From Oceanobacillus iheyensis HTE831 (GTDB lineage: Bacteria; Bacillota; Bacilli; Bacillales; Amphibacillaceae), in contig NC_004193.1 in NCBI RefSeq assembly GCF_000011245.1, forward strand, positions 3,016,501 to 3,080,500: 64,000 bases of DNA, read 5' to 3'. Numbering within the stretch: the stretch's first letter is position 1; the number at the start of each line of letters is the position of its first letter. The position numbers and the translations under genes are program-made. The notes beneath the pieces were generated by a model. The model saw only the letters and a program-made list of their open reading frames with translations, had not been told where the DNA came from and ran no database searches. Below, in pieces: positions 1 to 64,000 of this stretch.

Positions 1-1349
1 CCATTTATTAAATCATGTTCGAGCTTACCTTGTGCTTCTACAAAGTAATCCCCCAGCAATTCATCCGTTTCGTCATCAAACTCATCATAGTTCCCTGGTT
101 TTGGTGTGAATTCTCCAAATACTAATCCATCCTCAGATTTGAGAAAATCAATACGAATAAAAGGAGAAGGGATACGCGAACTAATTGTTGCGGCTAATTC
201 CATCTCATCATTCGTTACACCTAAACCTTCAAACAAACTATTATTATACTTTCCAGTAAACACTCTGTTCCCTTCAGCGTCCCACCAGCAATATTTCGAT
301 TCTGGTGTACGGATTATTTCAAGTACTAACCCTACTTGTCCATAAAAACAATAAAATTTTATATCTCTAGCCGGTGTCTTATCATTATTATCCTCTAATA
401 TTAATTCTTCTATTACCCATTGATCTTTTTCTACTCTCTTCTCTACTATGTCCTTTTCCATGCGGCTTAACAGTAAATCCCAATTGGATAGTATTTCTCC
501 ATTTTTCACGTTTATTATATCATTAATTTCATTAACAATATAAACACCTCTTCCACCTGCCCCATTTACTGGTTTAATTACGATATTGGCTTTTTGAGGA
601 ATTTGTTTATACGTGTAGGACTCTACACTTAACCAAGGTATTCGAACTTGTTGAGATTCCATAAAACGATAAGCTATTTTCTTGTCATCTAAGACCATTT
701 CAGGAAGTTCACCAGTTATTTGATACTGCCTCATTCGATTCGTTAAACTTGCTCGATAGGATGCCACATGCTTCAATGAAAAATCATCATCTGAAAATGC
801 TGATCGAATCATAAATTCAGGTGTTTTTTCTTTTAGAACTTTAAATAATTTTTGGTATATATGTTGCTTGTATTCTTGTGGTTCTGAACTAAATATCCTA
901 GCAATCGATTGTAATAAAAAGTTAAAATTCGCCTCGGCTATTCTATGTTGGTCAATATATTGATTTATCAGCTCAATAATTTCACCATTATCTTTTTTGT
1001 TTTTTGCATATCTCCAAATACTTTCATAATCAAATTCCTGTACTTGCATACGAAGTCGATCTGTTTCTTCTTTTAATGTTGATAACTTAAGGTGGTATGT
1101 CATTATTTCTTCTTCTAAATGCTCGATATATACATCCTTTTCCTTGCTAGAAGAAGCTAACTTTCGCAGTCTTGCGGTTTTCTTCATTGTGTTACTTTCT
1201 ATGATTTGTTGAATTAACTTTTCATGTTTTTTAATTTCTACTTTCGTCTTATCAATTTTAGCTTCTGTTTCTATAAGTTGATCTAATTTTTCGGAATAAT
1301 CTCTTCCTGCAATATTACTTTCTTTATCTGCTTCATTTATTTGAGTCAT
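1..1349 (-). CDS. ATP-grasp family enzyme, partial (TupA-like), runs off the left edge
   Basis: The reading frame is open from an ATG at 1349 down to base 1, so at least 449 codons are present and the C-terminus is missing. A strong ribosome site (GGGAGGT) lies about 10 bases before the start. Residues 1-110 are rich in Lys and Glu and look coiled-coil. The second half has the ATP-grasp nucleotide-binding pattern (VIKPVNGAGGRGVYIVN), then WVIEELI, RDIKFYCFYG and the late metal-site region FIRIDF...GEFTPKPG. ATP-grasp ligases form amide bonds. The spacing resembles TupA-type ligases of cell-wall teichuronopeptide synthesis, but I assign only the fold with confidence. The start overlaps the end of the upstream glycosyltransferase gene by 17 bases, which implies translational coupling within the polymer operon. 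Confidence 0.75.
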   Translation of the reverse strand, partial: MTQINEADKESNIAGRDYSEKLDQLIETEAKIDKTKVEIKKHEKLIQQIIESNTMKKTARLRKLASSSKEKDVYIEHLEEEIMTYHLKLSTLKEETDRLRMQVQEFDYESIWRYAKNKKDNGEIIELINQYIDQHRIAEANFNFLLQSIARIFSSEPQEYKQHIYQKLFKVLKEKTPEFMIRSAFSDDDFSLKHVASYRASLTNRMRQYQITGELPEMVLDDKKIAYRFMESQQVRIPWLSVESYTYKQIPQKANIVIKPVNGAGGRGVYIVNEINDIINVKNGEILSNWDLLLSRMEKDIVEKRVEKDQWVIEELILEDNNDKTPARDIKFYCFYGQVGLVLEIIRTPESKYCWWDAEGNRVFTGKYNNSLFEGLGVTNDEMELAATISSRIPSPFIRIDFLKSEDGLVFGEFTPKPGNYDEFDDETDELLGDYFVEAQGKLEHDLIN

Positions 1350-3477
1350 ACTGTACTGACCTCCCGTCCGATCGTAACACCCAATCACTTATATTAGGTG
1401 TATTACGATTATTCCCACACTCCCAATTCACATGTGATAGTTGAATATACCTCAATGCATTTGCTTGCTTTTCGCTTAATTGTTCGCGGATATGTTGATT
1501 TAACGGCATCCATTTTGTAGTACATTTTGTATATCTCTGAATACGTTGTGCACATTTTCTTAAATCATAGGTGGAATCTTTGCTATTAGGTACTTCATTG
1601 ACAACAACTCTTGTTACTTTTGTACTTAATTCAGGAACGTAAGTTTGTCTTTCCTGGAATACTAACGGATTGTATACAACAGTTAGGTCACTATAAATTT
1701 TTTCTCCATAAACTAACATCGCTACATAATTACCATCTATCATTTTCCTATAATTAGTATGGATGTTCTTCTTTAAAATTAGGTTATACTTGCCCATTTG
1801 AATTAAGCCAACGGTCAATCCTTGTTCTTTAAATTGTTCCAACTGTTTGTAGATAAAATCATCTGAAATTCGAAAATCAGCTACAAGTACAATATCTACT
1901 ATATGTTTAGCCTCTTTCAATCGATTTGGTCTCATTGGTCGCGGTACAGGAAAGAACCTTTCTTCTGCGTTATAAGGTAGATAATAATTACTCATCTTAT
2001 CATGGGCATATTGATGGGCTTCTGCATATTCTTTACGGGCACCCTTCATAAACCCACTATATCCATATACCGAACCTCCTGTTAGAGAACCTTTTGATTG
2101 CAGTGATAATCCTAATGGTCCTGTCGGAAGATCTACTATTTTTTCCTGACCAAAAGCACGAATTAAACGTTTCTTATATTCGCTATCTCCTGCGAATCTA
2201 ACTGGATCCCAATAACCAATCGTCTCTATAACCTTCGTCCGGCGAAACATAATTGATGACATATTAGAGAAGATATATTTTCCTTCTTGTCCTCTTCGGT
2301 GAACGAATAAATCGTCAGTAACTCTAATATGCCTCGAACTGTTCGCTACAACTGATTGATCACCTAGCAAATGTCTCACTTGTTTTTCAATTTTTTGAGG
2401 ATGCGCCCAATCATCGGCATCATTAATCGTAACAAATTCCCCAGTAGCTTCTCGTAAAGCTAAGTTTCTTGCCACATACGGTCCTGAATTTACTGCTGTA
2501 GATAAGATAGAGATGCGCTTATCTACCTTCATCCATTTCCTAACCTCTTTTTCTGTATTATCACGACTACAGTCATTCACTACAATTATTTCAAGGTTTT
2601 CCCATGACTGATTTACTAAGGATTGTAACGTAATGTTAATTCCTATTTGAGAGTTATAAGCTGGAATGATAATGGTTACTTTAGGAAGTAATTCTTCTTC
2701 ATCATTATGGGTATAATCACTATGTAAACGGTGATACAGCGATTTCGTTCCTATATCTTGAAAGGAAATTGGTTCTAGATTATACGCCTTCATTACTTCA
2801 TTTATCCAAAATAAGCGATCATTCTCATTACTGCAGAGGTTTGCAATAGCCAACAATACATCGGAATGGATATGACTGGAGTTGATTACTACCTCTTTCA
2901 ATAATCGTAGTCCTTTATCTTGATCACCTAACATTCGATGAGCTTCCGCTTTTTGTATAGCTATCTGTCGCAATAGGTCCTCATTCGTTTCATCCTGAGC
3001 TGCTACCTCTAAGTAAGATAACGCTTCCTTAGCTCCATCCACTGTCTGTTTATTGGAATACCACATAGCTAATTCCCAAGCAGCTGCCTTTTTTACATAT
3101 ACATTCTTGTCATTCATGTATAGCCAGTGAAGATCCCTTAACGCTCTCGATTCAAAGCCTAAATCATATAAATACTGTTTATATTTTTTTAATTGATTTC
3201 GAGCATCTTTTAATTTGTAGCTCTTGCTATATATTTTTTTGATATTTCTTCTACGTAATGCATAAGCAGGTATAGCCTTTGCAGCGGCTATACCTTCATT
3301 TTTCATATTTGATAATTGATCAATTATGTTTCTAGCTAGATAGAATTCTCTTCTGTAAGCAGCTAGCTGATCTTCTACTAATGAATTTTTGTTTTTAAGA
3401 ACATGCAATTCCTGTTCCATTTGTTTTACACGTGAATGAAGAAGATCTTGATTATAATTATCCGTATCTTTAGTCAT
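1333..3477 (-). CDS. Large GT2 glycosyltransferase with coiled-coil/TPR-like N-terminus
   Basis: The product has about 714 residues. It begins with a coiled coil (to about residue 90), then an alpha-helical repeat region resembling TPRs (about 90-260). A family 2 glycosyltransferase domain follows, with VTIIIPAYNS, VVNDCSRDNT and the metal/nucleotide motif NDADDW. The C-terminal 200 residues form a separate domain containing VYGEKIYSDL. It probably transfers a sugar during cell-surface polymer synthesis on the cytoplasmic side. I chose the ATG at 3477 because AAAGGA lies 10 bases upstream. An in-frame ATG at 3510 has no ribosome site, and using it would give 725 residues. The gene overlaps the end of its upstream paralogue by 8 bases. 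Donor and acceptor cannot be read from the sequence. Confidence 0.82.
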   Translation of the reverse strand: MTKDTDNYNQDLLHSRVKQMEQELHVLKNKNSLVEDQLAAYRREFYLARNIIDQLSNMKNEGIAAAKAIPAYALRRRNIKKIYSKSYKLKDARNQLKKYKQYLYDLGFESRALRDLHWLYMNDKNVYVKKAAAWELAMWYSNKQTVDGAKEALSYLEVAAQDETNEDLLRQIAIQKAEAHRMLGDQDKGLRLLKEVVINSSHIHSDVLLAIANLCSNENDRLFWINEVMKAYNLEPISFQDIGTKSLYHRLHSDYTHNDEEELLPKVTIIIPAYNSQIGINITLQSLVNQSWENLEIIVVNDCSRDNTEKEVRKWMKVDKRISILSTAVNSGPYVARNLALREATGEFVTINDADDWAHPQKIEKQVRHLLGDQSVVANSSRHIRVTDDLFVHRRGQEGKYIFSNMSSIMFRRTKVIETIGYWDPVRFAGDSEYKKRLIRAFGQEKIVDLPTGPLGLSLQSKGSLTGGSVYGYSGFMKGARKEYAEAHQYAHDKMSNYYLPYNAEERFFPVPRPMRPNRLKEAKHIVDIVLVADFRISDDFIYKQLEQFKEQGLTVGLIQMGKYNLILKKNIHTNYRKMIDGNYVAMLVYGEKIYSDLTVVYNPLVFQERQTYVPELSTKVTRVVVNEVPNSKDSTYDLRKCAQRIQRYTKCTTKWMPLNQHIREQLSEKQANALRYIQLSHVNWECGNNRNTPNISDWVLRSDGRSVQYDSNK

Positions 3478-5437
3478 TACTGATACATCCTTTATCCCAA
3501 ACTCCTCCATATGATTCGCTTGGTATCATCTTAAGAGACTGCTGCACTTCGTTGTTTATCGCATACCACACGACGCTTGCTTGAAAATAATCTGTTAAAT
3601 GCGCTGTTAAATGAGTTACATCATCACTGGCTTCATCATCAACTATGTTTGTTATGATTGCATTTAAATGGTCTGTTGTTATCTCGGGAATATATTTTTG
3701 AGTAATCAAGAATGTAGCTGGGTCTATTAAAATTAAGGTTTTCGTGTGGATTTTTTCACCGTACACGATAAAATGAATATGATCTCCATCTACTTTGTTT
3801 CTCACTCGTTCCTCTATTTTTGCTCTTAAATTTAAGTCGTAATGGAAGACTTGGGCTAAACCAATCTTAGAATGAGAATTCTCATCTAGTAATTGATTAA
3901 AAATGGATATCTCCGAGTCATCTAACTGCCTGTAATCAGCTGCAATGACGATATCAAATGAGCGGACACCATTGGTTTTTTCTTCTCTTTTTGGCCACAT
4001 TGGTTCCGGAACTGGGTAGGGACGGTTCACCATCGGATAAGGATAATACAAGTTTTCAGCATCTTGATGATAATACTCTAATGACTCTACATACTCTTTA
4101 CGCACACCCATAAAAAATCCATTATAACCAAATGCAGAGCTACCTGTTAATGAAGTAACTGATTGTCTTGGCAATGATAATGGACCTGTATTTAAATCGA
4201 CGTAAGCACCTGTTCCAAACTGTTTTAGCAACCTGCGCTTAAATTCTCCATCAGCAGCAAAGCGAACACTGTCCCAGTAACCAATCTTTTGTAATACAGG
4301 TTCCCTTCTAAACATAATCGATGACATGTTTGGAAAAATATATTTTCCTGGAGTTCCTCTTCTGTATAATTTCATATCTTCTGTTATTCGAGCATGTTCT
4401 GAAGTATTTGCGATGATCTGGTCATGCTCCACTAAATGTTGTGCTTGTAATTCAATTTTTGAAGCATGTGACCAATCATCTGAATCATTTATCGTAACAA
4501 AATCACCTTTTGCATGTTGTAAAGCGATATTTCTAGCGACATATGGACCGCTGTTACTTGGTGTTTGAAATACTTTTACTCTTGAGTCTTTTTGCTCGTA
4601 TGCTTTAATTACATTAAATGTATCATCTGGACTACAGTCATCTACAATCAATAGTTCTAAGTTAGTCCAGCTTTGAGAAAGAATCGACTCTATCGCAACC
4701 TGTATACCATCTTCTGCATTGTATGCTGGAATGATTACAGATACTAACGGGCCGTTATCTTTTGACGATAACGTTCCTTTGGTTTGCAATGAATCATATA
4801 TTTGTTCTGCATGAACATCAATTTCTATCTCATTCAAATCGTACATTGCAAAAGCGTGATTCACCCATTCAAATCGATCACGTAAATCTGATTTTAAATT
4901 TGCCATTGCTAAATAAAGGTCTGGGTGAGCACCATTTTCTAATGCTTTTTGTATAACCGTAATACCTTCTTCAGGTTGACCAATCATATCAAGGAGTTCA
5001 GCCTTTATAATAGCAATCCTTCTTAATTGATCTGCGTCTGATTCCCCATCCTCTACTGTTTTCATGTAATCAAGTGCTTTATTCGCATCTGTTTCACTAT
5101 ATTGATTCGCATGCCATAGCACTAGTTCCCATGCCGACATACGTTTAAAGTAAGGAGACTCTACATTTTGCATATAATTTTTTAATTCTTGAAGACCTTG
5201 ATCTATAAATCCTAAATTATATAGATGGAACTTTATTTGTTTTAACTCTTGTCTCTGCCTATTCTTTTTTCCTAACAATAGTTGCTTTAATTTCTCTTTT
5301 TGCTTATCATTAATGGAATTTAATATAAACTTCCGTTGTTTCTCCCCCATTACAGTATATAAAAACCAATCAACAGGACCTTCTATTATTCTTTTTACTT
5401 TTGACAATGTAGCCACCACCATTTTGCATTGATTCAT
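3470..5437 (-). CDS. Large GT2 glycosyltransferase, paralogue of the next gene
   Basis: The product has 655 residues and the same layout as the downstream gene: helical TPR-like repeats (about 55-215), a GT2 catalytic domain (VSVIIPAYNA, IVDDCSPDDT, NDSDDW) and a C-terminal domain with VYGEKIHTKT. Long stretches align between the two, including SNSGPYVARNIAL versus NSGPYVARNLAL and the segment KYIFxNMSSIMFRR, so they arose by tandem duplication. It lacks the long coiled coil of its neighbour. No good ribosome site precedes the ATG at 5437, and initiation may depend on coupling to the ABC ATPase gene that ends 22 bases upstream. The likely role is cytoplasmic assembly of an exported wall or capsule polymer. 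The sugar is unknown. Confidence 0.8.
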   Translation of the reverse strand: MNQCKMVVATLSKVKRIIEGPVDWFLYTVMGEKQRKFILNSINDKQKEKLKQLLLGKKNRQRQELKQIKFHLYNLGFIDQGLQELKNYMQNVESPYFKRMSAWELVLWHANQYSETDANKALDYMKTVEDGESDADQLRRIAIIKAELLDMIGQPEEGITVIQKALENGAHPDLYLAMANLKSDLRDRFEWVNHAFAMYDLNEIEIDVHAEQIYDSLQTKGTLSSKDNGPLVSVIIPAYNAEDGIQVAIESILSQSWTNLELLIVDDCSPDDTFNVIKAYEQKDSRVKVFQTPSNSGPYVARNIALQHAKGDFVTINDSDDWSHASKIELQAQHLVEHDQIIANTSEHARITEDMKLYRRGTPGKYIFPNMSSIMFRREPVLQKIGYWDSVRFAADGEFKRRLLKQFGTGAYVDLNTGPLSLPRQSVTSLTGSSAFGYNGFFMGVRKEYVESLEYYHQDAENLYYPYPMVNRPYPVPEPMWPKREEKTNGVRSFDIVIAADYRQLDDSEISIFNQLLDENSHSKIGLAQVFHYDLNLRAKIEERVRNKVDGDHIHFIVYGEKIHTKTLILIDPATFLITQKYIPEITTDHLNAIITNIVDDEASDDVTHLTAHLTDYFQASVVWYAINNEVQQSLKMIPSESYGGVWDKGCISND

Positions 5438-5459
5438 TGATACTGTAAGAGGTAATATT

Positions 5460-7025
5460 TTAATTATTCGTATTGGACCTTTTTACAGTCTTCTTAACTA
5501 CCCTGTTTTTCTTTATTATACCTAATGATTCTCTATATTTTGCTACTGCCTCTTCCGCAGATCCATCAAAACGTACCTGGCCTTGTTCCATCCAAATACC
5601 TCTTGTACATATTTTTTCTACAAATCCCATGCTATGTGACACAATAATTACTGCCTTTGCATGTTCCATCATTTCTTGGATCCGTTCACTTGCTTTCTGC
5701 TGAAAAGCTAAGTCTCCAGTAGATAGCGCCTCATCAATAATAAAAATATCCGGCTTCAATATCGCTGCAATACTAAATCCTAGTCTGGATTTCATTCCCG
5801 CAGAGTATTGTTTAACTGGTTTATCAATTGCTTTCTTCAGCCCAGAAAACTCTACGATCTCATCATATTTATCATGAACGCGCTGTTTAGAAATCCCTAA
5901 CAACATTGCATTCAAATAGATATTATCTGTTCCTGTTAGTTGAGCATTAAATCCTGTACCATATCCTAATAATGAAGAGGTTTTTCCAGTAACCTCAATG
6001 TTTCCTTCATCTGGTCGTAAAATGTTAGTTAATACTTTACATAATGTACTCTTTCCCGCTCCATTATGTCCGATAATGCCAACAACTTCACCTTCATTAA
6101 TTTTAAAGTCCACATTTCTAAGTGCCCAGTAATCTTCTTTTTTATTGTTTAACTTAAAGGATACACCTACGTTTTCTGCTCTAACCACCTCTTTGTTCCC
6201 GATTGTGGTCTCCGTTTTTGAAAGTTGTAAGCTTCTTTTCCGTTTTGGAGGAGCAGGGACTGTTTTTTTATAGTTTTCTATAATTGTTTTTGGATCTCCA
6301 CTTTCTCTTACTTCCCCATTATCTAACCACATTAATCGATCGCAATTCCTCTGTGCGTACCTTAAGCTGTGAGTTACGATAATGACCATTTTTGCATTAG
6401 ATACTAACTCTTTAAGCTTTTCTGCAGCTTTCTTACCAAATTTCGCATCGCCAGTATTTAATGCCTCATCCAGGATAAGAATTTCTGGTTGTAAATGAGA
6501 AGCAACGCTAAAACCTAGTCTTGCTTTCATTCCGCTTGAATAATATTTCATCGGCTGTTCAAAGAACTGACCAATTTCTGAGAATTCATGTATCGCATCT
6601 ATATATTTTGAAATCAGATCTTTGTTTATACCTAACATCATTCCATTTAAATAGACATTTTCTCTACCTGTCAGTTCTTTATTAAAGCCCATACCAAAGG
6701 AAAACAAGGCTGTAACATTTCCATCTACATCCATTGTTCCTTTGTCCTGCTGCAAAATTCCTGCAATAATTTTACTTAATGTTGTTTTACCTGCTCCATT
6801 CGAGCCAATAATCCCAAGAATTTCACCTTGGTGACCAGTAAAATTAATATCTTTTAATGGCCACACTTTCTCTTTTTTATTTTTTGCTTCTTTTTGTTTA
6901 AACATGTTAAAGACAAGGGATTTAATATCATCCTTATGATTATCATTATCAAATGAAACACCAATATTTTTAGAATTAATTACTGCATTTTGATGTTTAA
7001 TTTGCTTGTCATTATGTTCTACCAT
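5460..7025 (-). CDS. ABC exporter ATPase with two TagH-like nucleotide-binding domains
   Basis: This 521-residue protein contains two complete ABC ATPase domains. The first (about 15-255) has Walker A GSNGAGKTT and signature SSGMKARLG. The second (about 280-505) has Walker A GHNGAGKST and signature SAGMKSRLG. Both have a Walker B (ILILDEAL, IFIIDEAL) and a switch His (THS, SHS). Both resemble the polysaccharide/teichoic acid export class (TagH, KpsT, Wzt), which is normally a single NBD acting as a dimer. Here the dimer appears to be fused. No C-terminal substrate-recognition domain is present. The permease gene lies immediately upstream with a 15-base gap, so the pair should export the polymer made by the flanking glycosyltransferases. 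Start: ATG with GAGGG six bases upstream. Confidence 0.9.
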   Translation of the reverse strand: MVEHNDKQIKHQNAVINSKNIGVSFDNDNHKDDIKSLVFNMFKQKEAKNKKEKVWPLKDINFTGHQGEILGIIGSNGAGKTTLSKIIAGILQQDKGTMDVDGNVTALFSFGMGFNKELTGRENVYLNGMMLGINKDLISKYIDAIHEFSEIGQFFEQPMKYYSSGMKARLGFSVASHLQPEILILDEALNTGDAKFGKKAAEKLKELVSNAKMVIIVTHSLRYAQRNCDRLMWLDNGEVRESGDPKTIIENYKKTVPAPPKRKRSLQLSKTETTIGNKEVVRAENVGVSFKLNNKKEDYWALRNVDFKINEGEVVGIIGHNGAGKSTLCKVLTNILRPDEGNIEVTGKTSSLLGYGTGFNAQLTGTDNIYLNAMLLGISKQRVHDKYDEIVEFSGLKKAIDKPVKQYSAGMKSRLGFSIAAILKPDIFIIDEALSTGDLAFQQKASERIQEMMEHAKAVIIVSHSMGFVEKICTRGIWMEQGQVRFDGSAEEAVAKYRESLGIIKKNRVVKKTVKRSNTNN

Positions 7026-7040
7026 AAAAAACCCTCTTTT

Positions 7041-7823
7041 TTATAAAGCCTTAATAATTTTATGTTCATTTTTACTATAGTGTCTAATCATTACAACTCC
7101 TAAAATCACACTAAGAGCAAATATAATTGCGAGTCCAATTAAATTTGGTACTTGATGGTCAATTAAAACATCTCGATAAGAAGTTACTAAAATTGCAATT
7201 GGATTATAATCTACAAAAAAGCTCCAGTCATCTGGCAGACGTCCTCCTACCCAAATAATTGGTGACGCATAGAAAAATACTCGAGTAACATAAGTAAGTA
7301 CATTTTCTAAGTCTCTGACAAATATTGTGATATAACCTAAAATTAGACCCAACATTAATTGAAACACTAACTGAATAAATATAATCATTGGTAAGTACAC
7401 AATATGCCAATCAGGCATAATTCCATAAACAGCTAAAAATATCGCAATTACAACAAGTCCAAATGCAAAATTAAATAATTGGGTTAGGGTAAACGATATT
7501 GGGAACAGGGCCTTCGGTAAGGATACCTGATTGATAATGGAACTATATCTTAAAATAGATTTAGAAGAAGAATTAATACTTGTAGATACCCAACGCCAAG
7601 CGACTAATCCAACAACAAGGAATAAAGGATAATTTGGATGATCGTCTCCTCTTCCTAATATAATAATTACTAAGAAGTAATACACCATTACGTTTAATAG
7701 TGGATCTAATAGCCACCAAAAATACCCTAAATAACTATTTCTGTGCTCAGCTTTTAATCCAGATTTTACTAAGTAGTACAATAAATCTTTTCTACGTAAC
7801 ATTTCATGAATATAACTTTTCAT
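7041..7823 (-). CDS. ABC-2 type permease, TagG-like polymer exporter
   Basis: This integral membrane protein of about 260 residues has six predicted membrane segments and the N-terminal motif NSYLGYFWWLLDPLLN, typical of TagG/KpsM/Wzm permeases for undecaprenyl-linked polymers. I prefer the ATG at 7823: its first residues match the usual start of the family, and AGGCGGTG lies upstream. An in-frame ATG at 7868 has no ribosome site. The ATPase gene follows after 15 bases. The product should form the membrane channel partnered by the tandem-NBD protein. Whether the cargo is teichoic acid, teichuronic acid or a capsule cannot be decided here. Confidence 0.88.
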   Translation of the reverse strand: MKSYIHEMLRRKDLLYYLVKSGLKAEHRNSYLGYFWWLLDPLLNVMVYYFLVIIILGRGDDHPNYPLFLVVGLVAWRWVSTSINSSSKSILRYSSIINQVSLPKALFPISFTLTQLFNFAFGLVVIAIFLAVYGIMPDWHIVYLPMIIFIQLVFQLMLGLILGYITIFVRDLENVLTYVTRVFFYASPIIWVGGRLPDDWSFFVDYNPIAILVTSYRDVLIDHQVPNLIGLAIIFALSVILGVVMIRHYSKNEHKIIKAL

Positions 7824-7868
7824 TTTAACAATGACACCGCCTACTAAACTTAAACAAAAATTTGTCAT

Positions 7869-7958
7869 AAGCTGTTAATAACTTGTTAAGAAAAATAATT
7901 CCTAACCTTTATATTATAAAACTAAACTGTAAAAAGATAAAATATCTTTTACAACATC
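7869..7958 (-). promoter_or_regulatory. Intergenic hairpin and possible promoter before the ABC exporter genes
   Basis: Reading the minus strand after the upstream glycosyltransferase gene, an AT-rich stem (GTAAAAGAT pairing with ATCTTTTTAC) is followed by TTTAG, then by a perfect TATAAT (7913-7918). The -35 region is poor. This could be a weak terminator followed by an internal promoter for the exporter and downstream genes. Confidence 0.3.
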
Positions 7959-8747
7959 TTAACGCTTGGTTTTCCATTTCCACAAATCCATTAAGGAACG
8001 GATAACATAATGGGTAAAATAATACATACTTTTAATCAAACTTTGCTTCTCAATTTCACGGAAAACATACCAGTTTCTTTTCGCCGCTTTCCATTTATTA
8101 CTTGAAATGGAATTATCAACTAAGCGATACTCCGAGAGTATCTCTGGTAACCCATATGCTAAATAACCTTTTTTTGTAATCTGCAACCAAAAAGCATAAT
8201 CTTGCCTAGTACGTATATTTACCATACGCATCTCGCCTATTTTATCCCGGTCAAGCATTACAGTGAGGCAACCAATTACACACCTTTTCATTAGATCATC
8301 ATAGTTTACAGATGCTGGAGTGGTACTAACTGCATTTGTTTTTGTACCATCTTCAAGAATACGAATATACTTTGTAAATGAAAAAGCGATATCTTTTTCT
8401 TTCATAAAGGATAGTTGTTTATCCAATTTTTCTGGAAGCCATAAATCATCACTGTCTAAAAACGCTATATATCTGCCTTTCGCATAGTCCATAGCGGTAT
8501 TTCTAGCAATTGCTGAACCACTATTTTGTTCTAATTCATATAAATGAATACGGTCGTCTTTGTCTTGGTATTCTTTTACTATTTCAACTGTATTATCCGT
8601 AGAACAGTCATCGACAATGATCATTTCCCAGTTCGTATATGTTTGAGCTACTACGGATTGAATTGTCTCTGCAATAAATCCACTCGAATTAAATGTTGGT
8701 GTGATTACAGAAACCAATGGTGTATTAGATACCATTGCTATCACCAT
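7959..8747 (-). CDS. GT2 family glycosyltransferase
   Basis: This compact family 2 glycosyltransferase has about 262 residues. The GT-A domain starts with VSVITPTFNS and continues with IVDDCSTDNT, the motif LDSDDLW and IRTRQDYAFWLQ, a combination common in enzymes of capsule and teichuronic acid synthesis. No membrane segment is obvious, so it probably acts at the inner face of the membrane. I chose the ATG at 8747 because AAGGTG lies six bases upstream. An ATG at 8735 is also possible, and upstream in-frame starts reach 8783. The start overlaps the end of the preceding GT4 gene, a coupled arrangement. Donor sugar unknown. Confidence 0.87.
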   Translation of the reverse strand: MVIAMVSNTPLVSVITPTFNSSGFIAETIQSVVAQTYTNWEMIIVDDCSTDNTVEIVKEYQDKDDRIHLYELEQNSGSAIARNTAMDYAKGRYIAFLDSDDLWLPEKLDKQLSFMKEKDIAFSFTKYIRILEDGTKTNAVSTTPASVNYDDLMKRCVIGCLTVMLDRDKIGEMRMVNIRTRQDYAFWLQITKKGYLAYGLPEILSEYRLVDNSISSNKWKAAKRNWYVFREIEKQSLIKSMYYFTHYVIRSLMDLWKWKTKR

Positions 8748-9885
8748 CTCTTTCACCTTGGTTGGACCGTAGTAAATCCGCATACCATGTTTTCAATTTA
8801 TTTTCTTCTACTTCCCAGTTCAACTCATTCTGAACTGCTTTCTTACCATTTGCACCCATTTCTTCAGCTTTATCAGGATTCTCGACTAAATAAGAAATGG
8901 CATCTTTAATTTCCTGATCATTATATGGGTCCACTGTGATTCCACATTGGTGTTTATTTATGAAATTTTCCCATACTGGAAAGTTCGAACATATTACTGG
9001 TATACCAGCATTCATATATTCAAAGAACTTGGTCAATTCTTTTTTCATGTAGTGCTCAGTAGGTGGAAAAAGAGCGATCCCAGCTAACCAATTATGTTGT
9101 AAATATCTTTCTTCGATATCTTCTTTTTCTACAAACTGATCGATGCCTTCAATTTGAATATTGTCTTTTCTGGTAGCTGCTTTGTTATAGATTTGTTCAG
9201 CTAATTGATTTGGACATTTTCCTACATAATAAACTTCCATCCGCTCATCAATAACTGGAATTCTAGCGTGTATTAAAGCACCTCTATCTAAGGTTACATT
9301 TCCAGTATAAAGTAATTTATATTCTGGTGTACCAGTTCGGTGATGCTCGCTAATCTTCTGATTTATTGTTGGATAGTTTAAGATACATTTCCCTGTCGGA
9401 TAAATATCTTGGTAATATTTTTCAGCCAGACAAAGCTCCATATTTTTCGAAAAGAATCTTTCCATTGTTTTATACGTAAAGGCGATTAATTTCCGAATTG
9501 GCCGAGACATATAATCTTTCTGCATAATACTTGTTATATAGTCTTCATGGATATCATATATCACATGATTGCTTTTGTTTTTTAATAGCCAACCAACTGG
9601 AAGCAATTCTGGGTCGTGAAAATGATAAACATCCGCATTTAATTTTTTGGCTTGCTTATATGCAGCTAACGCCCCGATCGTCATTCTTTTCAACCTGCTG
9701 GTATAGCTCTTCAGTTTTATATGCTTGATTGGTACTTCCTTACGTTCGCTATTTTTGTCTTCCTTTGCAAGTAAAAACACTTCAAAACCTGCTTTTTGCA
9801 AGGATTTACATTCTTTATGATAAATCCTCGGATCATAAGGATGATGTACGGTTGTTAGCTGAACGACACGATTTGAAGCAGTCAT
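8725..9885 (-). CDS. GT4 family glycosyltransferase
   Basis: This 386-residue GT-B fold glycosyltransferase has the N-terminal pattern VVQLTTVHHPYDPRIYHKE and a later segment HFHDPELLPVGW, both characteristic of a family 4 subgroup in polysaccharide loci. The C-terminal half has FFEYMNAGIPVICSNFP, the nucleotide-sugar binding region of the second Rossmann domain. It is predicted to be cytoplasmic or membrane-associated and to extend a lipid-linked saccharide. It lies between another GT4 gene (23 bases upstream) and a GT2 gene it overlaps, so all three are likely co-transcribed. The specific sugar is not evident. Confidence 0.87.
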   Translation of the reverse strand: MTASNRVVQLTTVHHPYDPRIYHKECKSLQKAGFEVFLLAKEDKNSERKEVPIKHIKLKSYTSRLKRMTIGALAAYKQAKKLNADVYHFHDPELLPVGWLLKNKSNHVIYDIHEDYITSIMQKDYMSRPIRKLIAFTYKTMERFFSKNMELCLAEKYYQDIYPTGKCILNYPTINQKISEHHRTGTPEYKLLYTGNVTLDRGALIHARIPVIDERMEVYYVGKCPNQLAEQIYNKAATRKDNIQIEGIDQFVEKEDIEERYLQHNWLAGIALFPPTEHYMKKELTKFFEYMNAGIPVICSNFPVWENFINKHQCGITVDPYNDQEIKDAISYLVENPDKAEEMGANGKKAVQNELNWEVEENKLKTWYADLLRSNQGERDGDSNGI

Positions 9886-9907
9886 TACTTCTTTTCAACT
9901 CCTAATA

Positions 9908-11029
9908 CTAATCATCTATAGTTTCATTAAACAATTGTTCATATTGCTTTACAATTTTACTAGCCTGAAATTCTTTTACTCTCATTAAACCTAATTCTGT
10001 AACTATTTTCTTCTGATGCTCGTCCCACTGAAGGACCTTCTCTAAATTAAACGTTAGCGCATCAATATCTCCTACATCGATTAGGAGTCCATATTTTCCG
10101 TTATCTAATACTTCTTCTGCACCTGGCTTCGCTCTCGTAGATACTACGGGAACTCCGGTAGCTAGTGCTTCCGTTAATACATGTCCAAAGCCTTCTCTCT
10201 TAGAAGTTAGTGCAAATACATCTGAATGATGGAAATAAACGTATGGGTTTTCTTGAAATCCGATGAAATATACTTTATCCTCTATTTTTAATTGCTTTAC
10301 TAATGAAGTCAGCTTTTCTTCCAATTCGCCTTCACCAAGAATCACCAAGTTAGCTTTAACTTTTTCTTGGAGTTTTTGAAAAGCATTAATTAAAGTGATA
10401 TGATCTTTATCATCTACAAACCGTCCAGCTGTAATAACAACTTTATTCTCCCCCAAAAAAATGCTTTGATGTTCTTTTGGCAGAAGATTAATGTGAGTCT
10501 GTTGCTCGATGCCTTTGATATCAACCGGGTTATAAATTACACATACTTTATTTGAACGTACCTTATATTGTTCAATAATGTTCTCCTTAACTCCATTCGA
10601 TAGAGCAACTACTTTTTTGGCAAACAGATAAAACAATCCATATATTCTCAATTTAGCTTCCATTTTCTTACTTCCACCTAAAAATGCTGCTTCCCGGACA
10701 ATATTCTTTGCTTTAGTGAAAGATAGCAGTCTTGCAAGAATAGCAACAATATTATAATTAGGGATTGTACTAAAGACGATATCTGCTTGTTCTTCTCTTA
10801 TAATTTTTGATAAAGGTAAAATCGCCGATCTCAAACGTTTTGTTGATAGTTTGATAAACTTAATTTCTTCCTTCAAATACTTTTCATAATCACCATTGTA
10901 ATTGCAAGTCACTAGAACCGGTTCGAACGCTTCTAAATCTATGTTATTTAATATATTAAGCATGGTTCTTGCAGCCCCGCCAGAGCCCATTTGATAAATA
11001 AAAAAAACAACTTTTTTTCTTTGCACCAT
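9908..11029 (-). CDS. GT4 family glycosyltransferase, first gene of the polymer operon
   Basis: The product has 373 residues and a GT-B fold. The N-terminal glycine-rich acceptor motif (QMGSGGAARTMLN) is followed by VSNG-like ALSNGVKENI, the linker VITAGRFVDDKDH and the family 4 signature KREGFGHVLTEALATGVPVV, whose two Glu residues contact the nucleotide sugar. Similar proteins transfer GalNAc, GlcNAc or hexoses in capsule and teichuronic acid pathways. The start is an ATG with AAAGGA seven bases upstream. A promoter-like sequence lies about 40 bases before it, which makes this the probable first gene of the minus-strand operon running to the left edge. Confidence 0.88.
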   Translation of the reverse strand: MVQRKKVVFFIYQMGSGGAARTMLNILNNIDLEAFEPVLVTCNYNGDYEKYLKEEIKFIKLSTKRLRSAILPLSKIIREEQADIVFSTIPNYNIVAILARLLSFTKAKNIVREAAFLGGSKKMEAKLRIYGLFYLFAKKVVALSNGVKENIIEQYKVRSNKVCVIYNPVDIKGIEQQTHINLLPKEHQSIFLGENKVVITAGRFVDDKDHITLINAFQKLQEKVKANLVILGEGELEEKLTSLVKQLKIEDKVYFIGFQENPYVYFHHSDVFALTSKREGFGHVLTEALATGVPVVSTRAKPGAEEVLDNGKYGLLIDVGDIDALTFNLEKVLQWDEHQKKIVTELGLMRVKEFQASKIVKQYEQLFNETIDD

Positions 11030-11069
11030 ACTTCATTCCTTTTAAAAAAATTGCGTTTACACTGAACGA

Positions 11070-11098
11070 ATTATACCATAGGGGCTTTAATAAATAAA
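11070..11098 (-). promoter_or_regulatory. Probable SigA promoter for the polysaccharide operon
   Basis: On the minus strand a perfect TATAAT (11070-11075) lies about 40 bases before the first glycosyltransferase gene. The -35 hexamer at 17-base spacing is poor (TTTATT), so the assignment rests on the -10 box and its position. Confidence 0.45.
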
Positions 11099-11140
11099 TT
11101 GTCGATAACATTACAAATATGTCACACAAAAATGAAACCT

Positions 11141-11207
11141 CCTTGGGTAAAGAGGATCTCGCTTCTCTTTCACAGCATGCTAGTGCTGAAAGGGCTTGAC
11201 CCAAAGG
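11141..11207. other. Three-way-junction inverted-repeat element in gene-free DNA
   Basis: The outer arms CCTTGGGT (11141-11148) and ACCCAAAGG (11199-11207) enclose two hairpins: AAAGAG/CTCTTT (11149-11170) and CAGCA/TGCTG (11173-11188). The element lies upstream of the operon promoter. The surrounding stretch 11099-11543 has no supported gene, and nothing else in it was recognised. This may be a dispersed structured repeat or a small RNA; no promoter for it is clear. Confidence 0.4.
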
Positions 11208-11544
11208 CTACTGTACAGAATCGGAAAGCTTCGGTCGGTTTACCCTTTTCACATTTATTCTCTTCAACTATATAGCCTTTACAAGAAGAAATTGCTGCCT
11301 TATAAATAAGTTAAAATAGTTATCCCAGATAAAGTGAATATAAATGGTAGAAATAGTTTTGGTGATTATTGAGAGGAGGGGATAGAGATTTATAGTGACT
11401 GAAAGAGGTTGTTAATTTACACACTAATATGCCTGCGAAAATAATGTGTTTTTGTTTCTGAGTCACAGACTGCTAGGGGCAGATTCTGTTATCTAAAGGT
11501 GCTATTGTATAAAAAGAAGTGATAACTATAATAAATTTCCCATA

Positions 11545-11574
11545 AAAAAAAAGAGAGGTTATCCTCTCTTTTTT
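11545..11574 (-). terminator. Rho-independent terminator after the small lipoprotein gene
   Basis: An 8-bp GC-containing stem (AAGAGAGG/CCTCTCTT, arms at 11551-11570) has a TTAT loop and runs of T on the minus strand. It begins right after the lipoprotein stop codon. A-rich and T-rich flanks on both sides mean it could also work from the plus strand. Confidence 0.9.
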
Positions 11575-11575
11575 A

Positions 11576-12007
11576 TTACTCAATGCTTTCTAGTGCAGAT
11601 TTATATTCATTATAAGTATCTTCCTCTAAATCTCCGTTAATCTGAACTAATACATTTTTATGTTTAATAGTCCATGAGAACAACATTGCACTTTCTTCAC
11701 CCATTGAATCATAATGTTCCTTCATTTCATCTAAATCAGATTCATCACTATAAGTAAAAACTCTTCCACCAGAATCTTCGCCAAGTGCCGGAATTAAAAA
11801 TCTAACTCCTTCATCAGCTTTCATTGGCGCAATTCCGTAATCCTCGTTTGTCATTTCGCTTGGACTTTCTGCTTCTAACCCTGCGTCATTGAATGCACTG
11901 ATAACATCATCAGTAGTAATTTTATCCTCTCCACCAGCTTCTTCATTATTACAAGCAGCTAAAGTTAAAACAGACAAAATAATAGCAAAAAATAATACTT
12001 TTTTCAT
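11576..12007 (-). CDS. Small lipoprotein of unknown function
   Basis: This 143-residue protein has a signal peptide and lipobox (LTLAAC, Cys at about residue 19) followed by an acidic linker (NNEEAGGEDK), so it should be lipid-anchored on the outer face of the membrane. The remaining 110 residues look like a small alpha/beta domain. I do not recognise a family. The pattern of an extracytoplasmic domain ending in YNEYKSALESIE resembles small stress-related lipoproteins of Bacillaceae, but that is weak evidence. It is monocistronic, with its own terminator downstream. A possible promoter (TTCATA, 17 bases, TAATAT) lies upstream. Confidence 0.75.
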   Translation of the reverse strand: MKKVLFFAIILSVLTLAACNNEEAGGEDKITTDDVISAFNDAGLEAESPSEMTNEDYGIAPMKADEGVRFLIPALGEDSGGRVFTYSDESDLDEMKEHYDSMGEESAMLFSWTIKHKNVLVQINGDLEEDTYNEYKSALESIE

Positions 12008-12231
12008 AATTTACCCCCTAAAACAATTTACCTATATATTACCATATATTCCATATTTTATGAATAATTTTTCGCAAATCAGCTAATTTTTCATTATTTT
12101 TAGAGATAAAGTTTACCTTATGAATGTTGATCTATAACTACATTCTGATAGAAGACATAGAAAGAGTTTTTGTATTATGTAGTAAGAGTATGTGCTATAT
12201 ACGAGAGGGCAATCACTGTAGAAGGCAGTGC

Positions 12232-12274
12232 TAAAACGAGCCTCCGTAATGCCTGTTGAACACACGGAGGCTCG
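12232..12274 (-). terminator. Terminator of the galU-ugd operon
   Basis: On the minus strand a perfect 11-bp stem (CGAGCCTCCGT pairing with ACGGAGGCTCG) with a 16-base loop is followed by TTTTAG. It lies about 40 bases past the dehydrogenase stop codon. The U-tract is short but the stem is strong. Confidence 0.85.
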
Positions 12275-12310
12275 ATAGCCAACCAGTAAATAAAACAATT
12301 TTGTAGATTT

Positions 12311-13624
12311 TTATGATAAGTTATTAATTGTTTTTCTACCAATAGAATGATATTCAATTTTGTGTTTTTGAACTTCTTTCATATCAAAGCAGTTTCTTCC
12401 GTCCATAATAACAGGAGAAGTCATTAACTCAACATATTTATCAAGCGGGAAATCTTTGATTTGATCCCATTCCGTAACAATTAATGTTGCTTGTTTTCCT
12501 TTAATTGCTTCCTCTATACTATTAGTATAGTTCACCTGTTCAGGTAATATTTGCTTCGCTCGTTCCATAGCTACAGGGTCGTAAGCTGTCACTTTCACAC
12601 CATCATCAACTAATTTACGGATTATAGAGATAGAAGCTGCTTCTCTCATGTCATCAGTATTTGGCTTAAACGACAATCCAAGTATTGCTACTTCTAATCC
12701 CTTTAAAGAGGTAAATCGACTTTTAACTTTATCAACAAGAATTTCTCGTTGCTTCTCGTTTACGCTAATTACCTTTTCAATAAGAGAAAGTGGCATGTTA
12801 ACTGATTCAGCAATCTGAACCATTGCTTTTGTATCTTTCGGAAAGCAAGACCCACCAAATCCGATGCCCGCATTTAAAAATGAAGAGCCAATACGTTTAT
12901 CCATACCAATTCCTTCAGTTACGGATTCTATATTCGCACCTAACTTTTCAGATAAGTTAGCTACTTCATTAATAAAACTGATTTTCATTGCTAAGAAGGA
13001 GTTAGCTGTATATTTAATCATTTCTGCACTTCGAATGTCAGTCACTACAATAGGAAGTTGAAAAGAATGATATAATTCTTCTAATTGTTTTTGGGCGTCT
13101 GGATGATTTGCTCCGACAACAATCCTATCTGCGTGAAATGTATCGTATACCGCCGTCCCCTGCCTTAAAAATTCTGGGTTGGAAGCCATTCTTATATTCA
13201 CACCTGGGCTTACTAATGAATTTAATTTGTCACCAATTTGTTCACCAGTTCCTACAGGTACGGTACTTTTTATTACTACTGTAACATCACGATCTACATA
13301 AGAAGCCATGGTTTCACTTGCTTTGTATAAATAAGATAAATCCGCAGAACCGTCTTCTGATTCAGGGGTACCTACAGCAAGAAATACAATGTCTTTCTGA
13401 TGTAGTCCTTCTTTATAGTCTGTTGTAAAAAACAGATTATCATTATTTATTCCATTTTTTAAGAGTTCCTCAATTCCTTCTTCGTATATGGGGCTTATTG
13501 CATTGTTAAGTTGCTGAACTCTTGATTCATCAATATCAATACAATGAACTCGGTGACCCTTTTCCGCTAAGCAGGCACCTGTAACTAACCCAACATAACC
13601 TGTACCAATTACTGCTACATCCAT
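12311..13624 (-). CDS. ugd: UDP-glucose 6-dehydrogenase
   Basis: This enzyme has about 437 residues and oxidises UDP-glucose to UDP-glucuronate with two NAD+. The N-terminal Rossmann motif is VAVIGTGYVGLVTGACLAE. The active-site segment FGGSCFPKDTKAM contains the catalytic Cys, and the C-terminal UDP-binding domain carries LGLSFKPNTDDMREA. It corresponds to B. subtilis TuaD/Ugd of teichuronic acid synthesis. I start it at the ATG at 13624, preceded by AGGAG at eight bases; a GTG at 13633 is too close to that site. GalU, which makes its substrate, ends 18 bases upstream, so the two form one operon feeding the polymer locus. Confidence 0.96.
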   Translation of the reverse strand: MDVAVIGTGYVGLVTGACLAEKGHRVHCIDIDESRVQQLNNAISPIYEEGIEELLKNGINNDNLFFTTDYKEGLHQKDIVFLAVGTPESEDGSADLSYLYKASETMASYVDRDVTVVIKSTVPVGTGEQIGDKLNSLVSPGVNIRMASNPEFLRQGTAVYDTFHADRIVVGANHPDAQKQLEELYHSFQLPIVVTDIRSAEMIKYTANSFLAMKISFINEVANLSEKLGANIESVTEGIGMDKRIGSSFLNAGIGFGGSCFPKDTKAMVQIAESVNMPLSLIEKVISVNEKQREILVDKVKSRFTSLKGLEVAILGLSFKPNTDDMREAASISIIRKLVDDGVKVTAYDPVAMERAKQILPEQVNYTNSIEEAIKGKQATLIVTEWDQIKDFPLDKYVELMTSPVIMDGRNCFDMKEVQKHKIEYHSIGRKTINNLS

Positions 13625-13641
13625 TTCAATCACTCCTAGTT

Positions 13642-14526
13642 CTACTCCATTGAATCTAATTTTTTCTTCAACAGATGCTTTACATCGTTATGCAAATCAT
13701 TTCTATTCAAAGCAAAATCTATCGTCGCTTCTATAAAGCCTAACTTATTTCCAACATCATAACGCTTCCCTTGGAAGTTATATGCAATCATTTCCTCTAC
13801 CTTTTTTAATTCAATTAGCGCATCCGTTAATTGAATTTCATTATCTTTACCTGGGGGAAGCTTTTCTAAGATCGGGAACACTTCAGGTGTTAAAACATAC
13901 CTTCCCATAATAGCTAAATTAGATGGCGCTTTATCCCTATCTGGTTTTTCAATTAAATCTTCAATAAAATGGATTGATGAAGAATCATCCAAACCTTTAC
14001 TCGGTTTTACAATTCCGTATTTTGACACATCTTCCCATGGAACATCATGTACTCCAATTACTGACTTTTGATGATTCTCTTCAAATACATTAATTAATTG
14101 TTTTAGGCATGGTTCATCTGAAACCACAATATCGTCACCTAATAAAACAGCAAAAGGTTCATTGCCAATGAATGTATGTGCACAATGAATTGCATGTCCC
14201 AATCCTTTGGGCTCTTTTTGTCGAATGTAATGAATGTTTGCCAATCCAGAAATCTGTTGAATTTCTTGCAACATATCGTAGTCTTCTTTTTCAGTTAGCT
14301 TTTCTTCTAATTCATAAGATTTATCAAAATGATCTTCTATCGCTCTTTTTCCTCTACCAGAAATAATTATTATATCTTCAATTCCTGAGTGAACGGCTTC
14401 TTCTACTATATATTGAATCGTTGGTTTATCTACTATCGGCAACATTTCCTTCGGTTGTGCTTTTGTAGCAGGTAAGAATCTAGTTCCTAATCCAGCTGCC
14501 GGTATTATAGCTTTTTTTACACTCAT
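13642..14526 (-). CDS. galU: UTP-glucose-1-phosphate uridylyltransferase
   Basis: This 294-residue enzyme makes UDP-glucose from glucose 1-phosphate and UTP. The nucleotidyltransferase signature IIPAAGLGTRFLPATKAQPKE is at the N-terminus, followed by LLGDDIV and the late motif KRYDVGNKLGF. Length and motifs match GtaB/GalU. UDP-glucose serves teichoic acid glucosylation and the Ugd reaction encoded next. Start: ATG with GAGGAG about nine bases upstream. It diverges from the plus-strand dehydrogenase gene, and the 158-base gap contains promoter and operator-like sequences. Confidence 0.97.
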   Translation of the reverse strand: MSVKKAIIPAAGLGTRFLPATKAQPKEMLPIVDKPTIQYIVEEAVHSGIEDIIIISGRGKRAIEDHFDKSYELEEKLTEKEDYDMLQEIQQISGLANIHYIRQKEPKGLGHAIHCAHTFIGNEPFAVLLGDDIVVSDEPCLKQLINVFEENHQKSVIGVHDVPWEDVSKYGIVKPSKGLDDSSSIHFIEDLIEKPDRDKAPSNLAIMGRYVLTPEVFPILEKLPPGKDNEIQLTDALIELKKVEEMIAYNFQGKRYDVGNKLGFIEATIDFALNRNDLHNDVKHLLKKKLDSME

Positions 14527-14577
14527 TTTCAGGCACTCCTCATTTGTTTACCATTTCGTAATTATAAACTTAATTGT

Positions 14578-14601
14578 TGAACTCATTCTTTATCGAGTTC
14601 A
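14578..14601. promoter_or_regulatory. Inverted repeat between divergent galU and dehydrogenase genes
   Basis: A perfect 7-bp inverted repeat, TGAACTC and GAGTTCA, is separated by 10 bases. It sits just upstream of the plus-strand promoter and about 55 bases before galU, so it could bind a regulator controlling both directions. Confidence 0.4.
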
Positions 14602-14609
14602 TATATAAC

Positions 14610-14638
14610 TATACAAGAATACTATATAATTGTATAAT
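14610..14638 (+). promoter_or_regulatory. SigA-type promoter for the plus-strand nucleotide-sugar dehydrogenase
   Basis: TATACA (14610-14615) and TATAAT (14633-14638) are separated by exactly 17 bases. The -10 matches consensus fully and the -35 in four of six positions. The gene starts 46 bases downstream. Confidence 0.6.
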
Positions 14639-14684
14639 ATTGAGCAAAGATATTTCACTTTAATCACTACAAAAAGGTAGGCAT

Positions 14685-16004
14685 ATGATAATGAGTTTAT
14701 TCGAGAAAATTCAAAATAAAACAGAGAAAATTGCGGTAATTGGTTTAGGATATGTAGGGTTACCACTTGCTGTAGAACTCGCAAAAAAATACGATGTTAT
14801 TGGTCTTGATTTAAACAAAGAAAAGCTAGCACAATATTCAAATGGTATTGACGTGACCGCTGAAGTGGGTAACGAGGCTTTGAAGCAAACGACACTAGAA
14901 TTTACGAGTGACGAGACTCGATTAAAAGAATGTAAATTTCACATTGTAGCTGTACCTACACCTATAAATACAGACAAAACTCCAAATCTCAAGCCAGTGA
15001 TTGGAGCTAGTGAATCGGTAGGCAGAAATATATCAAAAGGATCTATTGTTGTGTATGAATCAACTGTATATCCAGGTACAACGGAAGAAATATGTATTCC
15101 TATATTAGAAGAAAAATCCGGACTGAAATTTGGACAAGACTTTAAAGTAGGTTATTCACCTGAGAGAATCAATCCTGGTGACAAAGTAAATACATTAGTT
15201 AGTATAACTAAGGTTGTCTCTGGTTCTGACGAAGATGCACTGAAAGAGATATCTTCCTTATATGGATCGATCATTGAAGCCGGTGTGTTTGAAGCCGAAT
15301 CAATTAAAGTAGCTGAAGCTGCAAAAGTAATAGAAAACTCTCAACGTGATATTAATATCGCCTTTATGAATGAATTATCCATGGTCTTTAATAAAATGGA
15401 TATAGATACAAAGGCAGTATTAGAAGCAGCGGGTACGAAGTGGAATTTCCTGAATTTCACACCTGGATTAGTTGGTGGCCATTGTATAGGTGTCGATCCT
15501 TACTACTTCACATATAAAGCGGAACAATTAGGATATCATTCCCAAATCATTCTATCCGGCAGAAAAATTAATGATGATATGGGTAAATATATCGCAGGCA
15601 ACATTATCAAAAAAATGATTAAATCTAAAATCGAAATTGATGGTGCAAGAGTAGCTATTTTAGGTCTAACATTTAAAGAAAATGTTGGAGATGTAAGAAA
15701 TACGAAAGTGAATGACATTGTAACCGAATTAGAGGAATACGGTGTAAATGTCATTGTTCATGACCCAGTTGCAGAAGGTCAAGAAGTTAAAAAAGTGTTT
15801 GGAATAGAACTAGCTGAAGAAGATGATTTACAGGACCTTGATGCTGTTGTTTTAGCTGTACCGCATCAACACTATAAGGAATTAAATGTAAATAAAATCA
15901 ATACGATGTATAGACAAGACAATAAAAAAGTATTTATTGATATTAAAGGGTCACTTGATAAGAATGATTTTTATCAAGCTGGCTATAGTTATTGGAGTCT
16001 GTAA
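14685..16004 (+). CDS. Nucleotide-sugar dehydrogenase (UDP-HexNAc 6-dehydrogenase, TviB/WecC-like)
   Basis: This 439-residue UDP-sugar dehydrogenase has the Rossmann motif IAVIGLGYVGLPLAVELA, the helix motif EAAKVIENSQRDINIAFMNE, the catalytic Cys in GGHCIGVDPYY and the C-terminal LGLTFKENVGDVRN. These patterns group with Vi-antigen TviB and UDP-GlcNAc/GalNAc/ManNAc dehydrogenases rather than with the UDP-glucose enzyme encoded across the intergenic region. It should make a UDP-N-acetylhexosaminuronic acid for the surface polymer. Start: ATG preceded by AAAGGTAGG. An ATG two codons later is possible. It has its own promoter and a very strong terminator, so it is monocistronic. Exact substrate is inferred. 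Confidence 0.9.
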   Translation: MIMSLFEKIQNKTEKIAVIGLGYVGLPLAVELAKKYDVIGLDLNKEKLAQYSNGIDVTAEVGNEALKQTTLEFTSDETRLKECKFHIVAVPTPINTDKTPNLKPVIGASESVGRNISKGSIVVYESTVYPGTTEEICIPILEEKSGLKFGQDFKVGYSPERINPGDKVNTLVSITKVVSGSDEDALKEISSLYGSIIEAGVFEAESIKVAEAAKVIENSQRDINIAFMNELSMVFNKMDIDTKAVLEAAGTKWNFLNFTPGLVGGHCIGVDPYYFTYKAEQLGYHSQIILSGRKINDDMGKYIAGNIIKKMIKSKIEIDGARVAILGLTFKENVGDVRNTKVNDIVTELEEYGVNVIVHDPVAEGQEVKKVFGIELAEEDDLQDLDAVVLAVPHQHYKELNVNKINTMYRQDNKKVFIDIKGSLDKNDFYQAGYSYWSL

Positions 16005-16082
16005 TAGTAAGCTCGTATAGAAACGTAGTAATCTTCGCCTATCTTTTTGAAGAAATTCGAGAATGGGCGGGCTTCATTATAT

Positions 16083-16119
16083 AGTCCTCAATCAAACGTT
16101 TGATTGAGGACTTTTTTTC
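16083..16119 (+). terminator. Strong terminator after the plus-strand dehydrogenase gene
   Basis: A perfect 14-bp stem (arms 16083-16096 and 16099-16112, beginning AGTCCTCAATC) with a two-base turn is followed by seven T on the plus strand. Confidence 0.95.
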
Positions 16120-16124
16120 CTAAC

Positions 16125-16168
16125 AAAAAAACAGGAGCACCCACGATAATCGTGAGGTGCTCCTGTTT
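16125..16168 (-). terminator. Terminator of the Vpr-like protease gene
   Basis: On the minus strand CAGGAGCACC and GGTGCTCCTG pair around an inner CACGAT/ATCGTG stem, followed by seven T. It starts 9 bases after the protease stop codon and faces the plus-strand terminator of the convergent gene. Confidence 0.92.
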
Positions 16169-16176
16169 TAGTTTAC

Positions 16177-19100
16177 CTATCCGAATAAGCTCCAGATAAT
16201 ACTAATGATATTTTTAATACCACCAAATATTTTTTCTAACCAGCTATATTTATCTCCATGATCATCATCGTCATTATCGTCGCCACCATCGCCTTTTCCT
16301 GGTTTCTTCTCGATAACGATTTCTTCCACAGTTTCGTTTCCTGCAAGATCTACAACTTTGAATTCAAAAACATTTTCTCCTTCTTCTAAATCGAGATCCA
16401 CTTCAATTTTTTCCTTAAATTTCTTTTTGCCGTATGGTTCAGAGAGTTCGTTCATATACACATGATTTCCGTTGACGAATAGATCGATTTGATCAAAGTT
16501 ATCTTTCACATGTGCTTTAACTGTAACCGTATCTTTTTTCGTTTTTTCAGGAGCTTTGACGCTAATTGTTGCAGCTTCAGAATCTACGAAGTAACGGCGC
16601 GCAATTTCTGTGTCATTACCGGCATTATCAACTGCGGTAATTTTACTTGTAAAGTATCCATCTTTTGCTTTTGTAATTACTTTAGAGAAATAATAACGAT
16701 CTTCTTCCTCGTTATACTCTAATTCAACTTCTTCACCGTCAATAGTTACTTGAGCAACACCAGATTCATCTGTTACGTAACCCGTGAATTCAACATCACG
16801 AGAACCTTCCACACCTAAAAATTCTGGTGTTTGAAGACGAAGGTCAGGCACCGTTGTATCTGGTACAATTTCCTCTGGCTCAACTTCTGCTGAATTACCA
16901 GCATAGTCAGTCGCAACAATTGTTACCGTTTGTTCTTCACCTAGCTCTTCACTTAGTGTATGCTCTGTCTCTCCATTTACATATGGAGCTTCTAATACGG
17001 ACTCACCGTCTACTAGAACATCCCATGAAGCTACTCCGCTTAATTCATCCGTTACATCCACCGTAATAACATGATCTTCTGGGTGAATCGTAGCCGCTAA
17101 TTCGGGCTCTGTTAAGTCTAGAATAACTGGTAAATCTAATGTCTGACGTTCTGCATCTTCGTAGTCAATTGCTGCATCAACAGATAGATAGTATTGTCCT
17201 TCTTCTGCTAATTTTCCATTTACTTTACCGTCCCATGCTCTTGCAGATGATAGAGAATAATACGGTGCTCTTCCACCATCGTAGTAATTTTTACGAAGTT
17301 CTCGCTCCATTCTAATAGTACGAACGACTTTTCCACCTTCATCACGTACTGTAAACTTGGCGTCTTTTGCATTTCTTAAGAATGATAGTACCATTAATGC
17401 ATTGTCTTGCGTGCCATCACCATCTGGAGAAAAGGCAATTTTCTCTGGATCAATTTCTCCAGTTGCTAGGTCTTCACCGAGGAATCCATAACTTCCTCCA
17501 CCAAGATCTGTTAAAACCCCGGTCATTTCATAGAAAGTATCATCTTCCCATAATGGCGAATCAAAGATTGGAGCTTGGTCCCATTCACCTTTAAATCCTA
17601 CATATGGTACCGATAACTCTGGATTTGTATCCGTTGGGTCTGTCAATGTTACAAATCCTTCTAACCAATATCCATTTGTATAAATCTCATTTAAATCTGC
17701 ATCCACGGAACTTAAGTCGATTGTTACTGTAAATGTTTCTTCTCCGTTCGCAGGAATTTCAATTGTATTCGTTGCTTCTCCATTAATGGTAGCCAGTTCC
17801 CCTAGATCTGTGGCAGGGAAAAGATTAGGTGCATTGACTAATACCCCTCCACCATCAGCTGGTGTATCCGTTTGAACATTTGCTTCTACGTCATAGCTCA
17901 CTGCTGTGTCTGTAACGTTTTCTGCAGTTAATTCAAAACTGATTTCATTTTCGTTAATTTCTTTAAGTGCTACTTTTGCTTCATCTGTTTCTGATTCCGT
18001 TACAACTACTGGAGTAGAAAGTGCTGCGTGAAGCTGCATCATTCCAGCACCTTGACGGCGTGGAGATACATATTCTCCTTCAAATTCAACTTTTTCAGAT
18101 GTGTTCATCATAAAGTTTTTCGCTAAGTGAACACGATTTGCATTTTCATAGCCAAACTCTTCGTCCACACGTTGTAATACTAATGCTCCCCCACCTGCAA
18201 CATGAGGTGCAGCCATGGAAGTTCCACTCATTAATCCGTACTCATTATCATTTAATGTGGATAGAATTTGTCCACCTGGTGCCGTAATTTCTGGTTTGAA
18301 ATCAAGGTTAGGTGTTAGTCCCCAAGACGTAAATGCACTCATTTGTCCTGCACTTGGATTTTCCATTTGTGTAGTTTCACCATTAAATGTAATCGATACT
18401 GCTTGTCCATCTTGTAACGCTTGTGCTAATTGATCTCCATTCGATTTCAACATGAATAGTTGAGGAATGGTGATTGCTGGATCTGTTGCCATATTTACAA
18501 TTCCGTCAGTGTTATTGTAAATAATCGCACCTACTGCACCTGCTTGTTGGGCATTTAATGCTTTTTCAGTAAATGGATTTCCTCCACGCTGAATTAGCGC
18601 ATATTTACCTTCTACATCAATACCTTCAAAGTCCTCTGGGAGACCAAGTCCGGCATCTACTAAGTCAAATGTCTTCTCATCCACATCATTTGGATGGACA
18701 TTGCCGGCTGACAAGAAACCAGACATACCAGGTTCGCCATCAATCTCGTAATCTAATCCATCTACCTCCATATAGGTATTTTCAAAGGATGCTACTTGAA
18801 GAGATTCATAGGATACACCAGGCGATCCGGTAACTCCATAGTCTGGATTAGAGGTATACGGATGGAAATATCCATCTGCAAATAATGCAGAGTTCCCAGC
18901 AGAAATGGACATTAATATCCCATTATCCACAGCTCGTGCAACTGCAATTTGTTCTGGTGACTCTGCATTTACAAATCCTGCTGGTGATCCAAGACTCATA
19001 TTTAATGCATCTGCACCTAATTTAATCGCATCATCAATCGCTTTAATGTAAATATCTCCATAAGTCGATTGCATTTCTGGATCGTTTCCAAATACTTTTA

Positions 19101-19950
19101 ATGCAAGCAATTGCGCTTCTGGAGCAATCCCTTTAATTCCTCCATTTTCTTCATCACCATTTGCGCCAACAGTTCCAGCTACGTGCATTCCATGATAATT
19201 TGCACCTGCATGGATTTCACGTATTTCATCGTTTTCATCCATATAGTTATAACCGTAAGGAACTTTCTCCGAATAGAATTGCCCTGGTAAATCTTCTTCA
19301 TTAATTTGTTGATTTACAAATTCTTCGGATAGCGCAGCTTCGTTACCTTCACTTAAAATCATATCTTGGTGAGTTGGGTCGATTCCTGTATCGATAACAC
19401 CGACAACAAAACCTTCCCCTTTATAACCGTAATCGCGCCAAGCCTGCTGCGCTTCTACTAAGTCTTTACTATATTTCATATCTGGTTTTACTTCTGGACG
19501 TTCATACTCATTGACGATGTGTACTGTTTTTACACCTTTAAGTTGTTCAATTTCCTCAATGTCCTTTTGTTTTACTTCCACACTAAAGCCATTCACTACA
19601 GTTGTAAATTCTTGTAAAACTCTAGCATCTAGTTTTTTCGCTTTCATTTCTTTTTTAACTTCTTGTTGTTGTGCCTTCGCTTTCTTTTCTAGTTGCTGCT
19701 TCTCTGTTTCTTTGAGTGTCTTGTACGTTATTCCGCGTTTTGTCGCGATTTCGATAGGTGCTTCTTCCTCCATCTCCACAACCACTCGTACTTCTTGCTC
19801 TGGATCTTCCGTGCCTGTCAGTTCATCCGAAAGATTTCCTTTCGTTAAATTTTGTCCTGACAACGATTGTATTGCCGCTGCACTTGACAGAGCAAAATTG
19901 GAAAAAATAAGTAGAAATGCTAAAAATAATATTCCGACCTTTTTCCGCAT
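16177..19950 (-). CDS. vpr: Secreted subtilisin-family serine protease, Vpr-like, 1257 residues
   Basis: This is an exported S8 protease. The signal peptide (1-25) is followed by an I9 propeptide (about 53-150) and the catalytic domain with Asp187 (VIDTGID), His253 (YHGMHVAGT) and Ser578 (SGTSMAAPHVAGG). A PA insert lies at about 430-520 (GAVGAIIYNN). After residue 620 come Fn3-like and Ig-like beta domains (VDNAGND, VVDLAGNE repeats) to about 1215. An Asp-rich linker (GDDNDDDDHGD) and an amphipathic tail (WLEKIFGGIKNIISIIWSLF) follow. B. subtilis Vpr is about 806 residues, so this protein has some 450 extra C-terminal residues that could hold it at the cell surface. Its high Asp/Glu content fits a salty or alkaline habitat. 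Start: ATG with GGGGGAG upstream. Monocistronic. Confidence 0.92.
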   Translation of the reverse strand: MRKKVGILFLAFLLIFSNFALSSAAAIQSLSGQNLTKGNLSDELTGTEDPEQEVRVVVEMEEEAPIEIATKRGITYKTLKETEKQQLEKKAKAQQQEVKKEMKAKKLDARVLQEFTTVVNGFSVEVKQKDIEEIEQLKGVKTVHIVNEYERPEVKPDMKYSKDLVEAQQAWRDYGYKGEGFVVGVIDTGIDPTHQDMILSEGNEAALSEEFVNQQINEEDLPGQFYSEKVPYGYNYMDENDEIREIHAGANYHGMHVAGTVGANGDEENGGIKGIAPEAQLLALKVFGNDPEMQSTYGDIYIKAIDDAIKLGADALNMSLGSPAGFVNAESPEQIAVARAVDNGILMSISAGNSALFADGYFHPYTSNPDYGVTGSPGVSYESLQVASFENTYMEVDGLDYEIDGEPGMSGFLSAGNVHPNDVDEKTFDLVDAGLGLPEDFEGIDVEGKYALIQRGGNPFTEKALNAQQAGAVGAIIYNNTDGIVNMATDPAITIPQLFMLKSNGDQLAQALQDGQAVSITFNGETTQMENPSAGQMSAFTSWGLTPNLDFKPEITAPGGQILSTLNDNEYGLMSGTSMAAPHVAGGGALVLQRVDEEFGYENANRVHLAKNFMMNTSEKVEFEGEYVSPRRQGAGMMQLHAALSTPVVVTESETDEAKVALKEINENEISFELTAENVTDTAVSYDVEANVQTDTPADGGGVLVNAPNLFPATDLGELATINGEATNTIEIPANGEETFTVTIDLSSVDADLNEIYTNGYWLEGFVTLTDPTDTNPELSVPYVGFKGEWDQAPIFDSPLWEDDTFYEMTGVLTDLGGGSYGFLGEDLATGEIDPEKIAFSPDGDGTQDNALMVLSFLRNAKDAKFTVRDEGGKVVRTIRMERELRKNYYDGGRAPYYSLSSARAWDGKVNGKLAEEGQYYLSVDAAIDYEDAERQTLDLPVILDLTEPELAATIHPEDHVITVDVTDELSGVASWDVLVDGESVLEAPYVNGETEHTLSEELGEEQTVTIVATDYAGNSAEVEPEEIVPDTTVPDLRLQTPEFLGVEGSRDVEFTGYVTDESGVAQVTIDGEEVELEYNEEEDRYYFSKVITKAKDGYFTSKITAVDNAGNDTEIARRYFVDSEAATISVKAPEKTKKDTVTVKAHVKDNFDQIDLFVNGNHVYMNELSEPYGKKKFKEKIEVDLDLEEGENVFEFKVVDLAGNETVEEIVIEKKPGKGDGGDDNDDDDHGDKYSWLEKIFGGIKNIISIIWSLFG

Positions 19951-20127
19951 ACTTCTCCCCCTCTACCAAAATTGTAGTATACCTGATACATTCGTCTCTA
20001 TTTTTAGAAATTTAAGAGACTTAATATTCAGATATATTAATCATATAGCAATTATTTCATAGGTAACAGGGGACAAAGTCATAGTTCTATTCTATCGGAA
20101 AATTCAGATGGAAGATTCGATTAAAGG

Positions 20128-20166
20128 TAAAAAAAGACTAGCTATTTATAACAATAGCTAGTCTAC
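20128..20166 (-). terminator. Terminator of the APC permease gene
   Basis: A perfect 11-bp stem (GACTAGCTATT/AATAGCTAGTC, 20136-20164) with a 6-base loop is followed by seven T on the minus strand. It lies immediately after the permease stop codon. Confidence 0.93.
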
Positions 20167-20173
20167 TTCTTCA

Positions 20174-21628
20174 TTAATCCTTTTTCACTTTAATTTCTTT
20201 AGATCCTAAAATAAGATAGTTCATTTCTTCTTTGTCGAGATTTTTATAATCTTTATATTTCATGATGTAGAAAATGATTCCTAGTACAATCCATACAACT
20301 AATGCAATGCGTGATTCCAGGCCAAGAAATGCAGGTGACCCTGGAATGAGCAATAAACCGAGGAAGGAGATACTAGCAACCATTCCTAGTAAAGCAAATA
20401 TCTTCTTGCCTGGGGCTACAACATGCTTATTCGTATTAAATCCATGGTTGTCATTCCATTTAAATAATGAAAAAGCTGTATAACAAGTGTAGAAATATGC
20501 GATTGTTACACCCACTGATGACATATCCACGACCCAAGTTAATGCTTGTCTCCCAAACCATGGAGCCACCATTGCGACAATAACTGTAAAGATAATGCTG
20601 ATATATGGTGTTTCATTTTTACCAAGTTTTGAGAAAGATCTTGGGATGAATTTTGCACGAGACATTGCGAATAGTAAACGACTTGTAGAAATAATAAAAC
20701 CATTCAGTCCTGTGAAAATCCCCATTAACAATGCTATAGCTAATATAGCTACTCCTACCGTGCCTAGTATGTCTTGTAATGCTTCAGCAGTTCCCCAGTT
20801 ATGGCCAGCTGCAACTAATCCTTCCCAAGGTTGGGCCATTGCCGTTGCAAATATCATGAGGCAATAAAGTATGGTCGCAAACAAGATTGCTAAAATAATT
20901 AACCGGAATGCTTTTTTCGAGGAAAAATTAAATTCTTCAGCGGCTTGTGGAATATTGTCAAAACCAACAAAAGCCCACGGTGCAATTGCTACTATCGATA
21001 AAATTGCCGCTATAGCAGTTTTGTCTGATGGAAATAGTGGTGCTACATTACTAATATCAGCGGATGGATTGATTCCTACTAGTGTTGTTAGTAGTAATAC
21101 TCCGCCAACCATAATAATACAAAAAATAAATTGCGCACTTCCTGTAAATCCTCCACCTCGTATATTTAAATATCCAAAAATGATAAGTGCGATCGATGCA
21201 ATGATAATTTCCATACCATATACATCCCAATCAGCAATTTGGTACATATAGAAATTCTCTAATACAGATGGAAAGACGAATTTAAACATTAGTGCGAGAG
21301 CAGAAGCATTTAATGCAACAATACAAATGTAACCTAACGTAAGAAACCAACCGCTAATAAAGGCATGAGTCCTTCCTAAGCTAATAAATGCGTATGCAAA
21401 TTCACCGCCTGATACCGGAAAGCTTTTAATAAGGAACCCGTAGCTAACTGCAATCAGCATCATTAGAAGTCCACCAATACCAAATCCAATCATTGCTCCC
21501 AAAGGTCCAGCTGTCCCCATCCATGCTGCAGGCTGTACAAAAGCCCCCCAACCAATCGAGGATCCTAACGCAATTGCCCAAACCCAATGTGGCTTTAGCG
21601 TCTTCTTTAAGGTGGTACGTTTTTCCAT
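20174..21628 (-). CDS. APC superfamily amino acid permease
   Basis: This integral membrane protein of 484 residues has about 12 membrane segments. The first helix carries the APC glycine motif (IALGSSIGWGAFVQPAAWMG), and the segment FVGFDNIPQAAEEFNF in helix 6-7 is typical of APC-family amino acid or amine transporters. It is probably a cation-coupled uptake system. The substrate cannot be assigned from motifs. Start: ATG with GAAGGAG nine bases upstream. The gene stands alone between the protease and tagO, with its own terminator. Confidence 0.88.
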   Translation of the reverse strand: MEKRTTLKKTLKPHWVWAIALGSSIGWGAFVQPAAWMGTAGPLGAMIGFGIGGLLMMLIAVSYGFLIKSFPVSGGEFAYAFISLGRTHAFISGWFLTLGYICIVALNASALALMFKFVFPSVLENFYMYQIADWDVYGMEIIIASIALIIFGYLNIRGGGFTGSAQFIFCIIMVGGVLLLTTLVGINPSADISNVAPLFPSDKTAIAAILSIVAIAPWAFVGFDNIPQAAEEFNFSSKKAFRLIILAILFATILYCLMIFATAMAQPWEGLVAAGHNWGTAEALQDILGTVGVAILAIALLMGIFTGLNGFIISTSRLLFAMSRAKFIPRSFSKLGKNETPYISIIFTVIVAMVAPWFGRQALTWVVDMSSVGVTIAYFYTCYTAFSLFKWNDNHGFNTNKHVVAPGKKIFALLGMVASISFLGLLLIPGSPAFLGLESRIALVVWIVLGIIFYIMKYKDYKNLDKEEMNYLILGSKEIKVKKD

Positions 21629-21807
21629 ATAATGAATACTCCTTCTATTTTGTATTTGTAACTTAAGCTCTAATTAATTTTCCTACATATGAACAAAGTT
21701 ACAAAAAAGTACAAAAAACACTCTACCATATACAAAGAAAGTTTACCATTATTTAAATTTTCCTACTAATAAAAAGAGTGTAGGAAAAGGCTACTTATAC
21801 TAATTGA

Positions 21808-21852
21808 ATGAGTGACCGAATTTCTATTCTACTATCTATTTTGGGCACTCAT
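21808..21852. repeat. Palindromic intergenic repeat, copy 1
   Basis: An unit of about 45 bases runs from ATGAGTGACCGAA to GGGCACTCAT. Read on the minus strand its ends are GAGTGCC and GGTCACTC, a near-perfect inverted repeat around a variable AT-rich middle. It belongs to the same family as 21861-21904, 46990-47034 and 47041-47086. Confidence 0.6.
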
Positions 21853-21860
21853 CCCTGTTA

Positions 21861-21904
21861 TCAGTGACCGAATTCCCACCCTTCTCTTTATTTTCGGCAC
21901 TCAT
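21861..21904. repeat. Palindromic intergenic repeat, copy 2
   Basis: This is a second unit in tandem with copy 1, from CAGTGACCGAATTCCC to CGGCACTCAT, with a different middle. Both lie in the gap downstream of tagO, so they could also end transcription or stabilise its message. Confidence 0.6.
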
Positions 21905-21922
21905 CCAAAAGGATAAAGATCA

Positions 21923-23014
21923 TTATTGTGAACGTCTTCTAAATAATCTCATCACTTTTTGCTTCAACTTCCTTAATGCTGTAACTACTGGACGTTTCCC
22001 TCCAAGCACTAAGCCAGCTAATTCGGCAAATATATGAAGTAAGCCTAGTAGTATGACTGTACAAACTAGTGACAAGATTTCACTTGCTTCTGAAAACAAA
22101 ATGCCAATAAAGCCAAATAGTGTACTAAATATGTAGATAATAATAACCGTTTTTCGATGACTATATCCTGCATCAATTAATTGGTAATGAATATGCCTGC
22201 GGTCAGCAGCCATAATACTTTCTTTATTATATAACCTGCGAATAATCGCAACTACTGTATCAAAAATGGGGACTGCCAAAATAACAATTGGAATGATAAA
22301 ACTAAAAAATGTAATATTTTTAAATAACCCTAATACGGATATCACAGCCATAATATACCCAAGTAAATTTGATCCTGTGTCCCCCATATATATTTTTGCT
22401 GGGTAAAAATTATGGTAGAGGAAGCCGATATTTGCTCCAATAAATGTCACACAGAGATAAGCAACCATCACTTGCATATCGACTAGCGCCATTGCGAATA
22501 TACTAGTCATCGCGATCGTAGTGACGCCTGTGGCGAGTCCATCTAGACCATCAATAAGATTAATCGCATTTGTAATTCCTATAATCCAAAAGAATGTTAG
22601 AACTGGTCCTAAATATCCTAACTCAATCATACCAATAAATGGAATGGTTACTCGTTCAATAATTAATCCTGCATAAATGAGCAGACCTGCGGCAACAATT
22701 TGACCAGTTAATTTCATGTAAGGTTTTAGTGTGTACTTATCATCTAATGCCCCTGTTATTAGGATGATTAAGGAACCAATCAGGATTTCATCCATATAAA
22801 TATGATACGGTTGGAGATAAATCATCCCTACAAAAGCACCAATAAATATAGCTAATCCTCCCAGACGCGGGGTTAATTCTTTATGTATCTTACGACTATT
22901 TGGCGCATCCATCACACCGATTTTAATCGCAAACCTACGAACAGGGTATGTGACGAGTAAGGTTGCTACCAATGAGATTGTAAAAGCAATAAATAAATCT
23001 ACATAGTTAAACAT
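21923..23014 (-). CDS. tagO: Undecaprenyl-phosphate GlcNAc-1-phosphate transferase
   Basis: This polytopic membrane enzyme of 363 residues belongs to the MraY/WecA/TagO family. It transfers GlcNAc-1-phosphate to undecaprenyl phosphate, the first step of teichoic acid linkage-unit and other wall polymer synthesis. Diagnostic motifs are DAPNSRKIHKELTPRLGG near the N-terminus, NAINLIDGLDGLATG with the Mg-binding aspartates, MGDTGSNLLGY, and the cytoplasmic basic loop ADRRHIHYQLIDAGYSHR. About 10-11 membrane segments are visible. Start: ATG with TAGGAG six bases upstream. A promoter lies some 90 bases before it. It should supply lipid carrier intermediates to the polymer locus 7 kb away. Confidence 0.94.
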   Translation of the reverse strand: MFNYVDLFIAFTISLVATLLVTYPVRRFAIKIGVMDAPNSRKIHKELTPRLGGLAIFIGAFVGMIYLQPYHIYMDEILIGSLIILITGALDDKYTLKPYMKLTGQIVAAGLLIYAGLIIERVTIPFIGMIELGYLGPVLTFFWIIGITNAINLIDGLDGLATGVTTIAMTSIFAMALVDMQVMVAYLCVTFIGANIGFLYHNFYPAKIYMGDTGSNLLGYIMAVISVLGLFKNITFFSFIIPIVILAVPIFDTVVAIIRRLYNKESIMAADRRHIHYQLIDAGYSHRKTVIIIYIFSTLFGFIGILFSEASEILSLVCTVILLGLLHIFAELAGLVLGGKRPVVTALRKLKQKVMRLFRRRSQ

Positions 23015-23098
23015 AATATTCTCCTATTTAATCTTGATGTTAATTCTTAAGTTGAGTTTTTCTACATTTTTCCTATATTTTGTCTATAATTGTCTTAA

Positions 23099-23128
23099 AT
23101 TATATCGAACATACAATAGGTTTAGCAA
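23099..23128 (-). promoter_or_regulatory. Probable SigA promoter for tagO
   Basis: On the minus strand TTGCTA (23123-23128) and TATAAT (23099-23104) are 18 bases apart. The -10 is a perfect match. The leader to the tagO start is about 78 bases. Confidence 0.5.
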
Positions 23129-23219
23129 ACTTTTCTCCTAGTAAATCATGCAACATTTGACGTAATATGCTAAGATTAAACGGAATTTTGAATTATTTGA
23201 ATGGAAAGGAGGATTAACG

Positions 23220-23651
23220 ATGATACCTTATTTATTTGTGGTAGCGGCTGCTATCGCTGCATTAGGAATTATCCGTGCATACAAAAAAGCCCATAATTCC
23301 ATCTTAGAAGGCCGAGGTGATGCTGCAAAAATACAAAGCAAATTCTTTTTACATGTGGCAATTATCGAAGCTCTACCAATTATTCTTCTTGTTATTGGAT
23401 TAGTGCTTGCAGAAGAACAGACTTTTTCCATGGAAGATATTTATATTCCGTTAGCAATCGTTATTGGTCTTTTTATTTTTAATGCTATTATTGTCTTTTC
23501 ACAAATTTCTCAAGTGAAACATTTACGAAACTCCAAACAAATCGAGGAGCATACCTTACATGCAGCTAGAGGTATATCCTTCATTGCTATCGCTCTTTCC
23601 AATGCCGTTCCGATCATTAGCTTGGTATTTATGATCATGATTACTAGTTAA
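23220..23651 (+). CDS. Duplicated ATP-synthase-c-like membrane proteolipid
   Basis: This 143-residue protein has four membrane segments. The first half resembles an F-type ATP synthase c subunit: an Ala/Gly-rich helix, a polar loop (EGRGDAAKIQSK) and a second helix with IIEALPIILLV, where c subunits carry the ion-binding Glu in VEALPII. The second half repeats the plan (HAARGISFIAIALSNAVPII) with Asn at the Glu position. Two fused c-type hairpins with one carboxylate is the layout of V-type 16-kDa proteolipids. No other ATPase gene is nearby, so its role is unknown. Start: ATG with the near-perfect ribosome site AAAGGAGG. Annotation pipelines may call it a c subunit; I regard it as c-like only. 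Confidence 0.7.
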   Translation: MIPYLFVVAAAIAALGIIRAYKKAHNSILEGRGDAAKIQSKFFLHVAIIEALPIILLVIGLVLAEEQTFSMEDIYIPLAIVIGLFIFNAIIVFSQISQVKHLRNSKQIEEHTLHAARGISFIAIALSNAVPIISLVFMIMITS

Positions 23652-23673
23652 AGCATATAGAGGAGTACATATA

Positions 23674-23709
23674 AATTTCAGTGGGAGTGTCTAACACCCC
23701 GCTGGAATT
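23674..23709 (+). terminator. Stem-loop after the c-like gene
   Basis: Arms AATTTCAGTGGG and CCCGCTGGAATT pair with G-U wobbles, and GTGT/ACAC extends the stem beneath a three-base loop. No T-run follows, so it may be an mRNA stabiliser or a dispersed repeat rather than a classic terminator. Confidence 0.45.
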
Positions 23710-23879
23710 CACTTCCTAGCATTCCTACCATCCCCCTCCTACATTCAAACAAATTCCACTTCATTCAGCATAACCGGTATTGCTTTTCATATAATCAAAG
23801 CTTGCATATAATAGATATGATTAGAGTGCTTTAGCAAATATCATATTTAATTTTTTGACATCGAAGTGAGTGATGATGA

Positions 23880-24626
23880 ATGAAAGAGGAATTAATTACC
23901 GTAGAAAAAATATGCCTAATCGCTGGAAAAATAATGCTAATTAGTGGTGCTGAGACGCATCGTGTGGAAGATACGATGAATCGAATTGCTCGAGCATATG
24001 GTATTACCAATCCACAAAGTTATGCAACTCCAACAGGAATTAATTTTTCGATTGACTTAGCAACGACAACTAATTTTTTACGTATTACCAGTCGATCAAC
24101 CGATCTACATAAAATTGCAGAAGTAAATCATGTTTCCAGACAAATTGTAGATGGAGCTATATCAAAACAACAGGCATACTATGAACTTCAACATATAGAG
24201 AAGAGTAAGTTAACGTTCTCTCCAACTGTTCAAATAATTGCTGCCATGCTTGTAAGCGGTGGTTTCACTATGATGTTCGGGGGATCCTGGCAGGATTTCA
24301 TACCAGCACTTTTAGCTGGCGGAATAGGGTATGCAGGAATGTTAGCCTTCGGAAAACTCGTAGAAATTCGATTTCTTGCTGACTTTTTTGGTGGGTTCGT
24401 CATTGGCGTATCGTCTTTCTTGTTTTTATGGCTTGGGCTAGGTGAAACAATTGATAGTGTGATTATCGGTGCAGTTATGCCACTCGTTCCTGGCTTACAT
24501 ATCACAAATGCAATACGTGATTTAATGGCAGGACACCTCGTCTCCGGTATATCCAAGGGGATAGAAGCACTTTTAACATCATTCGCGATTGGTGCGGGTG
24601 TAGCTATCATGTATGCATTTTTCTAA
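23880..24626 (+). CDS. ThrE-type threonine/serine exporter, large subunit (YjjP-like)
   Basis: This 248-residue protein belongs to the DUF1212/ThrE N-terminal family. A cytoplasmic hydrolase-like domain (1-110) has the family motif LISGAETHRVEDTMNRI and PTGINFSI, followed by five membrane helices with a LVPGLHITNAIRDLMAGH motif near the end. In ThrE of Corynebacterium this half is fused to the small membrane half; here the two are separate consecutive genes, as in E. coli YjjP/YjjB. It probably exports small amino acids or related metabolites. The ribosome site before the ATG at 23880 is weak (GTGAG). The partner gene follows after 60 bases. Confidence 0.88.
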   Translation: MKEELITVEKICLIAGKIMLISGAETHRVEDTMNRIARAYGITNPQSYATPTGINFSIDLATTTNFLRITSRSTDLHKIAEVNHVSRQIVDGAISKQQAYYELQHIEKSKLTFSPTVQIIAAMLVSGGFTMMFGGSWQDFIPALLAGGIGYAGMLAFGKLVEIRFLADFFGGFVIGVSSFLFLWLGLGETIDSVIIGAVMPLVPGLHITNAIRDLMAGHLVSGISKGIEALLTSFAIGAGVAIMYAFF

Positions 24627-24686
24627 AGGCACACCTAATTTATATCATTCATGAATAAAAGACGTAATTGGAAAGGAGAATAAAAG

Positions 24687-25124
24687 TTGATAACGCAAAT
24701 CGTCATGAGTTTTATTGCAGCTGCAGGATTCGGAATTCTATTTAATGCTCCTCGCAACGCGTTGATCCAATGTGGAACAGTCGGGATGCTTGGTTGGATT
24801 CTATACTATTCCTTAGTTCAACAAGGAATGGATGTTGTTCCAGCAACAACATTCGCAGCAATGCTCGTTGCCATCTTAAGTCATTTATGCGCCCGCTTCT
24901 TTCAAAAACCAATTATCGTTTTTACCGTTTCTGGCATCATTCCACTTGTACCTGGAGGAATTGCTTATAACGCGATGCGTCATTTTGTAGAAAATGATTA
25001 TAATACTGCCATACAATTATCTACGCAAGTCATGTTATTAGCCGGTGGAATTGCTATTGGATTAATGTTTTCTGAAGTGTTGAATCAAATCTTGAAAAAA
25101 ATCGTAAAGCTTCAGCGCACTTAA
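24687..25124 (+). CDS. ThrE-type exporter, small membrane subunit (YjjB-like)
   Basis: This 145-residue protein has four membrane helices and matches the DUF3815/ThrE_2 family. The motifs FGILFNAPRNALIQCGTVGM and FTVSGIIPLVPGGIAYNAMR repeat the VPG loop also seen in the larger subunit. It should pair with the preceding protein to form one transporter. It begins at a TTG codon (24687), supported by AAAGGAG eight bases upstream and by the absence of a better in-frame start. Confidence 0.87.
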   Translation: MITQIVMSFIAAAGFGILFNAPRNALIQCGTVGMLGWILYYSLVQQGMDVVPATTFAAMLVAILSHLCARFFQKPIIVFTVSGIIPLVPGGIAYNAMRHFVENDYNTAIQLSTQVMLLAGGIAIGLMFSEVLNQILKKIVKLQRT

Positions 25125-25162
25125 TTACGGTGAAAGAAGTTAATATATTATAGTTCATATGT

Positions 25163-25192
25163 TTGGTACGTGTTTATCTTTTGGATTATAAT
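25163..25192 (+). promoter_or_regulatory. Promoter of zwf
   Basis: TTGGTA (25163-25168), an 18-base spacer and a perfect TATAAT (25187-25192) lie 54 bases before the zwf start. Confidence 0.55.
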
Positions 25193-25246
25193 GTGAAATG
25201 TCTTACAATGAAATTATATTTTGAAAAAGAATTGAGGAAATTAACG

Positions 25247-26722
25247 ATGGAACAAACTATACAGCCAAGAGCCGTTATTGTAATCTTCGGAGCAACTGGA
25301 GATTTAGCAAAGCGTAAATTATTCCCTTCCATTTATCGTTTGTACCGAAGCGGAAAATTAGATGAGCATTTTGCAGTAATTGGTTTAGCACGTCGTCCTT
25401 GGACAGATGAAGTACTTAGAGAAAATGTGGAAAATTCCATACAAGATGCTCTTTCTCCGGATGAGGATTTATCCGAATTTATTTCCCATTTCTATTATAA
25501 ATCTTTTGATGTGACGGAAAAAGAATCGTATCAAGGACTTAATGAAATCATTCAAAACCTTGAAGGTCAATACCAAACAGAAGGAAATAGACTATTTTAT
25601 CTGGCAATGGCTCCAGATTTCTTTGGTGCTATTGCAAATCAACTCAATGATTATGGATTAAAGAACACGAGTGGTTGGACTAGACTTGTGATCGAAAAAC
25701 CATTTGGACATGATTTACCTTCTGCTAAAAAGTTAAACCATGAATTACAAGCCGCATTTCGTGAAGATCAAATTTATCGTATCGACCACTATCTAGGTAA
25801 AGAGATGGTGCAAAATATTGAAGTAATCCGTTTTGCCAACGGTATTTTTGAACATTTGTGGAATAATCGCTTTATCTCAAACATCCAAATTACGAGTAGC
25901 GAAACGCTTGGAGTAGAGGAACGAGCACGTTATTATGACACTTCTGGTGCTACGCGGGATATGGTTCAAAATCATATGTTACAAATGGTTGCTCTACTGG
26001 CGATGGAACCTCCGATTAGTTTAACAACAGAGGAAGTACGCTCTGAAAAAATTAAAGTATTGCGTGCCTTAAGAATGATGGAGACAAATGAAATAGATGA
26101 TTATTTCATTCGCGGTCAATACGGTGCTGGTACAGTTAAAGGTAATTCTGTTATTGGTTATCAAGACGAAGATGAACAACTAGAAAATTCTCGTACTGAA
26201 ACATTTGTAGCTGGAAAACTTCTCATTGACAATTACCGATGGGCAGGCGTTCCTTTCTATATTCGTACAGGAAAGCGCATGACAGAAAAATCCACAAAAA
26301 TTGTAATTGAGTTCAAAGACATTCCAATGAATCTTTATTACCAAAAAGATGATCAAAGGAATCCAAATTTATTGGTTATTAATATTCAACCAAATGAAGG
26401 AATTACGCTTTGCTTGAATGCACGTAAATCAGGTGAAGGTGCACTAGCAGAGCCAATTCAATTAGCATACCACCAAAATGCTGTATCTGGAATCAATACA
26501 CCAGAAGCATATGAAAAACTAATTTACGATAGTATGCTTGGTGATGCGACTAACTTTACCCATTGGGATGAAGTTGCTTTATCTTGGCAATTTGTCGATA
26601 AGATTTTGGAAAACTGGTCAGAAAATCAACCAGCATTCCCTAATTATCGTTCTGGATCGATGGGACCAGAAGCATCTGATGAACTGTTGAAAAAAGATGG
26701 TTTCCATTGGTGGCCAATCTAA
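25247..26722 (+). CDS. zwf: Glucose-6-phosphate 1-dehydrogenase
   Basis: This 491-residue enzyme catalyses the first step of the oxidative pentose phosphate pathway, oxidising glucose 6-phosphate with NADP+. The nucleotide-binding motif VIVIFGATGDLAKRKLFPS is at the N-terminus, IEKPFGHD follows, and the active-site signature RIDHYLGKEMVQNI contains the catalytic His and substrate-binding Lys. I place the start at the ATG at 25247, preceded by GAGGAAA. Upstream in-frame codons to 25163 overlap the promoter and are unlikely to be translated. It is monocistronic between a promoter and a long hairpin. Confidence 0.97.
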   Translation: MEQTIQPRAVIVIFGATGDLAKRKLFPSIYRLYRSGKLDEHFAVIGLARRPWTDEVLRENVENSIQDALSPDEDLSEFISHFYYKSFDVTEKESYQGLNEIIQNLEGQYQTEGNRLFYLAMAPDFFGAIANQLNDYGLKNTSGWTRLVIEKPFGHDLPSAKKLNHELQAAFREDQIYRIDHYLGKEMVQNIEVIRFANGIFEHLWNNRFISNIQITSSETLGVEERARYYDTSGATRDMVQNHMLQMVALLAMEPPISLTTEEVRSEKIKVLRALRMMETNEIDDYFIRGQYGAGTVKGNSVIGYQDEDEQLENSRTETFVAGKLLIDNYRWAGVPFYIRTGKRMTEKSTKIVIEFKDIPMNLYYQKDDQRNPNLLVINIQPNEGITLCLNARKSGEGALAEPIQLAYHQNAVSGINTPEAYEKLIYDSMLGDATNFTHWDEVALSWQFVDKILENWSENQPAFPNYRSGSMGPEASDELLKKDGFHWWPI

Positions 26723-26775
26723 ACGTCCTATATGAAGTAAGATTCCTAAAATCGAACTGTTTTACGAACCATTTT

Positions 26776-26840
26776 AAAAAGGTATTGTTATTTATAGCAT
26801 GTGAGGGTTCCCTACTGTCTATAAAAACAATACCTTTTTT
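26776..26840. terminator. Bidirectional terminator between zwf and a convergent membrane gene
   Basis: AAAAAGGTATTGTT pairs with AACAATACCTTTTTT around an inner CTATA/TATAG and GGG/CCC hairpin. T-runs occur on both strands, which suits the converging genes. Confidence 0.85.
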
Positions 26841-26841
26841 A

Positions 26842-27159
26842 TTATTGATATATTATGTTTTCATCATCTTTTTTATTGGATTGCATACCTGAGATGATCA
26901 ACGCTAAAGCTGATATCCAGTGCATGATCATACCAACTATTGGTATCCAGGCAATAACACTCGTAATAATACCAATTACACTTCCTGCGATCCACCGTCC
27001 ATCACGTTTGGCTAATATAAGCGTTAATATATGAAGTAACAGCATGACGAATAAAGGAGTGTACGCATTAGAAAAAATATAAATGCCACCTATAAAAGGA
27101 ATACCTAATAAAGCTTCTGCTCCCCCTGTTACCCACTGCATAATTCTAGATAATGACAT
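26842..27159 (-). CDS. Small membrane protein of unknown function
   Basis: This protein of about 105 residues is predicted to have three or four membrane helices. Features are a glycine-rich first helix (GGAEALLGIPFIGGIYIF), a short basic loop (LAKRDGRW) and a late helix with WIPIVGMIMHW. The tail is polar (QSNKKDDEN). I do not recognise the function; the pattern resembles small integral proteins of Bacillaceae with no assigned role. The start at 27159 is chosen for its GGGGG ribosome site. An ATG at 27204 would add 15 polar residues without such a site. The adjacent gap 27205-27445 shows only a short ATGGG/CCCAT hairpin. Confidence 0.7.
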   Translation of the reverse strand: MSLSRIMQWVTGGAEALLGIPFIGGIYIFSNAYTPLFVMLLLHILTLILAKRDGRWIAGSVIGIITSVIAWIPIVGMIMHWISALALIISGMQSNKKDDENIIYQ

Positions 27160-27445
27160 ATCTGGTCCCCCCTTTTGCGTTATATTTTCTTTTAAATGTA
27201 TCATACCCGGTTTATTTAAAAATCATGTCTAATCTTGGTGAATAATAATTTACCGTAAAGTCGTTATTAGTTAGTATGGGGTGCTCTCCCATGACCTTAC
27301 ATCTTTCCTCGGGTTTCAGTCATATCAGCCAACCAGCCACCAAAATAAAACCGCATGGTCAAGGTTCTATCGTAAGTTGAGTAAGATTAACCCTCCCTAC
27401 TATACGAATCCTATCCCCATACGGTTTCAAATCATTTAATTATTT

Positions 27446-30400
27446 TTATGCTTCTTTCTTTTTCCTTCTAAATTTCGTTGTCATATTATCAAACATTAAG
27501 TAGATAACAGGAACAAATAATAAGGTAAAGAAGCTGGATACTGTAAGGCCAAATATAATGGTAACCGCGAGCGGTTGTTGTAATTCGGCTCCTTCTCCAA
27601 TTCCTAATCCCAATGGTACCATCGCTAAAATAGTTGTTAAAGTCGTCATTAGAATTGGACGGAGTCGAGATTTACCTGCTTCAATTATTGATTCGATGCG
27701 ATCTGTTCCTCGTCTTCGTAAAATATTTATATAGTCGACAAGTACAATCGAATTATTCACCACTATACCGGCTAGCATAATTACACCGATAAATGCTGGA
27801 ATACTTAACGATAATCCTGTAATCCAAAGTCCACCGATAACTCCAATAACTGTTGTAGGTAAAGCAAACATGATAATAAATGGCTGCAATAGATTTTCAA
27901 ATTGGATTGCCATCACTGCATATACGAGGAATATAGAGAATACTAATGCAATCGCTAATTCCGCAAATGCCTCTTCCATGTCTGCAGCTTGACCTCCAAT
28001 TGAATAGCTATACCCTTCAGGAAAATGAATATTATCTAATGCTGATTCTACATCAGAAACGACACTTCCTAAATCTCGATCAACAACATCTGAAGTGATA
28101 TTCATTTGTGGTTGTTGATTTTCTCTGAGTAATGATTCAGGTCCTTGCTCTTGTTCTAATTCCACTAATTCATCCAACGGCACTTTTGCACCTGATGGTG
28201 ACTGAATAGACATATCTTGTAAATCATTAATGGTGTTTCGTTCTTCTTGAGGATATACAAGCGTTACATCCATTTCCTGTCCATCCTCACGGTATTGTGT
28301 CACCACTTGTCCGGAGAACTTCATTCGGATTTGACTACTCACTTGATCTGAAGTGAGCCCGTAACTTCTTGCAACGGCATCATCTACCGTAATCGTCATT
28401 TGTGGAATACCCTCTGAAGCAGCAGAAGATGCATTAAATACACCATCAACTTGATTTATTTCCTGTAGTACTTCTTCGGATAAATCACTTAACACTTCAT
28501 GCTCTTGTCCATTTAATTGAATCGTAATGGGATCACCCATTTGCATTCCGCCGTCCATTGCACTGGCTACAATTTCAGCACCAGCAATATGCTGTAATTC
28601 ATCATCAAGATTTTGGACGATTTGTGTCGTTGTCTGCTCACGTTCTGCTACTGGGGTCATCTGAATCGTATACGAAGCCTGATTCCCAGATTCAAAACCT
28701 GTTGCACCGACAGTAACATAGCTTGTTTCGATAACATCATCATACTGACTTAGGACTTCGTTTACTTGATCAGAGATGGTTTGGGTATAAGCTAGACTAC
28801 TTCCTGGAGCAGTCTCAACCGTAATTTGTGCCTGACCTTGATCGGAAGACGGCATAAATTCTGCACCCATGCGCGGGATTAGAGCAAGACTTCCTGCTAT
28901 TGCAAGAATGACTACGAGTACGGTCGTCTTTCTAAACTTCAGTACGCGACTTAAACCACCACTATAAAGTTCTCGTAACCAATCAAGAAAACGATCGAAC
29001 CAATATCTTCTACCTTTGTCTTCCATTGCTTTCGATAACAATTTAGAGGATAACATCGGTACTAAGGTAATTGCTACAACAAGGGAAGCAATTAATGAGA
29101 ATGACACTGCTAGTGCTAATGGAGCGAATAAATCCGCAGATAACCCTTCTACAAAAATAATTGGTAAAAATACAACTAACGTAGTCGTTGTAGAGGCGAT
29201 AACTGCTGGTGCTAATTCAGATGCACCCTTTGTAGCAGAATCAAACAGATTATATCCTCTTCTTTTATACGAATATATATTTTCTAAGATAATGATTGAA
29301 CTATCTACCATCATCCCAATTCCAAGTGCTAACCCACCTAATGTTAATACATTCAACGTTTGTCCTGTAAAATACATTAATGTGAATGTAGAAATTAGCG
29401 CAATTGGAATCGACAATCCGATAACGATTGTCGCTCGGAAACTTTTCAAGAATAATAATAGAATAAGAAAAGCAATTGCTCCACCGATTAAAATATTATT
29501 AATAACAGAGTCAATCGACATTTCAATAAAATCAGATGTATCAATTACTGTTTTTAAATTCGCTCCTTCTGGAAGATCTCCTTTCAAGTCTTCCATAGAA
29601 GATTCAATATTACTAGCTACTTCTACTGTATTGGCATCGGTTTGTTTCATTACCGATAATACAATAGCGGGTTCTCCATCCACTAATGTATCGGAGCTTC
29701 TATCTTTAAAATCATCATTTACTGTAGCTACATCCGATACTTGAATAACATCGCCAGCTTCCGTTTGAATTCTTGTTTCTTCTATATCATTTATAGATTC
29801 AAATTCTCCCGTTACACGTAATTGCAAGTCTTGATTCCCTTGCTCTACCGTTCCAACTGAAGAAGAGTTATTGGAATCTGAGATAGCTTGCATGACGGAT
29901 TGAGAGGTGATTCCATATTGTGACATGCGCGCTTCATCCAGTTCAACCTGAATCTCTCGTTCTAGGCCACCTTCGACCGATACAGAAGCAACCCCTGCTT
30001 GTCTTTCAAAATAAGGAACAATTTGCTCATTAGCAATTTCGGTTAATTCAGCTGTATCTCCTCCAGTTAATCCTAAATAAACTACTGGCATAGCTTCTGG
30101 GCTAAAACGGAGTATATTAGGATCACCAGCCTGATCAGGCAACATACCTTTTACTTGATCAACTTGCTCCCGGACATCTAATAATGCCTGATCTAAGTCT
30201 GTCCCATTTTGAAACATCATCATTACCATTGATGAGCCTGATTGAGACTGAGACTGTACAGTGTCAATTCCCTCCACGGAACTTACAGATGATTCAATTG
30301 GTCTACTTATTAAATTTTCGACATCTTCAGGAGCAGCATCTTGATAACTTGTTGCTACAACAGCTACTGGTAAATCAATCTCAGGAAAAAGATCTACAGC

Positions 30401-30496
30401 TAAGTTTCTCAATGAGACGACGCCTAAAGCAATGATTGCTAAAACAACCATAATCACTCCGATTGGTCGTTTTACGGATGTATTTACTAGCTTCAA
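27446..30496 (-). CDS. swrC: RND multidrug/surfactin efflux transporter, SwrC-like
   Basis: This 1016-residue inner-membrane pump belongs to the AcrB/RND superfamily. A first helix (IGVIMVVLAIIALGVVSLR) precedes a large loop; a helix bundle follows with the proton-relay segment GIGMMVDSSIIILENIY. The second half repeats this plan (LAGIVVNNSIVLVDYIN). DLFPEIDLPVAVV is typical of the Gram-positive SwrC/YerP group, which exports surfactin and other amphiphiles. Internal duplication and about 12 helices are visible. The membrane-fusion lipoprotein gene ends three bases upstream, so both form one operon. The gene name is by resemblance; substrate is unproven. Confidence 0.9.
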   Translation of the reverse strand: MKLVNTSVKRPIGVIMVVLAIIALGVVSLRNLAVDLFPEIDLPVAVVATSYQDAAPEDVENLISRPIESSVSSVEGIDTVQSQSQSGSSMVMMMFQNGTDLDQALLDVREQVDQVKGMLPDQAGDPNILRFSPEAMPVVYLGLTGGDTAELTEIANEQIVPYFERQAGVASVSVEGGLEREIQVELDEARMSQYGITSQSVMQAISDSNNSSSVGTVEQGNQDLQLRVTGEFESINDIEETRIQTEAGDVIQVSDVATVNDDFKDRSSDTLVDGEPAIVLSVMKQTDANTVEVASNIESSMEDLKGDLPEGANLKTVIDTSDFIEMSIDSVINNILIGGAIAFLILLLFLKSFRATIVIGLSIPIALISTFTLMYFTGQTLNVLTLGGLALGIGMMVDSSIIILENIYSYKRRGYNLFDSATKGASELAPAVIASTTTTLVVFLPIIFVEGLSADLFAPLALAVSFSLIASLVVAITLVPMLSSKLLSKAMEDKGRRYWFDRFLDWLRELYSGGLSRVLKFRKTTVLVVILAIAGSLALIPRMGAEFMPSSDQGQAQITVETAPGSSLAYTQTISDQVNEVLSQYDDVIETSYVTVGATGFESGNQASYTIQMTPVAEREQTTTQIVQNLDDELQHIAGAEIVASAMDGGMQMGDPITIQLNGQEHEVLSDLSEEVLQEINQVDGVFNASSAASEGIPQMTITVDDAVARSYGLTSDQVSSQIRMKFSGQVVTQYREDGQEMDVTLVYPQEERNTINDLQDMSIQSPSGAKVPLDELVELEQEQGPESLLRENQQPQMNITSDVVDRDLGSVVSDVESALDNIHFPEGYSYSIGGQAADMEEAFAELAIALVFSIFLVYAVMAIQFENLLQPFIIMFALPTTVIGVIGGLWITGLSLSIPAFIGVIMLAGIVVNNSIVLVDYINILRRRGTDRIESIIEAGKSRLRPILMTTLTTILAMVPLGLGIGEGAELQQPLAVTIIFGLTVSSFFTLLFVPVIYLMFDNMTTKFRRKKKEA

Positions 30497-30499
30497 GAT

Positions 30500-31363
30500 C
30501 TATTCTCCTTTCACAACTTCTACAGAATCTCCATCCTGTAAGGTTAATTGTCCAGATGTAACGATTTCATCTCCTGGCTCTAATTCACCTTCAACCGCTG
30601 TTTTTGCGGATTGCATTTCATTTACGGTTACTTTTTTTCTTTCTACTTGATTATCGTTTACTATATAGACATACGATTCATTATTTTCTTCTACTATTGA
30701 GGCTGTAGGAACAAGCAATGAATCAGAAACCACCGTCTCTGGAATGGCTAATGTCGCTACTGTTCCAGTAAGTATATCTTGATCTTGTTCATCATCTATC
30801 GTAGCTACAACTGGGTATAGGCCCGTATCATCTGGCATGGAATCAATTTGTGTGATTGTCGCTTCAAATTCATCTCCATTGATCGTAGCTGTAAAAGTAT
30901 CATCTTTATTTATTAATTCTAAAATTCTTGCGGTTGCAGTAAACTGTAATTTCCAAGATGATGTATCTGCTATTATGGCAAACGGCTCTTCTGGATTTAT
31001 CATTTCTCCTTCACCAGCTTGAAGTTGCATTAATTCCCCATCTGAAGGAGCATTAATCGTTTGTGTACCAGCTGGAGTTGAAATAGTTGCAATCTTATCA
31101 TCTTCTTCTACACTAGCTCCACTTTCCACTTCTAGCGTTTCAATTTCTCCTGGTTGTTCAACTGTAATTGGCGTTGTCTTATTGGGTTCTACTCGTCCAG
31201 AAATGGTACGATCAATATCTAAATCCCCTTCTTCAATTTCGCCAGTTTCTACCGATACAATGCGATCCTCTTCTTCTTGGTTAGCACTCTCATCTTCTTC
31301 CGTACATGCAGCGAGTATAAAAACCAAAAAAATTATTCCTAAAAATAGTGTTGCTTTTCTCAT
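30500..31363 (-). CDS. Efflux RND adaptor (membrane fusion protein), lipoprotein
   Basis: This 287-residue lipoprotein (lipobox ILAAC, Cys at about 20) has an acidic linker, then the barrel-sandwich/lipoyl part of HlyD-type adaptors (GRVEPNKTTPITVEQPGEI, VESGASVEEDD, NAPSDGELM) and a beta-barrel with SLLVPTASIVEENN and GDEIVTSGQL near the C-terminus. The usual coiled-coil hairpin is nearly absent: the two lipoyl halves are joined by a short turn. It should sit on the outer face of the membrane and work with the SwrC-like pump encoded three bases downstream. Start: ATG with AAAGGAG seven bases upstream. Confidence 0.9.
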   Translation of the reverse strand: MRKATLFLGIIFLVFILAACTEEDESANQEEEDRIVSVETGEIEEGDLDIDRTISGRVEPNKTTPITVEQPGEIETLEVESGASVEEDDKIATISTPAGTQTINAPSDGELMQLQAGEGEMINPEEPFAIIADTSSWKLQFTATARILELINKDDTFTATINGDEFEATITQIDSMPDDTGLYPVVATIDDEQDQDILTGTVATLAIPETVVSDSLLVPTASIVEENNESYVYIVNDNQVERKKVTVNEMQSAKTAVEGELEPGDEIVTSGQLTLQDGDSVEVVKGE

Positions 31364-31442
31364 GTTAATCTCCTTTCTAAACCATGTAATTTTATCTTAA
31401 AAATGATTCAATTCTCCCAAATCAATTCCTGATTTATTTTGA

Positions 31443-31489
31443 TAGTTCGAATACTATTTTAGTATACCGACCCAGACTAGACCTCGCAA
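31443..31489 (-). promoter_or_regulatory. Promoter and operator-like palindrome for the efflux operon
   Basis: On the minus strand TTGCGA (31484-31489), a 17-base spacer and TATACT (31461-31466) form a good SigA promoter. Just past the -10, at 31443-31456, the near-palindrome TAGTTCGAATACTA covers the likely transcription start, a position suited to a repressor. Confidence 0.5.
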
Positions 31490-32304
31490 ATTCAAAGGCT
31501 GGCTAATGACATTTAGTTATAAGTTTTATTTGGGACACAACTTCTGCAAGTTTTAAAAAACGCTGTATTTATTATTCGACTAAGATAAGAGAATCATGTC
31601 GAATAATTTCTGCAAATATTCGAATACAAGTGAAATTATCGACAATTTCTGAGTATTTCCGAGCATTCGCCTATAAATATATAGGAATTATAGTTCTTAT
31701 TACTCTAGGTCGTAATAACTTATGTATTTCACGAGATATCGTATTTTAAGCCGTTTGAGACAACTATAACAATTCGGTACAATAAATGAATGTAAGCGCA
31801 ACGAGTTATCTCGGTAAAAATCTCTCCAGATCAGATTTGATTATCTTCCTTATCGGATTCTTCATACTTACGTTGTATGTAACTCGAATACGTTCACGGT
31901 ATATTATTTCACTATTGATAAATTTCATTTTTTTCAGTCGAAGAAAATAATGATTTACTTTTTCAACAAACATACGAACGGATGGATTGATTGGAAGACC
32001 ATCAATTCCTCTTTACTGTGGAATCAAGTAGGAAAGTCACGTCCGATATTAGCATTCCGATCTAGAGATGGCTATTCATTCCGTTTAGCCAATTTTTATT
32101 CGGTTTACTTGAGTCAGTTTCATCTTTGTCTAGTTCTACGTAGTAAAAATGTTCGGAATTAAAGGAATTCCTTAGACTTGATTTAGATTGTAATGGAAGA
32201 TGATAAATAGGGATCAAAATAACTAGAAAAAAGTGATTTTTATCGCTCGAATGCGTAGAATCGATGCCTGCTGAAAAGCAAATAAATCAATCTCGAAACA
32301 TTCG
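31490..32304. other. Gene-free region between divergent efflux and betaine-type operons
   Basis: No reading frame here has a convincing ribosome site or family resemblance; the longest plus-strand frame is 70 codons (31950-32162). The stretch is AT-rich with many TTCGA-containing words. A 10-bp perfect inverted repeat, ATTATTCGAC and GTCGAATAAT, occupies 31571-31607 with a 17-base spacer. It may hold regulatory sites, a small RNA or a decayed gene; nothing firmer is visible. Confidence 0.5.
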
Positions 32305-32336
32305 AATTTCATGTAATAGTTCTTAATTATGAAATT
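32305..32336. promoter_or_regulatory. Inverted repeat upstream of the betaine-type ABC operon
   Basis: Perfect 8-bp arms AATTTCAT and ATGAAATT are separated by 16 bases and end 36 bases before the binding-protein start. The position overlaps the expected promoter and suits a dimeric repressor. Confidence 0.4.
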
Positions 32337-32372
32337 GATTTTAAAAAAATATATTAAAAGGGGACATAGAAA

Positions 32373-33368
32373 ATGAGAAAAACGCTTTTATTACTTATGA
32401 CTGCTGTAGCATTAGTACTTGCTGCCTGTGGCGATGCTTCAAGCGATAGCGAAATCGATACTATCGTATTAGCAGATGCAGGTTGGGATAGTATTAAAGT
32501 GCATAACAGTATTGCACAACGAATTATCGAAGAAGGATATGATTACAATACCGATGTTACATCTGGTTCCACCGCTGCAACCGTACAAGGTTTACGTGAG
32601 GGAGATATCAATGTCTACACAGAAGTTTGGACAGATAACATTAAAGAATTATATGAAGAGTCTATTGAATCTGGCGATATCGAAAAGCTTTCCGTAAACT
32701 TTGATGATAATGTTCAAGGACTTTATGTACCGTCTTATGTTATCGAGGGTGATCCAGAAAGAGGAATTGAACCGCTTGCTCCCGACCTTGAAACAGTAGA
32801 AGATTTAAAAAATTATCCAGAAGTTTTTCAAGACCCGGAGGATCCTTCTAAAGGACGTCTAATAAATGCTCCGAGTGGTTGGGCTGTTGAACAATCAATT
32901 AATGAAAAATTCGAGACTTACGGTTTAGGAGAGACATTTAATAACTTTGGACCTGGTTCCGATGCTGCAATTGTAGCAGACTTAGCAAGTGCTTATGAAG
33001 CAGGAGAAGGTTGGGTTGGTTACTACTGGTCTCCAACGGCAATTACTGCAAAATATGACCTAACGTTATTAAAAGAAGATCCATATGAAGAAGATCAATG
33101 GAACGAAGACAAAAGTACAGAATTCCCTCCAAATGATGTAGTCGTAGCTGTTCATAAAGATTTTCCTGAACAAGCTCCCGAAGTAACGGAATTCTTGAAA
33201 AACTATGAGACAAGTAGTGCGCTAACAGAAGAAGCATTAAATTATATGGAAGAGAATGGTGCATCACCTGAGGAAGCAGCTGAATGGTGGATGAACGAAC
33301 ATGAAGATGTTTGGACGAGTTGGGTTCCTGAAGATGTAGCAACGGCAGTAAAAGAATCATTACAGTAA
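32373..33368 (+). CDS. Glycine betaine/proline-type ABC substrate-binding lipoprotein
   Basis: This 331-residue extracellular binding protein is anchored by a lipobox (LVLAAC, Cys at about 19). It matches the OpuAC family: IVLADAGWDSIKVHN at the start of lobe 1, VYTEVWTDN, RLINAPSGWAVEQ and WVGYYWSPTA. Aromatic residues in such segments cage the quaternary ammonium group of betaines in the family. It starts a three-gene operon with the permease and ATPase. The order binding protein-permease-ATPase is the reverse of the B. subtilis opuA operon. Glycine betaine is the likeliest substrate; ectoine or proline betaine are also possible. Start: ATG with AAAAGGGG upstream. Confidence 0.9.
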   Translation: MRKTLLLLMTAVALVLAACGDASSDSEIDTIVLADAGWDSIKVHNSIAQRIIEEGYDYNTDVTSGSTAATVQGLREGDINVYTEVWTDNIKELYEESIESGDIEKLSVNFDDNVQGLYVPSYVIEGDPERGIEPLAPDLETVEDLKNYPEVFQDPEDPSKGRLINAPSGWAVEQSINEKFETYGLGETFNNFGPGSDAAIVADLASAYEAGEGWVGYYWSPTAITAKYDLTLLKEDPYEEDQWNEDKSTEFPPNDVVVAVHKDFPEQAPEVTEFLKNYETSSALTEEALNYMEENGASPEEAAEWWMNEHEDVWTSWVPEDVATAVKESLQ

Positions 33369-33471
33369 TGAAATGGAGCAGCTTGCCACTTGGTTGGCTG
33401 TTCTTTCTATTTAAAATATCATTTATTAATGAAAGAGAGGTGTAGAACTGCTAGACGCAGTATCGACGCTT

Positions 33472-34329
33472 ATGGGAATATTTCCAGATATAGAGTTTGA
33501 AGCTGGTAAGTATGTAGATCAAGCCGTTAGTTTTATTGATTCTACATTTGAAGCTTTTTTTGATTTTATTTTCTTTATTGCATCCCGTTCTATTAATCTA
33601 ATTACAGATGCATTAATGTTTTTGCCTTGGTGGTTATTCATTATTATTATTATTGCATTAGGATGGTACTTTAAGTCGGCCTTTTCCGGTATTCTTTATG
33701 GTGCGTTTATCTTTATCATCGGAACATTTGGATTATGGGAAGATATGATGATTACCATCTCCATTATTCTCACAGCAGTAATTATATGTTTACTTATCGG
33801 CATTCCAATTGGTGTAGCAATGTCATTTAGTAAACTATTCTCGACTATTGCCCGCCCAGTACTTGATGCAATGCAGACAATGCCTAGTTTTGTCTACCTC
33901 ATTCCAGCGATTTTCTTCTTTGGCTTAGGTAATGTTTCTGCTATTTTTGCAACGCTGATTTATGCTTTACCTCCTGTTATTCGTTTAACGGAGCTTGCTA
34001 TTCGTGGAGTAGATAAGGAGATTATCGAATCTGCACATTCCTTTGGTTCATCAAAATGGCAAACATTAAAAAAAGTACAATTACCACAGGCAACACCTAC
34101 AATTATGGCTGGTGTGAACCAAACAACTATGATGGCATTATCAATGGTCGTAATCGCTTCGATGGTTGGTGCATCTGGATTAGGTGAACAAGTACTTGTA
34201 TCAATTAATCGCATAGATATCGCACTAGGATTCGAAGCTGGAATCAGTATCGTGTTCTTAGCGGTTATCATTGACCGTATTACTAACGGTGTTGCACAAA
34301 AATTCCAAAGACAGGGTGATAGAGCATGA
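33472..34329 (+). CDS. Glycine betaine-type ABC permease
   Basis: This 285-residue membrane protein resembles ProW/OpuAB. A periplasm-facing N-terminal region is followed by about seven helices. The cytoplasmic EAA loop (ESAHSFGSSKWQTLKKVQLP) docks the ATPase, and MQTMPSFVYLIPAIFFFGLG is characteristic of the family. The ATG at 33472 lacks a ribosome site. The only good one (AGAGAGG) lies before an in-frame CTG at 33448, which would add eight residues, so the true start may be that non-standard codon. The ATPase gene overlaps its end by four bases (ATGA). Confidence 0.9.
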   Translation: MGIFPDIEFEAGKYVDQAVSFIDSTFEAFFDFIFFIASRSINLITDALMFLPWWLFIIIIIALGWYFKSAFSGILYGAFIFIIGTFGLWEDMMITISIILTAVIICLLIGIPIGVAMSFSKLFSTIARPVLDAMQTMPSFVYLIPAIFFFGLGNVSAIFATLIYALPPVIRLTELAIRGVDKEIIESAHSFGSSKWQTLKKVQLPQATPTIMAGVNQTTMMALSMVVIASMVGASGLGEQVLVSINRIDIALGFEAGISIVFLAVIIDRITNGVAQKFQRQGDRA

Positions 34330-35534
34330 CAACCCATATTAAAGTAGAAAATGTATCGAAAATATTTGGTCCAAAACCTAAATCCGTGATTCCAATGGTG
34401 AAAGAAGGAATGTCAAAGGCAGACATACTTAAAAAAACCAATCATACGGTCGGTGTATATAATGCTTCTTTTGAAATTGAAAAAGGAGAAGTCTTTGTTA
34501 TTATGGGCCTTTCTGGTAGTGGAAAGTCGACATTAATCCGTTGTTTTAACCTTCTAAATAAACCAACGGATGGCTCGATTTTCATTGATGGTGAGGACAT
34601 CACCAAACATAACAAAGATCAATTAAAGAAAGTGCGCCAAGAAAAAGTAGCGATGGTATTTCAGCATTTTGGATTATTTAATCATCGTACCATTTTAGCT
34701 AATGTCGAATATGGATTGGAAATACGTAACTTCTCTAAAGAAGAGCGCAGAGAAATTGCACTAAAAAACATTGAAACTGTTGGATTAAAAGGATACGAAG
34801 ACAAATACCCGGATGAACTATCTGGTGGGATGCAACAACGAGTCGGACTAGCTCGAGCATTAACCAATGATCCTGATATTCTACTCATGGACGAGCCTTT
34901 CAGTGCACTTGATCCACTTATTCGCCGTGAAATGCAATTAGAGCTTCTTGATATTCAAGAACGTTTGCAAAAAACAATTATTTTCATTACACATGATGTG
35001 AATGAGGCATTTAAAATTGGGGATCGCGTAGCTGTGATGAAAGACGGACACGTGGAGCAGGTCGGCACTCCGGAAGATATTATCGCTACTCCTGCAAATG
35101 AGTATATTTCTGAATTTATCAAGGATATTGATCGCTCCAAAGTATTCCAAGCTTCACATATCATGACGAAGCCAAATGCACTTGTTTCTATGAAGGATGG
35201 CCTCAATGTAGCTGTTCGTGAAATGAAAGAGAATGGAATCTCCAGTGTATTTGTTGTTGAACGAGGTAGACATATTAAAGGAATTGTTACCATCGATGAT
35301 GCAATTAAAGGAATTAAGGAGCAACAATCATTAGAAGATATTATTCGTACAGATATTTCGATTGTTAAGGAAGATGAATATATTAATGATTTAATTCCTA
35401 AAGCATTGGAATCGATGTTCCCGTTAGCAGTCGTCAATGAAGAGAATAAATTAATTGGTTATATTCTACGTGTTCACGTACTTTCTGGATTAACTTCTGA
35501 TGATGTGGACGAGAGCGATGAATATCACGGATAG
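34326..35534 (+). CDS. Glycine betaine-type ABC ATPase with CBS domains
   Basis: This 402-residue ATPase resembles ProV/OpuAA. The N-terminal family segment [17 protein letters not shown] precedes Walker A (GLSGSGKST), the signature [14 protein letters not shown], Walker B (ILLMDEPF) and the switch His (FITHD). After residue 280 comes a CBS pair ([36 protein letters not shown]), which in OpuA senses ionic strength and gates transport. The tail is acidic ([11 protein letters not shown]), as in osmosensing OpuA proteins. It is translationally coupled to the permease. The system most likely imports a compatible solute under osmotic stress. Confidence 0.95.
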
Positions 35535-35544
35535 CAAGTACAAA

Positions 35545-35620
35545 AGCGCAAGGGCATAAGTGCGACTATGCCTCACAAAGAACATTAGGCCCAATAGTTG
35601 ACGGGCCGGGCGCTTGCGCT
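35545..35620. repeat. AGCGCAAG element folding as a three-way junction
   Basis: The outer stem AGCGCAAG (35545-35552) with CTTGCGCT (35613-35620) encloses GGCATA/TATGCC (35553-35572) and GGCCC/GGGCC (35588-35607). All three stems are perfect. It lies 10 bases after the ABC ATPase stop codon. Words of the same type recur at 52642-52655 (AAAAGCGCAAGCGT), suggesting a dispersed family. Confidence 0.55.
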
Positions 35621-35691
35621 GGACGTCACTAAATAACTTCGTACGTTTATCCACAGCCCAAAGATTTTATAATTTCCTAGAAAACAATAAA

Positions 35692-35738
35692 AGAAGCTTG
35701 TAGAGTTCTAGTCAGTCTCTACAAGCTTCTCCTTTTTT
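35692..35738. terminator. Bidirectional terminator between the betaine operon and a small lipoprotein gene
   Basis: A 14-bp perfect stem (AGAAGCTTGTAGAG/CTCTACAAGCTTCT) has an 11-base loop. A T-run follows on the plus strand, and TTTTATTGTTTT follows on the minus strand. Confidence 0.9.
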
Positions 35739-35970
35739 ATTGGTTATCTTGTTCGTCTTGCATTTCGCCATCTTCAGGTTGGTTACCTTCTAATCCACCA
35801 TTTTGACCGTCTTGTTCATTTGGTTCATCCATACCTTCTTGATCAGATGGAACTTCTTCTTCAATTGGGTCTTGGTTATCCATTGGCTCTTCTTCATCTG
35901 TAGTTCCACAAGCAGTGATTAACGATAACGCTAACGCTGCTGTACCAAACTGCATAAGAAATTTCTTCAT
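35737..35970 (-). CDS. Small, highly acidic lipoprotein
   Basis: This 77-residue protein has a signal peptide and lipobox (LITAC, Cys at about 21) followed by a tail made almost only of Asp, Glu, Asn, Gln, Gly and Pro (for example EEEPMDNQDPIEEE). The tail has no hydrophobic core and should be disordered on the outside of the membrane. I do not recognise a family. Such negatively charged anchored tails are common in alkaliphilic and halotolerant Bacillaceae. A ribosome site (AAAGGAGGAA) precedes the ATG. Monocistronic, sharing its terminator with the convergent operon. Confidence 0.72.
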   Translation of the reverse strand: MKKFLMQFGTAALALSLITACGTTDEEEPMDNQDPIEEEVPSDQEGMDEPNEQDGQNGGLEGNQPEDGEMQDEQDNQ

Positions 35971-36085
35971 GTATTTTTCCTCCTTTGATAATCAACTTTC
36001 GTGATTAGATTAACCAAAGATAGAAAAAAAATACATTTTATAAAAAATCAAGATGTTATTTGGTTACACTTTCGACAAAGAATGA

Positions 36086-36508
36086 TTATTTGATAGCAAA
36101 GGTAATTTCAGCCTCGCATGCTACTTCACCATCTACAGTCGCAATTCCTTTTCCTTTTCCGATTGGACCCTTCATTCTTATAATTTCTACTTGTAAATTT
36201 AATTGGTCTCCGGGTTTTACTTGACGTTTAAATCGGCATTTGTCAACACCTGCAAGAAAGCCAATTTTCCCTTTATTCTCCTCTATATTTAAAACAGCAA
36301 TTGCTCCTGTTTGCGCAAGAGCTTCCAAAATTAGTACACCTGGCATCACAGGATACTCTGGAAAATGCCCCTGGAAAAATGGTTCATTTACCGATACATT
36401 TTTTAATGCAGTCACTTTTTCGCCTTCTTGTATTTCTACCACTTTATCCACTAATAAAAATGGATAACGGTGTGGAATGATTTCTTTAACTTGTTCCACG
36501 TCCATCAT
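36086..36508 (-). CDS. fabZ: 3-hydroxyacyl-ACP dehydratase FabZ
   Basis: This 140-residue hot-dog fold enzyme dehydrates 3-hydroxyacyl-ACP in type II fatty acid synthesis. It has the N-terminal [14 protein letters not shown] and the active-site segment [20 protein letters not shown], with catalytic His in HFP and Glu in the following helix. Length is standard. Two consecutive ATGs (36508, 36505) follow GAAGGAG. In B. subtilis fabZ (ywpB) lies near flhO/flhP/mbl; here it is 11 kb away on the same strand, so this synteny has been expanded by inserted genes. Confidence 0.96.
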
Positions 36509-36650
36509 TGTATACAGCTCCTTCTATGTAGCATTTATCCCTATTATAGCGAATATAGATAGGGAAAGAAATACTTGTATATGTTTTGGAATAATGTAAA
36601 GATGGGTAAATACGTTATACAATCATTAAATTAGAAAGGTTGGATAGATC

Positions 36651-37670
36651 ATGTCAGAACAAAATCAACAAATAAAATTAACTAAGCGTCCGGAAGGTAC
36701 TCCTACAAATGAACATTTTGAAATTGTAGATATACCGATTAATAACCCAAATGATGGTGAAGTCCTTATAAAAACTATTTATCTTTCTGTTGACCCTTAT
36801 ATGCGAGGCCGAATGAGTGCTGGAAAATCATACGTGAAGCCATTTGAGGTTGATAAGCCAATGAATGGCACGATTGTTGGGGAAGTAGTAACTTCTGAAT
36901 CAGAGTCATTTTCTAAAGGTGACCTCGTTCGCGGGATGTTACCATGGCAACGATATAATGTAGTTTCTGCATCATATGTTGAAAAAATCGATCCTTCAGT
37001 AGCACCATTAACAGCATATTTAAGTGTGCTAGGTCTAACCGGCCTCACTGCTTATTTTGGTTTGTTAGACATTGGTCAGCCTAAAGAGGGCGAGACGGTA
37101 GTAGTATCCGCAGCTGCTGGAGCAGTAGGTTCTTCAGTAGGACAAATCGCGAAAATTAAAGGTGCTCATGTAGTCGGAATTGCAGGTACAGATGAAAAAA
37201 TAGATTATCTAGAAAATCAATTAGGATTCGATAAAGCAGTAAATTATAAAGATGCAGACTTTAAGCAACAACTAAAAGAAGCTTGTCCAAATGGCGTAGA
37301 CGTCTATTTCGATAATGTAGGCGGAGAAGTAACAGACAATGTAATAAGCCTATTAAATGATTTTGCTCGTATACCATTATGTGGTGCGATATCCACGTAC
37401 AACCTGAAACCAGGTGAGGATCATGGTCCAAGTATATTGCCAAAAATCCTTAAAACACGTACTACCATGAAAGGATTTATCGTAAGCGATTATCAAGAAC
37501 AATTCCCAGAAGCAATCAAAGATCTAGCAAAATGGGTTGCTGAAGATAAATTATCATATGAAGTAACAACTGTTGATGGTTTTGAAAATACACCAACTGC
37601 ATTTTTAGACTTATTCGAAGGAAAAAACAAAGGAAAACAGCTTGTAAAAGTAAGCGAAATTTCCTCTTAA
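36651..37670 (+). CDS. yfmJ: NADP-dependent medium-chain oxidoreductase (YfmJ-like)
   Basis: This 339-residue zinc-independent medium-chain dehydrogenase/reductase belongs to the leukotriene B4 dehydrogenase/CurA group. Diagnostic parts are LSVDPYMRGRMS near the N-terminus, the nucleotide-binding VVSAAAGAVGSSVGQIAKIKG, DVYFDNVGGEV and the C-terminal FIVSDYQEQFPEA. Members reduce alkenal/enone double bonds with NADPH and help detoxify reactive aldehydes. No zinc-ligand cysteines are present. Start: ATG with AGAAAGG upstream. It appears to be a single-gene unit. Confidence 0.88.
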   Translation: MSEQNQQIKLTKRPEGTPTNEHFEIVDIPINNPNDGEVLIKTIYLSVDPYMRGRMSAGKSYVKPFEVDKPMNGTIVGEVVTSESESFSKGDLVRGMLPWQRYNVVSASYVEKIDPSVAPLTAYLSVLGLTGLTAYFGLLDIGQPKEGETVVVSAAAGAVGSSVGQIAKIKGAHVVGIAGTDEKIDYLENQLGFDKAVNYKDADFKQQLKEACPNGVDVYFDNVGGEVTDNVISLLNDFARIPLCGAISTYNLKPGEDHGPSILPKILKTRTTMKGFIVSDYQEQFPEAIKDLAKWVAEDKLSYEVTTVDGFENTPTAFLDLFEGKNKGKQLVKVSEISS

Positions 37671-37734
37671 GAACAAAAACGTAAGCGTTCGTTTAGCCTC
37701 ATAAGGAACAGCTGCATCATTTTCTAGACCATAA

Positions 37735-37769
37735 AAAATGTCCGAGCTAACTGCTAGTTCGGACATTTT
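37735..37769. terminator. Bidirectional terminator between converging genes
   Basis: AAAATGTCCGA pairs with TCGGACATTTT around a 13-base loop. The minus strand continues TTTTTTATGG, the plus strand only TTTTGC, so it works best for the amidohydrolase gene. Confidence 0.88.
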
Positions 37770-37789
37770 GCTTACATTAACTATTATTT

Positions 37790-38983
37790 TTAAATTGTAG
37801 CCTGCTTTAGACGTGCTAATGCACTTTCCACTAAAATTGTTACTCCTAATACGAGCGATGACTCATCAATATCAAAGACAGGCGTATGCAAATCACGGGA
37901 ATAATCTTCCTCTAATGCACAGCCTAGAAAAAACATGGTAGCTGGCAATTTCTGTGACACATATCCAAAGTCTTCTCCGCCCATTCCAAAATTATCTTCA
38001 AATAAATCTATGTGTGTCTGTATTTTCCTCACTGAATGACGTACAATCTGATTCAAGTATGGGTCATTATATAAAGCTGGCTCTCCTCTTGAAACATTCA
38101 ATCGATATTCTCCACCTAAAGAATGTACCATTTGAAACACTTGATGTAACTCTCTTTCTAGTTGATCTCGAATGGTTGGAGTATAACTTCGAATCGTCCC
38201 GCGAATACTTGCCTTGGCAGGTATAATATTGGTCGCATTTCCTGCTTGAATTTCTCCTACTGAAATAACACCCTTTTCTGCTGCAGCTATTCGACGAGAA
38301 ATGATTCCATATAGACCTGGGAGTACAAGTGATAACATCCAGATGGGATCGGTAGATTTTTCAGGGTAACCACCGTGTCCGCCTGTCGCATAAATAGTTG
38401 CTTCAAATTCATCAACGCTCGCCATGCTAAATCCATCATTGATGAGAAGCTGACCTGTTTTTTTCCACGGACACATATGAAGTGCAAATGCTGCTTCGAC
38501 TTGATCATATACGCCTGCTTGTAGTAGATATGGAGATCCTGATAAGCCATGCTCATCCTGTGCCTCTTCTGCAGGTTGAAAAATGAGTTTAATTGTACCC
38601 TCCCAGGCCTTTGATTGAGCGAGGACGGATATAACCTTTGCCGCTCCTAATAATATTGCTGTATGTGCATCATGCCCACACGCATGCATTACTCCCGGAT
38701 TCTGCGATTCATAAGGAGTATGCGTTTGTTCTTGAATTGGCAAAGCATCCATATCTGCTCTTAATGCTACAACCGGCCCTTCTCCAGTTGTAATAGTTGC
38801 GATTACGCTCGTAGGTGTTCCCAACCCTTTTTCTATTTGTATATGATTCATCGTCTGTAAGATTTCTACTATTCGCTTAGAAGTATGAAATTCTTCAAAA
38901 CTTAATTCTGGAAACCGATGAAACTCTCTCCTCCATTCGATCAATTGATCTTCATATTCAAGTACCTTTCGATATACACTCAC
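37790..38983 (-). CDS. M20 family amidohydrolase/deacetylase
   Basis: This 397-residue metallohydrolase of the M20D type cleaves N-acyl groups from amino acids or related amines. It has WRREFHRFPELSFEE near the N-terminus, the metal-binding segments MHACGHDAHTAILLGAA and QPAEEAQDEHG, the dimerisation-domain signature ATGGHGGYPEKSTDP and the late GMGGEDFGYV. No signal peptide, so cytoplasmic. The start is a GTG with AAGGAAGGG upstream. It lies on the same strand as a Cys/Met PLP enzyme and a DoeA-like ectoine hydrolase. From context it could deacetylate N-acetyl-2,4-diaminobutyrate, but that is inference only. Confidence 0.88.
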   Translation of the reverse strand: MSVYRKVLEYEDQLIEWRREFHRFPELSFEEFHTSKRIVEILQTMNHIQIEKGLGTPTSVIATITTGEGPVVALRADMDALPIQEQTHTPYESQNPGVMHACGHDAHTAILLGAAKVISVLAQSKAWEGTIKLIFQPAEEAQDEHGLSGSPYLLQAGVYDQVEAAFALHMCPWKKTGQLLINDGFSMASVDEFEATIYATGGHGGYPEKSTDPIWMLSLVLPGLYGIISRRIAAAEKGVISVGEIQAGNATNIIPAKASIRGTIRSYTPTIRDQLERELHQVFQMVHSLGGEYRLNVSRGEPALYNDPYLNQIVRHSVRKIQTHIDLFEDNFGMGGEDFGYVSQKLPATMFFLGCALEEDYSRDLHTPVFDIDESSLVLGVTILVESALARLKQATI

Positions 38984-39026
38984 ATTCGCATCCCTTCCTT
39001 TTTATGTTCTGTTGATAAGGAAGATG

Positions 39027-39196
39027 TTGGGACAAAAAGTATTTACGCAATAGATAAATCTGAATGAATGGCCTTTAAAAAACCCGCTTCAGCAATATAC
39101 TGCGCTTATCCAACGGCACCTTTAAGAGCATCTTATGCTTATCCTATCGATCACTCATCATTTGACTAAACCATTGGTGTTTTGCCCCAACCTCGT
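39027..39196. repeat. GTTGGGACAAAA-bounded intergenic element
   Basis: The ends GTTGGGACAAAA and TTTTGCCCCAAC are inverted repeats with one mismatch, about 165 bases apart. The interior holds short hairpins such as AAGAGCATCTTATGCTTAT. The same GGTTGGGACAAAA word forms one arm of the terminator at 41952-41990. It could be a non-coding mobile-like repeat or a large terminator between the PLP-enzyme and amidohydrolase genes. Confidence 0.5.
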
Positions 39197-39200
39197 TCTG

Positions 39201-40406
39201 CTAAGAAATTTCTAAGCTATTTTCTATATGAGCAAATGCTTGAGCAAAGTCTTCCAATATATCATCAATATATTCAATACCACAGGACACGCGAATAAGC
39301 CCTTCTGGAATTCCCATTGCTGCCCGTTCCTCTGGTGTACATTCGACATGACTTGTTGTACGTGCAGGGCCGACTGTTGTTTCCACTGCACCTAGATTTG
39401 CTGCTCGATGTGCATACTGCAGCTTCGGTAACAATTCTCTTACCGTGTCCACGCCGCCTTTTACTGAAAAACTTAACATACCGCCAAAGTCTTTCATTTG
39501 TTCTTTTGCAATATCATGATTCGGATGTGTCGTTAATCCTGGGTAAAACACTTCTTCTACAATATCTTGCTGCTGTAGGAACTTTGCTAATTGCATTGCA
39601 TTAAATGATTGTTCCCTTACCCGTAGATGCAATGTCTTCATGCCACGTAATGTTAAATAAGCAGCCATTGGATCCATTGTTGCTCCATTTATTTCACGAA
39701 AATGGTAAATTTGCTCTACATAATCTTCAGGGCCACAAACTACTCCTCCTAACGCATCTGCATGACCACCTAGAAATTTTGTAGCACTATGAATAACCAA
39801 ATCGGCTCCAAGTGCTAATGGATTTTGATTTATTGGAGTACCGAACGTGTTATCGACGATCACAATGGCTCCTGCTCGTTTTCCTACTTCCGCCATTTTC
39901 TTCAGATCGGTAATTTTCACAGTAGGATTTGTTGGTGATTCTAAATATAGAATCTTACAGCCTTTATTCACTTCTTTTTCAATTTGTTCATGATCTCCAG
40001 TCTCACATAACGTTACTTCTACTTGCTGACGAGGAAGAAATTCAGTAAATATTTTATTCGTTCCACCATACGTGTCTTTAATCGAAACAATGCGATCTCC
40101 TGGTAATAAAAACGTAGAGAGTGTATTACTTATTGCTGCCATTCCTGTAGAAAAACTAGTAGCAGCCTCTGCTCCTTCTAACTGCTTCACTTTATCTTCA
40201 AAAGCTTGAACTGTTGGGTTTGTGTTTCGTCCATAAATATGCCCCTTCTTTTTTCCAATTGCTACATCATACCATTCATCCATATCGTCATAATTGTAGG
40301 CAACACTAAGGACAACAGGTACTTGCGTTGCTCCATGTACAAGATATTCCTTTTCTCCCGCCCAAACTGCTTCTGTACCTACGTTTACTTTCTTCTTATC
40401 TGTCAT
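39201..40406 (-). CDS. Cys/Met-metabolism PLP-dependent enzyme (cystathionine gamma-synthase/lyase-like)
   Basis: This enzyme of about 401 residues belongs to the transsulfuration PLP family. The cofactor Lys lies in IHSATKFLGGHADALGG. Phosphate and ring contacts are in YGRNTNPT, FSTGMAAISNTL and VIVDNTFGTP. The family makes or breaks C-gamma or C-beta bonds of amino acids. The start at 40406 (MTDKKK) is chosen because AAGGAAGTG lies eight bases upstream; upstream codons to 40484 overlap the preceding gene. No SAM or T-box leader fits in the 67-base gap, unlike typical methionine genes. Its location after a DoeA-like ectoine hydrolase gene suggests a catabolic role rather than methionine synthesis. 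Confidence 0.87.
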   Translation of the reverse strand: MTDKKKVNVGTEAVWAGEKEYLVHGATQVPVVLSVAYNYDDMDEWYDVAIGKKKGHIYGRNTNPTVQAFEDKVKQLEGAEAATSFSTGMAAISNTLSTFLLPGDRIVSIKDTYGGTNKIFTEFLPRQQVEVTLCETGDHEQIEKEVNKGCKILYLESPTNPTVKITDLKKMAEVGKRAGAIVIVDNTFGTPINQNPLALGADLVIHSATKFLGGHADALGGVVCGPEDYVEQIYHFREINGATMDPMAAYLTLRGMKTLHLRVREQSFNAMQLAKFLQQQDIVEEVFYPGLTTHPNHDIAKEQMKDFGGMLSFSVKGGVDTVRELLPKLQYAHRAANLGAVETTVGPARTTSHVECTPEERAAMGIPEGLIRVSCGIEYIDDILEDFAQAFAHIENSLEIS

Positions 40407-40473
40407 ATAATCACTTCCTTTTTTAAATTGTTTGTTACGATACTTGCATCCACGCCACCATATACTTTTATTC

Positions 40474-41670
40474 CTAACCGACAAAATCTAGGTTAGCAAA
40501 CCCATCTTTAATCATCAGTTCTCTAGGCAGATTTACAAAGGTCTCACAACCACTATCTGTTACACGGAATGATTCACTGATCTCAAAACTATCGCCTTCG
40601 GACCAGATCGCTGGTATTAAATGAAAAGTCATATTTGGTACAAGGATTGTTTTATCTCCGGTTCGGATACTTGCTGTATGCTCTCCCCAATCTGGCGGAT
40701 AATTTAATCCCATCGAATATCCTAATCTCGACTCTTTCGTAACGCCGTGTTTCTCCACCGTTTTCCTCCAAACTGCTTCAATTTCTTCACAAGCTACTCC
40801 TGGCTGTATAAAGTCTAGACAAGCATTCAACCCTTCGATAACTACTTCGGATAAGTTCTTCATATTTGTCGACGGTTGACCAATTTGAACAGTTCGAGCT
40901 ACTGGAGCATGATAGCGTTGATAACAACCTGCCAATTCTAAAATTACTGTTTCACCGTGCTGATATGGTTCATCTGTCCATGTAAGATGCGGGGTTGAAG
41001 TCCTCTCTCCTGCTGGTAGTAAAGGTACAATCGCTGGATAATCTCCCCCAAACTCAGGCGTACCACTTAATTGTGCATGGCTTATCTTAGCAGCAACATC
41101 ACAACCTCTAACCCCTGCATTTACCATTTCGATTCCTTCACGCATAGCACGTTCTCCAATAACCCCAGCTTTTTGCATCTTCATTATTTCTGCAGGTGAC
41201 TTAATGATACGTACCCAGTTTACGATCAGTGAACCATCCAAAAATGTTGCATTCGGCAGACCGTTATTCAATTGTTGAAAACATTTTGCTGAAAAATAAT
41301 AACTATCCATCTCGACACCAATATGTCGTTTATCTTGACCAATCTGAGTTAAGATTTCTGCTACAAAGTCCATAGGGTGCCTCGTTTGAGAATGAACATA
41401 GGTATCTGGATAAGGAATAACATTTTCATGAAACAGCCATGTCGTTACCTTTGCCGCATTTGCATCTGCTGTTCTTCCTATCCAAATCGGTTGCTCCTCA
41501 TCATCCATCAATACCAACATTTGATCGACATAGAATGACCAGCCATCGAATCCCGTTAAATAGTTCATATTTGCCGGGTCTGTAATTAGTAGTACTTCTA
41601 TTCCTTTCTCAGCCATCTTTGCTTTCGTACGCTTCATCCTATCCATATACTCTGCAACTTCTACATTCAC
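40474..41670 (-). CDS. doeA: Ectoine hydrolase-like M24 family protein (DoeA-like)
   Basis: This protein of about 398 residues has a pita-bread fold. It has DPANMNYLTGFDGWSFYVDQ, GVEMDSYYFSA, GGDYPAIVPLLPAGE and LNYPPDWGEHT, which I recognise from DoeA/EutD ectoine hydrolases. These open the ectoine ring to N-acetyl-2,4-diaminobutyrate. The usual M24 metal ligands are replaced: the Asp pair region reads LELAGCYQRYHAPVARTV and no GHGIG-type motif is present. This matches metal-independent creatinase and ectoine hydrolase. I prefer the GTG at 41670, six bases after AAGGTGGTG; a GTG at 41682 is the alternative. The PLP enzyme gene follows after 67 bases. The gene symbol is by resemblance. Confidence 0.8.
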   Translation of the reverse strand: MNVEVAEYMDRMKRTKAKMAEKGIEVLLITDPANMNYLTGFDGWSFYVDQMLVLMDDEEQPIWIGRTADANAAKVTTWLFHENVIPYPDTYVHSQTRHPMDFVAEILTQIGQDKRHIGVEMDSYYFSAKCFQQLNNGLPNATFLDGSLIVNWVRIIKSPAEIMKMQKAGVIGERAMREGIEMVNAGVRGCDVAAKISHAQLSGTPEFGGDYPAIVPLLPAGERTSTPHLTWTDEPYQHGETVILELAGCYQRYHAPVARTVQIGQPSTNMKNLSEVVIEGLNACLDFIQPGVACEEIEAVWRKTVEKHGVTKESRLGYSMGLNYPPDWGEHTASIRTGDKTILVPNMTFHLIPAIWSEGDSFEISESFRVTDSGCETFVNLPRELMIKDGFANLDFVG

Positions 41671-41951
41671 GTCAAACACCACCTTCTTATTTTTTTGATT
41701 GTTAATTCATTATATTTTCAAAATATTTAAAATGATATTCACCATTTTGTATGAAAGTTTTTAGAAGTTTGTAGTCAGTTTAAAAATAATACTGATTTGA
41801 TGATAAGCGTTTTTATCGCAAAGGGTAATTTAACACATACGTATATCCAGTGGAATTTTCTTAACATAGAGGTTCTCGTTGTTCCTACCACTTATTTTTT
41901 GCTACCTTCATTGTCTTTAAGTGATGGTATTACCGCCGTTTTACAAGTAGA

Positions 41952-41990
41952 TAAAAAAAGATTGAGACAAAATATTTTGTCCCAACCTCT
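41952..41990 (-). terminator. Terminator of spo0M containing the GGTTGGGACAAAA word
   Basis: On the minus strand GGTTGGGACAAAATA pairs with TATTTTGTCTCAATC using G-U pairs, then seven T follow. The spo0M stop codon is 14 bases upstream. The rest of the gap 41683-41951 shows a TATAAT (41709-41714, minus) before the DoeA-like gene and nothing else convincing. Confidence 0.82.
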
Positions 41991-42004
41991 TCATCTTTGT
42001 TTCA

Positions 42005-42769
42005 TTAATTTATGTTTTGATTTAATATTTCTTGAATTGTTTCTTGCACAGTAGAACTATCTGAGCTTGTTACTGTAAATCTTACGTAAGATTCGTCCTG
42101 ATCCATTGCTTCTTTGAATAAACCAGATAATCCTCTTGCTTTTCTATCAATCTGCATAAGAACCTCAACCTGATCTTCACTTGGTATGAAGATTAGTTCA
42201 ATTTCATCTAATAATCCTTTATATTCTCCGCTTCTTGGTTTATATTCGAATTCTTGTACGAACGGAAGTTTTCCAAATGAACGATGGACTTCTTTCGATT
42301 CTACTTCAACTAACTTAAAGCCAAGTGAATCAACAGCTTCTAGTATCGCACCGACGATTAACGATGGATTCACTTGAATGTAATCAATATCACCCGGGTC
42401 AACTGCTTTTTTAATATCTAATCCTGTATCAATCCAAACATTTTTATCTCTTACTGTTAAAGGAGTTTGAGGTGACAAGTCAAAGTTAAATGGAATCTCC
42501 TTGGCTTCACCAGGTTGAATCGTAAATGATTCAGCTATTTTAAATTTATCGATGATAAGGTTAACGTGATACCTTTTATCATCATCACTTTCTTTTATAT
42601 ACTTTGTATTTACAGACAGATAGATTTGATCAATTTCTTGTTCGACCTTCCCTCCAGTAACCAATATCTTACCTGTTACTGTTTCACCTGCCATATAAAT
42701 TTCCTTATCTAATTGAGTATCTAATTTTGTGCTTCCAATTCCTATACTTGATAACATTTTGTTAAACAT
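42005..42769 (-). CDS. spo0M: Sporulation-control protein Spo0M
   Basis: This protein of about 254 residues has an arrestin-like beta-sandwich fold. The opening MFNKMLSSIGIGSTKLDTQL and the segment VTGKILVTGGKVEQEIDQIY match Spo0M of B. subtilis, a cytoplasmic protein affecting sporulation stage 0 and cell division. Length is close to the family's. I use the ATG at 42769, nine bases after GGGAGGGG; a TTG two codons upstream is less well placed. It has its own terminator and lies between the DoeA-like gene and a secreted lipase-like gene, all on the minus strand. Confidence 0.92.
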   Translation of the reverse strand: MFNKMLSSIGIGSTKLDTQLDKEIYMAGETVTGKILVTGGKVEQEIDQIYLSVNTKYIKESDDDKRYHVNLIIDKFKIAESFTIQPGEAKEIPFNFDLSPQTPLTVRDKNVWIDTGLDIKKAVDPGDIDYIQVNPSLIVGAILEAVDSLGFKLVEVESKEVHRSFGKLPFVQEFEYKPRSGEYKGLLDEIELIFIPSEDQVEVLMQIDRKARGLSGLFKEAMDQDESYVRFTVTSSDSSTVQETIQEILNQNIN

Positions 42770-42838
42770 ATTCAAAATCCCCTCCCATTATATTTCGGTT
42801 CATTCAGATAATCTTTGAAACAATTTTTACAATGATAT

Positions 42839-42865
42839 GTGAGATTAAAACAACTTTTATCTCAC
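42839..42865 (-). terminator. Stem-loop between the lipase-like gene and spo0M
   Basis: GTGAGAT and ATCTCAC pair, extended by AAAA/TTTT with one bulge. No T-run follows, so termination would be weak. Confidence 0.35.
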
Positions 42866-42877
42866 TCTATTGTTTCC

Positions 42878-44452
42878 TTAATCCACATATACGGAATCAA
42901 CAATGGTTCTCGTAAATGTTTCTCCTGTTTTTGTTAAACCTTTTAGTTCAATTGTAATATTATATACGCTACTCTTCTTATCTACTGACAACTCCTTTGC
43001 TAAATTGAAATTTCCTTTCGTCCTATACGTTTTGGTATTGTCCGTGCCAGACTCCGTTATGTGATACGTTGCTTGTAAAGTTTTTTCCTGAACCGCTTCT
43101 GCATTCACTTGCAAATTATAACGAGGCTGTTGTTTTGCACTTAACTCTACATTATTATTAAGAATTAATTTTCCCTTTGTTTTATAATCAACTACCATTA
43201 AGAAGGCATCTTGTTGATCTGAAATAAGTTCTAGTTTCCAATTTCCGGCTTTGGGTTTATTAATAAAAATCATTTGGTTGAAGGAGCCTGCAAAAACTCC
43301 TTCTTCATTTTTTGTGGTTGTCACATCTGGCTTGATTTTCTTCCCGTTTGGATCTATGAGATTTATTTCTGCTAAATTACCCGTAGTCATTAAGTGCAGA
43401 GAAATTTCATTAACATCATTTTCAACTGCAACAGTTGTAGTAGCCTTCTTCTGACTCTCTAAAGGTCCTCCGGAGATCCATTGATTGTTGTTAGAGGAAG
43501 ACAAATTCGCACTTTGAGTAGGTGTGATTAAACTATCTACTGTTTCATTACCCATTAGGTAATTTTCAAATGTGGAGAAACTTTCACCGGTTCTTATCGA
43601 AGTATGATTCCAATCTTCTACCGCCAGTTGCTGCCCGTCCGGTAGACTGCTACTTTCACTCGTTACTACACCATCATTGGACCCAAACTGGGATAAATAC
43701 ATGCCTCCAAACCATGTAGAGGAAAATACAGAACCCCAGCCCGTTCCACCTAATGTGTAATAATTATTGTGATATGCCAAGGGTTGATTATCCATTTCAG
43801 CGCGAAAATTTTCCATATATCCTAGTTGCATGGAATATGTTCCATCACCTTGAGCGCCAAGGAGGTCTGCTAACCACCCTGCAGAAGAACTGTACGCTAA
43901 ATCGGCAAGTTGTGACCCATGATGAGGGCTAGATAATGTAATAACATTGTCTACATATTGCCATGCACCATAATACGCTAATGCCGTCTGCGTATCGACT
44001 CCACCTTTACTATAAGCAACTACTGTTACAGGTCGATCAAAATGTGTAGAAATTTCTCTTATTTTTTCTGCAAGTAATTCCCCATTATCCCACATTGTTG
44101 CAGAGGCTCCACCGGCATCATATAACTGTACAAAAGCAGTTTGATATCCGGCATCAAGCACTGTTTGGTACATATCATTCTCTTCCCAGAAAATCTGCGC
44201 CACATTGTTCAGTCCTGGTACAAATAAAATAACAGGCGCTTCTGAAATTGGATTTGATGGTGTTGAACCAGCGTACCATTCACCTGGAGTCTCTTCGTTC
44301 CCGTTACCTACTTTTCCAGATATGACATTTTCATTTGATTCGCCTTTTAATTTTTGGGGAGCGATTCCTGAAGCCGAAGCATTATAGACTGTAGCAAACG
44401 TGAATATGAAAAAGAAAACGATAAATACAACTTTCTTCATGTTGAGTTGCAT
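42878..44452 (-). CDS. Secreted lipase-like alpha/beta hydrolase
   Basis: This protein of about 524 residues has a signal peptide (MKKVVFIVFFFIFTFATVY...ASA). The N-terminal 300 residues form an alpha/beta hydrolase: oxyanion segment ILFVPGLNN, nucleophile elbow VAYSKGGVD (Ser in A-Y-S-K-G) and later DWNHTSIRTG, likely holding the catalytic His. The C-terminal 200 residues look like beta-sandwich domains. It resembles secreted triacylglycerol lipases/esterases of Bacillaceae; the substrate is not fixed. I start it at the ATG at 44452: GAGGAGG lies six bases upstream and is itself part of an upstream ATG AGG AGG. Monocistronic. Confidence 0.82.
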   Translation of the reverse strand: MQLNMKKVVFIVFFFIFTFATVYNASASGIAPQKLKGESNENVISGKVGNGNEETPGEWYAGSTPSNPISEAPVILFVPGLNNVAQIFWEENDMYQTVLDAGYQTAFVQLYDAGGASATMWDNGELLAEKIREISTHFDRPVTVVAYSKGGVDTQTALAYYGAWQYVDNVITLSSPHHGSQLADLAYSSSAGWLADLLGAQGDGTYSMQLGYMENFRAEMDNQPLAYHNNYYTLGGTGWGSVFSSTWFGGMYLSQFGSNDGVVTSESSSLPDGQQLAVEDWNHTSIRTGESFSTFENYLMGNETVDSLITPTQSANLSSSNNNQWISGGPLESQKKATTTVAVENDVNEISLHLMTTGNLAEINLIDPNGKKIKPDVTTTKNEEGVFAGSFNQMIFINKPKAGNWKLELISDQQDAFLMVVDYKTKGKLILNNNVELSAKQQPRYNLQVNAEAVQEKTLQATYHITESGTDNTKTYRTKGNFNLAKELSVDKKSSVYNITIELKGLTKTGETFTRTIVDSVYVD

Positions 44453-44471
44453 GTTTTTCCTCCTCATTCGT

Positions 44472-44499
44472 TTTTTACTTCACAGAATATGTATGTCAA
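44472..44499 (-). promoter_or_regulatory. Possible promoter of the lipase-like gene
   Basis: A perfect TTGACA (44494-44499, minus strand) is followed after 16 bases by TAAAAA (44472-44477). This would give a very short leader, about 15 bases. An adjacent CAAGA/TCTTG repeat overlaps the -35. Confidence 0.3.
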
Positions 44500-44580
44500 G
44501 ATGTCTTGTCTGATGAGGGTATACATATATTCAGGTGCGGTTTTTACGTTTTACGCATAATCGATGTTTTGTAATGTTTG

Positions 44581-46287
44581 TTAGTATGGAGCATCCATGT
44601 CTTCATTTCCTATTTTCCATGTTTTCAAGCAAAGCTCTAATAGAAATAGATGATCAGAATTATTTAAAGAAAGCCCAGTTAAAGATTCAATTTTGCGTAA
44701 GCGATACAGAAGCGACTGTCGATGTAAATGTAATGATCTCGCTGTTTGACTAACATTTCCACGATATTGATGAAATGCTGTGAATGTTCCAATCAAATCC
44801 ATTTGTCTCTCTGCTTCATACTTTATCAAAGGAGTTATCGTATTTTTCATCATTTCCTGCATATCGTCAAATTCATAAAGATTTAAAAGAATTCGATCGA
44901 GACCGGTTTGATCATACCAAGTACGTCGCTTTTCTTTTCGGTAGCCGATTTTTAGTGCAGTACGAGCCTGCTGATAACTGACGTGGTAATCGGAGAAGTG
45001 TTTGACTCGCTTGCCTAGTCCCCATATCATTTCAATATCTGGCAGAAGATGCTGCAAGCGACGGTCTATCATATCTAAAAAATCGGTCGCATACTCATGA
45101 TCAGTTTGATGTTCCACTTGCAAGTAAATAAGAAATACTTCTTCATTTCGTGTTAATAACCATTGACGTTCCAGTGTTGTTGCCGCATAAATTATTTCTT
45201 CTTCTATATATCTGTGCATACTTTTCTTCCATGATTCAAACGTATGCCCCTCTTGAACTCTTCTCTCAAATATCCGCCCCATATTTTCCGCAAAACCAAC
45301 AATACAAACATATTCGTTATGCAATTCATATCCAAGTAAGCCTGCACGTGATACAGCTTCTTCATATGATTGAAAGTAACCTTTCGCTAATTCATCGACA
45401 AAATCACTGCGGAGTCGAATTTTTGTTTCTTCTATAGCATTTCTTTTCGATAACCATAGAGCAATGGTTGTAGCTGCATGTTCAATAATATGAACTCGAT
45501 TCGTCGTTAAAAAGGATTCCTTTTCTTCACCTTCTGGAAGTGAAACAAAAAGATAACCTTGTGGCTCCCCAGAAACTTGTAGAATTGGTATTTGTACGAG
45601 CGCATGTTCCGATTGCGTTTCTTCTATGAGGTCAAATTTTTGAATAAGGGGATCGTTATTGTTTTGAACAGTCTGTTGGCGTGGGACCTTACCATTTACT
45701 ACATTCTGCTTCCACCGTTCTTGAACTTGTTCTGTATAAAGCTCCCTATCAAATAGGTTTCCATATCGATCGGATAAATAAATAGTTGCTTCCATCTCCT
45801 CTTGAATGAAGCTAAGAATATGATTTAAATCGTGTTCTGCTAAAATAAGATTTAACAACTTTTGTTGAACCCGTTCAGACCGTTTTCGTTCTTCGCTACC
45901 CGCATCAGTTAATTGCAGCATAACCGTTTCTACAATATTGGCAAACCGGATTTCCCAAGGCAAAACAATAATAACGAAGTCGTGTTGCTTCGCCATATCG
46001 ATCACTTCTTTTGGTATATCATAGATAAATCGCCCAAGTGCAATCATAAGTGCAGCAGCTTTTGATTCAATCACATCTTTTACAAACTCAATAAACAGAT
46101 CGGGATCATTTTTACAGCCAATTGCTGTCGTTAACACGATTTCATTTTTCCGAACAAAATTTTCTACAGGCAATTCAATTACAGATATCCATTGAACATC
46201 TTTCTTACTCGTTAGTAATTTACCAGTCACTACCTTAGCATCTATTAACAACTCTTCACGAAGAACTTCTTCCACGGTTAATCCCAT
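44581..46287 (-). CDS. PucR-family transcriptional regulator
   Basis: This regulator of about 568 residues has the PucR layout. An N-terminal PucR domain (1-125) begins LTVEEVLREELL and includes LTTAIG. A central GGDEF/CdaR-like part (about 290-410) follows. A C-terminal helix-turn-helix has YRGNVSQTARSLHLHRQSLLYRLRKI. Such proteins activate purine, amino acid or amine catabolism genes in response to an intracellular ligand. I use the ATG at 46287 with AGGAGAGG six bases upstream; a TTG at 46293 overlaps that site. It lies upstream of the lipase, spo0M and the DoeA-like cluster on the same strand and is a candidate regulator of the catabolic genes. Confidence 0.9.
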   Translation of the reverse strand: MGLTVEEVLREELLIDAKVVTGKLLTSKKDVQWISVIELPVENFVRKNEIVLTTAIGCKNDPDLFIEFVKDVIESKAAALMIALGRFIYDIPKEVIDMAKQHDFVIIVLPWEIRFANIVETVMLQLTDAGSEERKRSERVQQKLLNLILAEHDLNHILSFIQEEMEATIYLSDRYGNLFDRELYTEQVQERWKQNVVNGKVPRQQTVQNNNDPLIQKFDLIEETQSEHALVQIPILQVSGEPQGYLFVSLPEGEEKESFLTTNRVHIIEHAATTIALWLSKRNAIEETKIRLRSDFVDELAKGYFQSYEEAVSRAGLLGYELHNEYVCIVGFAENMGRIFERRVQEGHTFESWKKSMHRYIEEEIIYAATTLERQWLLTRNEEVFLIYLQVEHQTDHEYATDFLDMIDRRLQHLLPDIEMIWGLGKRVKHFSDYHVSYQQARTALKIGYRKEKRRTWYDQTGLDRILLNLYEFDDMQEMMKNTITPLIKYEAERQMDLIGTFTAFHQYRGNVSQTARSLHLHRQSLLYRLRKIESLTGLSLNNSDHLFLLELCLKTWKIGNEDMDAPY

Positions 46288-46441
46288 TAACAACCTCTCC
46301 TCTCCACCCCAAATTGAAATAGAAAAGATTATATTTATCGAAATAGCGCTTTTTTCATATTTTAACAGATTGAATCAAGATTGAGGAGTTATTTTTGGAT
46401 TAGTTTGACATTTTAAGACGCAGGTTGTTTACGATATCAAA

Positions 46442-46966
46442 TTAAAACAGCAAATCCATAATCACTGCTGCTTCTTTATTGTAAATTTGATACATGAAAA
46501 CCATTAATATAATTAATCCAAATAAGCGATGGTCTGGAGATATCTGTTCATCTATTTTAAATACCGATTTCCCGGAAAATTTTGCAGGACGGATTACTGC
46601 TACTTTTTGTTTATTCACTTTAACAATAATATCCTCTTTCCAGTTCTCTTCTATAAATATATCATCGTTTTCGATTACACCTGTCACACAAAAATAAAGG
46701 AGATTATCACCAAGTTTATCCTTTAATGTGTATGTATGCTCTGCATGAATGACGCCATACGAAGGTTGTATCACATTCTTCCAACTTCTTTTCTTTATTC
46801 CTACGATCGTAGAACTTCCTTCCACTGGTTTAAAATTAAATACATTTTTTCGCTCGTATCCTTCTTTTCGAATACCGGTAACCTCACCAATAATTTTTTC
46901 ATTTTCGTCTACAAGGTGAATTCCCTTATTCGAGAAGAATTTCTCAGTTAATGTATATTGCTTCAT
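46442..46966 (-). CDS. Tubby/LURP-like beta-barrel protein of unknown function
   Basis: This 174-residue protein has alternating beta-strand character, with a membrane-like C-terminal segment (RLFGLIILMVFMYQIYN). The pattern KFFSNKGIHLVDENEKIIGEV, then YERKNVFNF, VGIKKRSWKNVI and FCVTGVI resembles the tubby C-terminal-like or LURP-one-related fold found in some Bacilli proteins. Homologues of that fold bind phospholipids, but I cannot assign a function here. The start codon has AAAGGAAATA upstream. It is an isolated gene followed by nothing on the same strand until the PucR regulator. Confidence 0.65.
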   Translation of the reverse strand: MKQYTLTEKFFSNKGIHLVDENEKIIGEVTGIRKEGYERKNVFNFKPVEGSSTIVGIKKRSWKNVIQPSYGVIHAEHTYTLKDKLGDNLLYFCVTGVIENDDIFIEENWKEDIIVKVNKQKVAVIRPAKFSGKSVFKIDEQISPDHRLFGLIILMVFMYQIYNKEAAVIMDLLF

Positions 46967-46989
46967 AAATATATTTCCTTTCTAATGAA

Positions 46990-47034
46990 TTATCGACCGG
47001 AATTTCTTGGTTCCTCCGATTATGGGCACTTATC
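46990..47034. repeat. Palindromic intergenic repeat, copy 3
   Basis: This unit runs from TTATCGACCGGAATTTC to TATGGGCACTTATC. It is degenerate relative to 21808-21852 but keeps the GGCACT end and the CGACCGGAATT end at the same spacing. Confidence 0.5.
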
Positions 47035-47040
47035 TTTTTT

Positions 47041-47086
47041 ATGAGTTACCTTTTTCTTGTTTCCTTTCTAATTATGGGCACTCATC
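47041..47086. repeat. Palindromic intergenic repeat, copy 4
   Basis: This unit runs from ATGAGTTACC to TATGGGCACTCATC, directly after copy 3. Tandem pairing is thus seen at both sites, 25 kb apart. Confidence 0.55.
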
Positions 47087-47174
47087 TCCTCTATTATGTT
47101 ACCGCTACCATTAAAAATCCTCCTCTCCACCACCGTATGTTGAAGTGTCGAGAGCTGGTGTTATTCCATTTAAA

Positions 47175-47211
47175 AAGCATGCATTTCAATTAAATTTTAG
47201 AATGCATGCTT
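47175..47211 (-). terminator. Terminator after the EpuA-like gene
   Basis: An 11-bp perfect stem (AAGCATGCATT/AATGCATGCTT) is followed by TTT on the minus strand, 18 bases past the stop codon. It closes the mbl-flhO-flhP transcription block. Confidence 0.8.
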
Positions 47212-47228
47212 ACTGTTTATGATTTATT

Positions 47229-47570
47229 TTATTCGGATTTATAGACAATATCAATAATATGCTGCCATGTTTCCTTCTTTAGTACTTCAGTTGGTGGTCC
47301 ATCTCCAATAACTCCATATCCCACCATGAGTCCAATCACGAGAGCGGAGACACAAAAAATAGAAATTACAATAATGCGCAGCCAGATAGGAAATACACGA
47401 ATTCTGGGAAATTTTGCATCTCGTTTCTCTTTTTTTTGTAATTTCTTTTGCTTTTTACGGGTGTCCTGATTTTTCTCTTTATTCTGAGCCACTTGTGCCT
47501 CGCTGCTAGTTGCAGCTTTTTCATTTTTGGCACGGCGTTTTTGTTGTTTTTCAGTTTCATTAGTAGACAT
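47229..47570 (-). CDS. EpuA-like small membrane protein
   Basis: This 113-residue protein has a very basic, low-complexity N-terminus (1-58, Lys/Gln/Glu rich), one membrane helix (IWLRIIVISIFCVSALVIGLM) and a short outer tail with YGVIGDGPPTEVLKKETWQHI. The helix and tail match the EpuA family, often mislabelled in databases as an RNA polymerase beta subunit. The family is widespread in Firmicutes next to flhP or fabZ, and its role is poorly defined. It follows flhP by about 100 bases and ends at a terminator, so it is probably the last gene of the block. Confidence 0.82.
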   Translation of the reverse strand: MSTNETEKQQKRRAKNEKAATSSEAQVAQNKEKNQDTRKKQKKLQKKEKRDAKFPRIRVFPIWLRIIVISIFCVSALVIGLMVGYGVIGDGPPTEVLKKETWQHIIDIVYKSE

Positions 47571-47672
47571 GATTGTTTCTCCTAACTCAAATACAAATCA
47601 ACATATTGACCAAATTACGTTTCTTAGTTTACGCAGAATTAGAACGAACTGCAAGAGAGATGCGATTTGGAA

Positions 47673-48503
47673 TTACGAGCGAATTTGATTGACTAGTCCC
47701 ATCATTTGATCGCCCATTGTAATTGTACGTGAATTAAATTGATACAATCGTTGTGTCATTAATAAATCTGACATTTCTTTAGAAATATCTACATTTGATT
47801 GTTCCAATGCTTTAGATTGTAAAATCGCAGTTTGCGGATTCGTTTCTTGAATGATCTCTTCTGCATTAAATCCTAGTGCTTCTAAATTGGGTAGTTGAAA
47901 TAAATTCTGACCGGTTGATTCTAATAAACGTGGGCGAATTGCTTCAACGACCGAAAGCTGATCTTCTATTGCTTGTTGTCCATTACGCTCAACTAGCAGT
48001 TGACCATATTCATTTATTTCAATGGAATCAAAACCATCTTGTATTAAAATCGGGCCGTTATTACCGATAACTGGATTACCATCCGATGTCGAGAGCATCA
48101 TTTGACCATTCTCCATTGGACTGAGATAAAACGATCCATCACGAGTATAACGTGTTCCAACCTGTCCATTTTCGGTTACTTCAACTTGGAATAATAGGTT
48201 TTCACTTGTTAATGCTACATCAAGATCTCGATTTGTTTCTTGAATAGCTCCTTGATTCAGATTCATATTCGTAGAACCCAGTCTTGACCCTGAACCCACA
48301 CGAATACCATCTGGAGTTAATCGACCTTGTGCATTAGCCGGATCCGTTAAATTATTCACCTGTTGTGTAAGTAAGGATGAAAATTCAGCTTGTCTACTTT
48401 TATAGCCAGTAGTTTGGCTATTTGCCATATTATTACCAATTAAATCAAGCTTATTTTGCAATTGATTCATTGTAACAGCAGCCTGTATCATCATTTGTGA
48501 CAT
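47673..48503 (-). CDS. flhP: Flagellar hook-basal body rod-type protein FlhP
   Basis: This 276-residue protein of the FlgG/FlgF rod family has an N-terminal coiled segment with NQLQNKLDLIGNNMANSQTTGYKSRQ and a C-terminal helix with ALEQSNVDISKEMSDLLMTQRLYQFNSRTI, both diagnostic of rod and hook proteins that polymerise through terminal coiled coils. Length and position after flhO match B. subtilis FlhP. It should form the distal rod of the flagellum. Start: ATG with GGAGGG upstream. It follows flhO by 21 bases. Confidence 0.93.
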   Translation of the reverse strand: MSQMMIQAAVTMNQLQNKLDLIGNNMANSQTTGYKSRQAEFSSLLTQQVNNLTDPANAQGRLTPDGIRVGSGSRLGSTNMNLNQGAIQETNRDLDVALTSENLLFQVEVTENGQVGTRYTRDGSFYLSPMENGQMMLSTSDGNPVIGNNGPILIQDGFDSIEINEYGQLLVERNGQQAIEDQLSVVEAIRPRLLESTGQNLFQLPNLEALGFNAEEIIQETNPQTAILQSKALEQSNVDISKEMSDLLMTQRLYQFNSRTITMGDQMMGLVNQIRS

Positions 48504-48524
48504 CGTTTATATCCCTCCAGAACC

Positions 48525-49334
48525 TTATCCAAGACGACCTATTTCATTTACTGTTTTTCCTAAACTTTCATCATATGCACGTAAAACACGTTGGTTTGTT
48601 TCAAATAATCGGTACGCATTCATCATGTCTGTCATTGTTTGCATGGTATTCACATTTGATTGTTCTAAAGCACCTTGTTGCAATGAAAATGTCGCAGCAG
48701 CTGGTACATCTATTGATTCTCCTGCAAATAAATCATTTCCTTCTTTTACAAGCTGATTCGAATCTTCCACATAGCGAATACCTAATGGGAACGTACCATC
48801 TGCTGTCTGAACAAAACCTTCTGGTGTTACAACATAATCTAAACCATTTGTCTGAATCGGGTTGCCTGCTTCATCAAGAACATAATTTCCTTGATTGGTT
48901 ACAAGAAAGCCTTCTCCATCAACAGTAAAATTACCATTACGTGTGAGTCTTTCTTCGCCATTCTCGTTTTGAACAGAAAAGAATAGAAATCCATTTTCAT
49001 CAGGAACTTGTCCTTGAATTATTGCTACGTCTGTAGATAATCCAGTCTCCTGAACATCACCTTGAGCAAAGTTAGGTACAGTTTCTTGAACATAGACCCC
49101 CGTATTGATCGGACCAATCGTCTGACTTATCGGGAAGTTCATTCCACCTTGTGATGTTGGAATTTGACTACTGGAACCTGTCTGTTGCAATAATAGTTCT
49201 GGAAATGCTCGGATAGTTGTTTGATCTGCTTTATATCCAGGAGTATTCGCATTTGCGATATTATTCGATAGTGATTCTTGCTGCCGTTGTTGTGTAATCA
49301 TACCACTGGCAGCTGTATATAAACCTCTTAACAT
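48525..49334 (-). CDS. flhO: Flagellar hook-basal body rod-type protein FlhO
   Basis: This protein of about 269 residues belongs to the FlgG/FlgF family. It has MLRGLYTAASGMITQQRQQES and LSNNIANANTPGYKADQ at the N-terminus and GALEQSNVNTMQTMTDMMNA near the C-terminus. I use the ATG at 49334, eight bases after GGGAG; a TTG six codons upstream is unlikely. It follows mbl and precedes flhP, the B. subtilis order. It probably forms the proximal rod of the flagellar basal body. Confidence 0.93.
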   Translation of the reverse strand: MLRGLYTAASGMITQQRQQESLSNNIANANTPGYKADQTTIRAFPELLLQQTGSSSQIPTSQGGMNFPISQTIGPINTGVYVQETVPNFAQGDVQETGLSTDVAIIQGQVPDENGFLFFSVQNENGEERLTRNGNFTVDGEGFLVTNQGNYVLDEAGNPIQTNGLDYVVTPEGFVQTADGTFPLGIRYVEDSNQLVKEGNDLFAGESIDVPAAATFSLQQGALEQSNVNTMQTMTDMMNAYRLFETNQRVLRAYDESLGKTVNEIGRLG

Positions 49335-49402
49335 GGTATTCTCTCCCGTCAATTTAGAAAGTACATACTTATTTCTAATTTCGGTATGAACGGTCGAAAC
49401 GT

Positions 49403-50404
49403 TTAGCTAATATTTCGTTTTTCTACTTTATCAATATTTTCTAGCATAATGCCTGTACCTTTGGCTACACAATCCATTGGATCTTCAGCGATGAACACAG
49501 GAACTTTTAATTCTTCTGCTAGTAATTGATCAATTCCATGAAGTAATGCTCCTCCACCAGTCAAGATTACCCCTCTGTCTATAATATCAGCAGACAACTC
49601 TGGTGGTGTGCGTTCTAATACTGATTTTGCAGCTTGGACAATTAAAGATACAGATTCGCCTAAAGCAGATTGTATTTCTTCAGACCCAATAGAGATAGTT
49701 CTTGGAAGACCTGATACCATATCTCTTCCTCGAATATCCATGGATTCGTTACGTGAATTTTTAAAAACGGTAGCAACATTTATTTTGATCTCTTCTGCTG
49801 TACGTTCTCCAATTAATAATTTGTATTTCTTCTTAATGTATTGCATAATTTCTATATCAAACTTGTCACCGGCCATTTTAATTGATTCAGAAGTAACGAT
49901 GCCTCCCATAGAAAGTACGGCTACATCGGTCGTACCTCCACCAATATCCACTACCATGTTTCCGCTCGGTTGATAAATTTCCATTCCTGCACCAATGGCA
50001 GCTACTTTTGGTTCTTCTTCTAGATAAACTTTTTTACCGCCAGATTTTTCAGCTGCTTCCTTAATCGCTTTTTGCTCAACTTTTGTAATATTCGTCGGAC
50101 AGCAAATAAGCATTCTAGGTTTAGATAGAACACCTTTGACATTAATCTTATTTATAAAATGCTTCAGCATAGCTTCTGTTACATCAAAGTCTGCGATTAC
50201 ACCGTCTTTCAAGGGGCGAAGCGCTTCGATATTTCCTGGTGTACGTCCAACCATTCTTCTCGCGTCTTCACCAACCTCAAGTACTTTACCAGTATTGCGG
50301 TCCATCGCTACGACAGATGGTTCATTAAGAACAATTCCCTTACCTTTTACATGAATCAATACATTGGCAGTACCAAGGTCGATTCCAATATCTCTGGAAA
50401 ACAT
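49403..50404 (-). CDS. mbl: MreB-like cell-shape protein Mbl
   Basis: This 333-residue bacterial actin guides lateral wall synthesis. It has phosphate-1 IGIDLGTANVLIHVKGKG, phosphate-2 MVVDIGGGTTDVAVLSMGG and the adenosine motif GVILTGGGALLHGI. MDCVAKGTGIMLENI at the C-terminus is typical of Mbl. Position between spoIIID and flhO is the B. subtilis order. Start: ATG with TAGGAGG eight bases upstream. A SigA promoter about 55 bases upstream allows expression independent of spoIIID. Confidence 0.96.
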   Translation of the reverse strand: MFSRDIGIDLGTANVLIHVKGKGIVLNEPSVVAMDRNTGKVLEVGEDARRMVGRTPGNIEALRPLKDGVIADFDVTEAMLKHFINKINVKGVLSKPRMLICCPTNITKVEQKAIKEAAEKSGGKKVYLEEEPKVAAIGAGMEIYQPSGNMVVDIGGGTTDVAVLSMGGIVTSESIKMAGDKFDIEIMQYIKKKYKLLIGERTAEEIKINVATVFKNSRNESMDIRGRDMVSGLPRTISIGSEEIQSALGESVSLIVQAAKSVLERTPPELSADIIDRGVILTGGGALLHGIDQLLAEELKVPVFIAEDPMDCVAKGTGIMLENIDKVEKRNIS

Positions 50405-50460
50405 GAATCAAAATCCTCCTAGCGTTACAATCTTGCACCGTCCGAAGACATAATGCTACT

Positions 50461-50490
50461 ATTATAATATTTTACCACAAAAATCCACAA
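50461..50490 (-). promoter_or_regulatory. SigA promoter of mbl
   Basis: On the minus strand TTGTGG (50485-50490) and a perfect TATAAT (50461-50466) are separated by 18 bases. A long-lived vegetative promoter here fits the separate terminator of spoIIID upstream. Confidence 0.55.
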
Positions 50491-50551
50491 TTAACTGCAT
50501 ATTGATTAATATTTTGTCTAAAAAGTAGGAGAGATGGTGTATTGAGCAATA

Positions 50552-50598
50552 AAGAAAAACAGTAGGTTGACCTATATAACGTCATTTTACCTACTGTT
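50552..50598 (-). terminator. Terminator of spoIIID
   Basis: AACAGTAGGT and ACCTACTGTT (10-bp perfect arms at 50558-50567 and 50589-50598) with a 21-base loop are followed by TTTCTTT on the minus strand, about 60 bases after the spoIIID stop. Confidence 0.75.
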
Positions 50599-50660
50599 TA
50601 TAAATGAAATTGGATCTTATGGATTATTCTTTGTACACACTCCTTTCTTAAGTAAATACC

Positions 50661-50945
50661 TTATCCTGCTGGCTTCTTCTCTGTCTCTAACGGCTTACCA
50701 TCAATTTTATATTTTTGTCTAGTGGCCTCACCCCCACGCAGGTGTCGAATTGCTTTATGATATTCAAGTATTTCTTTCACTTGAATCGCTAACTCAGGAT
50801 TGATTTCTGGTAATCGTTCGGTAAGGTCTTTATGAACTGTACTTTTTGAAACACCGAACTCTTTTGCGATTGTTCGGACGGTTTTTCTTGTTTCTACGAC
50901 ATGTCTTCCTATCCTGATTGTTCTCTCTTTGATGTAATCATGCAC
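50661..50945 (-). CDS. spoIIID: Sporulation transcriptional regulator SpoIIID
   Basis: This 94-residue DNA-binding protein activates or represses SigE-dependent genes in the mother cell. The helix-turn-helix is VRTIAKEFGVSKSTVHKDL, followed by the basic C-terminal region GGEATRQKYK that contacts DNA in SpoIIID. Length matches the family. Start: ATG (50945) with GGGAGGCG upstream. A SigE-like promoter lies about 80 bases before it. Confidence 0.96.
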   Translation of the reverse strand: MHDYIKERTIRIGRHVVETRKTVRTIAKEFGVSKSTVHKDLTERLPEINPELAIQVKEILEYHKAIRHLRGGEATRQKYKIDGKPLETEKKPAG

Positions 50946-51024
50946 ACCGTTCGCCTCCCTAAGTTGTAATTCCGAGGTGTAATTTGAGACAGGGTGTTAT
51001 ACGTTGTTATGTTTGTCTAAATAG

Positions 51025-51052
51025 AAAAGTATGCTAAATAGATCGGATATGT
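51025..51052 (-). promoter_or_regulatory. Possible SigE promoter of spoIIID
   Basis: On the minus strand ACATATC (51046-51052) and CATACTTTT (51025-51033), 12 bases apart, resemble SigE -35 and -10 elements (ATATT and CATACA-T). Known SigE control of spoIIID supports this. The gap 50946-51161 holds no other supported feature. Confidence 0.4.
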
Positions 51053-51161
51053 AGCTGCTTGAAAAATATAAGTAGCCCAATGTTCCTTGTGGAGCAAGAA
51101 GTAGACAACGCAAGCTCTCACCTCAGAAAGTTCGATTGCATGGTTTGTAACATTTTATTAC

Positions 51162-51374
51162 TTAAGGCTGGTATTTATGATTAATTTTGAACAATTCAGA
51201 ATTTGGACAGGGTGTTTTTTTCCATATCATGGCTAATGACAAATTTCTATTACAAATACTGCTTATATTTATGCGAAAACTTAGACTCCGATGAATGAAT
51301 TCTTTTTGGGTATAAATAACAAAAAACCAAACTATCATCGGCACAGACCAGATCATAATTTGGTTACTCTTCAT
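51162..51374 (-). CDS. Candidate small peptide gene directly after the AimR-like gene
   Basis: This 70-codon frame starts at an ATG one base after the AimR-like stop codon; a GGAGG lies 15 bases before it inside the preceding gene. The product begins with MKSNQ and a hydrophobic stretch (IMIWSVPMIVWFFVIYT), as in a signal peptide, followed by a basic region (KEFIHRSLSFRIN) and a polar C-terminus with two Cys. Phage aimP genes occupy exactly this position and encode short secreted pre-peptides of about 40-60 residues. The C-terminus here does not look like known hexapeptides, and the frame could be chance. Low confidence. Confidence 0.35.
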   Translation of the reverse strand: MKSNQIMIWSVPMIVWFFVIYTQKEFIHRSLSFRINISSICNRNLSLAMIWKKTPCPNSELFKINHKYQP

Positions 51375-51375
51375 T

Positions 51376-52389
51376 TTATAAATCGAGTGCCTCCAACGGC
51401 AATCGGCTATAGAAAAAATCATTATTATTTAAAATAAACTCATTATAAGATTGAATTAATATATCCTTATCTTGTTTCGCTAAACCAAGATAATATCGTT
51501 GAAGTGGTGTTTCGATACGGACGGTTTCTAAAAGATCCAATGCTTTATCATAGTCACCTCTTGCGACCTCAAGATGGGCTTGTTCTGCTTTATCCATAGA
51601 TTGTACTTCATCTACTTTCTTAAACTTGCCTGAAAGTAACGGGATAAAATTATTCTCAACTCGATGCTTGTACAATCTAATGTTATGTTTTTGGGAAATT
51701 TGTTGCGCTTTTTTCAAATGATACATACCTTTTTCATAAGTATCGAAGGTATAGGATAACCCAAGGTGACTATGGATGGCAGCCTCAAGTAGGATACTTT
51801 CATTTATATTTAAAGCTTTATACGCATATTTTCTTGCAATAATCAATTCATTTCTTGCCATATGAAAAACAGTGTAAAATCGATAGATACGCACTTTAAA
51901 AAAGTTGACTAAAATGCGTTCTTTTACCTCGTCTAAGTGTGTTTCATATGTAGCGATAAGGTCTCCGAGTCTTCTATAATTTCTTTTATAATAGAAGCAT
52001 GTTTCTCTTATTAACTTTATTAATAATGTAATTTCAGGTTCTTTTATCGTGTATCGAGTTTTGAAATAGTCTAAGTAGTGAAGCGTTTTATCAGGGGATG
52101 TGTGCTGATTAAATAAATCAATCATAAGCCTATATATATTACCCCAAAGCCTATTAGAAGGGTTAATTGATTCACGATTTTTTTCTATTAGCTGATCTAA
52201 CTCACGAAAATATGCATTCATGTAGAGGTATTCCATTCCTGTCTTCTGAATTTCGCTAGACGGGCTATTTAAACAAATCGATTTCATTATATCCCTTGCA
52301 ACAGTTAAATCATATTCATGGTAAACTCTTGAAGCAATATCGGTCAACGAGTCTTCTGTATGAGATTCCATCAAATTCGTGAGGATCAC
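51376..52389 (-). CDS. AimR-like peptide receptor (TPR region only, no DNA-binding domain)
   Basis: This 337-residue all-helical protein aligns by eye with the TPR part of AimR, the arbitrium receptor of Bacillus phages. Matching stretches are EITLLIKLIRETCFYYKRNYRRLGDLI (positions about 117-143), LLEAAIHSHLGLSYTFDTYEKG, DKALDLLETV and the C-terminus DFFYSRLPLEALDL. AimR proteins are about 380-400 residues and begin with a DNA-binding helix-turn-helix. Here that part (about 45-60 residues) is absent, and an in-frame TGA stands nine bases before the GTG start, so no extension is possible. AAAAGGA precedes the GTG. No phage gene is near; it sits between spoIIQ and spoIIID. It may have become a Rap-like protein-binding regulator. 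Function unknown. Confidence 0.75.
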   Translation of the reverse strand: MILTNLMESHTEDSLTDIASRVYHEYDLTVARDIMKSICLNSPSSEIQKTGMEYLYMNAYFRELDQLIEKNRESINPSNRLWGNIYRLMIDLFNQHTSPDKTLHYLDYFKTRYTIKEPEITLLIKLIRETCFYYKRNYRRLGDLIATYETHLDEVKERILVNFFKVRIYRFYTVFHMARNELIIARKYAYKALNINESILLEAAIHSHLGLSYTFDTYEKGMYHLKKAQQISQKHNIRLYKHRVENNFIPLLSGKFKKVDEVQSMDKAEQAHLEVARGDYDKALDLLETVRIETPLQRYYLGLAKQDKDILIQSYNEFILNNNDFFYSRLPLEALDL

Positions 52390-52730
52390 TTCGCTTCATC
52401 CTTTTCCTTTTTAGGGAAAATTCCCTCTATTTTTAAAACAATACTATCTTACCACAAATATTTATAAAAAAAATAATATATCGTTCGACAATTTATGCAG
52501 AATCATTGATACATAGGAACAAAGTCTGGGAGTTTTCGAATATATCCTCCATGAACTGGCAATAATACCCTCTTCAAAAGAAATAGCCTTAACGAGAGAG
52601 GTAAAGTGAGGATAAACTGCTGTACGTAACAATCAATAAACAAAAGCGCAAGCGTCCGCCTGCTATAGAAATCAAACCGCACGACAATCGGGATCATATA
52701 CCAATGTGAATAATGAAATTGATTCACACA
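52390..52730. other. Gap upstream of the AimR-like gene with a repeat fragment
   Basis: No reading frame here is convincing. On the minus strand TGGTAAGAT (an extended -10) lies about 70 bases before the AimR-like start, and a GGGAA/TTCCC hairpin follows it. Bases 52642-52655 (AAAAGCGCAAGCGT) match the arm of the three-way element at 35545-35620, but the second arm is missing. Confidence 0.45.
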
Positions 52731-52760
52731 TAAAAAAAAGAGCCTGATAGAAATCAGGCC
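52731..52760 (-). terminator. Terminator of spoIIQ
   Basis: GCCTGAT pairs with ATCAGGC around a four-base loop, followed by eight T on the minus strand, nine bases past the spoIIQ stop codon. Confidence 0.93.
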
Positions 52761-52768
52761 CTCATCTA

Positions 52769-53620
52769 TTATTCTTCAGTATTTTCTTCTGATTCTGGCT
52801 CTTCATCTGTATTTGATTCTGAATCAGAATCTTCTTCTACAGGTTGTTCCCCAGCATTATCTTCTTGTTCTACTTCATTAGAAGATTCTTCACTTGATTC
52901 ATCTGTTTCGCCTTCTTCGGTTACTGCAGAGTCTTCTTCTACATTTGCAAGACTACTAACTGGTTGATTAAAGTAACTTTCTGGATTTAATTCCGCACCA
53001 GATTTACGGATTTCAAAATGGACATGTGTTCCATTATCTTTTCCAAAAATATTTTTACCAGCTGTACCTAGCTTGTCTCCTTGAGTAAGCTTGTCTCCTG
53101 CTGAAACGGAAACTTCTTCAAGACTAGCATAATACGTTTTGATGTCTTCATCATGGGCTAGTACAACAACATTACCTAACAATGGATCTTCTTTTACTTC
53201 TTCTACAGTACCACTGATCGCTGCAAGTACTTCAAATGTCTCTGCATTTGCTGCTGCAATATCTACACCAGTACTTTGATAGTATCGATTATTATATAGT
53301 ACTAGTGCGTTTTGACGATCTTCTTGATCTGCGTCGTAGTCAAAAAATTTAGTTACGATTTCTGCTTCTTCTGCATTTGCTACTGGCATTGCGATTACTT
53401 CTTGTTGATCTAATACTGGTTCTGCATCTTCATCGTTCATTACTGGAGTGTAATGATCTTCTGCAGATCTTTCTTCCGCTGTATCAGAATCAATATTTTG
53501 ATACCAGACTACGGCGGTTAATAAAACTGCTGCAATGGTTAAATACAGTGCTGGGAAAAACCACTTCTTACGGAAAATTTGGCGCCATTTATTTTTTGGC
53601 CCTTTGAATTCCTCATTCAT
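52769..53620 (-). CDS. spoIIQ: Stage II sporulation protein SpoIIQ
   Basis: This 283-residue forespore membrane protein binds SpoIIIAH across the intermembrane space to hold the engulfment channel together. It has a basic cytoplasmic start, one helix (FFPALYLTIAAVLLTAVVW), and a degenerate LytM/M23 domain (about 110-220). The zinc-ligand His of the first motif is Ser (YYQSTGVDIAAA), as in SpoIIQ, while THVHFEIRKSG remains. An acidic tail of about 55 residues (SEESSNEVEQEDN...) follows. spoIID lies upstream. SpoIIQ is SigF-controlled in B. subtilis; I found no clear SigF promoter. Start: ATG with AGAGGTG upstream. Confidence 0.94.
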   Translation of the reverse strand: MNEEFKGPKNKWRQIFRKKWFFPALYLTIAAVLLTAVVWYQNIDSDTAEERSAEDHYTPVMNDEDAEPVLDQQEVIAMPVANAEEAEIVTKFFDYDADQEDRQNALVLYNNRYYQSTGVDIAAANAETFEVLAAISGTVEEVKEDPLLGNVVVLAHDEDIKTYYASLEEVSVSAGDKLTQGDKLGTAGKNIFGKDNGTHVHFEIRKSGAELNPESYFNQPVSSLANVEEDSAVTEEGETDESSEESSNEVEQEDNAGEQPVEEDSDSESNTDEEPESEENTEE

Positions 53621-53843
53621 TTTTCATCACCTCTGCAACCATTGTGAGCAGAAAAATCAAAATATATACATACAGAGGGAAAAAATTTAAAATTTTGTGG
53701 ATGATTTAAATAATTTTGGGTAAAGTAAATGGTTACATCCCTGTTTATCCATACATTTCAAGAGTTTTATAGTTTTTATACAAAAAGGATAATTTCAAAG
53801 ATAAAATTCGTACATGTTTTATAAGTATTGAACGATCGGACAA

Positions 53844-53876
53844 GAAAAAACCCCTCGTCTCACCTTGAAACGAGGG
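53844..53876 (-). terminator. Terminator overlapping the 3' end of spoIID
   Basis: CCCTCGT and ACGAGGG pair around a loop that contains the spoIID stop codon, followed by GTTTTTTC on the minus strand. The last codons of spoIID form one arm. Confidence 0.88.
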
Positions 53877-55047
53877 TTGGTGCTGTTTCATCTACAGAAT
53901 TTATTTCAACATCCTTATAATAATAATGGATGATATCTTCATATGTTTTTCCTTCTTTTGCCATTCCATTGGCACCATATTGACTCATTCCAATACCGTG
54001 TCCAAACCCTTCTGTTGTAAATACTAAATGATTATTCTTTTGTTCTACCGTAAAATCGCTTGATAGAAGGTCTAGCTCTTCACGAACAATTCTTCCTGAG
54101 ATTGTCTTTCCGGCTATAACTAAGTTTTTCACTCTGCCACTTTCTGTTCGTGTTATTTCCATTGGTACTGCTTGATCTTCAGCTAATTCCACATCTAATG
54201 CACTTGAAACTTCTTCAAGTGTAAACATAGATTGACTGGTGTATTTTGGAGATTCTTCTTTATCCCATGGACTTTCCACACTTCTTAAGTAGGATACTTC
54301 CGTTTCCCAATAATCTTCTGAGTTCTCCGTATATCCATTACTTGTTGAGAAAAAGGCGGCAGTAATTGGAGCATCATTATGCGTGATGATTTGTCCCTTT
54401 GTTTCTTTTACCGCACTATTTATTTTATTCATATTTTCTTCATACTTATCTTTCCATAATTCCTTTAATTCATTTGGGCTTTTATACACTTGATGGTTTA
54501 CAGTGTCGGTTAGATCATACGGATTATTATCTTTCCCATGTAGTAATAGATTCACTGTAAATGTTCTGGCAGCTACTGCTTGAGCTTTTAAAGCCTCTAA
54601 TTCAAATTCAGTGGGCATCTCGGATGCGACTACTCCGGCGACATATTCTTCTAAAGGTACATCCTCAACCGTCTCTTGTTTGTCTCGCATGACCGCCACT
54701 GAAAAAGGAGAACCACCTACCTCGACGACTTCTTGTTCTGTATCCTGAGCAGCTGCTTGATTTTCTTTAGCTTGTGAGTATGTTTCGCTATTATCTTTGG
54801 AGAGGTTGACGACAGTAGCAGGCACAACAAGGATAAATAAGATAAGGATACCAAAAAAACTGAGCATCGTTAATCTCCAAGGCACAGGTGATTTATTTTG
54901 GAAGTATCGTGATTTTCGATTACGGAAAGGCACAATTTTTTTCAGACCTGGTTCTTGATGGCTGGCATATGGTTGTTTTTTTTGTTTGAGCATCATAATT
55001 TTCTTTTGGATAGATGGTTTTCTTCTTTTTATATACTTTTTTTGCAC
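53860..55047 (-). CDS. spoIID: Stage II sporulation protein D (SpoIID)
   Basis: This 395-residue lytic transglycosylase is needed for engulfment; it degrades septal glycan with SpoIIP and SpoIIM. The membrane helix (LSFFGILILFILVVPATVV) is at about 61-80, followed by the SpoIID domain with PLEEYVAGVVASEMP (catalytic Glu), ALKAQAVAARTF, AAFFSTSNGYTENS and FGHGIGMSQYGANGMA. The cytoplasmic part before the helix is about 60 basic residues (KKYIKRRKPSIQKK), longer than the short lead in B. subtilis SpoIID. Start: GTG with AAAGGAGGG upstream. spoIIQ follows by about 240 bases. Confidence 0.95.
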   Translation of the reverse strand: MQKKYIKRRKPSIQKKIMMLKQKKQPYASHQEPGLKKIVPFRNRKSRYFQNKSPVPWRLTMLSFFGILILFILVVPATVVNLSKDNSETYSQAKENQAAAQDTEQEVVEVGGSPFSVAVMRDKQETVEDVPLEEYVAGVVASEMPTEFELEALKAQAVAARTFTVNLLLHGKDNNPYDLTDTVNHQVYKSPNELKELWKDKYEENMNKINSAVKETKGQIITHNDAPITAAFFSTSNGYTENSEDYWETEVSYLRSVESPWDKEESPKYTSQSMFTLEEVSSALDVELAEDQAVPMEITRTESGRVKNLVIAGKTISGRIVREELDLLSSDFTVEQKNNHLVFTTEGFGHGIGMSQYGANGMAKEGKTYEDIIHYYYKDVEINSVDETAPTLVSR

Positions 55048-55074
55048 AGCTTCCCTCCTTTGCCAATAAGGTCT

Positions 55075-55091
55075 GATGCTAATCTAGCATC
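55075..55091. promoter_or_regulatory. Small palindrome upstream of spoIID
   Basis: GATGCTA and TAGCATC form a perfect 7-bp inverted repeat with a three-base centre, about 28 bases before the spoIID start. This position suits an operator or an mRNA hairpin. The rest of the gap 55092-55241 shows no SigE promoter I can support. Confidence 0.3.
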
Positions 55092-55241
55092 CCTACTAAT
55101 AAATCTATACAGTCACTCGAAAAAATAGACCTTAAATTTAGCTAAGAAGAAAAACTTCATTTTCCTGTAACATTTATATATAGAATATAGCAAAAATATA
55201 AATTATCCCCAGCACACAAATTTAATCATTATTAATGCAAC

Positions 55242-55278
55242 AAAAAACTAGCCCCGTTCAGATCAAGAACAGAACTAG
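55242..55278 (-). terminator. Terminator of the dpp-ykf operon
   Basis: On the minus strand CTAGTTCTGTTC pairs with GAACGGGGCTAG (12 pairs with G-U wobbles), followed by TTTTTT. It lies just after the last gene of the operon. Confidence 0.87.
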
Positions 55279-55290
55279 TATCATAGCGAT

Positions 55291-56313
55291 TTAACGAATA
55301 GCCCCTTCTTTCAATTGTGGGCCTGTATGAGGACTATTCTCCTTTGACTTATCGTACAGATGACAGGCAACATAATGACCTTTTTCCACTTCTTGCCACA
55401 CAGGACGATCGCTTGCACATACTTCCATCGCCATCGGGCATCGTGTTCGAAACACACAACCACTTGGAGGATGAATCGGACTTGGTAGCTCTCCTTCTAA
55501 TATAATACGTTCCCGCTGATCCTCGATATCCGGATCGGGAATAGGTATCGCTGATAACAATGCCTTCGTATATGGATGTAAAGGATTATCATATAAATGT
55601 TCACTTTGAGTTTCTTCCACCATATTGCCCAAATACATAACCCCAATCCGATCTGAAAACTGTTTTACCATCGATAAATCATGGGCAATAAATAAAAACG
55701 TCAATCCTTTTTCTTGTTGCAACCGCTTCATAAGGTTAACTACCTGTGCTTGTACGGAAACATCGAGTGCTGAAATAGGCTCATCTGCAATTATAAACTC
55801 TGGATCTAACGCGAGGGCTCGAGCTATACCAATTCGTTGCCGCTGTCCACCACTAAATTCATGAGGATAACGATTGGCATGATCCCTGTTCAAGCCTACC
55901 TCTTCTAACAATTCATATACACGTTGTAATCTCTCTTTTTTAGTTGAATATAAGTTATGCACTTCCATCGGTTCAGATATTATCTCTTTAATCGTAGAAC
56001 GAGGATTTAAGGATGCATATGGATCTTGAAAGATCATTTGCATTTTACGATAAAAAGAAAAACGTTCTTTTTCACTCAGTTCGTGTACATTTTCATGATC
56101 AAAAATAACTTCTCCATCTGTCTTATTATATAGACCAAGAATGGTTCTTCCAATCGTTGATTTACCACAGCCTGATTCCCCAACGAGCCCATAGGTTTCC
56201 CCTGGTTTTACATGAAAAGTGATATCATCAACTGCTTTTAATAAACTTCCCTTGCCAACTTGAAAATACTTTTTTAAGTTACGAACTTCTAGAATATGAT
56301 CTTGCATTCTCAA
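55291..56313 (-). CDS. ykfD: Peptide ABC transporter ATPase, OppF/DppF type
   Basis: This 340-residue ATPase has Walker [10 protein letters not shown], signature [16 protein letters not shown], Walker [10 protein letters not shown] and switch FIAHD. The C-terminal Cys-rich region [14 protein letters not shown], typical of OppD/OppF, coordinates an iron-sulfur or structural site. It is the last gene of the operon, nine bases after ykfC, the place of ykfD in B. subtilis. It should pair with DppD as the second ATPase of the dipeptide/murein peptide importer. An ATG two codons downstream is possible. Confidence 0.93.
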
Positions 56314-56322
56314 CCCTCCTAT

Positions 56323-57252
56323 TTACCAATATCTTCGTGCTGCACATAATTCTTTTTCATATTTGGTTCCTTCTAATGGAGTGATTTCGATTCCTTTACC
56401 TGTTTGTGGTGAATGTAACATTTCACCATTTCCTTTATATATTCCTACATGATGAATATTTCCTTTTCCTTCTTCATAGGCAAAAAACAGTAAATCTCCA
56501 GCTTGTACCTCATCAAACGGTATTTCTTTTCCACCGACTGCTTGATCACCTGCATCTCTGGCGATCCAATATCCATTCGCCTTATGAGCCGCATAAGCCA
56601 GACCGGAACAATCGTAGCCAAAAGAGCTCATTCCTCCCCAGAAATAATCTAATTGTAAAAATAGCATTCCGGTTCGAACGATGTCCTCTCCAGTTCGAGT
56701 AGGTACTCCTTCCTTTGTAGGAAAAATAAGTACATCTTCTTTAGCTATATATTGTATACCATGTGGAGTTTGCACTTGTATCATCTCTTGTTCAGTTACT
56801 ACAGGTAGAATGGTTGCAAAGCTAATTTCAAGTGTTTTTTCACCTTCTTGGGTTTCTAACCAACTCTTGTTTTTTATAACCATCGCCATAGAATCTCTTA
56901 CCCAATGTGTTTTCGTTGTCATGGTTAATTGTTGCTTTGGCACCCAGCCAGGATATCCTCTTTTATCTTTCTTCGAAGCTTGAAATGGCAAGATAACTTC
57001 CGCCCAATCATCTAATTCATTAATTACTATAACTGGTTCGCCATATAATGCTTGTGTTTGTACTCTATTTTCATTACAAAGCGCTAATCGTTCATCATAG
57101 GAAAGTTGCTCATACCATTGATTTACATTTGTCGGATTCGTTCGCCCATCTTTATCTATATCCCTGGCCGACTGTGGATTCGTCCATACTGTTGCCACTT
57201 GTACATCGGTCACCCAAAAATCTTCGGATAATTGATCAAACGTTTGTTTCAT
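56323..57252 (-). CDS. ykfC: Gamma-D-glutamyl-L-diamino-acid endopeptidase, YkfC-like
   Basis: This 309-residue protein has two SH3-like domains (about 1-175) followed by an NlpC/P60 cysteine peptidase. The catalytic Cys is in SFGYDCSGLAYAAHKANG, the His in IHHVGIYKGNGEMLHS. No signal peptide, so it works in the cytoplasm on imported peptides. YkfC removes L-Ala-D-Glu from wall-derived tri- and tetrapeptides. It sits between ykfB, which epimerises the released dipeptide, and ykfD. Start: ATG with TGGGGGAGCT upstream. Confidence 0.93.
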   Translation of the reverse strand: MKQTFDQLSEDFWVTDVQVATVWTNPQSARDIDKDGRTNPTNVNQWYEQLSYDERLALCNENRVQTQALYGEPVIVINELDDWAEVILPFQASKKDKRGYPGWVPKQQLTMTTKTHWVRDSMAMVIKNKSWLETQEGEKTLEISFATILPVVTEQEMIQVQTPHGIQYIAKEDVLIFPTKEGVPTRTGEDIVRTGMLFLQLDYFWGGMSSFGYDCSGLAYAAHKANGYWIARDAGDQAVGGKEIPFDEVQAGDLLFFAYEEGKGNIHHVGIYKGNGEMLHSPQTGKGIEITPLEGTKYEKELCAARRYW

Positions 57253-57275
57253 ATTTCAGCTCCCCCATTCTGAAA

Positions 57276-58382
57276 TTATTTCATTGTGTTTTGTCTCAAA
57301 AACTCAGAGCGAATTCCGCAGATTCCTAATCCATAATCCTCACTAAAAGATAGATGACTTCCTTTATAAATTACTCCACCATGGACCAAATCTCCTGATA
57401 GCATTAGCGGGGCATCGAAATCAAACCTTGTGACAACTGGATGACTTGCAGCAAAATGAGCAGCCGCACTAATTCCTAGTTTCGTTTCTATCATGCTACC
57501 AACCATACATTCTATTCCATAGCTTTGCGCTAAAGTTGCTATTTTTCTAGCTTGATGGATTCCACCTGATTTCATTAATTTGATGTTAATTAGATCAGCT
57601 GCCTTATTTTCTAGAACTTGTCTTGCATCGTGGATAGAGAATACCGCTTCATCTGCCATGATTGGAGTTTCTGTTCGATCGGTTACAAACTTTAATCCTT
57701 CTAAATCTTTGGCTATAACTGGTTGTTCAACAAGCTCAATATTTAGTTGCAGATCTTCCATTTTCTGAATTACCTTAACAGCTTCTTTGGGGTTCCAACC
57801 CTGGTTCGCATCGAGTCGAATACGAACTTCATTTCCTACTGATTGACGAATCGCTTTGATTCGTTCCATATCTGTTTCAATTTGATCTTTGCCAACCTTT
57901 ACCTTCAATATCGAGAATCCATTTAATTTATATTGGTTCGCATCTCTTACCATTTCTTCCACAGTATTTACACTGACGGTATAATCCGTTTCAATTTCCG
58001 AATGGTATCCTCCTAAATACTGATAAAGTGGTAGTTTTGCATATTGTGCTAATAAGTCATAAATCGCCATATCAACAGCTGCTTTGGCACTCGTATTACC
58101 AATCATACATGCTTGCAGTTGTTCAAAAATACGTTCATAAGTCGACAATGAATTTCCAATTAAAAATGGTTTGATCACATGATGAATAGCGTATTCAATA
58201 CTTGCGAGACTCTCTCCTGTTATAACATGGGTAGGAGGAGCTTCTCCCCACCCTACATAACCATCTTCGCTTGTTATTTTGACGATAATGGATTCAGCTA
58301 CTGTTACGGTACGTAATGCTGTTTTAAATGGAGTGTGTAATGGCACAGATCCTATAAAGGTTTCTACACTTGTTATCTTCAT
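57276..58382 (-). CDS. ykfB: L-Ala-D/L-Glu epimerase
   Basis: This 368-residue protein of the enolase superfamily converts L-Ala-D-Glu to L-Ala-L-Glu. It has the general-base segment ILKVKVGKDQIETD (Lys-x-Lys), the metal ligands Asp/Glu/Asp in RLDANQGWNP, ELVEQPV and IMADEAV, and the opposite Lys in LINIKLMKSGG. The N-terminal capping domain begins ITSVETFIGSVPLHTPFKTA. It matches B. subtilis YkfB. It lies 13 bases after ykfA and 23 before ykfC. Confidence 0.95.
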   Translation of the reverse strand: MKITSVETFIGSVPLHTPFKTALRTVTVAESIIVKITSEDGYVGWGEAPPTHVITGESLASIEYAIHHVIKPFLIGNSLSTYERIFEQLQACMIGNTSAKAAVDMAIYDLLAQYAKLPLYQYLGGYHSEIETDYTVSVNTVEEMVRDANQYKLNGFSILKVKVGKDQIETDMERIKAIRQSVGNEVRIRLDANQGWNPKEAVKVIQKMEDLQLNIELVEQPVIAKDLEGLKFVTDRTETPIMADEAVFSIHDARQVLENKAADLINIKLMKSGGIHQARKIATLAQSYGIECMVGSMIETKLGISAAAHFAASHPVVTRFDFDAPLMLSGDLVHGGVIYKGSHLSFSEDYGLGICGIRSEFLRQNTMK

Positions 58383-58395
58383 GTCCTCTCTCCCT

Positions 58396-59313
58396 TTATT
58401 TCACACCTGGATCAATTGTCAACGATTTGCTTTCTGAAGATAATTCCGCCACAACTCCTAATGGCATTGAAAAATGAGGAAAACAATGTCCAATTTTAAA
58501 CCCTCCGATAACAGGTTTTCCGAGTGGTCGAAAATAATCATCAAACACATCTGTTAAAGAAAGACTTGGTTGGACAGTAGGTTCCGCTTCAGAAAAGTCT
58601 CCTACAATAATTCCAGCTGCATCTTCTAACTTACCGGCAAGTCGTAGTTGATTAAGCATACTATCTACACGATAAGGTTCTTCTCCTATATCTTCTATTA
58701 ATAATAGTTTATTTTTTGTATCAATCTCATAAGATGTTCCCATGGAACTCACTAATAACGAGAGATTCCCCCCAACAACTTCTCCTTTTGCAATTCCCTT
58801 TGTATATACGTAAAGCGGAGAGACTTTTTCTGAGTAAATTAATTGAGTAGGTTTAAATAATTGTTTAAATAATTGACCTGAGAAACGATCAAAATCGGCT
58901 TTCACAATATCAGATGCGGCCATCGGGCCATGAAAGGAGACCAATCCAGTAGCTTGGCGTATAGCCGTATGTAAATACGTTATATCACTATAACCCCATA
59001 TAATTTTGGGGTTATTTCCAATTAAATTCATATCTAATTGATCAACGATACGAGCGGTTCCATATCCACCTCTCGCGAAAAAAATAGCTTTAATACTACT
59101 ATCTGCAATCATCTCATGAAAATCTTCCAATCGTTGTTCATCACCAGCCGACAAATAACCTCTTTCGTCATAAAGGTACTTACCAAACTGCACGGAAAGG
59201 CCTAACTGTTCAAAAAAGGTTACAGATTTATTTACCTTTTCTCGGTTAGGTGGTCCTGCTGGGGCAACTATCCCAACTTTATCCCCTTCTTTAAGACGTT
59301 TAGGAAGTATCAT
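58396..59313 (-). CDS. ykfA: Murein tetrapeptide LD-carboxypeptidase (S66), YkfA-like
   Basis: This 305-residue S66 serine peptidase removes D-Ala from wall-derived tetrapeptides in the cytoplasm. It has VGIVAPAGPPNREKVN near the N-terminus, the segment FFARGGYGTARI, the nucleophile region IIWGYSDITYLHTAI and the late LLLIEDIGEEPYR and FKIGHCFPHFSMPLGV, which hold the catalytic Glu and His. It heads the ykf genes, separated from dppE by a 220-base gap with a long stem-loop. Start: ATG with AAGAAAGAGGG upstream. Confidence 0.94.
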   Translation of the reverse strand: MILPKRLKEGDKVGIVAPAGPPNREKVNKSVTFFEQLGLSVQFGKYLYDERGYLSAGDEQRLEDFHEMIADSSIKAIFFARGGYGTARIVDQLDMNLIGNNPKIIWGYSDITYLHTAIRQATGLVSFHGPMAASDIVKADFDRFSGQLFKQLFKPTQLIYSEKVSPLYVYTKGIAKGEVVGGNLSLLVSSMGTSYEIDTKNKLLLIEDIGEEPYRVDSMLNQLRLAGKLEDAAGIIVGDFSEAEPTVQPSLSLTDVFDDYFRPLGKPVIGGFKIGHCFPHFSMPLGVVAELSSESKSLTIDPGVK

Positions 59314-59391
59314 GAAAAACCCTCTTTCTTATGTATTCCATTTAATAAATGCACATGCGAATAATTTTTTTGAAAATCCTGCACATATATA

Positions 59392-59448
59392 GAAGTGGCT
59401 GGTGAGCCTCTGTTGCTCATGCCTCAGGACTCACCTATGCCTCACTTC
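59392..59448 (-). other. Long interrupted stem-loop between dppE and ykfA
   Basis: Nested arms GAAGTG/CACTTC (59392-59397, 59443-59448) and GGTGAG/CTCACC (59401-59406, 59430-59435) enclose a loop of 23 bases. No T-run follows on either strand. In this operon position it could protect the dppE message or dampen expression of the ykf genes. Confidence 0.5.
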
Positions 59449-59533
59449 CACAAGATTCTCTGTATATTTATTATTCTAGCTATCTTTCAACTTACGAAAT
59501 AAAATATCTTTTGTTATGTTTTAGAAGTATGAT

Positions 59534-61195
59534 TTACTCTGTTACGTCAGCATATTTCAGATCAAAATAACCAACTGGATGACGTAGAATTCCTTCCACA
59601 TGATCCGCTTCTAGAACTACCGTATTATAGTAACGAATTGGCATTGCAACCATTTCTTCTGCAAGCAATCTTTCCGCTTCATATAGATATTCGTAGCGTT
59701 GTTCTTCATCTGTTTCTGTTTTTCCTTTTTCAATTAATGCATCGTATTCTTCATTCGACCAACCAGTACGGTTCATGTAAGAGTCCGTAATAAAGCTCTC
59801 TAAGAAGTTTACCGGATCACTGTAGTCATTAATAAATGAACTACGTGATAATTGCAATTCTAAGTTTTGCTGTGCTTCAGCAAATACATTCCATTCTTGG
59901 TTTTCTAATGTTACTTCCACACCAAGATTTTCATTCAACATATTTTGAATGGATTCCGCAACAGCTTTATTCGTGTCGCTTGTGTTATAAGATAAAACAA
60001 TGCTTGGAAGTTCACTATAGCCTTCTTCTTCCATCCCTTGTTCTAATAGTTCTTTTGCAGTCTCTGGATCAAACTCTACTAAATTTCCATTTTCATCACG
60101 GAAATCCCCACCATCTGGCGTAGTAAATCCAGGCGATACAAATCCATATGCCGGCTCTACACCATTTTTCACGACATAGGTAGCAATATCATCACGATTA
60201 ATGGCATAGGCAAATGCCTTACGAATATTTTTATTTTGGAATGGTTCTTCTGTCGTGTTAAAACGGAAGAATTCTAATCCACCATAATCGCCGATAAATA
60301 CATTATCACCATCAATTAATTCATCTGACATTTCTGGAGGGATTGTTGCTGTATCGAGCTCTCCAGTTTCAAACATTTGGTATTGTGTATTCGTATCATT
60401 TACCATTGCAAAATGGATCTTATCTAAATTCACAGCATCAGCATCCCAATACTCTGGATTTTTGGCAAATACCATTTCACTATCATGCTCCCAAGATTCT
60501 AATTGAAATGGGCCGTTTGCTACGAATGAATCAGCTTCTGCATGCCAATCAGGATTTTCTTCTGCCACTTTATGATTTACTGGGAAGAATGCCGGATTGG
60601 TTAACACATCTAGGAAAAATCCAGTTGGTGCTTCCAATACTACTTCTAATGTCTTTTCATCTACAGCAGTAATATTGACATCATCTGCTGAACCTTCCCC
60701 AGTATTAAATGCTTCTGCACCTTCAATAAAATATGCTAAAAAGGCAGCTGATGAAGCATTCGCTGGATCCAACATATACTTCCATGCATATACAAAGTCT
60801 TCTGCAACTACCGGATCTCCATTCGACCAGTTTGCATCTTCACGTAAATGGAATGTGTACGTTAATCCGTCTTCTGATATGTCCCAACTCTCCGCCACAC
60901 CCGGACCGGCAACATGTTCTTGATCTAATCTAGTCAGACCCTCCATTAAGTTGTTTAATGGATCCCAAGAAACCTGATCAAACCCTATCGATGGATCAAG
61001 GGATGTTGGTTCTACTCCATTATTTACACGAAGAACTTTTTCACCTGCAGCTTCTCCTTCTTGACCTTCCCCTTCTTCCGTTTCCCCTGCATCAGCATCA
61101 TCTGGCTCTCCCGCATCTTCATTTGCAGTACAAGCTGCTAATACAAATGCAGTTAATAAAGCCAACAAAAACAACAGTAATTTCTTGTTCTTCAT
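59534..61195 (-). CDS. dppE: Oligopeptide/dipeptide-binding lipoprotein, DppE/OppA type
   Basis: This 553-residue extracellular binding protein has a lipobox (FVLAAC, Cys at about 21) and an acidic linker (NEDAGEPDDADAGETEE), then the SBP family 5 domain. Markers are VLRVNNGVEPTSLDPSIGFD, AESWDISEDGLTYTFHLRE, VVAEDFVYAWKYMLDP and FVSPGFTTPDGG. It captures di- or oligopeptides, probably murein peptides, for the Dpp permease. DppD ends 17 bases upstream. Start: ATG with AAAAAGGGGG upstream. Confidence 0.93.
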   Translation of the reverse strand: MKNKKLLLFLLALLTAFVLAACTANEDAGEPDDADAGETEEGEGQEGEAAGEKVLRVNNGVEPTSLDPSIGFDQVSWDPLNNLMEGLTRLDQEHVAGPGVAESWDISEDGLTYTFHLREDANWSNGDPVVAEDFVYAWKYMLDPANASSAAFLAYFIEGAEAFNTGEGSADDVNITAVDEKTLEVVLEAPTGFFLDVLTNPAFFPVNHKVAEENPDWHAEADSFVANGPFQLESWEHDSEMVFAKNPEYWDADAVNLDKIHFAMVNDTNTQYQMFETGELDTATIPPEMSDELIDGDNVFIGDYGGLEFFRFNTTEEPFQNKNIRKAFAYAINRDDIATYVVKNGVEPAYGFVSPGFTTPDGGDFRDENGNLVEFDPETAKELLEQGMEEEGYSELPSIVLSYNTSDTNKAVAESIQNMLNENLGVEVTLENQEWNVFAEAQQNLELQLSRSSFINDYSDPVNFLESFITDSYMNRTGWSNEEYDALIEKGKTETDEEQRYEYLYEAERLLAEEMVAMPIRYYNTVVLEADHVEGILRHPVGYFDLKYADVTE

Positions 61196-61212
61196 ACCAT
61201 TTTCCCCCTTTT

Positions 61213-62229
61213 TTAATATTGAAAAGAACTTTCAGCTAATAGCTGTTGTGCCCGTTCATCTTGAAGCCAACAATCCACATTATGTGATGATGTTAACTCA
61301 GTATGAACTGGATAAACTTTATCACACACCTCCATCGCAAACGGACACCTTGCTGCAAAAGGACATCCTTGTGGAGGTGAGAATAAATCAGGTGGAGTAC
61401 CATCAATTGGCGTTAATTTATCTTCCTTTATATCCAGCCGAGGTACTGATTTTAACAATCCCTTTGTATATGGGTGCTGTGGTTGATAGAAAATTTCTCG
61501 TTTCGTTCCTGTCTCGATAATTTTCCCTGCATACATCACCGCAATCCGATCAGCAATTTTAGCAACTACACCTAAATCATGTGTAATTAAAATAATTGAA
61601 ACACCCATCTTTTCTTGTATCTTTTCAAACAACTCCAGTATTTGTGCTTGAATCGTTACATCAAGAGCTGTCGTTGGTTCGTCAGCTATAAGCAGGTCTG
61701 GATCACAAATCAAGGCAATTGCAATAACGATTCGTTGTCTCATCCCTCCACTGAATTGATGTGGATACTGCTTCAAGCGTTCTTCTGGACTCGGTATTCC
61801 AACGAGTTCCATCATTTCAATTGCTTTTTCTTTCGCTTGCTTTCCAGAAATTCCTTTATGCTCTTTTAACCCTTCCATTAGTTGTGTACCGATAGTAAGA
61901 GTTGGATTTAAGGCTGTCATCGGATCTTGAAAAATCATCGAAATATCAACACCACGAATCGATCGCATCTTTTTCTCTCGAAATTGAATTAAGTCTTGCC
62001 CTTTAAAATAAATATTTCCTTTGGTGATTTCCCCTGGTGGGTTAGGAATCAATCGCATGATTGCGTTCGATGTAACACTTTTTCCACAACCAGATTCTCC
62101 TACAATCGCTAGAGTCTCGCCTTTATTTAAATGAAAATTTACTCCACGTACAGCCTGGACAGAACCACCATAGGTTGTAAACGTCACATGAAGATCTTTC
62201 ACTTCGAGTATTTTGTCCAAATGGTTCAC
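61213..62229 (-). CDS. dppD: Peptide ABC transporter ATPase, DppD/OppD type
   Basis: This 338-residue ATPase has Walker [10 protein letters not shown], signature FSGGMRQRIVIAIALI, Walker B LLIADEPTT and switch LITHD. The C-terminal Cys motif CPFAARCPFAMEVC is the OppD/DppD hallmark. It starts at a GTG immediately after the dppC stop codon (62230), preceded by AAGGA. YkfD at the operon end should be its partner in the heterodimer. Confidence 0.94.
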   Translation of the reverse strand: MNHLDKILEVKDLHVTFTTYGGSVQAVRGVNFHLNKGETLAIVGESGCGKSVTSNAIMRLIPNPPGEITKGNIYFKGQDLIQFREKKMRSIRGVDISMIFQDPMTALNPTLTIGTQLMEGLKEHKGISGKQAKEKAIEMMELVGIPSPEERLKQYPHQFSGGMRQRIVIAIALICDPDLLIADEPTTALDVTIQAQILELFEKIQEKMGVSIILITHDLGVVAKIADRIAVMYAGKIIETGTKREIFYQPQHPYTKGLLKSVPRLDIKEDKLTPIDGTPPDLFSPPQGCPFAARCPFAMEVCDKVYPVHTELTSSHNVDCWLQDERAQQLLAESSFQY

Positions 62230-63183
62230 CTACTTCCTTAATTTCGGATCCAATGCATCCTGAAGTCCATCTCCAAGTACATTAAACGCAAACATCGTAA
62301 AAGATATAAAGAAGGCCGGGAAGAACAGCGTCCACCAGTTACCGGATAGAATCGCACCTAATGAATCGTTGGCCATCACACCCCAACTTGCAAAAGGAGC
62401 TTGGATTCCAAGTCCAATAAAACTCAGGAAAGCTTCGGCAAAAATGGCAGATGGAACGGTTAATGTCATTTGGACAATAATCGGTCCCATCGTGTTTGGC
62501 AATAAATTTCGCCGGATAATTCTCGATGACTTTGTACCAAATGCCCGTGAAGCGAGGACAAATTCATAATTTTTAATTTGTAAGACCTGTCCTCGCACAA
62601 TTCGGGCCATCCCAACCCAGCCGGTAATCGTCAGAGCAAGTATTATCGTACCTAAGCTTGGTCCTAATACCACCAGAAGTAAAATAACAACTAATAAATA
62701 CGGCAAACCGTATAATATCTCAATAATACGCATCATCACATTATCTGTGCGACCGTCTTTATATCCGGAGATACCACCCCAAATAATTCCTACCGTAACA
62801 TCGATGAGTGCTGCCATTAATCCAACAAACAGAGAGATTCGAGCACCATACCATGTTCGTGTAAATACATCCCTACCAGCACTATCTGTACCAAACCAGT
62901 GCTCACTGGAAGGTGGCTGATACTGATTGGGCAAGTCTTGTTTATTAACTTCATATGGTGAAATCATTGGCCCAAATATTGCCATGACTGAAAGTAACAC
63001 TAAGAATATCAAACCGAGCATTGCCATTTTATTTTTAACCAGCCTTTTCCAGGCATCTTGCCAATAGGAAAGAGAAGGTCTGGAAACAGACTCTGCTTCC
63101 AACGTATCTTTTCCTTTCCATGCAAACCATTCATCAGGAACTGCAGAAGGGGTTTTATGTGTATTGTTTTCATTTGAACTCAT
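62230..63183 (-). CDS. dppC: Peptide ABC transporter permease, DppC/OppC type
   Basis: This 317-residue permease has a cytoplasmic N-terminal stretch, a first helix (LGLIFLVLLSVMAIFGPMI) and the signature HWFGTDSAGRDVFTRTWYGARISL, then five more helices. The EAA docking loop is FVLASRAFGTKSSRIIRRNLLPN. The C-terminus FNVLGDGLQDALDPKLRK is typical of OppC/DppC. It overlaps dppB by four bases (ATGA) and abuts dppD. Confidence 0.94.
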   Translation of the reverse strand: MSSNENNTHKTPSAVPDEWFAWKGKDTLEAESVSRPSLSYWQDAWKRLVKNKMAMLGLIFLVLLSVMAIFGPMISPYEVNKQDLPNQYQPPSSEHWFGTDSAGRDVFTRTWYGARISLFVGLMAALIDVTVGIIWGGISGYKDGRTDNVMMRIIEILYGLPYLLVVILLLVVLGPSLGTIILALTITGWVGMARIVRGQVLQIKNYEFVLASRAFGTKSSRIIRRNLLPNTMGPIIVQMTLTVPSAIFAEAFLSFIGLGIQAPFASWGVMANDSLGAILSGNWWTLFFPAFFISFTMFAFNVLGDGLQDALDPKLRK

Positions 63184-64000
63184 GACACTTCCCCTCCCTT
63201 ACTATTCATTTTTATTCGAGGATCGAGGATTCCATATGCAATATCTACAAGAAAAAGCATAAAAATTAGAAAAGCACTATAGAATACCGTCGTTCCCATA
63301 ATTACTGGATAATCACGTTGATTAATACTTTCCACAAAATATTTACCCATTCCCGGGATCGCAAATATCTGCTCAATGACAAATGTTCCCGTCAAAATAC
63401 CCGCTAATAATGTTCCCATGATCGTAACGACAGGCATTAGCGCATTTCGAAGTGCATGCTTAAAAACGATTTTCCATGGGGATAACCCTTTTGCCTTGGC
63501 CATTTTTATGTAGTCCTGTGTAAGAACTTCCAACATGGTTGAGCGAGTAAGTCTCGCGATAATTGCCATCGGACCTGTTGCTAACGCTAATACAGGCAGA
63601 ACCATATGTGCTGGACTTTTCCATGTCGCAGTCGGAAATATCTCCCAATTAACTGCAAGTTGCTGTATAAGTAATGTAGCTAAAATAAAGTTTGGAATAG
63701 AGATGCCTAATACCGCTATCCCCATCGTTAAATAATCTAATATTCCATTATGTCGTAACGCAGCGACAATACCTATTAAGATTCCTGAAATAACTGCGAC
63801 AACGATGGTAACTATCCCTAGCTCAAAAGAAATCGGAAATCCTCTCGATAATAAATCGTTAACAGTTTGATTTGGTTGTTTAATGGACGGTCCAAATTCA
63901 AACGTAACAATCGATTTTAAATAGAGTAAATATTGTACATGTGGTGGCTTATCTAGATTATAATGTGCTTCTAGGTTTGCACGAATTGTTTCATTGGAAG
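63180..64000 (-). CDS. dppB: Peptide ABC transporter permease, DppB/OppB type, partial
   Basis: The frame is open to the right edge, so about 273 residues are visible and the first 40-odd are missing. It contains PPHVQYLLYLKSIVTFEFGP, the helix SFELGIVTIVVAVISGIL, the EAA-type loop QDYIKMAKAKGLSPWKIVFKH and the C-terminal VDIAYGILDPRIKMNSKG, the standard order for OppB/DppB. An internal ATG at 63725 is not the start, since the frame and family similarity continue upstream. In B. subtilis dppA would precede it; that gene would lie outside this window. Confidence 0.93.
   Translation of the reverse strand, partial: SNETIRANLEAHYNLDKPPHVQYLLYLKSIVTFEFGPSIKQPNQTVNDLLSRGFPISFELGIVTIVVAVISGILIGIVAALRHNGILDYLTMGIAVLGISIPNFILATLLIQQLAVNWEIFPTATWKSPAHMVLPVLALATGPMAIIARLTRSTMLEVLTQDYIKMAKAKGLSPWKIVFKHALRNALMPVVTIMGTLLAGILTGTFVIEQIFAIPGMGKYFVESINQRDYPVIMGTTVFYSAFLIFMLFLVDIAYGILDPRIKMNSKGGEVS

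Follow-up and report, generated by a model that had tools for sequence, protein, structure and literature searches.

AimRL at the sporulation locus

The window analysed here is a stretch of 64,000 nucleotides of Oceanobacillus iheyensis HTE831 (contig NC_004193.1), in which the sporulation genes spoIID, spoIIQ and spoIIID lie close to mbl. Between spoIIQ and spoIIID is a gene whose product we call AimRL, our own name for this 337-aa protein of the AimR clade without a helix-turn-helix (HTH). The features of the locus are collected in Table 1.

Table 1. Genes and sequence elements around AimRL, in positions of the window.
Feature	Position	Strand	Basis
mbl	49403..50404	minus	PF06723
spoIIID, downstream neighbour	50661..50945	minus	PF12116, 1.1e-40
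Probable intrinsic terminator directly 3' of the AimRL stop, at the place of the propeptide in relatives	51321..51364	minus	hairpin
AimRL, HTH-less AimR-clade TPR receptor gene	51376..52389	minus	337 aa, GTG start
In-frame TGA stop, nine bases 5' of the AimRL GTG	52396..52398	minus	sequence (TGA AGC GAA)
Shine-Dalgarno-like AAAAGGA 5' of the AimRL GTG	52399..52405	minus	sequence; inference
Extended -10-like element TGGTAAGAT, 29 nt downstream of the box	52446..52454	minus	predicted
TTGTCGAACGAT containing a perfect Spo0A box TGTCGAA (52484-52490)	52480..52491	minus	sequence
Terminator-like hairpin ending spoIIQ	52738..52763	minus	consensus match only
spoIIQ, upstream neighbour, M23 peptidase	52769..53620	minus	PF01551; name from type and place
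spoIID	53860..55047	minus	PF08486

Profile searches placed AimRL in the AimR family. The Pfam model AimR (PF22871) matched residues 33-335 (E = 1.1e-63), the NCBIfam model lysogeny_AimR (NF038310) was matched over positions 41-365 of 365 (1.2e-52), and phrog_1728, a PHROG of transcriptional regulators, was matched from profile position 54 (5.4e-51). The best match among solved phage AimRs was that of SPbeta (1.5e-11, aligned from SPbeta residue 63), with an identity of about 24%. These matches are far above chance and bear out the AimR-family TPR homology along most of the protein that the initial annotation had proposed. Used as a control, SPbeta YopK matched NF038310 from position 1, whereas AimRL matched it only from 41; judged from this comparison, the part of the profile missing from AimRL is the HTH, and its absence, noted earlier, is genuine. 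The in-frame TGA that had been cited against an N-terminal extension is likewise present, at 52398-52396. The C-terminal RLPLEAL segment also aligns with AimR, as had been stated, but it had gone unremarked that the helix following it, the capping or dimer helix at YopK 380-386, is missing from AimRL as well; a gap is found there in 111-127 of 135 aligned rows. This capping helix has been reported as needed for AimR dimerisation (PMC6340889). The part of AimRL ahead of the AimR domain is no longer than about 30 residues, and no match to the Rap three-helix bundle (PF18801) was found in the protein (E up to 10, within HMMER's filters). AimRL is the sole AimR match in its own genome.

The nine neighbours of the gene that were scanned are flagellar, mbl, spoIIID, M23 peptidase/spoIIQ, spoIID, peptide-ABC, NlpC/P60 and epimerase genes. 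None of them (47673-58382) matched a phage family in Pfam, in agreement with the initial annotation, which had placed the gene outside any visible phage. The same annotation had described it as interrupting an otherwise conserved spoIID-spoIIQ-spoIIID-mbl order. Within its own family (f1), however, spoIIQ-AimRL-spoIIID proved to be the usual order, and AimRL can be considered part of it, since a copy adjoins spoIIQ and/or spoIIID in 83 of the 87 f1 genomes with loci read (own genome included; 125 f1 genomes match in all). Both flanks lie within the stretch in 78 of these 83 genomes. As for the four exceptions, G013, G026 and G028 have a further, unfetched copy and G119 has a single copy elsewhere. 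In family f36 the gene is at the sporulation locus in two of eight genomes, and the f2 and f7 copies read sit elsewhere. Of nine AimRL-less genomes of the Oceanobacillus group (g1), seven have both spoIIQ and spoIIID in the stretch, their matches separated by about 340-700 bp, and spoIIID is retained in 15 of the 16 AimRL-less genomes tested. Duplicate loci (L003, L010, L015, L123, L129, L132, L135 and L138) were dropped from the locus, 0A-box and pocket-residue counts.

A few further observations concern the arrangement of the region. Ahead of spoIIID lies a conserved noncoding block, TAATCATAAA .. TAATAAAATG .. TCTGAGGTGAGAGCTTGYGT (51108-51183, minus strand), found in 60 of the 82 loci with spoIIID. 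Its core, TCTGnGGTGAGAG, is absent from the stretches of nine AimRL-less g1 genomes and present in two AimRL-less g18 genomes. No consensus fold and no Rfam match supported it as a structured RNA, and Rfam gave no match anywhere at the AimRL locus. In L064 (G083:C4) the order is spoIID-spoIIQ-AimRL-spoIIQ-AimRL-spoIIID-mbl with two identical AimRL frames, which reflects either a tandem duplication or an assembly artefact. One f36 genome carries a four-copy AimRL array (L124, G407:C1:3628200-3641200), and several f36 genomes have five or six AimR matches each. Beside spoIID in the window, genes for a peptide ABC transporter ATPase, a YkfC-type NlpC/P60 protein and an enolase-superfamily protein (55291-58382, minus strand) form what looks like a muropeptide uptake operon.

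Distribution and clade

Searching 5.8 billion proteins brought up 39 relatives, 318-361 aa long; those carrying a name belong to Oceanobacillus, Virgibacillus and Lentibacillus. When divergent members served as queries, 38 relatives were obtained, with Pontibacillus, Aquibacillus, Sediminibacillus, Gracilibacillus, Terribacillus, Amphibacillus, Ornithinibacillus and Oceanobacillus as named genera. At the genome level, an AimR match was found in 125 of 159 f1 genomes (best E 3.5e-60 or lower), in 56 of 299 genomes of an order-level sample, weak HTH-type hits being counted too, and at E 1e-20 or better in 9 of 398 genomes of a class-level sample. Strong matches (E below 1e-50) also occur in families f2, f7 and f36 of the order. 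The gene is absent from 9 of the 28 g1 genomes and is thus dispensable.

The initial annotation had named a full-length DNA-binding protein in close relatives as the sign of a recent truncation. No such orthologues were found among close relatives: 144 of the 151 extracted frames (136 distinct) have a stop-to-stop length under 380 aa. Five of the seven longer frames match NF038310 only from position 26-51; L043 (f36), an ambiguous case, matches it from position 9, and L062 (f22) bears an HTH (NF038310 from 7; HTH_24 7e-4). Comparison of AimRL with L063, a relative of 90% identity, gave dN 0.050, dS 0.557 and a dN/dS of about 0.09, and the window copy is under purifying selection. A recent truncation or a pseudogene can thus be ruled out, because the relatives are equally short and the gene is maintained by selection.

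In a tree of 113 rows, 88 representative AimRL frames group together in a single clade with an SH-aLRT support of 99; L062 and 24 further AimRs fall outside it. The tree is unrooted; 89 of its rows were thinned by identity from the 136 distinct frames, the window copy included, and the partial frames of L154 were omitted. L062 had been labelled HTH-less by our filter and is the sole row so labelled outside the clade. Among the rows labelled HTH outside the clade, 23 of 24 were scanned (the second L170 frame excepted), and in 18 of these the match to NF038310 begins no later than position 18. The remaining five (L163, L165, L168, L171 and L174) match it only from 33-67 and seemingly lack the HTH part, and HTH loss is therefore not unique to the AimRL clade; it may have taken place more than once among AimR relatives. 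For the AimRL clade itself we infer a single loss at its base. On the evidence of these comparisons the clade represents a long-standing chromosomal gene, present in at least four families of the order.

Spo0A box and downstream propeptide

According to PMC3485338, the core of the 0A box reads TGTCGAA. Among 85 loci, 73, that of the window being one of them, have an exact copy of it upstream of AimRL, oriented as the gene is, against a mean of 1.3 and a maximum of 6 in mononucleotide shuffles. With TGNCGAA accepted on either strand the number is 80 (shuffle mean 6.8, maximum 14). An extended -10 (TGnTANNNT) follows 28 or 29 nt after the box in 58 of the 73 loci, and such a -10 is present at 15-45 nt from 65 of 102 box-like sites (shuffles: 9.1 on average, 17 at most). 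A consensus promoter scan requiring a -35 hexamer found no site at the proposed AimRL promoter and five sites regionally, compared with 7.5 in shuffles. Copies outside the sporulation locus carry the box in 6 of 16 cases in f1 and in none of 40 in f2, f7 and f36; other AimR frames carry it in 3 of 26. In g1 genomes without AimRL, seven spoIIQ-spoIIID intervals are complete, and all of them lack TGTCGAA. It occurs elsewhere in two of nine AimRL-less stretches, namely inside spoIIID (L182) and between spoIIID and mbl on the other strand (L183).

Spo0A is encoded in the own genome, and AimRL is a putative direct Spo0A target with a core 0A box near its predicted promoter. Activation is suggested by the position of the box upstream of the -10; 0A boxes can also repress, and those at spo0A have mainly repressive effects according to PMC12090719. 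The hairpin closing spoIIQ suggests that AimRL may have its own transcript.

The 12-mer TTGTCGAACGAT occurs three times in the own genome. At L191 (G000:C1 near 2015798) a TTGTCGAACGAT site lies beside the DnaA-box-like TTATCCACA, upstream of a HAD-type ORF, with no other same-strand ORF of at least 30 aa starting within 400 nt downstream. We take this ORF to be similar to yqeG and its surroundings to be reminiscent of the sda region.

Downstream of AimRL, a signal-bearing short ORF with [DNG]PxxG was found in 49 of 85 related sporulation-locus copies, which represent 84 loci, one being counted twice; L003, L010, L015 and the window copy (L034) are omitted from this count. In place of SignalP, signals were called with criteria of our own, namely a basic N-terminus and a cut-off for hydrophobicity. 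The same scan gave 0 of 85 on reverse strands, 1 of 1700 in dinucleotide shuffles, which served here in place of the mononucleotide shuffles used for the 0A box, and 0 of 84 in upstream stretches. A Shine-Dalgarno-like sequence precedes 43 of the 49 propeptide ORFs. The DPxxG motif is C-terminal, with D, P and G fixed over the 49; position 4 is mostly L or Y, position 6 mostly D or E, position 7 mostly I, L, V or M and position 8 mostly D or G. In some propeptides the unit is repeated two to five times, e.g., DPNLGDID in L017, DPVMGDLD in L020 and DPGYGDIF in L028. These propeptides fit a report of a DPG motif in the peptides belonging to AimR and to one subfamily in Paenibacillaceae (PMC12700828). 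The other 36 copies have no recognisable propeptide.

Outside the sporulation locus, the strict motif lies beside 11 of 51 distinct frames (L062 included), a recount that replaces an earlier tally of 15/63 containing duplicates, and variants such as DPGDSGVG are found beside some other copies. Among the f7 copies outside the sporulation locus (L132-L140), some propeptides repeat DPGDPGMG or DPGDSGVG. A chromosomal subfamily of Alkalihalobacilli, which might correspond to these copies, is named in PMC12700828.

In the window no recognisable propeptide was found directly downstream of AimRL, where the hairpin at 51321-51364 (-17.7 kcal/mol, z -5.6) is followed by a U run. A terminator scan with a GC requirement did not list it, as only hairpins with three or more G-C pairs and a short loop qualify there. 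L063 has a similar hairpin 95 nt past the receptor stop and no motif-bearing ORF. An 86-aa ORF of the window (51162-51422) was considered as a propeptide and judged spurious, as it crosses the strong hairpin and the U run. The propeptide is missing at the locus in 16 of the 19 AimRL-bearing g1 genomes, the window included. It is present in the other three (L023, L026 and L068), which makes its loss the likely history in the window lineage. Three degenerate propeptide patterns run over the own genome gave 0, 6 and 6 hits at 11 places, none in a signal-bearing short ORF; such patterns would miss a diverged or relocated peptide. A candidate frame of 81 aa between stops, at L194, contains DPGLGKID and lacks a clear signal.

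With a terminator-like hairpin in place of the propeptide while receptor and Spo0A box persist, the window AimRL is, as far as its sequence can tell, an orphan receptor without a recognisable propeptide. Equivalents of the YopK pocket residues E300, H303, D360 and F362 are retained in it, while N202, N206, N239 and R228 are not conserved. L251 of the window protein stands at YopK position 276, where 133 of 135 rows have F.

Probable function and alternatives

The closest known system is AimR-AimP arbitrium of SPbeta and phi3T (PF22871, NF038310), with which AimRL shares a homologous TPR receptor (residues 33-335) and the four conserved pocket residues and, in many relatives, a signal-bearing propeptide just downstream, as in yopK-yopL. 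It differs in the missing HTH and C-terminal dimer helix, in its chromosomal place at the sporulation locus with a Spo0A box upstream, and in the DPxxG peptides of its relatives, as against GMPRGA. Rap-Phr of Bacillus offers a second parallel, namely an RRNPPA receptor without HTH, linked to sporulation and presumed to bind proteins. AimRL, however, matches AimR models and not Rap, lacks the three-helix bundle, has DPxxG peptides in its relatives and keeps a fixed place beside spoIIID. Chromosomal AimR-family proteins, often without a propeptide, have been described as putative eavesdroppers (PMC9765709), in a paper that also records AimR and NprR for Virgibacillus; the available part of that paper makes no mention of a sporulation-locus clade, a DPxxG propeptide or a Spo0A box. 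Its statement that Rap is the only RRNPPA member without HTH is contradicted by the HTH-less AimRL proteins. Also chromosomal and near AimR are the RRNPP_detector subfamilies and clan C (AimR, AloR, subfamilies 08 and 21), where a DPG motif is given for the AimR and subfamily 08 peptides (PMC10075063, PMC12700828). Oceanobacillus, Virgibacillus, Halobacillus and Lentibacillus are absent from the main text of PMC10075063, whose unnamed clusters may overlap the clade.

Taking these data together, we consider it fairly probable that AimRL belongs to a Spo0A-controlled chromosomal pheromone receptor module of the AimR clade, without HTH and acting by protein binding, and that the window copy is its orphaned form. 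AimRL would be the receptor half of a peptide-pheromone module of halophilic and halotolerant Bacillaceae, placed between spoIIQ and spoIIID and controlled by Spo0A~P via the box upstream of the extended -10 promoter. By analogy with Phr and AimP, the propeptide of the relatives would be exported by its signal, trimmed to a peptide of the type DPxxG[DE]x[DG] and re-imported. Binding of this peptide in the TPR groove would alter the grip of the receptor on a protein partner, and cell density would thereby tune sporulation or another Spo0A-dependent fate. Without an HTH, AimRL most likely exerts its effect by binding a protein, in the manner of Rap, and the partner could be a phosphorelay protein or the product of a neighbouring gene. 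The orphan of the window would either listen to the DPxxG peptides of neighbours or work without a ligand. The peptide-sensing, Rap-like role without DNA binding that the initial annotation had suggested in connection with sporulation is thus supported by the propeptides (49/85) and the upstream Spo0A box.

Other explanations have to be weighed against this one. It is conceivable, although we regard it as rather unlikely, that the Oceanobacillus receptor is an eavesdropper only, detecting DPxxG peptides of other Bacillaceae or of mobile elements without any self-signalling. The missing propeptide in 16 of 19 g1 genomes, the 12 pattern hits at 11 places without a signal-bearing DPxxG short ORF and the purifying selection on the receptor would all agree with this, as would the share of putative eavesdroppers, almost 90%, that PMC9765709 gives for chromosomal AimR systems outside prophages. 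However, a diverged or relocated propeptide would have escaped the patterns, and the change to L251 could mean that the ligand has been lost. The same substitution, at a position that is F in nearly all rows, and the failure to find a propeptide could also be read as signs of a Spo0A-regulated, protein-binding TPR scaffold in which peptide sensing is gone, but the equivalents of E300, H303, D360 and F362 are all kept, and such a ligand-free adaptor seems distinctly unlikely.

The origin of the gene and its relation to Rap raise two further possibilities. The initial annotation had suggested a captured phage receptor; an ancestor of these genera would have acquired a phage AimR in its chromosome, and the HTH and dimer helix would have been lost from it. 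Those members of the AimR family that have been characterised are phage receptors, and the relatives found in phage and plasmid collections are AimRs of phages (5 records) and plasmids (3 records). Yet the clade is large and chromosomal, extends over at least four families and has about 24% identity to SPbeta AimR, and none of the nine neighbours is phage-like. PMC12700828, moreover, makes the case that phage AimR was recruited from an ancestral receptor which Paenibacillaceae share. Because the tree is unrooted, host-to-phage and phage-to-host transfer are both compatible with it; the capture is thus not supported, and we think it unlikely. A Rap-like phosphorelay phosphatase, taking the place of Rap in a family mostly without it, appears improbable. 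Of 156 family genomes, just 13 gave a match to the Rap N-domain (PF18801), the own genome gave none, and the Spo0A box would suit such a function, but AimRL has no three-helix-bundle match, the part ahead of its AimR domain is short (about 30 residues), and ten g36 genomes carry a Rap N-domain together with AimRL, so that a simple replacement of Rap is not supported. AimRL may work like Rap without being one.

In the open-licence literature, as covered by titles and abstract starts, the AimRL clade is not described, and the supplements of PMC10075063 and PMC12700828 may contain parts of it as unnamed clusters. Many AimRL relatives are annotated by NCBI as "AimR family lysis-lysogeny pheromone receptor", a name that is misleading for these host genes and obscures what seems to be a quorum-sensing module of the host, integrated into sporulation in a family with few Rap N-domains. 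Since concrete peptides (DPxxGDxD) and a concrete regulator (Spo0A) are predicted, density control of sporulation outside Bacillus becomes testable, and the Oceanobacillus AimRL provides a natural orphan lineage for tests of eavesdropping. The large chromosomal clade also offers material for asking whether phage arbitrium descends from a host dormancy signal or is itself the source of one. Going further, we tentatively consider that AimRL might constitute a second, Rap-independent sporulation switch of the RRNPPA type without HTH, with DPxxGDxD pheromones and a Spo0A feedback loop, established at the sporulation locus throughout a bacterial family, in which Oceanobacillus has shed its signal and listens to its neighbours. 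If this were true, phage arbitrium would be related to a system that couples sporulation to cell density, and each of the two would decide on dormancy.
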